Assembly: GCA_001799395.1 (NCBI GenBank)
Contig: MGTJ01000170.1
Span: forward strand, 1-34,299
DNA: 34,299 nt
Source of the DNA: Desulfobacterales bacterium RIFOXYA12_FULL_46_15
GTDB taxonomy: Bacteria; Desulfobacterota; Desulfobacteria; Desulfobacterales; Desulfobacteraceae
Reading direction: 5' to 3'
Part shown: positions 1-34,299 of the stretch, piece after piece
Numbering within the stretch: the first letter of the stretch is position 1
How the letters are laid out: each line of letters opens with the position of its first letter
Made by a program: the position numbers and the translations under genes
Notes under the pieces: generated by a model
Database searches by the model: none
Told to the model about the DNA's origin: nothing
The model's input: the letters and a program-made list of their open reading frames with translations, nothing else

Positions 1-283
1 CGTCTTTGAACACTGTATCCATATGGCCGGCCAGGATAATCCCATCGCTTTTGTCACCTTCCCCATATTCACCGATCAGTAACGGTCCTGCATTCTTAAA
101 CTCGTATACCTTGGTTTTCAGCCCCAGTCCTTCGAGCTGATCTTGAATAAATCTGCACACTTTGTGTACGCTTTTTGCGTTATGGGTGTAACTCTCGATT
201 TCCACTAGCTGCTTCCAGGTCTCAAGAATTACACGGTCAGTGATACCACAGTCGGTTATTGCATCTGAGATTTTTTTATTCAT
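1..283 (-). CDS. M20-family metallopeptidase/amidohydrolase, N-terminal part (cut by window edge)
   Basis: About 94 N-terminal residues are visible; the rest lies beyond the left edge. The frame opens at ATG 283-281 with an AAGGAAG ribosome-binding site just upstream. The fragment has the usual N-terminal organisation of M20 enzymes: a helical start with VEIESYTHNAKSVHKV, then GLKTKVYEF, and the metal-binding strand LAGHMDTVF, where His and Asp are the first zinc/cobalt ligands. Members of this family (carboxypeptidase G2, ArgE/DapE, N-acyl-L-amino-acid deacylases) hydrolyse amide bonds of N-acylated amino acids or dipeptides. It is divergent from the D-aminoacylase gene across a 186-base gap and probably belongs to the same pathway, possibly as the L-specific deacylase. 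The substrate cannot be told from this fragment. Confidence 0.85.
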   Translation of the reverse strand, partial: MNKKISDAITDCGITDRVILETWKQLVEIESYTHNAKSVHKVCRFIQDQLEGLGLKTKVYEFKNAGPLLIGEYGEGDKSDGIILAGHMDTVFKD

Positions 284-412
284 TGGATCTTCCTTAAGAT
301 GAGGATTGTAATGAACGCACATAGCATAAAATATTGTAAAAATAAAATAAAAATTTAAAACCGCAGGCTAAGCCGGTAACCGGATTTAGGAACACTGTCG
401 GAAAAAAAGATC

Positions 413-450
413 TTGACAAAAAAAAACAGATTGTACATTGTGGACAATAT
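413..450 (+). promoter_or_regulatory. Candidate promoter and GntR-type operator of the D-aminoacylase operon
   Basis: A perfect TTGACA hexamer lies at 413-418. The imperfect palindrome ATTGTACATTGTGGACAAT spans 430-448 and its first 11 bases recur upstream of the gntR gene at 5027-5037. A -10 is not clear: TACATT at 434-439 has only a 15-base spacer. FCD-type GntR regulators commonly bind TTGT...ACAA-like sites, so the palindrome is a reasonable operator overlapping the promoter. The operator role is inferred. Confidence 0.45.
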
Positions 451-469
451 TATTATTCAGGAGACTGCC

Positions 470-2074
470 ATGACCCAAGACTATGACCTGATCATCCACA
501 ACGGCACTGTTGTCGACGGCAGCGGAAGACCGTCAGTTCAAGCGGATGTGGCAGTGTCACGGGGGCTCATTGCCCAAATAGGCGATCTGAGCCGTTCTTC
601 TTCCGTCACCCGGATTGATGCAGCAGGGCTTGTGGTTGCTCCTGGATTTATTGATCTTCACTCCCATACCGATCTTTTTTTGCCAGCCCTTCCAACGGCG
701 GACAGCCTGGTTTGCCAAGGCATTACCACGGTTGTAACCGGCCAGTGCGGTCTGAGTCCGGCCCCCCTGGGAACCGGGAATTGCCGCCGGACCAGAGAAC
801 TTTTCGGTGCAAGGTTGAACCGGATCGGCGAGATAATGCCTTGGCCTCTTTGCAGTCACTTGGGAAAGTATTTGGACTTTCTGACACAGATTTGTTTGTC
901 GGTCAATGTCGTACCCCTGGTAGGGCAGGGGGTTATCCGGGGAGCGGTAATGGGGGGCAATCCCGGTTCACCCGATGACAGTCAACGGGCTCTTATGCGT
1001 CATCTTGCAGAAGAAGCCATGGATGAGGGAGCCTTTGGAATCTCAACCGGATTGATCTATCCGCCGGGGTCCTGGAGCACAACCCAAGAGCTGGTGGATA
1101 TTGTTTCGTGTGTGGCTGCCAGGGGCGGGATGTATTTTTCCCATATCCGGAATGAGGGGGAAAAACTTTTGGAATCAATCCGTGAAGCACTGGAGATCGG
1201 CCGTCTCAGCGGAGCCAGAGTACATATTTCCCATTTTAAGGCAGCAGGGAAATGCAATTGTGACAAATCCGTCAGAGCTCTTGAATTACTTGATAAGGCT
1301 GCTGAAACTCAGCCTCTGGGAATGGACATGTACCCGTATACCGCCGGCAGCACATCCCTGGTCAGCCTGCTGCCGGACTGGGCTCTCCAGGGAAACCGGT
1401 CCGATCTTTTTATGCGGCTGAAAGACCCAAAGCAACGCCGGAAGATGACTTCTGATATGGCCACAGGCGGCCTTGCCCAAGGAAACTGGGAAGGCGTTTT
1501 GATCATTCAATCCGAATCAAGGCCTGAGTATGCCGGTTATCGTCTGTCCGATTTAGCGGCCCAAAGCGGTCTGACACCGGAAGAATGGTTGTATGATGCT
1601 TTACTGGCAACCCATTGTGATCCAATGATGGTCCTGTTCATGATGAGTGAAGACAACCGTCGCAACGAAATTTGCCATCCGTTGATGGCCATTGGCACGG
1701 ACGGCTTCGGATTGGCAACCGCCGGACTGACGTCCGGGATCATGACCCATCCGCGAAGCTTTGGCACTTTTCCTCGCATACTAGGGCGATACTGCCGGGA
1801 AGAGAAGCTGATCAGCCTGGAAACAGCTGTTTACAAAATGACCGGTCTGGCAGCTTCTTACCTGAATCTGAAGGATCGGGGAATCATTCGGGAAGCATCG
1901 GTTGCAGACCTTACAATCTTTAATCCGAAAACGGTTATTGATACGGCAACCTATGATTGTCCCAAATCGTATCCCAAAGGGATTGATACCGTTCTTGTGG
2001 CAGGCCAGGTTGTGGTCAGTCAGGGTGAACACACCGGAGCCCGGCCCGGCAAGGTGATTCGCCGCAATGGCTGA
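470..2074 (+). CDS. N-acyl-D-amino-acid deacylase (D-aminoacylase family)
   Basis: This 534-residue amidohydrolase hydrolyses N-acyl-D-amino acids to the free D-amino acid and a carboxylic acid in the cytoplasm. Visible features are the N-terminal beta-sandwich (IIHNGTVVDGSG), the metal motif DLHSHTD (His64, His66), the family cysteine in GQCG (Cys93, GNCG in classical members), His225 in SHIRNEG, His255 in ISHFK, and Asp411 in GTDGFG. The HPRSFGTFPRILGRY block near the C-terminus is typical. I chose ATG 470, which has CAGGAG upstream. A TTG frame opening at 413 would place the start inside the TTGACA promoter hexamer and has no ribosome-binding site. The gene leads an operon-like run with a TRAP transporter. 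Family assignment is firm; acyl-group and side-chain specificity are unknown. Confidence 0.9.
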   Translation: MTQDYDLIIHNGTVVDGSGRPSVQADVAVSRGLIAQIGDLSRSSSVTRIDAAGLVVAPGFIDLHSHTDLFLPALPTADSLVCQGITTVVTGQCGLSPAPLGTGNCRRTRELFGARLNRIGEIMPWPLCSHLGKYLDFLTQICLSVNVVPLVGQGVIRGAVMGGNPGSPDDSQRALMRHLAEEAMDEGAFGISTGLIYPPGSWSTTQELVDIVSCVAARGGMYFSHIRNEGEKLLESIREALEIGRLSGARVHISHFKAAGKCNCDKSVRALELLDKAAETQPLGMDMYPYTAGSTSLVSLLPDWALQGNRSDLFMRLKDPKQRRKMTSDMATGGLAQGNWEGVLIIQSESRPEYAGYRLSDLAAQSGLTPEEWLYDALLATHCDPMMVLFMMSEDNRRNEICHPLMAIGTDGFGLATAGLTSGIMTHPRSFGTFPRILGRYCREEKLISLETAVYKMTGLAASYLNLKDRGIIREASVADLTIFNPKTVIDTATYDCPKSYPKGIDTVLVAGQVVVSQGEHTGARPGKVIRRNG

Positions 2075-2140
2075 CAGCATGTGTCGAAAATATCATTTTA
2101 AACATCCCGGAGACGGGAAACAGTGTTACAGGAGGTAAAT

Positions 2141-3421
2141 TTGGCCTGGTTGATAAGCATTTTAGCTATGACTTGCCTGGGTGCAGGCGCTGCCTTGGCA
2201 TACGTGGTCGGCGGTGTTGCCGTGATGGGCTTTATCAGTGCCGGAAAAATCGGGTATCTGGCTATTTTACCCCAGCGGATTTTCAGCCATGTAGATGTTT
2301 TTGTATTAATGGCCATGGTTTTGTTCATCATGACCGGAGAAGTGATGAACAGGACCGGCGTAACCCGTTATCTCATTGATTTTTCAATGTCCATTGTCGG
2401 CCGGTTTAAGGGTGGGCTCGGTCATGTCAATATTTTGTCTTCCATATTCTTTGCCGGGATATCAGGTTCAGCCGTGGCAGATGCGGCAGCACTTTCCAAT
2501 ATTCTTATACCGGCCATGGTCGAAAAAGGGTATACCAGGCGGTATGCCGGCGCGGTCACGGCAGCTTCTTCAATCATCGGCCCCATCATTCCCCCCAGCA
2601 TCATCATGATCTTTTACGGGTCCTGGATGCAGGTTTCCATTGGCGGTCTGTTTGCCGCCGGCATACTGCCCGGTTTGTTTCTGGGAGTGGCCCTGCTTTT
2701 GACCAACGGTGTATACGCCCATATCCATAATCATCCCGGCGGGAAAGATGACACAATACCTGCTTTCTGGCCCAGCCTGCGGCGATCCGCCCTGGCATTG
2801 ACACTGCCGGTCATCATCATGGGCGGCATTGTTTTCGGAGTGGTAACTCCCACAGAGGCCGCGGGTCTGGCCGTTGCCGTATCCCTGGTGGCTGGATATC
2901 TGTATGGCGGGGTCAACCTGTCCATCCTGTATAAATGCATGGAACGGACAGCGATTCTCAGCGGCTCTATATTTATGATAATGACAGCAGCTGCCTGCTC
3001 TGCCTATATCAGTTCCCTGGAACAATGGCCGGAGGCTATTGCCAGAGCGGCTATCGCACTGAATCTGAACGGGGTTTCCTTTTTGTTGCTGATCAATGTT
3101 ATATTTTTCATCGCCGGAATGTTCATGGACGTCCCCATGGCCCTTGCCCTGCTGGTCCCCCTGTTCGGTCCGGCTGCAGTGGCACAGGGGATCGACCCAA
3201 TCCATCTGGGAATCGTTCTCTGCCTCAATTTGACCATGGGGCTGATCACCCCGCCACTGGGCAATTGTCTGATTGTAGTTTCCGCTATATCCGGGGAGAA
3301 TTACTGGGACCTGGTTGCAGAGACCTTACCTTTTGTGTTGGTGGAAGTTGTGGTCCTACTGGTTATAATCTTGGTTCCGGAGATGTCTTTGCTGATCCCC
3401 AGGATGATGGGTATATACTGA
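2141..3421 (+). CDS. dctM: TRAP transporter large permease (DctM family)
   Basis: This 426-residue integral membrane protein is the ion-coupled transport subunit of a tripartite ATP-independent periplasmic transporter. It has about twelve hydrophobic segments and the family's characteristic blocks: GISGSAVADAAALSNILIP around the first re-entrant loop, the PPSIIMIFYG block, VTPTEAAGLAV, and a second PPLGNCL-type motif near the C-terminus (LTMGLITPPLGNCL). The start is a TTG at 2141, five bases after a perfect AGGAGG; an upstream GTG at 2123 would put that ribosome-binding site inside the gene. It follows the D-aminoacylase gene by 66 bases. DctM precedes DctP and DctQ here, whereas P-Q-M is the more usual order. 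The substrate is presumably an N-acylated amino acid, inferred from neighbours only. Confidence 0.93.
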   Translation: MAWLISILAMTCLGAGAALAYVVGGVAVMGFISAGKIGYLAILPQRIFSHVDVFVLMAMVLFIMTGEVMNRTGVTRYLIDFSMSIVGRFKGGLGHVNILSSIFFAGISGSAVADAAALSNILIPAMVEKGYTRRYAGAVTAASSIIGPIIPPSIIMIFYGSWMQVSIGGLFAAGILPGLFLGVALLLTNGVYAHIHNHPGGKDDTIPAFWPSLRRSALALTLPVIIMGGIVFGVVTPTEAAGLAVAVSLVAGYLYGGVNLSILYKCMERTAILSGSIFMIMTAAACSAYISSLEQWPEAIARAAIALNLNGVSFLLLINVIFFIAGMFMDVPMALALLVPLFGPAAVAQGIDPIHLGIVLCLNLTMGLITPPLGNCLIVVSAISGENYWDLVAETLPFVLVEVVVLLVIILVPEMSLLIPRMMGIY

Positions 3422-3489
3422 TTATTTTAAAGGGCTTGCGTCAGAAGCGCATCTCTTTTTTAAACGTAAACATTTAAAAGGAGGAAGAA

Positions 3490-4494
3490 ATGAAAAAATT
3501 TAAACTGATAGCAGGAACCTTGCTGTTTTCTGCTGTGTTTCTGGTAATGTGCCTCACCGCTTCAGCGCGTGAAATCAAGATAGCACTGGATTGTCCGCCG
3601 GATTCCACCAAGTGCGGTAGTTACCTGTGGTCTCTGACATTCGGCAATTATCTGGAATCCCAAGGGCTTAAAGTAAAATTATACCAAAAAGACACCTTGG
3701 GAGACGAGGCCGAAAGGCTGGACCAGGTCAGCCAGGGTCTGCTGGAAATATCCAATTCGGATGTGGCCAAAGCCGGCAGCCTGGATCCAACGGTTTTCGG
3801 TTTCCGGCTTCCTTTCCTGGTTGATGATATGGATCATTTGTACCGAATCGTAGAACATACTGATATAATGGATAAAATAAATGCCGGAACTACTCCAAAG
3901 CACGTCAGGGTGATGGCGATTACCCCCTTGGGGTCTTTCCACGGTTTTGTAACCACGAAAAAAATTATTAAAACACCGGCCGATTTTGCTAATGTCAGGA
4001 TGCGTGCCCTCGACCGGGCTCAGGTCAAATGGTTGGAATTGTGGGGGGCCAATGCTGTGATTATTCCCTGGGCCGAGATCTATACCTCGCTTCAGACCGG
4101 AGTATGTGACGGTTACATGAACAGTGCGAACGTACCGATCTTGTTCAAGCATACTGATGTGATCAAGTATTATTCCGTGGCCAATCTGGCACCGGCTTTA
4201 AGGGCTGTCATCGCTTCCGAAGATTGGTACCAGGGGCTGTCTAAAAAAGACCGTGCCATTGTTGATGCCGGCGTTGTAAAAGCCAATAATGAGGTTCACG
4301 AATGGGCCAATAAATCCAACCAGGAGGCCCTGGATCAACTTCGCGCTGCAGGAGCGGAAGTTTATATAAATACGCCGGAAGACCGGGAGGCCTTTGCCAA
4401 ACTGATTCGCCCCAATTACGAAAATATTGTGGAGCCTGAGGTGGCCAAATTTTTTATTAAACTTGCAGCTGAGCAAAAAGAGGCAAAAAACTAA
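3490..4494 (+). CDS. dctP: TRAP transporter periplasmic substrate-binding protein (DctP family)
   Basis: This 334-residue exported solute receptor delivers substrate to the DctQM membrane complex. It starts at ATG 3490 after a strong AAAAGGAGG. A signal peptide is clear (basic MKKFK, hydrophobic core, AlaSerAla-type cleavage site near residue 26). DctP hallmarks follow: the FRLPFLVDDMDH stretch, the ligand-carboxylate region with VRMRALDRAQVKWLELWGA (the conserved Arg in this region usually binds the substrate carboxylate), PWAEIYTSLQTGVCDGYMN, and the C-terminal helix with an N-terminal-facing EVHEW. It lies 68 bases after dctM and overlaps dctQ by one base. The conserved carboxylate-binding arginine fits an N-acyl amino acid ligand, but the actual ligand is not determinable from sequence. 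Confidence 0.93.
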   Translation: MKKFKLIAGTLLFSAVFLVMCLTASAREIKIALDCPPDSTKCGSYLWSLTFGNYLESQGLKVKLYQKDTLGDEAERLDQVSQGLLEISNSDVAKAGSLDPTVFGFRLPFLVDDMDHLYRIVEHTDIMDKINAGTTPKHVRVMAITPLGSFHGFVTTKKIIKTPADFANVRMRALDRAQVKWLELWGANAVIIPWAEIYTSLQTGVCDGYMNSANVPILFKHTDVIKYYSVANLAPALRAVIASEDWYQGLSKKDRAIVDAGVVKANNEVHEWANKSNQEALDQLRAAGAEVYINTPEDREAFAKLIRPNYENIVEPEVAKFFIKLAAEQKEAKN

Positions 4495-5012
4495 TGATTT
4501 ACCTTGCCAATCGTGTTAGTTACTGGCTGGACCGCATCTGCAGGATTATGGCCGTGAGTTTTCTGACCGCAATGCTGCTTCTTGTCTTGTTCCAGGTCGT
4601 GGCTCGATATATATTCCAAACCGTTCCGGCGTGGACCGAGGAACTGGCGCGGTGGGCCATGGTCTGGGGTGGCTTGCTGGGAGCTACCATAGCGTTCCGT
4701 GTTGATGCGGACCCCCGGCTGTTCCAGCCACCCCGCCACGGCAGCCGGATCTGGATCTGTAGTGCATTCTGGCTGAGAACAGCAATGGTGATTGTTTTTT
4801 TAGGGCCGGTGCTATGGCACAGTGATCAATATATTTCCCGCATGATGGGCCGGACAGCGGAAAGCATCGGGGTTCCATTGGGTTATGTGAGCCTGGCTAT
4901 TCCGGTGATGGTGGTTATTATTTTTGTCCATCTCGCAGCCAGGATCGTAATTTCCAAAGGCGGTTTGCAACCGCCTGCGTCAAGCTCGTTCGGCGGATCG
5001 GAACCGGAATAA
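4494..5012 (+). CDS. dctQ: TRAP transporter small permease (DctQ family)
   Basis: This 172-residue, four-helix membrane protein is the small subunit that joins the solute receptor and DctM. Its ATG shares one base with the dctP stop codon (TAATG), indicating translational coupling. The signature RYIFQTVPAWTEELARWAMVWGGLLGATIAFR, with the conserved Trp-Thr-Glu-Glu, lies between the first two transmembrane segments. After it comes the DADPRLFQPP form of the short loop rather than the more common GEHI form. A perfect 8-bp inverted repeat (AGGCGGTT/AACCGCCT, 4958-4976) sits near the 3' end of the coding region and has no T-tract. It completes the TRAP system with the two preceding genes. Confidence 0.88.
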   Translation: MIYLANRVSYWLDRICRIMAVSFLTAMLLLVLFQVVARYIFQTVPAWTEELARWAMVWGGLLGATIAFRVDADPRLFQPPRHGSRIWICSAFWLRTAMVIVFLGPVLWHSDQYISRMMGRTAESIGVPLGYVSLAIPVMVVIIFVHLAARIVISKGGLQPPASSSFGGSEPE

Positions 5013-5026
5013 CGAGGGGAATCCCC

Positions 5027-5037
5027 ATTGTACATTG
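5027..5037 (+). promoter_or_regulatory. Candidate operator: second copy of ATTGTACATTG
   Basis: The 11-mer ATTGTACATTG found at 430-440 in the D-aminoacylase promoter region recurs here, 24 bases before the gntR start codon. One copy before the catabolic operon and one before the regulator is the pattern expected for an autoregulated GntR-family repressor. Only the exact match is observed; binding is inferred. Confidence 0.4.
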
Positions 5038-5061
5038 CAAGCAAAAAAAAGAGAACCATTT

Positions 5062-5730
5062 ATGAAAGCCATCTTTAAAGCTGAAAAAAGAAATACACTG
5101 GCCGAGCAAATAGTCGTAAAGCTACGGAACGCCATCATATCGGGAAAGATAAAACCCGGTGAACGGCTCATTGAAAAGGAAATAGCAGAAGCTATGCAGA
5201 TCGGCAGAAATGCAGTAAGGGAAGCTTTCCGGTGTCTTGAAAGAGAAGGGTATCTAACCATAATCCCTTTTAAAGGTGCCAGTGTCACGATGCATGATAA
5301 TGAGCAAATCCGTCAAATGTTCGAGGTCATGAGCGAACTGGAGGGTATTTGCGCCAGGCTCGCTGTCCAGCGGATGACCCGGGACGACCTTGACCGGATT
5401 GAATCTTTACACGCAGAACTTGAAATGCACTATAAAAACAATGAATCCCAGGCATATCTGGAAGTAAACTGGTCCTTGCATGATTTCATCCAGAGCCTGG
5501 CGAAAAATGAGGTACTCAATAAGCTCATTGCTGAATTGAGACAAAGAATCAGTTTATACCGGGAAAAACAGTTGTACCAACCCAATCGTTTCCAGGCCTC
5601 CCTGCTTGAGCACCGGCAGGTCCTGGATGCTTTCCGGAAAAAGGATGCAACTGCTGCAGAGCTTTTGATGCGGCAGCACCTGCTGCGGCAGGGAGCATCT
5701 TTGACGAATGGAGAAACAAAGGAACCATAA
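5062..5730 (+). CDS. GntR-family transcriptional regulator with FCD domain
   Basis: This 222-residue DNA-binding protein has an N-terminal winged helix-turn-helix (residues about 10-78: LAEQIVVKLRNAIISGKI, PGERLIEKEIAEAM, RNAVREAFRCLEREG) and a helical C-terminal FCD ligand-binding domain (about 85-210) with the usual metal-ligand pattern in LHDFI, EHRQVL and RQHLL. FCD regulators typically respond to carboxylic acids or amino sugars, so it probably controls this locus in response to its substrate. ATG 5062 is taken as the start; an in-frame TTG at 5035 lies inside the repeated 11-mer. A weak AAGAGA precedes the chosen start. It lies 49 bases after dctQ and 22 before the next gene, suggesting co-transcription. 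Confidence 0.9.
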   Translation: MKAIFKAEKRNTLAEQIVVKLRNAIISGKIKPGERLIEKEIAEAMQIGRNAVREAFRCLEREGYLTIIPFKGASVTMHDNEQIRQMFEVMSELEGICARLAVQRMTRDDLDRIESLHAELEMHYKNNESQAYLEVNWSLHDFIQSLAKNEVLNKLIAELRQRISLYREKQLYQPNRFQASLLEHRQVLDAFRKKDATAAELLMRQHLLRQGASLTNGETKEP

Positions 5731-5752
5731 TTAAGGGGAAAATTAGATTAAG

Positions 5753-7270
5753 ATGGCATCCATAGCCCAATTTTTAAAACAGTCCTTTATAAGACATAAT
5801 CAGAAAACCGCCATATCCTTTTTAAGAAACAATAAATTGGAAACCCGGTTGTCCTTCCAGGATCTGGACCGTGATTCGGACCGGATGGCAAACCTTTTTT
5901 TAGAAAAGGGTATTGGCAGATCAGACCATGTTGTTTTTCTGCTGAACAAGTCCCTGGTTTTTGTTGTTGCCTATATTGCCCTGCAGAAAATCGGGGCGGT
6001 TTGCATTCCGTTGAATCCGGGTTTTAAGGAATCCGAACTTACCTACCTTTTGAATGACGCATCCCCGTCGCTGGTGCTGGCAGAAAAGAGCCTGGCCGGG
6101 ATGGTCAGAAAGATTGACCCGCGGCTTGCCATGCTGGAGATCGATACAAAGATCCCTTTTCATGAGGCCGCTTTTTTCAATAGCTTCCCCGACCACCTTG
6201 AAAAACCGGGGCCTGGCCCTGATGATCCCGGGCTTGTCATCTATACTTCAGGAACTACAGGCAATCCCAAAGGAGCGGTTCTGACACAAAAGAACCTGGT
6301 GAATGATGCAACAAATATCATCGGGATATGGGAAATCTCGCACAAGGATACCCTCTGTCACACCTTGCCCCTTTTCCATATTCACGGGATATGTTTCGCC
6401 CTGCACACGGCCTTGATTTCCGGGTCCCACGTGGTGCTCCTAGACCGGTTTAATTCCGAAACAGTGATCGATCTTTTAAAAGAAAAACAGGGGAATCTGG
6501 CATGCTCTGTATTCATGGGAGTGCCGACCATGTATTTAAGCCTCATCAATACGATCGGGAACCAAACTTTTTGTTTTAACCATTTGAGACTGCTGACGTC
6601 GGGGTCGGCGCCATTGCCGGCCCCTGATTTTGAAAGAATCAGACAGGTCTTTGGCAAAGAACCCGTAGAAAGAGAAGGCATGTCCGAAACGGGCATGAAT
6701 TTTTCCAACCCTTTGAATGGTAAAAAAAAACCCGGGTCTATCGGGGTCCCCCTTCCCGGTGTTGACGTAAGAATCGTTGATCCGGATACAACCCTGGACC
6801 TGGCCCCCGGAAAAGTTGGGGAATTCTGGCTCAAATCGGATTCCATTACGCCCGGTTACTGGAAAAAGCCTGAAGAAACTGCCCGGGCCTTTGAACAGGG
6901 ATGGTTTAAGACCGGTGATCTAGGCAAAAAGGATCCGGATGGTTATTATTACCTGACGGACAGGATTAAAAATCTGATCATTACTGGAGGAGAGAATATA
7001 TCCCCCAGCGAGATCGAGGCTGTAATCAACCGGCTTGATGATGTTGTTGAATCGTCCGTTGTCGGCGTGTCCGATACAAAATGGGGGGAAAAAATTGTGG
7101 CGGCTGTGGTAAAAAAACCTGGCATCAACGATATATCGGATGCGATAAAAGCAACCTGCAAAAAATACCTCCATGATTGGAAATGTCCAAAACAAATCAT
7201 TTTCCTTGAAAAATTGCCGAGAAATACAATGGGAAAAATCCTTAAGGATGAGATTAAAAAATTATTCTGA
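5753..7270 (+). CDS. Acyl-CoA synthetase, malonyl-CoA synthetase (MatB)-like
   Basis: This 505-residue class I adenylate-forming ligase activates a carboxylic acid to its acyl-CoA through an acyl-AMP intermediate. It carries the P-loop YTSGTTGNPKG (164-174), REGMSETG (307-314) in place of the usual YGMTE, TGDL (387-390), the hinge/ligand block IITGGENISPSEIE and the catalytic lysine in GKILKDE (Lys495). The block SGSAPLPA, followed by ER-GMSETGMN-SNP and PGSIGVPLPGV, matches malonyl-CoA synthetases (MatB) much better than long-chain FadD. MatB preference is therefore likely but not proven; another short dicarboxylate is possible. In context it would activate the acid released when an N-acyl amino acid is deacylated. 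The family length (about 500) fits. Confidence 0.85.
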   Translation: MASIAQFLKQSFIRHNQKTAISFLRNNKLETRLSFQDLDRDSDRMANLFLEKGIGRSDHVVFLLNKSLVFVVAYIALQKIGAVCIPLNPGFKESELTYLLNDASPSLVLAEKSLAGMVRKIDPRLAMLEIDTKIPFHEAAFFNSFPDHLEKPGPGPDDPGLVIYTSGTTGNPKGAVLTQKNLVNDATNIIGIWEISHKDTLCHTLPLFHIHGICFALHTALISGSHVVLLDRFNSETVIDLLKEKQGNLACSVFMGVPTMYLSLINTIGNQTFCFNHLRLLTSGSAPLPAPDFERIRQVFGKEPVEREGMSETGMNFSNPLNGKKKPGSIGVPLPGVDVRIVDPDTTLDLAPGKVGEFWLKSDSITPGYWKKPEETARAFEQGWFKTGDLGKKDPDGYYYLTDRIKNLIITGGENISPSEIEAVINRLDDVVESSVVGVSDTKWGEKIVAAVVKKPGINDISDAIKATCKKYLHDWKCPKQIIFLEKLPRNTMGKILKDEIKKLF

Positions 7271-7291
7271 TCCTTGAATTGGGAGAAAAAA

Positions 7292-8404
7292 ATGAAAATT
7301 AAAAAAATTGTTTTAAGGAAAATGAAAATTGATTTTAAAATTCCATTTGAAGTCAGTTTCGGTGTGATGAGAAATAAACACTTTATTGCTGTTGAAGTCC
7401 ATTCAAAAGATCATATCGGATACGGGGACTGTTCGGCATTTGAGCATCCCTATTATAATGAGGAAACCATTGTTACATCATGGCATATCATTCAGGATTT
7501 CCTTGTCCCTTTGATCTTCAGCAAAGATGTCATAGATCACCCCGGGGAAATAGCCGTGCTTTTCTCACATATCAGACGCAATAAGATGGCAAAATCAGCG
7601 CTTGACTGTGCTATCTGGGATTTATATGCAAAAGAAAACAATATATCGGTTTCAAAAGCATTAGGCGGGACACGGGAGAAAGTTGAAACCGGTGTCAGCA
7701 TTGGTATCCAAAAAAATCCGGATGATCTTATGCGCATTGTCGAAAATCATCTGAATGAAGGTTATCACCGTGTAAAAATAAAAATAAAACCCGGCAAAGA
7801 TTTGGTCTACCTGGAAGGGGTGCGCAAGCACTTCGGCGATATTATGCTCATGGCCGATGCAAACTCCGCTTATACTTTGGATGATATGGAACTGTTCAAG
7901 GCGCTTGATACTTTGAATCTTCTGATGATAGAACAACCGCTGTCCCATGATGATATTGTGGATCATGCCAAATTGCAGGCGGTTTTGAAAACACGCATAT
8001 GTCTGGATGAGAGTATCCATTCAGTGGAAGATGCAAGAAAGGCAATTGAACTGGGAAGCACGAAAACAATCAATATAAAGGTAGCCAGGGTTGGCGGGTT
8101 GACCGAAGCCAAAAAAATCCATGATTATTGTCAGTCTCAACATATTCCTGTCTGGTGTGGCGGCATGCTGGATACCGGGATTGCACGCGCCCATAATGTC
8201 GCCATAGCGTCCCTTCCCAACTACCGATTCCCCGGCGACATTCCGGCTTCAACCCGCTATTGGAAGCAGGACGTCATTTTTCCGGAAATGACCATTGACA
8301 AAAACGCCATGATTGATGTCCCTGATAAAGCGGGGATTGGGTTTGACCCCATTCCAGAATTAATGGAAAAGCTTAGCTATGAAAAAAAAGAGTTTATAAA
8401 ATAG
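7292..8404 (+). CDS. Enolase-superfamily N-acyl-amino-acid racemase / o-succinylbenzoate synthase-type enzyme
   Basis: This 370-residue enzyme belongs to the muconate-lactonizing subgroup. It shows the general-base lysine motif KIKIKPG (Lys162-166), the metal ligands Asp189 (MADANSAY), Glu214 (IEQPL) and Asp239 (LDESI), and the second base Lys263 (INIKVARVGG). The sequence around WCGGMLDTGIARAHN and PGDIPASTRYW is characteristic of the NSAR/OSBS family, which racemises N-succinyl/N-acyl amino acids and in some members also makes o-succinylbenzoate for menaquinone. No other men genes are adjacent, but a D-aminoacylase and an M20 hydrolase are, so N-acyl-amino-acid racemisation is the likelier role here. 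ATG 7292 is preferred because it is preceded by GGGAGA; an upstream TTG at 7274 lacks one. Confidence 0.85.
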   Translation: MKIKKIVLRKMKIDFKIPFEVSFGVMRNKHFIAVEVHSKDHIGYGDCSAFEHPYYNEETIVTSWHIIQDFLVPLIFSKDVIDHPGEIAVLFSHIRRNKMAKSALDCAIWDLYAKENNISVSKALGGTREKVETGVSIGIQKNPDDLMRIVENHLNEGYHRVKIKIKPGKDLVYLEGVRKHFGDIMLMADANSAYTLDDMELFKALDTLNLLMIEQPLSHDDIVDHAKLQAVLKTRICLDESIHSVEDARKAIELGSTKTINIKVARVGGLTEAKKIHDYCQSQHIPVWCGGMLDTGIARAHNVAIASLPNYRFPGDIPASTRYWKQDVIFPEMTIDKNAMIDVPDKAGIGFDPIPELMEKLSYEKKEFIK

Positions 8405-8510
8405 ACTGTTTCCACCCTTTTTTTATGGCAGCAGCTAAAAAGCAGGAAGAATACCTGAAATCTCAAATGGGCACGGTTTCGGGCACAGTTGCCAAAATTA
8501 CAACAAAAAA

Positions 8511-8536
8511 GGGTTCAGCCAAAACCGGCTGAACCC
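8511..8536 (-). terminator. Rho-independent terminator of tRNA-Leu (possibly bidirectional)
   Basis: A perfect 10-bp stem (GGGTTCAGCC/GGCTGAACCC, six-base loop) lies directly after the tRNA 3' end on the minus strand and is followed there by TTTTTT (plus-strand AAAAAA at 8505-8510). On the plus strand it is followed by TTGATTTT, so it may also end the catabolic operon finishing at 8404. Confidence 0.85.
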
Positions 8537-8547
8537 TTGATTTTACA

Positions 8548-8635
8548 TGGTACCGAAGGCGAGACTTGAACTCGCAAGGGCATAAAGCCCGGAGGATTTT
8601 GAGTCCTCTGCGTCTACCAATTCCACCACTCCGGC
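8548..8635 (-). tRNA. tRNA-Leu (anticodon CAA)
   Basis: The minus strand gives an 88-nt class II tRNA with encoded CCA. The acceptor GCCGGAG pairs with CTTCGGT (two G-U pairs). The anticodon stem GAGGA/TCCTC encloses the loop CTCAAAA, giving anticodon CAA. A variable arm with CCGGGC-TTTAT-GCCC follows, then the T-arm with GTTCAAGTC. It reads UUG leucine codons. It stands alone, with its terminator immediately downstream. Confidence 0.95.
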
Positions 8636-8692
8636 ATGCCCCTCCTTTTATGGGAAAACTTGAGATTTGTCAATGAAATTATAACATGTATA

Positions 8693-9337
8693 TCAGTGGA
8701 CCAAGGCTTTTTGGAGTTCTTCTTGTGAGATTTCTCCTTCCCGGATCATGCGGATCGGAAATACCGTGACATCCACAATAGTTGACCCGGCGCCGCCTTT
8801 TAAAATACCGGCATCAAGGACAAGGTCTGATGTTTCAATGATGGAGGGGTCAAGAAGGTCGATACGATGACAACCCGGCCGGCCCGAGAGGTTGGCGCTG
8901 GTGCCGGTGACGGGAAAGCCTAAATGATTTACAAGAGCCTTTGCTACCGGGTGGGAGGGGATTCGAATCCCAAGTTTGCCTGAACCTGCGGTCAGAAGGT
9001 TTGGAATTTCATTTTTAGCATCAAATACAAGGGTCAGGCTGCCGGGCCAGAAGATTTTCATGAGTATTTTTGCAGGTTCCGGGATGGATTTGACAAGCTT
9101 CTCAAGATGGCTCTGGTCCGGGATCAGAACCAGGATGGGGTTGTTCAGGGGGCGCTGTTTGATCCAAAAGACGTTTTTAACTGCTTTTTCATCCAGTGCC
9201 CGGGCACCGATTCCGTACAGACAGCGGGTCGGAAAGATAACAGCCCCATTGTTCCGGATGATGTTCCCGGCCCTGGCAATATAGTATGAATCCGGCCTGA
9301 CAGGATCAAGCCGGATGATTTTATCCGGGTCATACAA
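8693..9337 (-). CDS. Sua5/YciO/YrdC-family L-threonylcarbamoyladenylate synthase-like protein
   Basis: This roughly 214-residue YrdC-fold protein is of the kind that makes threonylcarbamoyl-AMP from threonine, bicarbonate and ATP for the tRNA t6A37 modification. Visible motifs are FPTRCLYGIGA (FPTETVYGLGA in typical members), the nucleotide-binding WIKQRPLNNPI (KxR(P)...NP), the WPGSLTLVF block, GKLGIRIPSHP, and the TGTSANLSG signature. The start is uncertain. The frame stays open to a TTG at 9388, which would overlap the upstream gene by 59 bases. The TTG at 9337-9335 overlaps the upstream stop and has AAAGG eight bases before it, which fits translational coupling. The FPTRC variant suggests a divergent subfamily, so another YrdC-fold role is possible. 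Confidence 0.75.
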   Translation of the reverse strand: MYDPDKIIRLDPVRPDSYYIARAGNIIRNNGAVIFPTRCLYGIGARALDEKAVKNVFWIKQRPLNNPILVLIPDQSHLEKLVKSIPEPAKILMKIFWPGSLTLVFDAKNEIPNLLTAGSGKLGIRIPSHPVAKALVNHLGFPVTGTSANLSGRPGCHRIDLLDPSIIETSDLVLDAGILKGGAGSTIVDVTVFPIRMIREGEISQEELQKALVH

Positions 9338-11093
9338 AGGACCGGGCCTTTGTATCAATTTTATCTGCCATATCCTTTTTAAAGGCAAGGAGCTTTTCCG
9401 CGATAACGGGGTCTGATGTTCCTATAATCTGAGCGGCAAAAATGCCGGCATTATAAGCCCCTGATTTTCCGATGGCCATGGTGGCAACCGGAATGCCGGG
9501 CGGCATCTGAACCGTGGCCAGAAGGGCATCAAGTCCCTTAAGAGCTGATGAATCAATGGGGACGCCGATAACCGGAAGGGCGGTGTGGGCCGCAATGACC
9601 CCTGCCAGATGGGCGGCGTGACCAGCACCGCAGATCAACACCTTGATTCCATTTTCTTTTGCTTCGCTTGCAAGTTTTGCTGCCCTTTCCGGGGTTCTGT
9701 GGGCAGAAGCCACCGTCACATAATAGGGGATATCAAATTTTTTCAAAATGGTTAAAGCCTGCTCCATGATGGAAAAATCCGAATCGCTGCCCATGATGAC
9801 CCCTACCCGGGGCAGGATGGAGAGCCGTTTCAGGGCCTTTGCACCAATATCGTTTCTATGGAAATGACCTTTGAATGAGATTTTTGAACAGGCTTCATAA
9901 GCCCTGTCAATTGCATCCTTGACCGTGTCGCCCAGTGACGTGACACCCAGGACTCTGCCGCCCGAGGTGACAATTCTGCCGTCCTTTAAGGCTGTTCCGG
10001 CATGAAAGACAACGGTATCTTTGACCTTGCCGGCTTCTTCAAGACCCAGAATTTCTTTGCCTTTTTCATAAGAACCAGGATATCCGCCGGAAGAGATGAC
10101 CACACAGATGGCGGCCCTTGGGTCGATTTTCGTGGAATGATGGTGCAGGGTCCCGTCACAGCAGGCTTCCATCAGGGGGACAAGATCATTTTCAAGCCTC
10201 ATGAGAATGGGCTGGGTTTCCGGATCTCCGAGCCGGGTATTGAATTCAAGAACTTTGATTTCATCTTTGTCAACCATGAGCCCGGCATAGAGAACCCCTT
10301 TAAACGGGGTGCCTTCCTTTGCCATGCCTGAAATTGCCGGGATCATAACGGTTTTCATGGCTTTTTCCCTGAGCATGTGATCCAGAACCGGGGCAGGGGA
10401 ATAAGCACCCATACCGCCTGTGTTGGGGCCTTCATCGTTGTCGAAAACCCTTTTGTGGTCCTGGGATTCAGGCATCATCAGAACGGTTTTACCGTCTGTC
10501 AGGGCGATAAAGGATGCCTCCTCACCCTTGAGGCATTCTTCCACAATCACAATGTCTCCGGCTTCTCCAAATATTTTTTGGCCCAGCATGTCATCAATGG
10601 CAATAAAGGCCTCATCCAGGGTGGAACAGATAATGACCCCTTTTCCTGCAGCAAGACCGTCAGCCTTGACGACACAGGGCGCGCCCACGGATTTGGCATA
10701 GATTTTGGCTTTACCTGCATCTGTAAAGGCTTTGCCTTTGGCGCAGGGGATATTGTATTTCTGCATATGCTGTTTTGAAAAAAGCTTGCTGCCTTCAAGC
10801 TTTGCTGCGGCCTTGCTTGGCCCAAATATGGCAAGACCCATATTCTCGAACACATCGACAATCCCTTTTACAAGAGGGCCTTCCGGTCCGACCACGGTGA
10901 GATCAATTTCTTTTTCCCTGGCAAAGGCGGCAAGGGTGTGAATATCATCAACATCAATGGGAACCGATTCCGCCAGCATTCTTGTGCCTGCATTGCCCGG
11001 AGCGCAGTAGATTTTTTCCACCAACGGGCTTTTGGATATTTTCCATACCAGGGTATGTTCACGGCCACCACTGCCGACAACCAGAATCTTCAT
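9330..11093 (-). CDS. purD-purE: Fused phosphoribosylamine-glycine ligase / N5-CAIR mutase (PurD-PurE)
   Basis: This 587-residue bifunctional enzyme joins two steps of purine synthesis. Residues 1 to about 423 are an entire PurD (GAR synthetase, ATP-grasp: GSGGREH 7-13, VVKADGLAAGKGV, EFNTRLGDPETQ metal/ATP site, ending in the usual HRNDIGAKALKR). Residues about 427-587 are an entire PurE domain (IMGSDSD 433-439, ASAHRTPER with the catalytic His465, GAGHAAHLAGVIAA, VPIDSSALKGLD, VQMPPGIPVATMAIGKSGA-NAG). There is no stop or frameshift at the junction, so this is a true fusion. In most bacteria purD and purE are separate, and the reactions are not consecutive (steps 2 and 6). The ATG overlaps the ddl stop (ATGA) and is preceded by AAGGAG inside ddl. 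Confidence 0.95.
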   Translation of the reverse strand: MKILVVGSGGREHTLVWKISKSPLVEKIYCAPGNAGTRMLAESVPIDVDDIHTLAAFAREKEIDLTVVGPEGPLVKGIVDVFENMGLAIFGPSKAAAKLEGSKLFSKQHMQKYNIPCAKGKAFTDAGKAKIYAKSVGAPCVVKADGLAAGKGVIICSTLDEAFIAIDDMLGQKIFGEAGDIVIVEECLKGEEASFIALTDGKTVLMMPESQDHKRVFDNDEGPNTGGMGAYSPAPVLDHMLREKAMKTVMIPAISGMAKEGTPFKGVLYAGLMVDKDEIKVLEFNTRLGDPETQPILMRLENDLVPLMEACCDGTLHHHSTKIDPRAAICVVISSGGYPGSYEKGKEILGLEEAGKVKDTVVFHAGTALKDGRIVTSGGRVLGVTSLGDTVKDAIDRAYEACSKISFKGHFHRNDIGAKALKRLSILPRVGVIMGSDSDFSIMEQALTILKKFDIPYYVTVASAHRTPERAAKLASEAKENGIKVLICGAGHAAHLAGVIAAHTALPVIGVPIDSSALKGLDALLATVQMPPGIPVATMAIGKSGAYNAGIFAAQIIGTSDPVIAEKLLAFKKDMADKIDTKARSFV

Positions 11094-12049
11094 TTTGATC
11101 TCCTTAATTTTGTTTTTTCATGCTCAGCCATGGCAAGATCGATGAGCCTGTCCAGAAGTTCTGTGAAAGAAAGACCTGCCGCCTGGGCAGACTGGGGATA
11201 AAGACTGGTCGCCGTCATCCCGGGAATGGTATTGGTTTCCAGAACAAAGAGGTTTTTGCCCGATAAAATCATGTCTGTCCTGGAATACCCTTTCAGATAC
11301 AGGGCCTGATGGGCTTTGACGGCAAGTTCCTGGGCTTTTTTTGTTATTGCTTCATCAATGCGGGCCGGGCAGATTTCCCGGGTTGCACCTGCCGTATATT
11401 TGGCAGTGTAGTCAAAAAATTCATACCCTTCACCCGGGATGATTTCGATCAAAGGCAGGGCTTCAAGCGTATCATTTCCCAGGACTCCGCAGGTCAGCTC
11501 AATGCCTTTGATGTATGTTTCGATAAGAATGGTATCATCATGGGTAAAGGCAAGGTCAACGGCGGCTTTAAGATCTTTTCCATTCTTTACGATGGTCATT
11601 CCCACACTTGATCCGGCACAGGCCGGTTTGACGACCAGGGGAAGGCCGAGGGCTCCTGTAATTTCCGGAATATCAATGGTGTCGTTCATGGAAAATGAAA
11701 AATAGGCAGGTATGGGGATTTGGGCAGTTTCAAAGAGTTTTTTTGAAACCCGTTTATTCATAGCTATGGCGCTGCCGAGCACACCTGCACCCTGGTAGGG
11801 GATGTCCAGAAGGTCTAAAAGTCCCTGGACGGTTCCATCCTCCCCAAAAGGGCCGTGAAGGATGATGAGGGCGGCATCAATGCTTTCGGCATCCGTGACA
11901 AGTTTTTTTAAATCGGTTTTGGGGTCATACTGGGCAATATCGTACCTGTTCTTGTCCAGGGCGTCAAATACCTGTCTGCCGCTGTTAAGGGAAACTTCTC
12001 TTTCAGAAGAAATGCCGCCGGATAAAAGCGCCAGCCTGATTTTTTTCAT
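11090..12049 (-). CDS. ddl: D-alanine-D-alanine ligase
   Basis: This 319-residue ATP-grasp enzyme makes the D-Ala-D-Ala dipeptide for peptidoglycan. Visible features are the N-terminal LLSGGISSEREVSLNSG, HGPFGEDGTVQGLLDLLDIPYQGAG (the classic Ddl N-domain), KRVSKKLFE, LVVKPACAGSSVGM (ATP binding), EFFDYTAKYTAG in the omega loop including the active-site Tyr region, and the C-terminal VLETNTIPGMTATSLYPQSA metal-ligand block. The length is normal for the family. The start ATG has AGGAG upstream. It overlaps purD-purE by four bases and follows the SHOCT gene by 14, so the unit is one operon. Confidence 0.96.
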   Translation of the reverse strand: MKKIRLALLSGGISSEREVSLNSGRQVFDALDKNRYDIAQYDPKTDLKKLVTDAESIDAALIILHGPFGEDGTVQGLLDLLDIPYQGAGVLGSAIAMNKRVSKKLFETAQIPIPAYFSFSMNDTIDIPEITGALGLPLVVKPACAGSSVGMTIVKNGKDLKAAVDLAFTHDDTILIETYIKGIELTCGVLGNDTLEALPLIEIIPGEGYEFFDYTAKYTAGATREICPARIDEAITKKAQELAVKAHQALYLKGYSRTDMILSGKNLFVLETNTIPGMTATSLYPQSAQAAGLSFTELLDRLIDLAMAEHEKTKLRRSK

Positions 12050-12063
12050 AATGGACTCCTGTT

Positions 12064-12555
12064 TTAGCCTTGAAGGATTTTTTGTTTTGCCTTTTCAAAC
12101 TCTTCTTCCGTGATCAGGTTTTTTTCAAAAAGTGCGATAAGTTTCATTATTTTTTGTTCGGTCATGTCGACGGCAGTTTCATTGAGAAGATGGACAGGAG
12201 GCAGGGCAGCCTTGTTGTCCTGCCTCAATTGCCCGTTTTCCTTTGGGGAAATCCTGAAAGAGGCAAGCCCTCCGATGAGTTTGACTTCAATGGTTCGATC
12301 CTCAAGCCCCGGCTTTGATAAAAAATTACCGATATCCGAAGAATTGCTTTTGAGACGCTGGTAAAACACAAAGGCGCCGGCAAGGACTATAATTCCAATG
12401 CATGCCATGATCCAGGGAAGATAATGATATACCCCCTTGAACAGGACAACGGCAACCCCGGCGCCGACAAGGAATATCAAATGCAGCAGCAGAATGGCAT
12501 AGGCTGTGAAGATGTTTTTAAACATACCTTCTTTATCGTTGTTTGCAAAATTCAT
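12064..12555 (-). CDS. Small two-helix membrane protein with C-terminal SHOCT domain
   Basis: This 163-residue protein has two hydrophobic segments near the N-terminus (about residues 13-37 and 45-65), a soluble middle, and a C-terminal SHOCT (short C-terminal) domain: KIMKLIALFEKNLITEEEFEKAKQKILQG. SHOCT domains are thought to mediate oligomerisation, but their function is generally unknown, and I do not recognise the middle part. Its ATG overlaps the stop of the DUF1992 gene by four bases. The operon context (ddl, DUF1992, purD-purE) does not point to a role. Confidence 0.8.
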   Translation of the reverse strand: MNFANNDKEGMFKNIFTAYAILLLHLIFLVGAGVAVVLFKGVYHYLPWIMACIGIIVLAGAFVFYQRLKSNSSDIGNFLSKPGLEDRTIEVKLIGGLASFRISPKENGQLRQDNKAALPPVHLLNETAVDMTEQKIMKLIALFEKNLITEEEFEKAKQKILQG

Positions 12556-12923
12556 GACAGTTTTTTAATGATGTTTTCCCTGTATTCTTCTGAGAACAGG
12601 GAGGAACAACAACGCTCTCCCCGCAGGATATTGAGTTTGGTGATAAGATAGCTTAGTTTTTTTTGGATTTTAAGCCGTTCAGGAGAGTCAAGCCGTGCTG
12701 CTTCCAGCAGGTCTTCGGTTTGCCGGATATTTTTCTTAAGTTCAAGTTCAGGCGGAAGAAACCCTGAATTTTTTAATATTTTATGGGCCAGGCGGAATTC
12801 TTCCGGCACATGCTGATCCTCGAATTTCAAAGGTTTATGGGTTCCTTCAAGATTATCAAACTCGCCTTCCTGCTGGGCTTTTTTTATTCTTTCTTCAACA
12901 ATTTTTTCAAATCCCGGTATCAT
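12552..12923 (-). CDS. DUF1992 (DnaJ-C28-like) protein
   Basis: This 123-residue cytosolic protein is recognisable by the DUF1992 core in its first two-thirds: FEKIVEERIKKAQQEGEFDNLEG, followed by KPLKFED, PEEFRLAHKILKNSGFLPPE, and a helical arginine/lysine-rich tail. Related domains occur in eukaryotic DNAJC28 and in bacterial YhdN-like proteins; no biochemical function is established. The start at 12923 has CAGGAG about 13 bases upstream. It is the first gene of the minus-strand operon leading to ddl and purD-purE, and is divergent from the EF-G gene across 230 bases. Confidence 0.85.
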   Translation of the reverse strand: MIPGFEKIVEERIKKAQQEGEFDNLEGTHKPLKFEDQHVPEEFRLAHKILKNSGFLPPELELKKNIRQTEDLLEAARLDSPERLKIQKKLSYLITKLNILRGERCCSSLFSEEYRENIIKKLS

Positions 12924-13031
12924 GAAAATAAATTTGCTCCTGGTGAAAATATTTGAACTAAAACATAGTCCTGATTTTTTTTAAAGTCTCAATTTTATTA
13001 AACCCCCGGATGATTTGCAAGGGATATTTTC

Positions 13032-13060
13032 TTGACACCCATCAGGCAATACTGTATCAA
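13032..13060 (+). promoter_or_regulatory. Candidate promoter of the EF-G gene
   Basis: TTGACA (13032-13037) and TATCAA (13055-13060) are separated by 17 bases, a good sigma-70-type arrangement, and lie about 95 bases before the EF-G start codon. The leader has no strong ribosome-binding site before ATG 13154. Confidence 0.5.
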
Positions 13061-13153
13061 ATATCATTTTAAATAAAATGAATTGATCAAAGACTTGGCA
13101 GTGAACTTCCTATCCCTGGAATGCATTAATTATACAAAAATACTGATTGTGAA

Positions 13154-15184
13154 ATGACGACCAAAAAAAATATAAGCCATTACAGAAATATCGGGATCAT
13201 GGCCCACATTGATGCGGGCAAGACCACAGTTACGGAAAGAATCCTCTATTACACGGGAAAATCCTATAAAATGGGAGAAGTCCATGACGGTGAAGCAGTC
13301 ATGGACTGGATGCAGGATGAGCAGGAGAGGGGGATTACCATTTCCTCAGCAGTTACAACCTGTGAATGGAACCAGTCCGTCATTCAGATCATTGATACAC
13401 CGGGGCATGTGGATTTTACAGTAGAGGTGGAAAGGGCACTGAGGGTCCTGGACGGCGCCATTGGCGTCTTCTGTGCCGTGGGCGGGGTTGAGCCCCAGTC
13501 GGAAACCGTATGGCGCCAGGCAGATAAATATGCTGTTCCGAGGTTGGCCTTTATTAACAAGATGGACCGGACAGGGGCGGATTTTTTCGGTGCCGTCAAT
13601 TCCATGAGAAAGAAACTCAAGGCAAACCCGGTTATTCTCCAGCTCCCCATGGGGTCTGAAGACAGATTTAAAGGCGTCATTGATCTTGTCAACATGAAAC
13701 AGATCACATGGGATGATGAAACCAAGGGATCGAGTTTTTCAAAGGATGACATCACCCCGGAATTTGAGGAAAAAGCCCTTGAATACAGGGATAAACTTCT
13801 TGAAGCCATATCGGAAGTCAATGATGAGATCATGGAAAAATATCTGTCTGAAGAAGATATTCCCCTGGAAGAATTGAACAGGGCCATCCGGACGGCCACG
13901 ATTTCAAGAAAGATTGTGCCGGTGTTCTGCGGCAGTGCGCTTAGAAATAAAGGGATACAGACTTTGCTGGACGGAGTTGAACTCTATCTGCCAAGTCCCC
14001 TGGATATTCCGCCGGTCAAAGGAATTCATCCTGAAACCGGAGATGAAGTGGAATTCCCGTCGAAAAAAAACGGACCCCTGGCTGCCCTGATTTTCAAAGT
14101 TTCCATGATTGAAGGCAGGAAGCTGTCTTTTGTAAGAATTTATTCCGGCAGAATAGAGACCGGCTCTGAAGTGTATAACCCCTTGCTGAAGAAAACCGAG
14201 AAATTATCCAGGATTCTCCAGATGCATGCCAATAAGCGGGAACGTCTTAAAGACGCTTCTGCAGGGGAGATCATCGGGATTATAGGGCTCAGGGATTCCG
14301 GAACCGGAGACACTCTTTGTTCAGTGGAAAACCCGGTCTGTCTTGAAAAAATGGAATATGAGGACCCGGTCATTTCCATTGCCGTAGAGCCGAAAACCCA
14401 CTCGGATCAGGAAAAACTGGATGAAGTCCTTGGAAAATTCACCATGGAGGACCCGACCCTGAAAGTCAGCCGGGATGAGGAAACCGGCCAGACCCTTTTG
14501 TCCGGCATGGGAGAACTTCATCTTGAAATCATTATTTCACGAATGCAGAAAGAATTTAATACCAATGTCAATGTGGGACATCCCCAGGTTGTCTACAGGG
14601 AAGTGATCAACAGCAAGGCAAAAGGCGGTGCTGTGTTTGAAAAGGACATTACCGGAAAGACCCATTTTGCAAGGGTGAATCTTGCACTTGAGCCTTTGCG
14701 CCGCGGAGCAGGGATAAGCTTTAAATCAAAGGCAGGAAATGATCAGATACCGGAACAGTATCTGGCGGCTGTTGAAAAAGGCATCCGGGAGAGCCTTGAA
14801 GGCGGATATCTAAAGGGGTATCCCCTGGTGGATATTGCCATTGTCATTGAAGGCGGTTCCTTTGACGAACGAAGTTCCGAACTGGCGTTTTCCGTATGTG
14901 CTTCCATGGCCTGCAAGGATGCCCTTGAACATGCGTCCATAGGTCTTTTAGAACCTATCATGGAGGTTGAGGTATTTGTCCCGGATGCATTTATGGGGGA
15001 GGCTATTGCAGACCTCAATGCAAGGGGGGGGAAGATAGAATCCATTGATTCAAAATCAGGTATTCAGATCGTAAAAGCGGTTGTTCCGCTTGCCCGGATG
15101 TTCGGGTATTCAACGGCGATCAGGTCTGCAAGCCAGGGAAGGGGAACATTTTCCATGCATTTTTCAAAATTCGACAAAGTATAG
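13154..15184 (+). CDS. Translation elongation factor G (stand-alone copy)
   Basis: This 676-residue ribosomal translocase GTPase has all G motifs: AHIDAGKTT (17-25), [16 protein letters not shown] (81-88), NKMDR (135-139) and GSALRNKG. Domain II follows, then the domain III block [16 protein letters not shown], and domains IV-V end in [22 protein letters not shown]. It is slightly shorter than typical EF-G (about 690-700) and stands outside any str operon (no rpsL, rpsG or tuf nearby), so it may be a second EF-G paralogue rather than the only fusA. The neighbours give no clue to a specialised role. The 3' end faces the convergent M48 gene only nine bases away. Confidence 0.93.
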
Positions 15185-15193
15185 GCACAACCA

Positions 15194-16630
15194 TCAGAAG
15201 CGCGATTTCCGGGATTTTTTTTCCCTTTCCTCCAGGTCTTCTTTTTTCAGCTTTTTTAGAATTTCTTTTGCGTGATTTAATTTTTCAGTATCGCTTAAAT
15301 TCTCCAATGCTTTGGCTAAATGCAGCATGGCGTTTTTTATATTACCGGTTTCAAGATAAAAGAGTCCGAGATAATAATGGGAAAAATCCTGCTTGTTTTG
15401 GATGGCCATGATATTGGCAAGGTTATAATATGCTGCAGGATATGCAAGCGGAGCTTTTTCGATGACAAAATTGAAAAGAGATTCAGCCTGTTTCAGATTT
15501 TTAAGCTCAAGATGGGCAGCACCCTCATGAAAGCGGGCCATCACCCCCATTACAGGGTCTGATTCAACAGCCTTCAGGACATCAAGGGCTTTTTCCTGCT
15601 CACCGTTTTCCTGGTAAATTCTTCCCAGCTCAAGAAGGATCATTGGATCAAAAATATTGATGGAAAGGGCTCTTTTAAGATGCGACAGAGCTTCGGTTTT
15701 TCTGAATTTCCGGTCATAAATAAGTCCTATGCCATAGTGAAGGGCGGCATTGTCAGGGTCCTTTTCCAGGAGGTTGGTTAATTCGGCATAGGAGGGTTCA
15801 AGTGCTCCATAAAGCCCTATGAGCCTGTATTTAACCATTTCAAACCGCAAATCTTCTCTACAGGCGAGCTTTTCTTTCGATGGTTCATAACCGGATAAAA
15901 TGGTTTCCACATGGGCGATACGGGTGCCTGTTCCCGGATGGGTTTTAACATAGTCAGGGATATTTTCCACACCCCGGTAATCCGATTCCCTGATTTTCAT
16001 CAGGCCGGACAGAAGCCCTTCAGGTGAATAGCAGCTTTCTTTTAAAAACATGATGCCTTTTTCATCAGCCTCGGTTTCATTTTCCCTTGTAAAGGCGAGC
16101 ATGGCGGTCTGCCCCAGGGCCAGTGATCCTTTAATTAAAGTGCCTGCAGCATCTCCGCCGGATTTGCTGCCGATAAGGACCCCTGCCAGCACACCTGCAA
16201 GGCTTCCTATACTGATATATTTTGAGCGGTCAATGGATTCGGATACATGGCGGCTGGCGGCATGGGCGATTTCATGACCAATGATGCCGGCAAGTTCATC
16301 AATGGAATTCAGAGAGGTGATCAGTCCCCGGTAGGCAAAGATATTTGCACCAGGTCCTGCAAACGCGTTAAAAACATCGGCATTCACAACATAAAAGGAA
16401 TAATCAAAGGGCTGGAACGGCAGACAGGAAAGAATATGGCGGCCGACCGTATTTACCATATGGGTTGCAATGGGATCATGCAACAGCATCTGTTGTCTCT
16501 CGATCATCTCAATAAATTTTTTGCCAAGTTCCTTTTCTTCAGGAATGGATATGGCATGGCAGGCGTTTGATGAAAAAGAAACAACCACGAATAACACCAA
16601 TACTATATGAATAAGTCCGGATGGTTTCAT
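15194..16630 (-). CDS. M48-family zinc metalloprotease with TPR repeats (BepA/YfgC-like)
   Basis: This 478-residue exported protease has an N-terminal signal peptide (hydrophobic residues 6-20, cleavage near AlaCysHisAla). The M48 catalytic domain contains HEIAH (119-123), and the third zinc ligand region is in ENETEADEKG (183-192). The C-terminal half (about 245-465) consists of TPR-like helical repeats, for example ALHYGIGLIYDRKFRKTEALSHLKRAL and LLELGRIYQENGEQEKALDVL. This layout matches the periplasmic BepA family, which helps assemble or degrade outer-membrane proteins such as LptD. It starts six bases after the CheX-like gene stop and is last in its operon. Assignment to BepA-like is by architecture; the true substrate is unknown. 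Confidence 0.9.
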   Translation of the reverse strand: MKPSGLIHIVLVLFVVVSFSSNACHAISIPEEKELGKKFIEMIERQQMLLHDPIATHMVNTVGRHILSCLPFQPFDYSFYVVNADVFNAFAGPGANIFAYRGLITSLNSIDELAGIIGHEIAHAASRHVSESIDRSKYISIGSLAGVLAGVLIGSKSGGDAAGTLIKGSLALGQTAMLAFTRENETEADEKGIMFLKESCYSPEGLLSGLMKIRESDYRGVENIPDYVKTHPGTGTRIAHVETILSGYEPSKEKLACREDLRFEMVKYRLIGLYGALEPSYAELTNLLEKDPDNAALHYGIGLIYDRKFRKTEALSHLKRALSINIFDPMILLELGRIYQENGEQEKALDVLKAVESDPVMGVMARFHEGAAHLELKNLKQAESLFNFVIEKAPLAYPAAYYNLANIMAIQNKQDFSHYYLGLFYLETGNIKNAMLHLAKALENLSDTEKLNHAKEILKKLKKEDLEEREKKSRKSRF

Positions 16631-16636
16631 GGGAAT

Positions 16637-17206
16637 TCAACTGAGAATGAATTCAGTATGCTCCATGGCAATTTCAATCCTGAAACTGTAATTGCCTATT
16701 TTAAAGGATAATCGTCTGTTTTCCAGGTAGTCGGAATCAATGACAAGGGTGATGGCGCTGTTAAGCGTAAGGGCTTTAGGCTGTCCGAAAACCACATTAA
16801 GATTGAATTTGTCTTCAATTTCCTTTACCAGGTGGCCCATGATCTGGTTGGTGATTTCTCCGATGGCATCAGAGACTTCCGGTGAGGTCACAGAGGTGGC
16901 AAGTTCTTCTTTTGGCATGCCCATGGCTTTCATATAGGATTTATAGATTGCAAAAGCAGCGTCGGCAGAAAAATTCATGACCACAAGACCGTTATAATCC
17001 CCGTTGAATTGAACAAAACTGGTCAGATCCGGCTTCATGGAAATTTTTGGCGTTTTCTGAATGGTTGAAGAAAAGGTAACATCCTGTTTTGTGGTTGCTT
17101 CAAGGGTTGCCTGAGCGGTTTTAAGAAAAATTTTTGAAATTTCATCAATGGAAATAATGGGGGTAAGAATGGGGGTAACAATGGAGGAAACAATGGGTTC
17201 TGTCAT
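16637..17206 (-). CDS. CheX-like (DUF3334-type) protein
   Basis: This 189-residue soluble protein appears to have the fold of CheC/CheX phosphatases. It shows SFVQFNGDYNGLVVMNFSADAAFAIYKSYMKAMGMP, then SDAIGEITNQIMGHLVKEIE, the helix that in CheX/CheC carries the Glu-Asn pair (here EITN). DUF3334 proteins share this pattern. Such proteins dephosphorylate CheY-like regulators or act as related signalling scaffolds, but the activity of DUF3334 proteins is not established to my knowledge. The N-terminal 20 residues are hydrophobic and proline-rich without a clear signal peptide. The start has AAGGAG upstream. It sits between an ABC importer and an M48 protease, neither an obvious chemotaxis partner. 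Confidence 0.7.
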   Translation of the reverse strand: MTEPIVSSIVTPILTPIISIDEISKIFLKTAQATLEATTKQDVTFSSTIQKTPKISMKPDLTSFVQFNGDYNGLVVMNFSADAAFAIYKSYMKAMGMPKEELATSVTSPEVSDAIGEITNQIMGHLVKEIEDKFNLNVVFGQPKALTLNSAITLVIDSDYLENRRLSFKIGNYSFRIEIAMEHTEFILS

Positions 17207-17278
17207 ATGCGCTCCTTAAAAAATCAGATGATGGATGGTTAATTATCAATAAAATCCTATGAAATGTCAAAGAGTTTA

Positions 17279-18199
17279 TTACCGCTCACCCCGTTTGTAA
17301 GGCTCTCCAAGCATGGCAGGGGCGTTTAATCGTCTGGGGTCTTTGAAACTGATCAATAAAAGGATGATGAGCGTTGCAATATAAGGCAGCATGGAGAGAA
17401 AATTCGGGGAGATACCAAGGGGTTGCAACAGATACTGGACAACAAAAATAAACCCGAACAGGAATGCCGCCCATATGGCACGGCCCGGGTTCCAAAGGGC
17501 AAAAATGGTCAGGGCAATGGCGATCCATCCGCGCCCTGCCGTCATCCCCTCGATCCAGGATTTTGAATATGAAATGGACAGGTGGGCGCCGGCAAGGGCT
17601 GAAAATCCTCCCCCGATCATAACGCTCAGGTATTTTATTCTGAAAATATTAATCCCCTGGGTTTCAGTGGCTTTTGGATTTTCGCCGGTGGATCGTATCT
17701 GTATCCCGAGACGTGTTTTTTCAAGGAAAAACCAGGCAGCCACGGCAAGAAAAACTGCCAGGTAGAAAAAAGGACTCTGGGAAAACAGGATTTTTCCAAG
17801 GTATGGAATTTCAGATAAAAACGGGATCGCAAGGTCATCCATTTTTATTAAAAGCGGTTTTCCCACATAGGGTTTTCCCATCATGCCGGATATTCCAAGG
17901 CCCAGCATGGTCAGGGCAAGACCGGAAACCACCTGGTTGGCCTGGAGGCTGACGGATGTAAAGGCATGGAGGATGGAAATTGCCATTCCAACCCCGACGG
18001 CACAAAAAACTCCGAGCCAGGGTTCACCTGTGGTCATGGTAACGATAAAGGCGACCACGGCGCCCATGGCCATGACCCCTTCAACCCCGAGGTTCAATAT
18101 GCCGGAGCGTTCACAGATGATTTCCCCTGTGGTGGCTAAAAGCAAAGGGGTTCCCGCCACCATGGCGCGTTCAAGTGTTGCAATAATCATATCTTCCAT
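17279..18199 (-). CDS. ABC transporter permease, BMP/nucleoside-type (NupQ/YufQ-like)
   Basis: This 306-residue inner-membrane permease of the branched-chain/nucleoside superfamily has about eight to nine hydrophobic segments. The N-terminal ATTGEIICERSGILNLGVEGVMAMGA is the hallmark of the second permease in BMP-type nucleoside importers, and the cytoplasmic coupling loop GENPKATETQGINIFRIKYLSV contacts the ATPase. It lies 30 bases downstream of the other permease gene, in an operon with the ATPase and the lipoprotein. Nucleosides are the substrate of best-characterised relatives, but other ligands occur in the BMP family. Confidence 0.9.
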   Translation of the reverse strand: MEDMIIATLERAMVAGTPLLLATTGEIICERSGILNLGVEGVMAMGAVVAFIVTMTTGEPWLGVFCAVGVGMAISILHAFTSVSLQANQVVSGLALTMLGLGISGMMGKPYVGKPLLIKMDDLAIPFLSEIPYLGKILFSQSPFFYLAVFLAVAAWFFLEKTRLGIQIRSTGENPKATETQGINIFRIKYLSVMIGGGFSALAGAHLSISYSKSWIEGMTAGRGWIAIALTIFALWNPGRAIWAAFLFGFIFVVQYLLQPLGISPNFLSMLPYIATLIILLLISFKDPRRLNAPAMLGEPYKRGER

Positions 18200-18229
18200 A
18201 GATGGGTTCCCTTATTGTTTTTAAGATTG

Positions 18230-19306
18230 TCATTTTGAAAATCTAAGGGTGATTTTATTTTTTAAAAAATATTCGCCCATGATCAGGCAGATCAGTAGAA
18301 TTCCGTTCACAATGTTGACGGTGGCGGCCGGAAGGCCCAGGGATATCTGTATGGCATCACCGCCTACAAGGATCCCGGCAAAAAAGATACCTGAGATCAA
18401 GGTGAGAAGGGGGTTTAATTTGGCAAGCCAGGCAACAATGATGGCGGTAAACCCATAACCTGAAGAAACAGCGGCAGGGTAACCGAGATAATGATGGATG
18501 CCGGCAATTTCCCCCACTCCTGCCAGGCCGGCGAGCCCTCCGCTGATAATCATGAGAATGAGGGTGGTCTTCAGAAAATCAATCCCGGCATACCGCCCGG
18601 CATCCGGGTTTTCACCCACAACCCTTGCTTCATACCCGAACCGGGTCTTGTAAATCACGATACACAGAATAACGGCGCACAGAATGGAAAGGATAAAGGT
18701 GGCATAATGGATTCGCGAGCCGGGGATGAGTCCCAGGACGGCGGATTCCGGAAGATTGTCCGTGCCTGGAAAGCCGAACCGTGTGCTGCCTTTCCAGGGC
18801 CCCACAATGAGCATGGTCAGAAAATCGGCACAGATATAATTGAGCATCAGGGTTGAAATGACCTCGTTAATGGAAAACCTGATCTTCAGGATGGCCGGGA
18901 TCATTCCCCACAGGGCCCCGCCGATAAACCCGGAAAAAAACATCAGGGGAACGATCATATAGGATGGCAGAGCGTTTCCCAGAAAGAGGCCTGTCCAGGA
19001 AGCAAAGACCGCGCCCATCAACAGTTGTCCTTCAGCTCCGATATTCCAGAATTTTGCACGGAAGGCAAGGGTGAGGCCTGATCCGATCAATATCAAAGGG
19101 ATGGCCTTGGTCAGGGTTTCCTTGAAACCATAGAAGGAGCCAAAGGACCCTGAAAAGATTTTAAAGACAGCATAAAAGGGATTGACCCCTAAAAAGAGGA
19201 AAACAAGGCCGATCATGAACAGGCCTGAAACAAGGGATATGAGATTGGTCATGAAGGACCTGAAGGCGCTGATCTCGTACCGGTCTGAAATAAGAATTTT
19301 TATCAT
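18230..19306 (-). CDS. ABC transporter permease, BMP/nucleoside-type (NupP/YufP-like)
   Basis: This 358-residue multi-spanning permease pairs with the gene at 17279. Features include FGSFYGFKETLTKAIPLILIGSGLTLAFRAKFWNIGAEGQLLMGA, the family signature of the first permease, and the coupling loop GENPDAGRYAGIDFLKTTLI. It has roughly ten hydrophobic segments and a length normal for NupP-like proteins. It is transcribed after the ATPase gene with a 46-base gap. The two permeases form the membrane heterodimer of one importer. The substrate is inferred as a nucleoside or similar compound from family membership only. Confidence 0.9.
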   Translation of the reverse strand: MIKILISDRYEISAFRSFMTNLISLVSGLFMIGLVFLFLGVNPFYAVFKIFSGSFGSFYGFKETLTKAIPLILIGSGLTLAFRAKFWNIGAEGQLLMGAVFASWTGLFLGNALPSYMIVPLMFFSGFIGGALWGMIPAILKIRFSINEVISTLMLNYICADFLTMLIVGPWKGSTRFGFPGTDNLPESAVLGLIPGSRIHYATFILSILCAVILCIVIYKTRFGYEARVVGENPDAGRYAGIDFLKTTLILMIISGGLAGLAGVGEIAGIHHYLGYPAAVSSGYGFTAIIVAWLAKLNPLLTLISGIFFAGILVGGDAIQISLGLPAATVNIVNGILLICLIMGEYFLKNKITLRFSK

Positions 19307-19352
19307 AGGGTTTTCCCCTGTTTTCTATCCTTTTTGTTGTATCCTGAGGCTG

Positions 19353-20867
19353 TCATATCTTTTTTGATCCTGCCATCATGAGTCCGATATCATCAAGGCG
19401 GTTATCACCGGAATCCAGAATGGCCATGAACTCGCCGTCAAAAATTACGGCAATGCGGTCGCACAATTCAAATATTTCTTCAAGATCTTCGGAAAAAAGG
19501 AGAACGGCGCTGCCGGTTTTCCGAAGTTCCAGGAGGTGGTTTCTCATGAATTCGGTGGCTCCCACATCAAGCCCGTAGGTGGGGTGGGATGCGACCAGCA
19601 ATTGGGGTTTTTCACTGATCTCCCGGCCAAGGATGAGCTTTTGGATATTTCCGCCGGAAAGGTTTCCAATACGGCTGTTGATGGAGTGGGCAGACACGTT
19701 GAAGTCATTGAGGATTTTTTTTGCGTGCTTTTTCACTTCCTCGTATTTCAGAAAATACCGCCTGGAAAATTTTTTCAAATGATGCTGTTTTAAAATGGCA
19801 TTATCATAGAGAAAAAGACCGGGTGCAATACCGAACCGGATGCGTTCCTCCGGCACATGGGAAACGCCTTGATCATAAATATGCCTTGGCGATGTGTTGG
19901 TGATGTCCTCGTCATTGATCCGGATTGATCCGGATCTGACCGTCCTGATGCCGGTGACGGCTTCGGCCAGTTCCCGCTGGCCATTACCGGATACGCCTGC
20001 CACACCGAAAATTTCATTTTCAAACACATCAAAGGAGATATCTTTCAGCGCAGGGAATCCTTTATCCCCGATAACGGTCAGGTGTTCAACCGACAGGATT
20101 TGTCTGCCCCTTTCAAGTTTTTCCTTTTTAATGTTAAATACCACCTCCCTTCCCACCATCATCCGGGCTAGGGATTTTTTGTCCGTATCTCCGGTAAGGG
20201 CTCTGCCCGCGATTTTACCTTTCTGAAGCACCAGGACCCGGTCGCAGATATCCATGATCTCATCTAGTTTGTGGGAGATGAAAATGATCATGTGGCCCTT
20301 GGTCTTCATTTTTTTTAATATAGTGATCAGCTCTTTGATTTCCTGGGGTGTCAGAACCGAAGTGGGTTCATCCAGGATCAGAAGGTCAGCTCCGTTTAAA
20401 AGAGCTTTGATGATTTCCACCCTCTGCTGTTCCCCTGCTGAAAGCTGCCATATTTTTTTTGCCGGATCAATGTTGAAATCAAAGGATTTTGAAAATTCTT
20501 CTATTTTTTCCCTGATTCTTAAGTTTGGGAAAAAAAACGGGGTGTCTTTATGGCTTAAGGCAATATTTTCAAGAACGGAATGGTTTTGAATGAGCATGAA
20601 ATGCTGATGTACCATGCCGATGCCGTTGGCTATGGATTCAACCGGATTATTGATTCGGACCTGGGTCTCGTTGATCCTGATTTCACCTGAATCAGGCTGG
20701 TAGAGGCCGTACAGGATATTCATCAGGGTTGTTTTGCCAGCCCCGTTTTCACCTAAAAGCCCCAGGATTTCACCGGATTCAATGGAAAAACTGATGTCCC
20801 GGTTTGCCGGGATGCCGTGAAATGATTTTGAGATACCTTTCATTTCAAGGCGTTTATTTTTTTTCAT
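19353..20867 (-). CDS. ABC transporter ATP-binding protein, two-domain (NupO/YufO-like)
   Basis: This 504-residue ATPase has two tandem nucleotide-binding domains, as in ribose- and nucleoside-type importers. The first domain is canonical: Walker A GENGAGKTT (39-47), signature LSAGEQQRVEI and Walker B LLILDEPTSVL. The second has the usual degenerate P-loop GVSGNGQRELAEA (about 292-304), signature LSGGNIQKLILGRE, and a Walker B region reading LLVASHPTYGLDVG. The Walker B Asp-Glu of the second half is replaced by Ala-Ser-His, as in many Bmp-type ATPases, so hydrolysis is probably driven by the first domain. It follows the lipoprotein gene across a terminator. Confidence 0.93.
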   Translation of the reverse strand: MKKNKRLEMKGISKSFHGIPANRDISFSIESGEILGLLGENGAGKTTLMNILYGLYQPDSGEIRINETQVRINNPVESIANGIGMVHQHFMLIQNHSVLENIALSHKDTPFFFPNLRIREKIEEFSKSFDFNIDPAKKIWQLSAGEQQRVEIIKALLNGADLLILDEPTSVLTPQEIKELITILKKMKTKGHMIIFISHKLDEIMDICDRVLVLQKGKIAGRALTGDTDKKSLARMMVGREVVFNIKKEKLERGRQILSVEHLTVIGDKGFPALKDISFDVFENEIFGVAGVSGNGQRELAEAVTGIRTVRSGSIRINDEDITNTSPRHIYDQGVSHVPEERIRFGIAPGLFLYDNAILKQHHLKKFSRRYFLKYEEVKKHAKKILNDFNVSAHSINSRIGNLSGGNIQKLILGREISEKPQLLVASHPTYGLDVGATEFMRNHLLELRKTGSAVLLFSEDLEEIFELCDRIAVIFDGEFMAILDSGDNRLDDIGLMMAGSKKI

Positions 20868-20888
20868 AATTCTCTTTAATTAAAAAAA

Positions 20889-20908
20889 GCCGGGAATCCA
20901 TTCCCGGC
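20889..20908 (-). terminator. Intercistronic terminator after the BMP lipoprotein gene
   Basis: GCCGGGAA/TTCCCGGC form an 8-bp stem with a TCCA loop. On the minus strand the stem is followed by seven Ts (plus-strand As at 20882-20888). It lies between the lipoprotein stop and the ATPase start, so it should let the solute receptor be made in excess over the membrane and ATPase subunits by partial read-through. Confidence 0.85.
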
Positions 20909-20929
20909 TTTTTCAAGATTCAGTTTAAA

Positions 20930-22213
20930 TTATTTTGGTATGGTGCCTTCAATATTGTCCACATAATACATCATGGAAAGAAGGTCTTCTTTTGATGCTT
21001 TTGACCCGGCCTGGATCATGATTTTGCCCTGGTTGTCGCTGATGGGGCCGGTAAAGGGGTCAAAGACGTCAACTCCCTGTTTCATCTGTTCATATCGTTT
21101 CATGACAAGATCATAGGCAGAGATTTTACCAAAATCTTTGGTCTCAACCATGGCTTCTTTCAGTGCAGGGACAAATTTTGGATTGATCGCGTCGGTTTCA
21201 TTTCCGCCCAGGATGGCAGCTTTTTCTTTGGCCAGCCACCATATATCCTCATTGGTCCAGGTTTTATTTTGAAGGTCTTCAAATATTTTTGCATAGATCC
21301 CGCCCCAGTCCATGAGTTGTCCTGAAACAACCGAATCCACGCCATAACTCTGCATGGCTGAATAATGACTGAAGGTATAAATCTGGTTGCCCTTTTCCGA
21401 ATGGCGCTGTCCGACTTCGATGACGGCAGGCGTGTCTTCGGTAAAGGCGAGAGCATCGCATCCTTCTGCAATCAGGGCTTCAGCAGCTTCTTTGGCCTTA
21501 TCCGGACCATACCAGGAATAGATCCATTTCACATTGACCTTGGCATTGGGGTTGGACACCTTGATCCCCAGGGCAAAGGCATCAATATGCCTGACCAGTT
21601 CAGGAATGGGGAATGCGGCAACATAACCGATCTTGTTTGTCTTGGTCAGTGCCCCGGCCATGATACCGTTGAGATAATACATCTGGTAAAGATCACCAAA
21701 ATAAGTGCCCAGATTGGCTGACCGTTTGAAACCGGAGCAATGCATGAAAAGTTTATCCGGATAACGGGTACCGGCAGCAACCGTATCGTCCATATAACCG
21801 AAACTGGTGGTCAGAACCACGTCGCATTTCTGTTCCTGGATCAGCCGGTCAATCATTCTTGAACTGTCGGCTTCAGGAACTGCTTCTACATATACGGTTT
21901 CAAGCCAGGGGAATTTTTTTTCCACAAATTTTCTTCCCAGGTCATGGGCATGGGACCAGCCATAATCCCCTACCGGGCCGACATAGATAAACCCGGCTTT
22001 CATTTTTTTATCAGTTGCTGCGGCTGCCACGGGTTCCTTGGTCAGGGCATCGACTTTTTTAGATAATTCCTCTACTTTCAGGGAAAGTGCGGCAAGCTGC
22101 TGTTCTAATTTTGAAATATCGGCTGAACCCTTGTCCTGCTGACCACAGGATACAAGAAACAGGCAAAATAAGAAAGCAACCAACAATGGTACTGCAACAA
22201 ACGTTTTTTTCAT
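20930..22213 (-). CDS. BMP-family ABC transporter solute-binding lipoprotein
   Basis: This 427-residue lipoprotein has a type II signal peptide and lipobox LVSC (Cys23). It is followed by an unusual heptad-like segment (about 34-60: ISKLEQQLAALSLKVEELS and onward) that should form a short coiled coil, an Ala-rich linker, and then the BMP domain (from about residue 72: MKAGFIYVGPVGDYGWSHAHDLG). Conserved family blocks are DVVLTTSFGYMDDT, IGYVAAFPIPELVRHIDAFALG and VSGQLMDWGGIYAKIF. Typical BMP receptors bind nucleosides. The coiled coil, absent from most relatives, may trimerise the receptor or hold it off the membrane; this is an inference. Its own promoter lies upstream (22256-22285). First gene of the importer operon. 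Confidence 0.93.
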   Translation of the reverse strand: MKKTFVAVPLLVAFLFCLFLVSCGQQDKGSADISKLEQQLAALSLKVEELSKKVDALTKEPVAAAATDKKMKAGFIYVGPVGDYGWSHAHDLGRKFVEKKFPWLETVYVEAVPEADSSRMIDRLIQEQKCDVVLTTSFGYMDDTVAAGTRYPDKLFMHCSGFKRSANLGTYFGDLYQMYYLNGIMAGALTKTNKIGYVAAFPIPELVRHIDAFALGIKVSNPNAKVNVKWIYSWYGPDKAKEAAEALIAEGCDALAFTEDTPAVIEVGQRHSEKGNQIYTFSHYSAMQSYGVDSVVSGQLMDWGGIYAKIFEDLQNKTWTNEDIWWLAKEKAAILGGNETDAINPKFVPALKEAMVETKDFGKISAYDLVMKRYEQMKQGVDVFDPFTGPISDNQGKIMIQAGSKASKEDLLSMMYYVDNIEGTIPK

Positions 22214-22255
22214 TATTCATGGCTCCTTTTTTAAAATTGATTAAAATTTTTTTGA

Positions 22256-22285
22256 ATAATACGATAGATGATTGTTTACAGTCAA
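22256..22285 (-). promoter_or_regulatory. Promoter of the BMP transporter operon
   Basis: On the minus strand TTGACT (22285-22280) and TATTAT (22261-22256) are 18 bases apart, and the start codon at 22213 follows after a GGAG ribosome-binding site. This is the best sigma-70-like promoter in the window. Confidence 0.65.
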
Positions 22286-22873
22286 CTGAATATAAGGGGA
22301 GACTTAGGAAAAATTTAAAAGCCGGGTTTATGTTCGATCGGTTGTTTTGTGCCATACAAGAGATTTTTTAAATTCTTGATAATTCCAGGGACAAAAACCT
22401 CAGAACCTGGATAATTAGTCATGACTGCTATCAGTGGATAAGCTTTGCGCCAACCGCAAAATGCTTTGGCTTCAGTTTTAATAATCCCCGGACTTTTTAA
22501 TAATAGTCTGGTCCTTTGAAATTCATCCTGGAGAAATATCGTTTTTGACAAAGTCCTCAGTGAAAAATATTAAAGATACCTATCCAAAGCAAAACTTTTT
22601 TCATTGAAAATTTTGATCATGATTTGTTGCAAGTAACCATAACTTTTGATTTGTATGAAGAGCGACTACTGGAAGATGAAATAATGGGGCTTCAATCGAA
22701 TTTTGAAACCCCATAAATAGACATAGTCAACACATAAACTGAACTGAAGGGATGCGATTGAGGTTGATAAGAACTCGTCCAACTATTTCAAGAGTGAATC
22801 GCTCCTGGAGACGAGTTGATGTCAATTTAGTTAGGGCTGAGAAGCCGCGATGTGTCGAAGACTGTGATTTTAT
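22286..22873. other. Gene-poor junction before the accessory region
   Basis: About 590 bases between the BMP promoter and the helicase gene stop codon hold no recognisable gene. A minus-strand 78-codon frame (22551-22315) is listed separately. On the plus strand 22564-22716 is an open stretch of 50 codons ending in TAA with no usable start, possibly a decayed gene tail. Base composition becomes more A+T-rich across this stretch. Confidence 0.5.
22315..22551 (-). CDS. Small hypothetical protein, doubtful
   Basis: This is a 78-codon frame opening at a TTG with GAGGA four bases before it. The product begins MSKTIFLQDEFQRTRLLLK and has no signal peptide, no clear membrane segment and no motif I recognise. 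It could be a real small gene or the remnant of a larger one. The only support is the ribosome-binding site and the uninterrupted frame between the BMP promoter and the helicase gene. Confidence 0.25.
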   Translation of the reverse strand: MSKTIFLQDEFQRTRLLLKSPGIIKTEAKAFCGWRKAYPLIAVMTNYPGSEVFVPGIIKNLKNLLYGTKQPIEHKPGF

Positions 22874-25800
22874 TTAATCAAGCCCCTCTATAATTCGCCA
22901 TACCTTCCGATACGTTTTCCCATTCTCTCCCATAGCTTGGCTCCAGCTACTCTCACCTAAATTAGAAAGGCGTTTTCTTAGTTGAGGTAACGATTCAGTG
23001 ATATGTTCATCAAGGTGCTGTGCAATAGAATCTGCAGCGGAACGGGGGACACCAAGTAATCGAAAAATGATAGCTTTGTCACTATTGACACCATAAAATG
23101 CACGGGCTGGTAGGTTGCTAAGTTCTTTTAATTTGTCTTCATCTAAGTTGTTCCCTGTAATAGCCAGAAGAGCTCCAAGACCCCAAGAGGCGGTTTGCGT
23201 TAATTTACCAAACAAATTTTGGCCGCATTTTGTAATTGCATGAACATCAGTTTCTCCCTCATTCTGAAAATAGTTTTTAGCTATTTCAGAAATTGATACG
23301 CCACCAACCCAGTCTTTGAGAATTAACGCAAGTTTGTCCCCATCTGGAGAGTCGCCACCTGTAACGGCATTTAGGTTGTCACGAAGCTCTGGAATACGTA
23401 GGAGAATCCCCATCATATCCTGAAGAGTTGAATCACTTGACGCGTATAGAGATTCACCATCCCAGGAATTCTCATTAATATTTTTTTTGTTGACCAACAC
23501 AGTATTCACACTTTGAAGAGAGAAGCCTGTGCTATCCACCAGCTTAAGGGGTTGTCCTGCTTGCTGAAGGTAATTTGTGTATGTTTCTATACCAGCGAGT
23601 AAATTTTGGGCAATCTGACTATGATTGGTTCTGAGTTTTTCAAAACCTAAAGTTCCTCGAAGAACCTGTTCAATTTGTTGAAAATAGCTTTCAGGCTTAC
23701 CCATCTGTTGGTAGGTGTGGGTTAAATATTGCAAAAAACTTGACCATTCTGGAGTACTATAAACAATTCCCCCTAAGTCCGATAGTTTATCGCCCGCATT
23801 TACAGCCAACTGAACAAGTGCAGAATTTAAGTCCTCTGTTTGTTTATTAATAAATGTTTTTAATTTTTCAGCTTTTAAATCACTATCTGCAGCTAAGGCA
23901 ACAACACCCAACTGCCCTTGTGAAACACGGCCAGCTCGACCAGCAATATTCCAAAAATCCTCAGGAGGCATGTCTTCAGCACCCTGTGGGCTGAAATATT
24001 GATGAGATGCCATGACAACACCGCTGACAGGGAAGTTGATTCCTTGAGCAATGGTTGTTGTCGCAACAAGAAATTCTATCCTTTCATTTTCAAATAGCCA
24101 CTCAATTAAAGTGCGAACTTCCTCTGGTAAACCTGAATGATGAACAGCAATACCGTATTCAATCAAATCAACTAGGGGGAATGAATCTCCTAATTCTAAG
24201 CGCAGATAATCCTGAAGTAGCTTTACGTCATCATGAATAGCCTCAACACGGTTTGTTTTTGTTTTTAAATGTTCAGCCAATGACCAAACCCAGTCAGGGC
24301 GTGCATGCATAACAATTACAGGGCCACGTTCCTTGAAAAACTGTGCGGCGAGAGCAGCAATTCTCCCTTGGTTGTTTGCTTGTGCATAAGTGTTTGCAAT
24401 ATCTATGTTTTTAGGGATAGGGATTTGTTCGTCAACGGTAATAGTTTTCCGAGTAGTATGAACGGTTTCAAAGTTAAGACTGTAGTCAAAGCTTCTACCA
24501 GTTAGTGCCCCACCTTTTACCGGCTTAACTATTCCAATCGCCCGGTCATTTGGCTGCCAGTCTAATGATAGACTGATATCATCAGAATTAGTTCCTCCAA
24601 GCCATCGAGCAACTTCACGAGCATTATTGATAAAAGGGGTCAATAGAAGAAATTGAGCATTTAAACATTCTTTGTTTATTGTTGCTAAAAGAAGCTCGAG
24701 TTTAAGCCCTCGGCGAATAGACTGGATATTATGTGCTTCATCTACCACAACCAAGGTTAAAGGCCTACCAATCTTTGTTTCCCAGCCTTGGCGTAACATC
24801 AGATCTAATTTTTCAGGCGTTGTTACAAGTACCCTAAACTTTTGTTCATCAGATTGTTCCTTAAGTAAATCCATTTCCACACTATCGACCTCTAGTGCGG
24901 GGCTAACTTTTTCTACAGCGATAGATAATGGAGCAAAATCAGAACGCAATTGTCGAGTCACTTGATTCACTAATGCTCTAGTTGGAGCTAAATAGGCAAC
25001 CCATCCTTTTTCATGGTCAAATTGATTGAGTGCCTGAAGAATTCGGAATTGTGAAATCATTGTTTTACCGCTTGAAGTCGGTAAACTAACGACTACTGCG
25101 CGACGACTTGAGCCCAACAATCCTTTTTCTGAGAGTGCTCTTCTTTGAGGTGGAAGAACATCAAACAGAGCTTTATCCCCGCGTCCTCTATCAACAAGAC
25201 TTTTTACAAACTGTGTAACTTTTGAATTGACTGCACGTGTTACCGTCCAGATAGAGTTTTCAACCATTTGTACAGCGGCTGCATTGAGCAATCTTGTCAT
25301 TGGCTCAAAATCAATCATCCTGGCATGTTCACAGACCGCCAAAGCTCTGTCGAAATGGGTTTCCAGAAGTTGTCGGATCTGAAAATTACCATCAACCACA
25401 CCGTCAGTGATGAAGAGAGCCATAATTTCAGCAGCTTTAGCTAAGTGGTAAAGCCCAATAAGCTCCAGCGCAGCAGGTTTTGAAACTTTTGAGTCAATAC
25501 TGCTTAGATAGCTATTTTCATACTGGCTTTGCTGCTCCCGCAGATCGGCAATTCGTTGTAGAACGATATCTCTATCTTCCCAGCCTTTTTTTCTGATCAG
25601 ACGTAACCAAACATCAACTATTGTAGACCATGTCCGTTTTCCCCAATCATCAGAATCATAAGGAAGGTTTGGCCAGTCTATTTGTTTAAGAATTCTTGAT
25701 GCGTCCGCTCCACGATCACCTAAAACTGCCAAAGAAGACATTCTTAGTAACTGATAAGATGCTTGCACAGAATCTTCTGGTAAGGGTAATACTCGTAATA

Positions 25801-26038
25801 TTCGGAATGCATCAGTCGCACATTCACGCATTGTACGTAGTTTTCCTTCATTCTCTTCAAAACGGTCAAGAATTAAATCTAAAGCTGTTAGTTCAAGGGC
25901 ATTGGCAACATCTCTAAATTCAACAAAATCAACATCAATATTTTGATTTAACAATTCTTGATGTATTTGAATACGTTCAGCATTTTTAAGGGCGGAGCTT
26001 CTCTTTTCGGAGATGCTGTCTAAAAGCCAATGACTCAT
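22874..26038 (-). CDS. Ski2-like DEAH-box helicase of a Hachiman-type defence module (HamB-like)
   Basis: This is a 1054-residue superfamily 2 helicase. Residues 1 to about 300 are a helical domain without recognised motifs. The helicase core has motif I SLPTSSGKT (318-326), motif Ia APTRALVNQV, motif II VVDEAHN (431-437), motif III as LLLTPF rather than the usual SAT, HHSGL (633-637), ATTTIAQGINFP (about 659-670), and motif VI IAGRAGR (698-704). A C-terminal helical region of about 340 residues follows. This layout resembles Ski2/Hel308-family helicases, including HamB of the Hachiman anti-phage system. Its start overlaps the stop of the nuclease-like gene by four bases, so the two proteins are co-translated. 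Hachiman assignment rests on the gene pair and motifs, not on a search; a related unnamed helicase-nuclease system is possible. Confidence 0.8.
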   Translation of the reverse strand: MSHWLLDSISEKRSSALKNAERIQIHQELLNQNIDVDFVEFRDVANALELTALDLILDRFEENEGKLRTMRECATDAFRILRVLPLPEDSVQASYQLLRMSSLAVLGDRGADASRILKQIDWPNLPYDSDDWGKRTWSTIVDVWLRLIRKKGWEDRDIVLQRIADLREQQSQYENSYLSSIDSKVSKPAALELIGLYHLAKAAEIMALFITDGVVDGNFQIRQLLETHFDRALAVCEHARMIDFEPMTRLLNAAAVQMVENSIWTVTRAVNSKVTQFVKSLVDRGRGDKALFDVLPPQRRALSEKGLLGSSRRAVVVSLPTSSGKTMISQFRILQALNQFDHEKGWVAYLAPTRALVNQVTRQLRSDFAPLSIAVEKVSPALEVDSVEMDLLKEQSDEQKFRVLVTTPEKLDLMLRQGWETKIGRPLTLVVVDEAHNIQSIRRGLKLELLLATINKECLNAQFLLLTPFINNAREVARWLGGTNSDDISLSLDWQPNDRAIGIVKPVKGGALTGRSFDYSLNFETVHTTRKTITVDEQIPIPKNIDIANTYAQANNQGRIAALAAQFFKERGPVIVMHARPDWVWSLAEHLKTKTNRVEAIHDDVKLLQDYLRLELGDSFPLVDLIEYGIAVHHSGLPEEVRTLIEWLFENERIEFLVATTTIAQGINFPVSGVVMASHQYFSPQGAEDMPPEDFWNIAGRAGRVSQGQLGVVALAADSDLKAEKLKTFINKQTEDLNSALVQLAVNAGDKLSDLGGIVYSTPEWSSFLQYLTHTYQQMGKPESYFQQIEQVLRGTLGFEKLRTNHSQIAQNLLAGIETYTNYLQQAGQPLKLVDSTGFSLQSVNTVLVNKKNINENSWDGESLYASSDSTLQDMMGILLRIPELRDNLNAVTGGDSPDGDKLALILKDWVGGVSISEIAKNYFQNEGETDVHAITKCGQNLFGKLTQTASWGLGALLAITGNNLDEDKLKELSNLPARAFYGVNSDKAIIFRLLGVPRSAADSIAQHLDEHITESLPQLRKRLSNLGESSWSQAMGENGKTYRKVWRIIEGLD

Positions 26039-26856
26039 GACGCACCCCCATTTCTAATCTTTGTAATTAGCTCATCAATACCCCAAGGTAAATATAATGC
26101 AGTTAACTGACATGTTGTTGGATTTGAAAAATCTCTTCTAAAAGCAGCTCCTGGAAGTGAAAGATCTCTTTCATTTACTTGGGTATCTCTAATCAAAATA
26201 CCGTATAAGGCAATGTTTTTATTCTCTGAATTAAAAAGGTTAATTGCGGCCTGATCATAACTCAATTCATGAACTGTATTCTTAATTCTTGGTAGCAGCC
26301 ATTTTATCAATTGACCAATTGCTGTTAAATCATTGGATAGTTTATAAATTTGATAGCCCATTCCTGCATGGTCACTTGGTTCGGGGTTATAACTGCGCCC
26401 GGACATAACTTGGGGTGGATATTGCTTTTCTGATGAGCTCTTAACTTCACCTAACACAAAGCGGCAATCAGTTCCATTACCAATAAATCCAACAACATCA
26501 GCCCCTGGTAAACTTCCAAATGGATTGCGTTTATCCCGTTCCATATTCCACGGAAAAACAACCCCTGATTTTTCTTCCAAAAATGCCTCTGCTAAAGCTT
26601 CTCCAGCAGCCCATGCACGTTCCTCAGGATGCACTGCATTTAGCACTGCGGCAAGGCTTTCTTGGCCTAAACCTGTTAATGCAAGGCCATTCAAATGATT
26701 GCGGAATTCATCTGTACCCTCAGCATCATCAAGACGACTTGCTACCTTGGTATTTAAGAAAGCAGAAAATTGTTCATTGTCTTCACACTGCAGTCCTAAC
26801 CAAGATACGCAATCGTGGTTATCCTCATAAGCGGTACTGGTGAAGAGAAGACTCAT
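26035..26856 (-). CDS. Putative nuclease subunit of the helicase module (HamA/DUF1837-like)
   Basis: This 273-residue protein is encoded directly upstream of the helicase gene. Its centre holds a PD-(D/E)xK-like arrangement: Asp120 in LPGADVVGF, then after a hairpin Glu137-x-Lys139 in VLGEVKSSS. That spacing and position match the nuclease site I recall for HamA (Glu138/Lys140). The preceding helix AAGEALAEAFLEEK supplies a Glu typical of such folds. Hachiman HamA is a DNA nuclease held in check by HamB until activated, so this pair would be a DNA-sensing anti-phage effector. ATG 26856 has GGAG ten bases upstream. The sequence is divergent enough that I would call it HamA-like rather than HamA. 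Confidence 0.65.
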   Translation of the reverse strand: MSLLFTSTAYEDNHDCVSWLGLQCEDNEQFSAFLNTKVASRLDDAEGTDEFRNHLNGLALTGLGQESLAAVLNAVHPEERAWAAGEALAEAFLEEKSGVVFPWNMERDKRNPFGSLPGADVVGFIGNGTDCRFVLGEVKSSSEKQYPPQVMSGRSYNPEPSDHAGMGYQIYKLSNDLTAIGQLIKWLLPRIKNTVHELSYDQAAINLFNSENKNIALYGILIRDTQVNERDLSLPGAAFRRDFSNPTTCQLTALYLPWGIDELITKIRNGGAS

Positions 26857-27870
26857 CTAACAGAAACTCCGTCTCTTAGTGGTGAGGTTATGCAGAGCAG
26901 TGCCCAGTTCTGCGCGGGGGATACAGTTGTCGTTTTTTCAGTCATCTCAATCCTAAACAGGTCAATTACTGTTTTTTAGCTACTGGAGCGGTTTGTATTG
27001 AGCTTGTTCACCTGCCTCGATCCATCTGTCTTCTATGCTTCGATTTTATACCATTTTGAGAGCTTTCTACTATCATTTCAAGCTGTTCAATTGAGATAAT
27101 ACACGCGCACGGTTGGTTTAATCTGGATATATTCAACTAAACCGAGTTTAAGATATAAAGATAGGACAAAAAAAACAAGAATTCTTTCCTGATTAAACCG
27201 ATTTTTTCTATTTTAAGCTTTGTTGGAAACAAGTTGTTATAATTTGGATCAAGGGCAAGGTGCCCTTGAAACAATTTCTCTTTGAATATTTTCAATTGAT
27301 GTTAGGGGGTTTCTGCGCTGATGGCTTTTTGGTTTATTTTTAGCAAGTTCGTTAATACTACTGTACATTACGTTGGTTTCAGCTATTAACCGGAAAAGGG
27401 TTTTAATTTGCATACCTCAAAATTTTCATCCTGTAGACTATATCCATTTTTTCTCCCCCAATGCTGATTTAAAGGTCAACACTATTATTAAAAGTCTGGG
27501 GTTTTTAAAACGGTAACCATGTACCTCATTTTAGAGGTTGATTGCAGTTATGATTAATTATCCAATGGATAGCCGCCAGAAGACGCTCAAGATATCAATG
27601 ATATGATTTATAATCATGATTAAATTTTTGAGGTTCTGGCAGGTTATACGAAGCAAATTGAGGCGAGGACTACATCAATGACAAACTCCTTTTTTATGCG
27701 AACGAGCACCCAGACTTTTTGTTATTGGTCGTTCCATTTTAATTTGTCATAGCGGCAAGTAATGCCATTATGTCGCATTTTGGTATTACTTTTATGGTGT
27801 ATAGAAATCATCAATATAGTAGGTGCCAGCCAGGAAAACCTGGTTACTATTTTTCAGTATATTTTTAAAA
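26857..27870. other. 1-kb intergenic stretch without a supported gene
   Basis: No frame of convincing length or content is present on either strand. It holds the 8-bp perfect inverted repeat CAAGGGCA/TGCCCTTG (27250-27268, three-base loop), AT-rich palindromes (near 27600), copy A of the GGACTAC repeat, and a hairpin CCAGG-AAAA-CCTGG followed by TATTTTT near 27825 that could terminate plus-strand transcription. On the minus strand near 27000-27080 short open tails suggest decayed coding sequence. Confidence 0.5.
27643..27680 (+). repeat. GGACTAC intergenic repeat, copy A (partial)
   Basis: It contains TGGCAG, then CGAAGCAAATTGAGGCGA and GGACTAC (27667-27673). It shares TGGCAG with 30-31-base spacing to GGACTAC with copy D, and GAAG..CAAATTG..GGACTAC with copy B. 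The downstream half seen in copies B-D (ATCYCTGT) is not recognisable here. Confidence 0.45.
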
Positions 27871-29571
27871 TCAAGATGAACAGCTATAGTGCGAAACACC
27901 ACCAACATTAAAAAAGGCCTCAGGTTTTAGACGATAATATTTATCTTCTACCCTTTGTGATTGCTCATCATATGGAGAGCTAAGCACTTCTTGCAACTCC
28001 CTAACCAATGTGTAGTCACCCTGCATGGCTTGTTGGTAGGCGGGGACAATCAACCACTCTCGCCATGCATATTTGGGGTTAATCTGTTTCATCTTTGCCG
28101 ATATCTCAGCCAAATTGTCGCCTTTGACAACGAGTTCGCGCCAGCTTTTTAGCCAAGATTGCCATTCCTCATCGAGTTGTTGGGAGGTCTTTCTATAGAA
28201 GCTCTTTTTCAGGGCTGAAACATTCTCTGGCACAAGGGATAATTCACGGAAGAAAATGGTGTAATCCACCTCTGATTTGGTCAGTAACTGCATTAATCCC
28301 TGCACTAGCTCCGGGTGATAGTCTGTCAAGCCAAGCTTTTTCGTCCACATTTTTTGGATCTGTTGTTGCATCGCCCCTGCAAAGCCTTGACGTATTTGAT
28401 CCAATTGTTCCAATGCTCCAGTATCATTTGCAAGCAGCGGTCTCACTGCCGTCCAAAACATATGATAATTGGCTTCTGCTGCGGTTGGCTGATTGAAGAA
28501 GGAAAAGTGCTTGCCGCCGCCGGTCCATGGTTGAAACCCAGGGTCGAAAATTTCACAGAATCCAAATGGTCCATAGTCCAGTGTAAAGCCACCAGCGGCG
28601 CAGTTGTCACAATTATAATTACCCTGGCAGTACCCAATACGCTGCCAATTGGCCACCAGTGACGTAAGCCGCTGGCGAAAAAGCTTAGCCAACTCAACCA
28701 CTTGATCCGCAAACACAAGGTCTTGATTAATATCGTTTTGGTATTCTCGGTCAATGAGATGCGACACAATCATGCGCAACTCTTTTAGAGCTCTTTGATG
28801 AGCATTGCCGCGAACCCGTCGGGCAAATAACTCTAACTGACCAACGCGCAAAAAAGATGGTGCAACGCGAGTTGAAATAGCCACAGGATTATCCACCATA
28901 ATATCAGGATCGGTTGAATGAGAGTCTTTGGAGTACCAGGGCCGGGTAACGCTCTGAGATTTAGATACAAACAGGGTTAGAGATCGCGTTGTGGGAACCC
29001 CCAGGGCGTGCATATACTCTTGCGCGAGAAACTCACGCACACTTGAACGAAGTACTGCGCGCCCGTCGGCACCACGGCAATATGGCGTTGTACCGCCACC
29101 CTTTAGTTGCATTTCCCAACGCTGTCCATTGAATACCCCTTCAAATACAGATATCGCCCGGCCATCGCCATAACCATTGCCGGTACCAAATGGACATTGG
29201 TGGGTGTATTCGGTGCCATAAATTGACAGGGCGTATCCAGTTGCCCAGCCAATCTTACGCATAGGCTCATGCGCTGCCGAGATATCACCAGAAAATACCT
29301 GACAGAATTTTGCATCATTTAACAACTCACCGCTCAATCCAAGTTCACTAAAAAAAGTGCTGCTATGGGTTACATATTCTGGTTCTGGAAGCGGCGTGGG
29401 CGTCACCGGTACGAAGTGACCAGAAAAGACCTGACGGGCACGGTGATCATCACCATCTCCGGTAGCATCAGGATCGGCATTTAAGGTATCCATTAAAGAA
29501 TAATCAGCTAATCGTACAAACTCATCGAAAGTCGATATGCTCTGCTGCGCAGATGGTTTAGACAATGACAT
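27871..29571 (-). CDS. selO: SelO-family protein AMPylase (divergent, cysteine form)
   Basis: This 566-residue protein of the SelO/YdiU (UPF0061) family is a pseudokinase that transfers AMP from ATP to Ser, Thr or Tyr of target proteins in redox stress. Recognisable blocks are [20 protein letters not shown] (155-174), [29 protein letters not shown] (317-323, corresponding to GVMNTDN), LDYGPFGF (331-338), and a C-terminal CysSerSer. In eukaryotic SelO that Cys position is selenocysteine; this copy uses cysteine. It is longer than E. coli SelO (about 480), and the His before GVMNTDN is replaced ([10 protein letters not shown]), marking a divergent branch. A-rich, isolated from other genes; probably acquired horizontally. 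Confidence 0.9.
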
Positions 29572-29732
29572 GTTGCAAATACCTCGCTATGGGGAGCGCG
29601 CATTGAGCGCTATTAAACAAGATTACAGTAGCAACCTCACGTATTGGTTGGCAGCAAAAATCAGTATTATGGGCAAAAAAGTTCTTGTCCCCTGTATAAG
29701 ATGCAGTTGGAATTTAAGCTATGGATGCACTT

Positions 29733-30212
29733 CTAATCTCGTTTATACCGCCCTACCAGCCGGTTCATCCCTATGAGTTGGGGTTCGATTTTTGCCAGAA
29801 AGTCCCACAAACTCAATCCTTGCTCCAGGTCAACCGCTTCTTTTAATGCCAGCACCCAGAAATAATAATAATGAAATCCATGTCCGTTGGGGGGCATGGG
29901 GCCATTGTATCCGACTTCACCGAAATCGTTTTTACCGCTGCTAAACTGTGCTGTACCTTCTTCCAAACTGTTGACATCTCCTGGAATATTATACAAAACC
30001 CAGTGAACAAATCCATATGTGCCCTTTGGAGAAACCATTGGTGCATCAGGGTCATGGCAGATAATGGCAAATGCCTTTGTGCCGTCCGGGGCATCTGTCC
30101 ATGACAATGTTGGTGATACATCTTCACCTTCACCGGTATATTTGGATGGAATTAAACCGTCTTGATTAAACACACTGCTTTTTAGCTGCATTGCTGATGG
30201 TGCAAACCCCAT
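29733..30212 (-). CDS. YbhB/YbcL-type phosphatidylethanolamine-binding protein
   Basis: This 159-residue cytosolic protein of the PEBP/Raf-kinase-inhibitor-like family shows SKYTGEGEDVSPTLSWTDAP, the anion-pocket motif ICHDPDAPM, FVHWVLYNIPGD, and the C-terminal HGFHYYYFWVLAL. Bacterial members bind small anions or phospholipid head groups; the physiological role is poorly defined. The length is normal. The start has AGGG-rich sequence upstream (GGGAGGGAAATT on the minus strand). It stands alone between selO and a VOC fragment. Confidence 0.93.
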   Translation of the reverse strand: MGFAPSAMQLKSSVFNQDGLIPSKYTGEGEDVSPTLSWTDAPDGTKAFAIICHDPDAPMVSPKGTYGFVHWVLYNIPGDVNSLEEGTAQFSSGKNDFGEVGYNGPMPPNGHGFHYYYFWVLALKEAVDLEQGLSLWDFLAKIEPQLIGMNRLVGRYKRD

Positions 30213-30536
30213 AATTTCCCTCCCTTTTAAATAATTTTGAGGATATTGCTTATTTTATACCTAAACATACAATTTTGCACGTCTCAAATCAGTGTCAAAA
30301 GATAAAATGAAAGGAAAAAGGGTTGGCTGAGCAGCAAATTGAAACCACACATTAATAGTATAATTCCAGATTTTGGTTGAAGTTCAAATTGCCGTGGACT
30401 ACTTCAGTTTGAGCTTCATTTCTGAACATAAATTCAAGGAGCGACTATCCCTGTTCATCCTCATATCTGGGGAACCCTAAGAATTTTGAAATTGAAAACG
30501 GATTCCGCCCCACAATGCTTCTGTTATTTGATCCCG
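30213..30536. other. Intergenic stretch with repeat copy B
   Basis: No gene is visible. It holds repeat copy B, with a near-perfect 10-bp inverted repeat (GAAGTTCAAA 30379-30388 and TTTGAGCTTC 30408-30417, one mismatch) surrounding GGACTAC. Confidence 0.5.
30376..30456 (+). repeat. GGACTAC intergenic repeat, copy B
   Basis: GGACTAC (30396-30402) is followed after 51 bases (start to start) by ATCCCTGTT (30447), exactly the spacing found in copy C. Upstream GAAG..CAAATTG matches copy A. Direction is the same as the other copies. Confidence 0.6.
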
Positions 30537-30797
30537 TTATGAACTTAATAGACATTTTTCGTTATCATCTTTTGTTTCATAGTAACGGGCTTCGATTAGA
30601 TTTTTTTCTGGGTCTCGAAAATATACTGATGTGCCCGTTCCACGAGAGCCCCACCTCAACACGGGGCCTTCTTCTATATCTATACTGTTCGCCTGAAGTC
30701 GTCTCAAAAGGTCCTCCCAGGCTTCCTTCATGATGGCGATGCAGAAATGATTTAAATTGTTGTTAATTTTTCCTGTTTGCGCATCGTGTTGCCACAT
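30537..30797 (-). pseudogene. VOC-family (glyoxalase-like) protein, C-terminal fragment
   Basis: The 86 codons encode the C-terminal half of a vicinal-oxygen-chelate protein: NLNHFCIAI (metal-ligand His), LLRRLQANSIDIEEGPVLRWGSRGTGTSVYFRDPEKNLIEARYY, where the final Glu is the second ligand. The N-terminal beta-alpha-beta unit of about 50 residues is missing, and no continuation is found upstream. A truncated VOC gene, probably not functional alone, although single-module VOC proteins can act as dimers. Confidence 0.6.
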
Positions 30798-31128
30798 CTT
30801 CTTTCCAATATAGGGTTTAAGTGTTTTATCAATCTGTTATATTTTTAGAATTCACTTTCACAGTTCATGCAACTGGAAAAGAACAAGTCAGAATAATGAT
30901 TTTTTTAACAATTCTTAAATTTTTTGTAAAGCATGGTGGGACAGAGAAATATCAAAAAACGCTAAAAAAATCGTACTTGCATCTGCATCCAGATGTTATT
31001 GAGGGTTTCTTTATAAAAAGGCGCGGACTACTATCAGGCTGGATTTGATTTTCGGGTTAAAATCCCCTGCAGATTATCCCTGTTAATCGCTTTTAGGCAA
31101 TGGCAACACCCCATAATTCAAATGATTT
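30798..31128. other. Intergenic stretch with repeat copy C
   Basis: No gene is supported. The plus-strand 75-codon frame (30821-31048) is low-complexity Lys/Phe-rich and has no ribosome-binding site. The stretch carries repeat copy C near its right end. Confidence 0.5.
31021..31094 (+). repeat. GGACTAC intergenic repeat, copy C
   Basis: GGACTAC starts at 31025 and ATCCCTGTT at 31076. Between them lies ATTTTCGGGTTAAAAT, part of a perfect inverted repeat (GATTTT..AAAATC), and an outer CAGG/CCTG pairing, so this copy could fold. It shares TATCAG and ATTTTCGGGT with copy D. Confidence 0.6.
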
Positions 31129-31326
31129 TTAATAATGAATGATCTTTACTCTCCCTACAAGGCCATTTTCTAGACGAACTTTTACACCATGAGGATGTGA
31201 AGGCGATTTTGTCAGAAGATCCTTTACAACACCTTGGGTCAGTTTCCCAGATCTTTGGTCCTTTTTTAGTACGATGGAAACTGTTTGCCCTGGTTTGATA
31301 TGGGCTCTTATTTGACCATCAGTCAT
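31129..31326 (-). CDS. YwbE-family (DUF2196) protein
   Basis: This 65-residue protein is recognisable in full as YwbE-like: IKPGQTVSIVLKKDQRSGKLTQGVVKDLLTKSPSHPHGVKVRLENGLVGRV. The fold is a small beta-barrel; members occur widely as lone genes of unknown function. It lies 24 bases downstream of slyX, likely co-transcribed. Confidence 0.9.
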   Translation of the reverse strand: MTDGQIRAHIKPGQTVSIVLKKDQRSGKLTQGVVKDLLTKSPSHPHGVKVRLENGLVGRVKIIHY

Positions 31327-31350
31327 TTCTAATTTCCAATAATCATAGAA

Positions 31351-31560
31351 TTAATAATGGGGAGGCTTCTCATCTGCAGGAGCGTCGATTGTCGGGACTG
31401 TCAGGCCATTCTCGTTGACAATTTTTATCAGCTTTTCACAGATTGAACCGAGTTTTTCAATTTCCTTTTGCTGATCACAAACAACATCATTCAAATCATT
31501 GATGATTTTTTCCTGATAAGCTAATTTTATCTCGATTTCTGTCAAACGTTCTTCATTCAT
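31351..31560 (-). CDS. slyX: SlyX-family protein
   Basis: This 69-residue coiled-coil protein matches SlyX: an N-terminal heptad region (ERLTEIEIKLAYQEKIINDLNDVVCDQQKEIEKL) and the C-terminal proline-containing tail ending in the family signature PPHY. The biochemical role is unknown. It lies just upstream of the YwbE gene on the same strand. Confidence 0.9.
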   Translation of the reverse strand: MNEERLTEIEIKLAYQEKIINDLNDVVCDQQKEIEKLGSICEKLIKIVNENGLTVPTIDAPADEKPPHY

Positions 31561-31670
31561 TTTGATTTAAAGTCTATCCCAAGTTTATATTTCCAGGTAT
31601 TTTTCATCCCCGTGAATCCATGCAAAATACAACACTATCCCATTTGGCAAGGTGGTTAAGGCCAGCTCAT

Positions 31671-31805
31671 TTATACCAGCGTTGAGTTTTGCCAGCAATA
31701 AGCAAGAGTTCTGGCTGAATAACCCTTTTTCCAATGTTTTTCAGGGTCAGCAAGGAATTTTTTCCAATCTTCAGGGTTTGATGCTGGTATCAGAATATTA
31801 TTCAT
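31671..31805 (-). pseudogene. Truncated DUF6946-like protein (N-terminal 44 residues)
   Basis: A 44-codon frame opens at ATG 31805 and ends at TAA 31671. It contains PEDWKKFLADPEKHW and GYSARTLAYCW, the N-terminal signature of proteins I know as DUF6946-like, which are normally several times longer. The frame then ends after NSTLV, so the rest is lost. The remaining sequence downstream on this strand does not continue the family. No ribosome-binding site is visible. Below the usual length cutoffs, hence easily missed. The family link is from memory of the motif. Confidence 0.55.
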
Positions 31806-31954
31806 ATTTGTGTGGTATCAGTATATTACCTGGCTGTAAAGACTTATCCCTTTGTATATTTGACAATAGGCTATAATAGGACAGTCGGCCGATATCCAAA
31901 GTCATCTTTCAAATTGATGTCGGCTTCTTTTGTTATTTGTGATCTGAATCGAAA

Positions 31955-32060
31955 ATTTGGCAGATAAAATCGAGGTGTATTTAGGTGAGGACTACCTATC
32001 AGTCAAGGTCCATTTTCGGGTGGGAATTAACCTCCAGATTATCTCTGTAATTCTCATTGA
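31955..32060 (+). repeat. GGACTAC intergenic repeat, copy D
   Basis: TGGCAG (starting near 31958), GGACTAC (31989-31995) and ATCTCTGT (32041) keep the spacing seen in copies A-C (31 and 52 bases; one extra C after GGACTAC). ATTTTCGGGT is shared with copy C. The flank with GATGTCGGCTTCTTTT, centred near 31920, has a partial match in the right-hand flank near 34185. Confidence 0.6.
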
Positions 32061-32069
32061 GGGTATTAT

Positions 32070-32542
32070 TCAATGATTTTTCAAGGCTTTTCTTGATGCT
32101 TTGTCTACCAATGTAAAAAATCGCTCTGCCTCATCTTTCAACCGGGATGGCTTATGGCCTTTAACTTTTTTGAATTCACAATCCAGTTGATCTGATAAAT
32201 AGAAGAATTCCTGATACAGTGCACCATTTTTAATGGGCCTATTCTTCTTTGACAAATAATCGTTTTCTCGAGTCGCCCAAGCCTTGCCTGAAGCCCTATA
32301 ATGTTCTGGGAATCAGTATACACAATAATTCTGCTGGCTGGCTTTTGAATTGAAGTCAATGCCCAGATCAGGGTCTGGATTTCCAGTTTAGCTGAGCTGG
32401 TCTGCTCAAATTTTTTTACCTTAACATCTGCCTTAAAGCATACTGAATACGGTACCTCCGACGACACAGCAAGGCATGCCCCATATCCGACTTTTGTTTT
32501 GGGATTCACACTGCCATCGGTGAATAGCTGTAAGATTGTCAT
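32070..32542 (-). pseudogene. rnhA: Ribonuclease HI with a -1 frameshift
   Basis: Two frames together make a full RNase HI. The first (from ATG 32542) has FTDGSVNPKTKVGYGACL with the catalytic Asp, AKLEIQTLIWAL with Glu, and YTDSQNI with the second Asp. The second frame gives KKVKGHKPSRL with the His loop and VDKASRKAL with the last Asp. Reading must move to the -1 frame at the A-run (plus-strand TTTT, 32263-32266) in GLQARLGRLEK-NDYL; one deleted A would explain it. It follows yaiI by 29 bases. It is either inactivated, an assembly or sequencing error, or a rare slippage site; no classical heptamer aligns with the frame. In the unshifted frame the product ends early without the His and last Asp. 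Confidence 0.75.
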
Positions 32543-32571
32543 TAAGTTTATCTCTAAAAATCAATTTACAT

Positions 32572-33015
32572 TCAAATATTGGATAGCCACTTATTTAAGT
32601 GATTGGCAAAGTTACTCGTATTCTTTTGATTCATCGCAGCTGGACCACCGGTATCAATTCCACTGTCCCTCAAGCTCTCCTTAAACTCCCTCATTTTCAG
32701 CTGTTCCTGGATCGACTCTTTGGAATAAAGATGCCCCCTGGGATTAAGGGCATACCCCCCTTTTTCTAAAACCTGAGCTGCCAAAGGTATATCAGCAGTG
32801 ATCACCAAATCACCTTTGTCAAGTAACTCAAGAATCCTGTTGTCCGCCTCATCAAACCCGGGGGAGACCTGGAGAAACTTGATATAGTTCCGCTGGGGTA
32901 TTTTCATGGGATGATTGGCAACAATAGCTAACTCCACACGGGTCCGATCGGATGCTTTGAACAAAATATTTTTAACCACCCCTGGGCAGGCATCTGCATC
33001 CACCCATATTTTCAT
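32572..33015 (-). CDS. YaiI/YqxD-family (DUF188) protein
   Basis: This 147-residue protein is a clear family member: MKIWVDADACPGVVKNILFKAS at the N-terminus, FDEADNRILELLDKGDLVITADIPLAA in the middle, and LNPRGHLYSKESIQEQL. The acidic residues of VDADACP and DxAD suggest a metal-dependent NYN/PIN-like nuclease fold, but no activity is established. The start has AAGGGG upstream. It is transcribed before the frameshifted rnhA. Confidence 0.93.
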   Translation of the reverse strand: MKIWVDADACPGVVKNILFKASDRTRVELAIVANHPMKIPQRNYIKFLQVSPGFDEADNRILELLDKGDLVITADIPLAAQVLEKGGYALNPRGHLYSKESIQEQLKMREFKESLRDSGIDTGGPAAMNQKNTSNFANHLNKWLSNI

Positions 33016-33261
33016 GTATTACCCCTTTGTCTTTATCGTTAACTTAAACTTGGGATAAAGCCTTTCCGCTTGATCCATGATGCAAGCTTATCAGTCCGCA
33101 TTCCTGGACACAAGCAAACACAATTAAAAATAAAAGTAAGTAATGGTTTTGGCATAAATGATTGAGGTATAATTTAAAATTGGTTATTGTCCCGGAACTG
33201 TTTTTAATCGGTATGCTCAAAAAGAAAATTAGGACAAACAAGATCAATCGCTGTTGGATAT

Positions 33262-33747
33262 ATGAGGTACAAAAAAATAATGTCAGAACAGAGTTGTGAT
33301 TACAAAGTCAGGTGCAAATCGTGTTTTAACAAGTTCACTGTCCAGATGTATGACAGCCCCGAAAAATGCCTCTGGCTTATTGACAACAAAGACTGGTACT
33401 GCGATTCATGTAGAAAAGAATATCTTGATAAAAAGACAGCCGCGCTTTCAAAAGCCAATGCGAGCTTAGGTTTCCCACCGCTTACCGGCACACCCAAAAG
33501 AATTGCCTGGGCTGAAAAAATAAGGGCAGAACTGATAAACAAAGCCAACTATTTAAATCAGGGTCTGAACCATGACGATGAAGCCGAAAAAGCATTATCA
33601 GACAAGGCATTCTTGCTATTCTTTCAGGAGTGGGAAAAAGAAACAGACGCCATATGGTGGATAGACAACAGAACGACAAATGTCAGGGATATATCGATTC
33701 GAATAAAGGAAATCATAGATATCATATCATACAAATTACGTTCTTGA
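33262..33747 (+). CDS. Hypothetical protein with N-terminal zinc ribbon
   Basis: This 161-residue protein has two CxxC pairs (Cys18/Cys21 and Cys47/Cys50) forming a zinc ribbon at the N-terminus, a Lys/Ala-rich linker, and the motif GTPKRIAWAEKIRAELI around residues 75-92. Versions of this motif (G-x-x-K-Q-I-x-WAE-x-IR) occur in various uncharacterised proteins. A helical C-terminal region with IWWIDNRTTNVRDISIRIKE follows. No function is recognised. An alternative start is ATG 33280, which has GAGG upstream but spaced about 12 bases; either is possible. It is the only plus-strand gene in the accessory region. Confidence 0.7.
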   Translation: MRYKKIMSEQSCDYKVRCKSCFNKFTVQMYDSPEKCLWLIDNKDWYCDSCRKEYLDKKTAALSKANASLGFPPLTGTPKRIAWAEKIRAELINKANYLNQGLNHDDEAEKALSDKAFLLFFQEWEKETDAIWWIDNRTTNVRDISIRIKEIIDIISYKLRS

Positions 33748-34299
33748 TATATGATCAGCGGAGGTGGACCGGAAAACCCTTGGTTTCGATGTAAATCCCT
33801 TGGGGAATCGAACCCCGATTTCAGAGTGAGAGTCTGTGGCCCTAAACGTGGACTTCTACTATTCGATTTCTTATTTTACAATCAAAGAAACCTGTGGACT
33901 TTCCCTGTCAGTCAACAGACATTAAAAAATTATTCAACCCCATTCTTCGCCTTTTTTCAAATTATCATATCCCAAATCATTCTTTTCAGGTGTTTCCCTA
34001 ACCGCTTACGTTAGATCTCTAATTTTATTGTTTTCTGGAACAGCCGGAATATGCCTTAATGGATAGCGGCAATACTTCATGATCTTCATGGTAAAAAAAA
34101 CTAGTGGCGGTCAACCGTCACTCCCAACATATTGTTATAATTGATTAAAACTATAACAGTCAAAAGTTTGACTCTGATCAATGTCGGCTGTTTTTATAAA
34201 ATCAAATGGCAATTTTATCCAAGACAATATAAATTAAACAAAAGACATTTAAGCAAATGTACAACCGGTGTTTAAAATCATTGGAGAGGGTATATCAAA
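33748..34299. other. Right-hand non-coding end
   Basis: No gene is supported. It contains a tRNA-Glu-like remnant (about 33791-33860), an imperfect hairpin (TGGCGGT/ACCGTCA near 34114-34131), a 7-bp inverted repeat (TGTTATA 34133-34139 and TATAACA 34152-34158), and a motif ATGTCGGCT...TTTT near 34185 related to the left flank of repeat D. The last bases (GGAGAGGG) resemble a ribosome-binding site for a gene beyond the window. Confidence 0.5.
33791..33860 (-). pseudogene. tRNA-Glu(CUC)-like remnant with truncated D-arm
   Basis: On the minus strand a perfect T-arm GGGG-TTCGATT-CCCC and a 4-bp anticodon stem CAGA/TCTG with loop CTCTCAC (anticodon CTC) stand in tRNA order and spacing. The acceptor halves pair only partly (AAGTCCA with AGGGATT), the D-arm is about seven bases too short, and the CCA is ACA. 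It is therefore a degraded tRNA or a tRNA-derived attachment fragment, not a working tRNA. Confidence 0.45.

Follow-up and report, generated by a model that had tools for sequence, protein, structure and literature searches.

A candidate Hachiman-related nuclease and helicase gene pair of the PDC-M23 type in a Desulfobacterales genome

Two overlapping genes, for a small nuclease-like protein (A) and a large helicase (B), raise the question of whether they form a Hachiman system, a relative of it, or something else. They are located in a 34,299-nucleotide stretch of Desulfobacterales bacterium RIFOXYA12_FULL_46_15 (MGTJ01000170.1, positions 1 to 34,299), referred to as the window. A sequence-only reading had taken them for a Hachiman-like module, either a new subtype or a related unnamed system. 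Our analysis retains the fold and the architecture of that proposal, whereas the small protein lies outside the Pfam HamA family, and the helicase departs from the HamB clade and from its motif III. Because the Pfam HamA model does not recognise A, the sequence evidence favours calling the pair Hachiman-related over calling it standard Hachiman.

Table 1. Coordinates of the gene pair and of its predicted features in the window
Feature	Position	Strand	Description or basis
Gene A (PDC-M23A)	26035..26856	(-)	273 aa, HamA-like PD-(D/E)xK nuclease (predicted)
Gene B (PDC-M23B)	22874..26038	(-)	1054 aa, Ski2-like SF2 DEAH helicase, N-terminal helical domain
ATGA start/stop overlap of A and B	26035..26038	(-)	4 bases; ORF coordinates and overlap sequence
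A residues 103-118 (WNMERDKRNPFGSLPG)	26503..26550	(-)	HMMER alignment to 8vxy_A/8vx9_A, HamA 102-117
B residues 1-290	25169..26038	(-)	Helical N-terminal domain, putative counterpart of HamB's HamA-binding NAH domain
B residues 463-472 (FLLLTPFINN)	24623..24652	(-)	Motif III, SA(V/T) replaced by TPF
Possible intrinsic terminator 3' of B	22684..22714	(-)	12-pair stem, weak tail

The gene pair and its surroundings

Both ORFs are intact, and the two frames of 273 and 1054 aa, with the small protein first and a four-base overlap, lie exactly where the sequence-only reading had put them (Table 1). The overlap suggests translational coupling and is identical in 26 of the 31 loci where B follows A. 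These 31 belong to a set of 35 loci, in which the window is counted, some copies are broken or cut by a contig end, refetches of the same places are excluded, and L064, L065 and L066 represent one genome. The linkage and the recurrent overlap argue that the pairing is not due to chance. The association of small-protein homologues with this helicase in other genomes, on which the earlier proposal had been staked, is borne out by the same counts.

The pair stands alone, with a Bmp-family ABC transporter on one side and SelO on the other. The A+T-rich and gene-poor setting described before is confirmed: the intergenic flanks have a G+C content of 35-36%, against 40.8% in the pair and 45.9% in the remaining window, and over their 660 and 1014 bp they hold one 78-aa ORF, with no further ORF of at least 60 aa in the non-overlapping ORF list. 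A PADLOC scan of ten neighbours revealed no defence system around the pair; an ABC transporter ATPase was the sole neighbour that scored, with generic ATPase matches. Terminator-like sites number four, whereas shuffled sequences average 4.5, so the site 3' of B carries no evidence of function. No empty site was found; the seven same-genus genomes with both flanks had them on different contigs of fragmented assemblies.

By comparing the neighbourhoods of the relatives, we notice that some adjoin restriction, BREX or CBASS genes. The scan covered 150 of 159 ORFs of 90-900 aa, up to four per side, at 22 loci, the other nine being the rest of L005, L004 and L067; ten more neighbour proteins, mostly large, were scanned separately.

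Comparison of A and B with known systems

In PADLOC, A matches the HamA1 model (E 5e-4) and B the HamB1 model (1e-69), but the PDC-M23 models score better, with M23A at E 6.5e-91 over residues 1-269 of A and M23B at E 0 over residues 2-1052 of B. With near-full-length matches to the adjacent A and B and no difference seen, the pair is a member of PDC-M23, which PADLOC-DB already models as a two-gene candidate, and is thus not undiscovered. The divergence and the relationship claimed for it hold, but the pair already has a name. Among the matches listed in open-licence PMC full text, none reports on the function of PDC-M23. The candidate here gains a predicted fold, a predicted catalytic site and a proposed mechanism.

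The confident DUF1837 match that had been envisaged for the small protein did not appear: the Pfam HamA family (DUF1837/PF08878) gives no match to A at E up to 1. Pfam likewise yields no second domain in A, and just 3 of 25 family members match any PADLOC HamA model at 0.001. Profile and structure comparisons point to HamA. Up to E 10, the A profile found three matches among the PDB sequences, two to HamA (0.002-0.004) and one to a DinG (0.63). The hhalign comparison of the A family with ten HamA-type proteins reached 92.1% (E 6e-7), against at most 0.2% in ten column-shuffled controls. With the predicted A structure (pTM 0.82), Foldseek found HamA 8vx9_A as the sole PDB match below 0.001 (E 5.6e-6, TM 0.56-0.58, in a loose superposition with an rmsd of 6.3), which upholds the proposed HamA homology of the small protein; the second-best match, 8zue_A (E 0.016), is another Hachiman structure.

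Residues D120, E137 and K139, singled out in the sequence-only reading, prove to be real family features and align with D, E and K of HamA. D120 and K139 are present in 25/25 aligned members, as are G136 and the upstream helix glutamate E86, while E137 is present in 24/25 (one Q); Q169 is also conserved. Together, D120 and G136-E137-V138-K139 reproduce the D-GExK nuclease motif, which is described as canonical for HamA (PMC12799240). The 25-row alignment omits the broken or cut copies L003, L020, L021, L064, L065, L066 and L068, as well as the divergent L067, L069 and L070, which were aligned separately; A of L019, L036 and L060 is trimmed at the N-terminus. L067 is intermediate: its A is matched not only by M23A (6e-14) but also by eight HamA models (1e-5 to 0.015).

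The loop of HamA at residues 102-117 is reported to contact HamB (PMC12278908) and has an aligned counterpart in A (Table 1). R107xxR110 of A was considered as a match to the (R/K)xx(R/K) motif published for this interface and rejected: in the HMMER alignment it is out of register with K103xxR106 and K108xxR111, both of which are (R/K)xx(R/K) patterns seen in the HamA loop.

B has a DEAH box (VVDEAHN) and recognisable motifs I, Ia, Ib, II, V and VI. Its predicted structure is modest (pLDDT 69, pTM 0.62). Foldseek of this model ranks HamB first to third (E 1e-22 to 1e-21, about 1190 columns), followed by Hel308 (5e-17, about 820 columns). In PDB sequence searches, Slh1, ASCC3, Brr2 and Hel308 outscore HamB against B (6e-47 vs 2.6e-21). 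The N-terminus of B aligns with that of HamB in hhalign at 80.5% (E 1.3e-5, 196 columns), against at most 0.4% in six column-shuffled controls, a comparison from which the divergent helicases of L067, L069 and L070 are omitted. The model is helical to residue 282, with ten-residue pLDDT means of 55-87, mostly above 70, to residue 260 and below 50 past it. By these comparisons, the N-terminal domain of B is the counterpart of the NAH domain, with a putative role in binding A.

Thus, A and B share with Hachiman the gene order, the sizes, the predicted HamA fold, the D-GExK motif and a Ski2-like helicase whose N-terminal domain is helical, and the Hachiman design reaches beyond the Pfam HamA family. 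One further difference is at the end of B, where the model has helices and a barrel-like domain is described for E. coli HamB (PMC12278908). The same source proposes AbpAB, also a nuclease with a Ski2-like helicase, as a Hachiman variant; it describes AbpA as an N-terminal Cap4-like nuclease with a HamA-like domain bearing inactive residues, whereas A, at 273 aa, has no such fusion and keeps an intact HamA-type site. Hel308, Ski2 and Brr2 have the helicase core in common with B but, as described there, are without the N-terminal HamA-binding domain (PMC12278908).

Motif III and the helicase clade

In the helicase tree, the B group forms its own clade (99/95), and the neighbouring HamB group is weakly supported (68/32). 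Motif III of B reads TPF instead of the SA(V/I/A) of Hachiman. The proline form (T/M/S)P(F/Y/N) occurs in 30/30 clade rows, which include near-copies and are not independent, whereas the HamB-type and other SF2 helicase rows have SA in 13/13 and the proline form in 0/13; SAT is kept in the rows of Hel308 and of one other SF2 helicase. The Rhizobium/Ensifer pairs (L084, L085) fall with the M23 clade, and their small protein has QxK instead of ExK. Plain Hachiman is rejected on two sequence grounds, the Pfam HamA family and the helicase clade with its motif III.

According to PMC4666354 and PMC5262380, motif III of other SF2 helicases ties their unwinding to ATPase, and in eIF4AI a change of SAT to AAA leaves a raised ATPase but no helicase activity (PMC4666354). 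With motif III replaced, B may differ from HamB in how its ATP hydrolysis couples to movement or to nuclease release. Considering the clade-wide change and the eIF4AI data, a helicase-driven mechanism may not carry over. The clade-wide change makes it possible to ask, as a natural test, whether activation of the Hachiman type requires DNA unwinding or ATP-driven remodelling alone.

Proposed mechanism and alternatives

We think it likely that the A-B pair is a divergent Hachiman-like immune module, a sensor-helicase/DNase complex of a distinct variant. From this analysis come the pair, its linkage, the predicted folds, the conserved catalytic residues, the N-domain and the clade; complex formation, DNA-damage sensing, nuclease activation and cell outcome are proposed by analogy with experimentally studied Hachiman. 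B, as a Ski2-like DNA helicase or translocase, would patrol DNA, while its N-terminal helical domain would keep A, a PD-(D/E)xK DNase, inactive. On meeting abnormal DNA (ends, single strands, or replication and repair intermediates from phage infection), B would remodel the A-B interface by ATP hydrolysis, and the released A would degrade DNA without sequence specificity, aborting the infection. Specific to this branch, B may couple ATP use to nuclease release unlike HamB.

A sub-version of the module reading, not exclusive of it, is that B uses ATP as a conformational switch or translocase without unwinding, with binding and ATP turnover being what frees A. The proline form throughout the clade and the coupling role of motif III in other SF2 helicases speak for it, but the other helicase motifs of B remain recognisable, the cited motif III data concern RNA helicases of other families, and the clade rows are not independent. 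We regard it as possible though rather doubtful.

Four relatives lie inside type I restriction operons, another difference from Hachiman, in the order hsdM-hsdS-A-B-hsdR (L005, L018, L037, L039). Frames overlap or abut in L018, L037 and L039, hsdM and hsdS are fused into one gene in L037, and two small ORFs separate them in L005. A-B could accordingly be an accessory arm of restriction with HsdMSR, for example finishing HsdR-made DNA ends, and not an independent system. The strict arrangement, however, occurs in just 4 of 31 other loci, several of which are too short to tell, and phmmer with these Hsd proteins gave no match in either the window or the stretch of L015, which is of the same genus. 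Moreover, embedding is expected, because the PDC candidates of PADLOC are described as identified by guilt-by-embedding (PMC12988326). We consider such an arm unlikely. Still less probable is a non-immune pair, serving in housekeeping DNA repair or persisting as a decaying remnant: the stand-alone site and the broken relatives (L003, L020, L021, L040) would suit it, but the window copy is intact, the distribution is patchy (for example, 4 of 86 genomes of the family) and spans several phyla, and defence genes neighbour some relatives.

Returning to the Hachiman-like module, a bolder and improbable extension is that PDC-M23 is a Hachiman branch that lost the standard motif III and controls its nuclease through DNA binding and ATP turnover, with no unwinding, and that in some hosts it is wired into type I restriction operons, where HsdR-made ends would set off a second, cell-wide DNA destruction. 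Through the hsdM-hsdS-A-B-hsdR operons, such a link from restriction to DNA destruction triggered by DNA damage can be tested directly.

On mobile elements, tblastn of A gave no match in annotated phage and plasmid records. Six IMG/VR contigs were recovered, as an identical set, by two alignment-based scans, the first scan having given none. B gave 12 partial matches among phages, and the one inspected is without annotation. Among plasmids, B matched 180 records, of which 14 regions were inspected: one has a Hel308-like helicase without an obvious partner of this kind, one record is without annotation, and the gene upstream of the helicase is unannotated in six and annotated as HamA/DUF1837 in the remaining six.

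Gene content of the A–B locus and its catalogue status

Gene A encodes a protein of 273 residues and gene B a helicase of 1054 residues; both are intact and overlap by four bases (ATGA), in agreement with the two-gene pair described in the sequence-only reading. The A+T-rich setting claimed there was also borne out, with a G+C content of 40.8% in the pair and 35–36% in its flanks versus 45.9% in the remaining window. The left-hand neighbour is an ABC transporter operon coding for two permeases, one ATPase and a binding protein of the Bmp family; on the right are genes for SelO and for a PEBP-family protein. A Pfam scan of 20 other window proteins found no defence-like genes, and among ten neighbours scanned with PADLOC the sole scorer was the ABC transporter ATPase, whose matches were of a generic ATPase kind (best mad3, 1.7e-36). 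Rfam locates one tRNA in the window.

The pair lies between two degenerate, mutually inverted copies of a single repeat, whose best piece is 80% identical (E 3e-7). Short matches to the repeat-bearing regions occur in six other contigs of the same genome and in many contigs of same-genus genomes, and the repeat may be the mark of a mobile or recombining unit. Elsewhere in the window, PurD (GARS) and PurE (AIR carboxylase) domains are fused in one protein.

Coordinates of the A–B pair, its flanking repeats and side features in the window and in other loci (L-numbers)
Feature	Location	Position	Strand	Description
Gene A (PDC-M23A)	window	26035-26856	minus	273 aa, intact
Gene B (PDC-M23B)	window	22874-26038	minus	1054 aa, intact
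Repeat copy	window	22408-22520		inverted relative to the other copy
Repeat copy	window	27468-27564		inverted relative to the other copy
PurD-PurE fusion	window	9330-11093		587 aa
Rhizobium/Ensifer plasmid pair	L084	4740-8712		M23-like helicase and partner
Rhizobium/Ensifer plasmid pair	L085	4743-8748		M23-like helicase and partner
HamA-family protein	L082	1249-2067		PF08878
HamA-family protein	L083	1300-2148		PF08878

The pair is already modelled as a candidate in PADLOC-DB of 2023, where the best models are PDC-M23A for A (6.5e-91) and PDC-M23B for B (E 0), followed by HamA (5e-4) and HamB (1e-69). Pfam recognises DEAD, ResIII and Helicase_C domains in B; A has no Pfam or NCBIfam match. PDCs are described in one passage as putative candidates from 'guilt by embedding', mostly without experimental validation (PMC12988326), and are attributed in another to Payne et al. 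as unpublished candidates (PMC11811056). A full-text search of open-licence PMC papers for 'PDC-M23' found none, and where Hachiman was searched together with PADLOC, PDC-M, embedding or type I RM, no title or abstract among the matches listed dealt with the pair.

Comparison of A and B with HamA and HamB

In A, residues E86, D108, G118, D120, G136, V138, K139, P147, P148 and Q169 are invariant in 25/25 members, and E137 is kept in 24/25. Aligned by hhalign with a set of ten HamA-type proteins (six carrying a HamA/DUF1837 annotation, one recognised by Pfam and three unannotated partners of HamB-like helicases), the A family matches at 92.1% (E 6e-7, 61 columns), pairing D120, E137 and K139 with the D, E and K of HamA, while ten column shuffles gave ≤0.2%. 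A nine-member profile run on the PDB sequences with an E cutoff of 10 found HamA chains 8vxy_A (0.0021) and 8vx9_A (0.0042), as well as a weak DinG match (0.63). For the AlphaFold2 model of A (pLDDT 82, pTM 0.82), the sole PDB match below 0.001 is HamA 8vx9_A (5.6e-6, TM 0.56-0.58, rmsd 6.3), followed by another Hachiman structure, 8zue_A (0.016). The canonical HamA motif is named 'D-GEXK' in a passage of PMC12799240, and sections of PMC12278908 report that double mutation of HamA E138 and K140 ablates defence and that HamA 102-117 forms the HamB-contacting loop. The strongly conserved stretch W103-G118 of A (FPWxxxRDxRNxxxSLPG) aligns with this loop. We assign A as a predicted HamA-type nuclease; the predicted fold and the aligned active site uphold the nuclease proposed in the sequence-only reading, but A is unmatched in Pfam. 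In L019 and L021 the active-site glutamate is replaced by glutamine (GQVK), the L021 copy being a fragment.

The core sequence of B alone would not settle its identity, since phmmer against PDB ranks Slh1, ASCC3, Brr2, Ski2-type and Hel308 chains (best 6e-47) above HamB (2.6e-21). By fold, the model of B (pLDDT 69, pTM 0.62) places HamB at ranks 1-3 (1e-22 to 1e-21, about 1190 columns), ahead of Hel308 (5e-17, about 820 columns). The N-terminal 290 residues match the HamB N-terminal domain at 80.5% (E 1.3e-5, 196 columns); for the C-terminal parts the match is 98.6% (E 1e-15). Shuffled controls stayed at ≤0.4%. In a 43-row tree, 28 M23B proteins and two Rhizobium/Ensifer helicases fall into a single clade (99/95). 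Support for a group of the 11 HamB-type rows is weak (68/32), so that the M23 clade may be sister to HamB or nested in it; the tree program also warns of long branches. At L067, a bridging locus, A matches both M23A (6e-14) and HamA models (1e-5). Taken together, these comparisons mark B as a helicase of HamB type, the likeness drawn in the sequence-only reading, with a clade of its own. In the Rhizobium/Ensifer plasmid pairs, the unannotated partner of the helicase carries QxK, not ExK.

Motifs I, II, V and VI are recognisable throughout the M23 clade. The clade is set apart by motif III, which reads (T/M/S)P(F/Y/N) in 30/30 clade rows, several being near-copies, whereas it is SA(V/I/A/T) in 13/13 HamB-type and other SF2 rows. 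Changing SAT to AAA in eIF4AI raises ATPase and abolishes helicase activity, according to an excerpt of PMC4666354, and an excerpt of PMC5262380 attributes ATPase-unwinding coupling in Prp43 to motif III. By analogy, such effects might extend to M23-clade helicases.

Like Hachiman, the pair combines a predicted HamA-type fold and D/E/K site in A with a HamB-like N-terminal domain in B; unlike Hachiman, A falls outside the Pfam HamA family, and B belongs to a clade of its own with a divergent motif III. On these two sequence tests we rejected a plain Hachiman identity and filed the pair as a Hachiman-related separate clade, PDC-M23, in line with the new subtype or related system that the sequence-only reading had allowed for. 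The candidate probably works like Hachiman.

Linkage, neighbourhoods and distribution

In 31/35 loci, the window included, A is immediately followed by B; this count takes in copies that are broken (L003, L020, L040) or truncated at a contig end (L036, L064). The other four comprise contig edges (L065, L066) and fragments of A alone (L021, L068). A's stop overlaps a possible start codon of B by four bases at 26 of the 31 linked loci. Distances of A and B correlate across 23 complete pairs (r 0.93; 0/10000 permutations as high), which indicates co-inheritance rather than interaction, since the same result is expected if the locus descended as a unit.

In a raw tally of 150 neighbours at 22 loci, the commonest Pfam neighbours are N6-methylases (7 proteins) and specificity subunits (5). 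The order hsdM-hsdS-A-B-hsdR occurs at L005, L018, L037 and L039, with frames overlapping or abutting in the last three. BrxL lies upstream of the pair at L035; at L019 the pair has a DNA methylase on one side and a Snf2-type helicase on the other, with an OLD-like protein farther out. In R. etli, a CBASS operon directly adjoins an M23-related pair. The HamA-family proteins of L082 and L083, with no Ski2 helicase among ORFs of at least 150 aa within 3.4 kb, sit beside an apparent PglZ-type gene end (judged by eye).

The genome sets surveyed overlap, and each counts its own centre genome, itself a carrier. PDC-M23A is present in 4/97 near relatives, the same four as in the 4/86 genomes of the family, in 3/345 genomes drawn from the window's phylum, and in 1/46 and 3/39 genomes of two other groups within it. 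It also occurs in 2/398 genomes from the phylum of an Arenicellales genome, in 10/398 from that of a Bacillota genome (three matches weak, 1e-7 to 3e-13) and in 5/194 from that of a Lentisphaeria genome; 0/14 control genomes carry it. Named MAGs with PDC-M23A belong to Chlorobiaceae, Arenicellales, Lentisphaeria and Bacillota. Since close relatives of the window helicase in the 43-row tree come from different phyla, horizontal transfer of PDC-M23 is likely. Six copies of PDC-M23A are carried by IMG/VR contigs.
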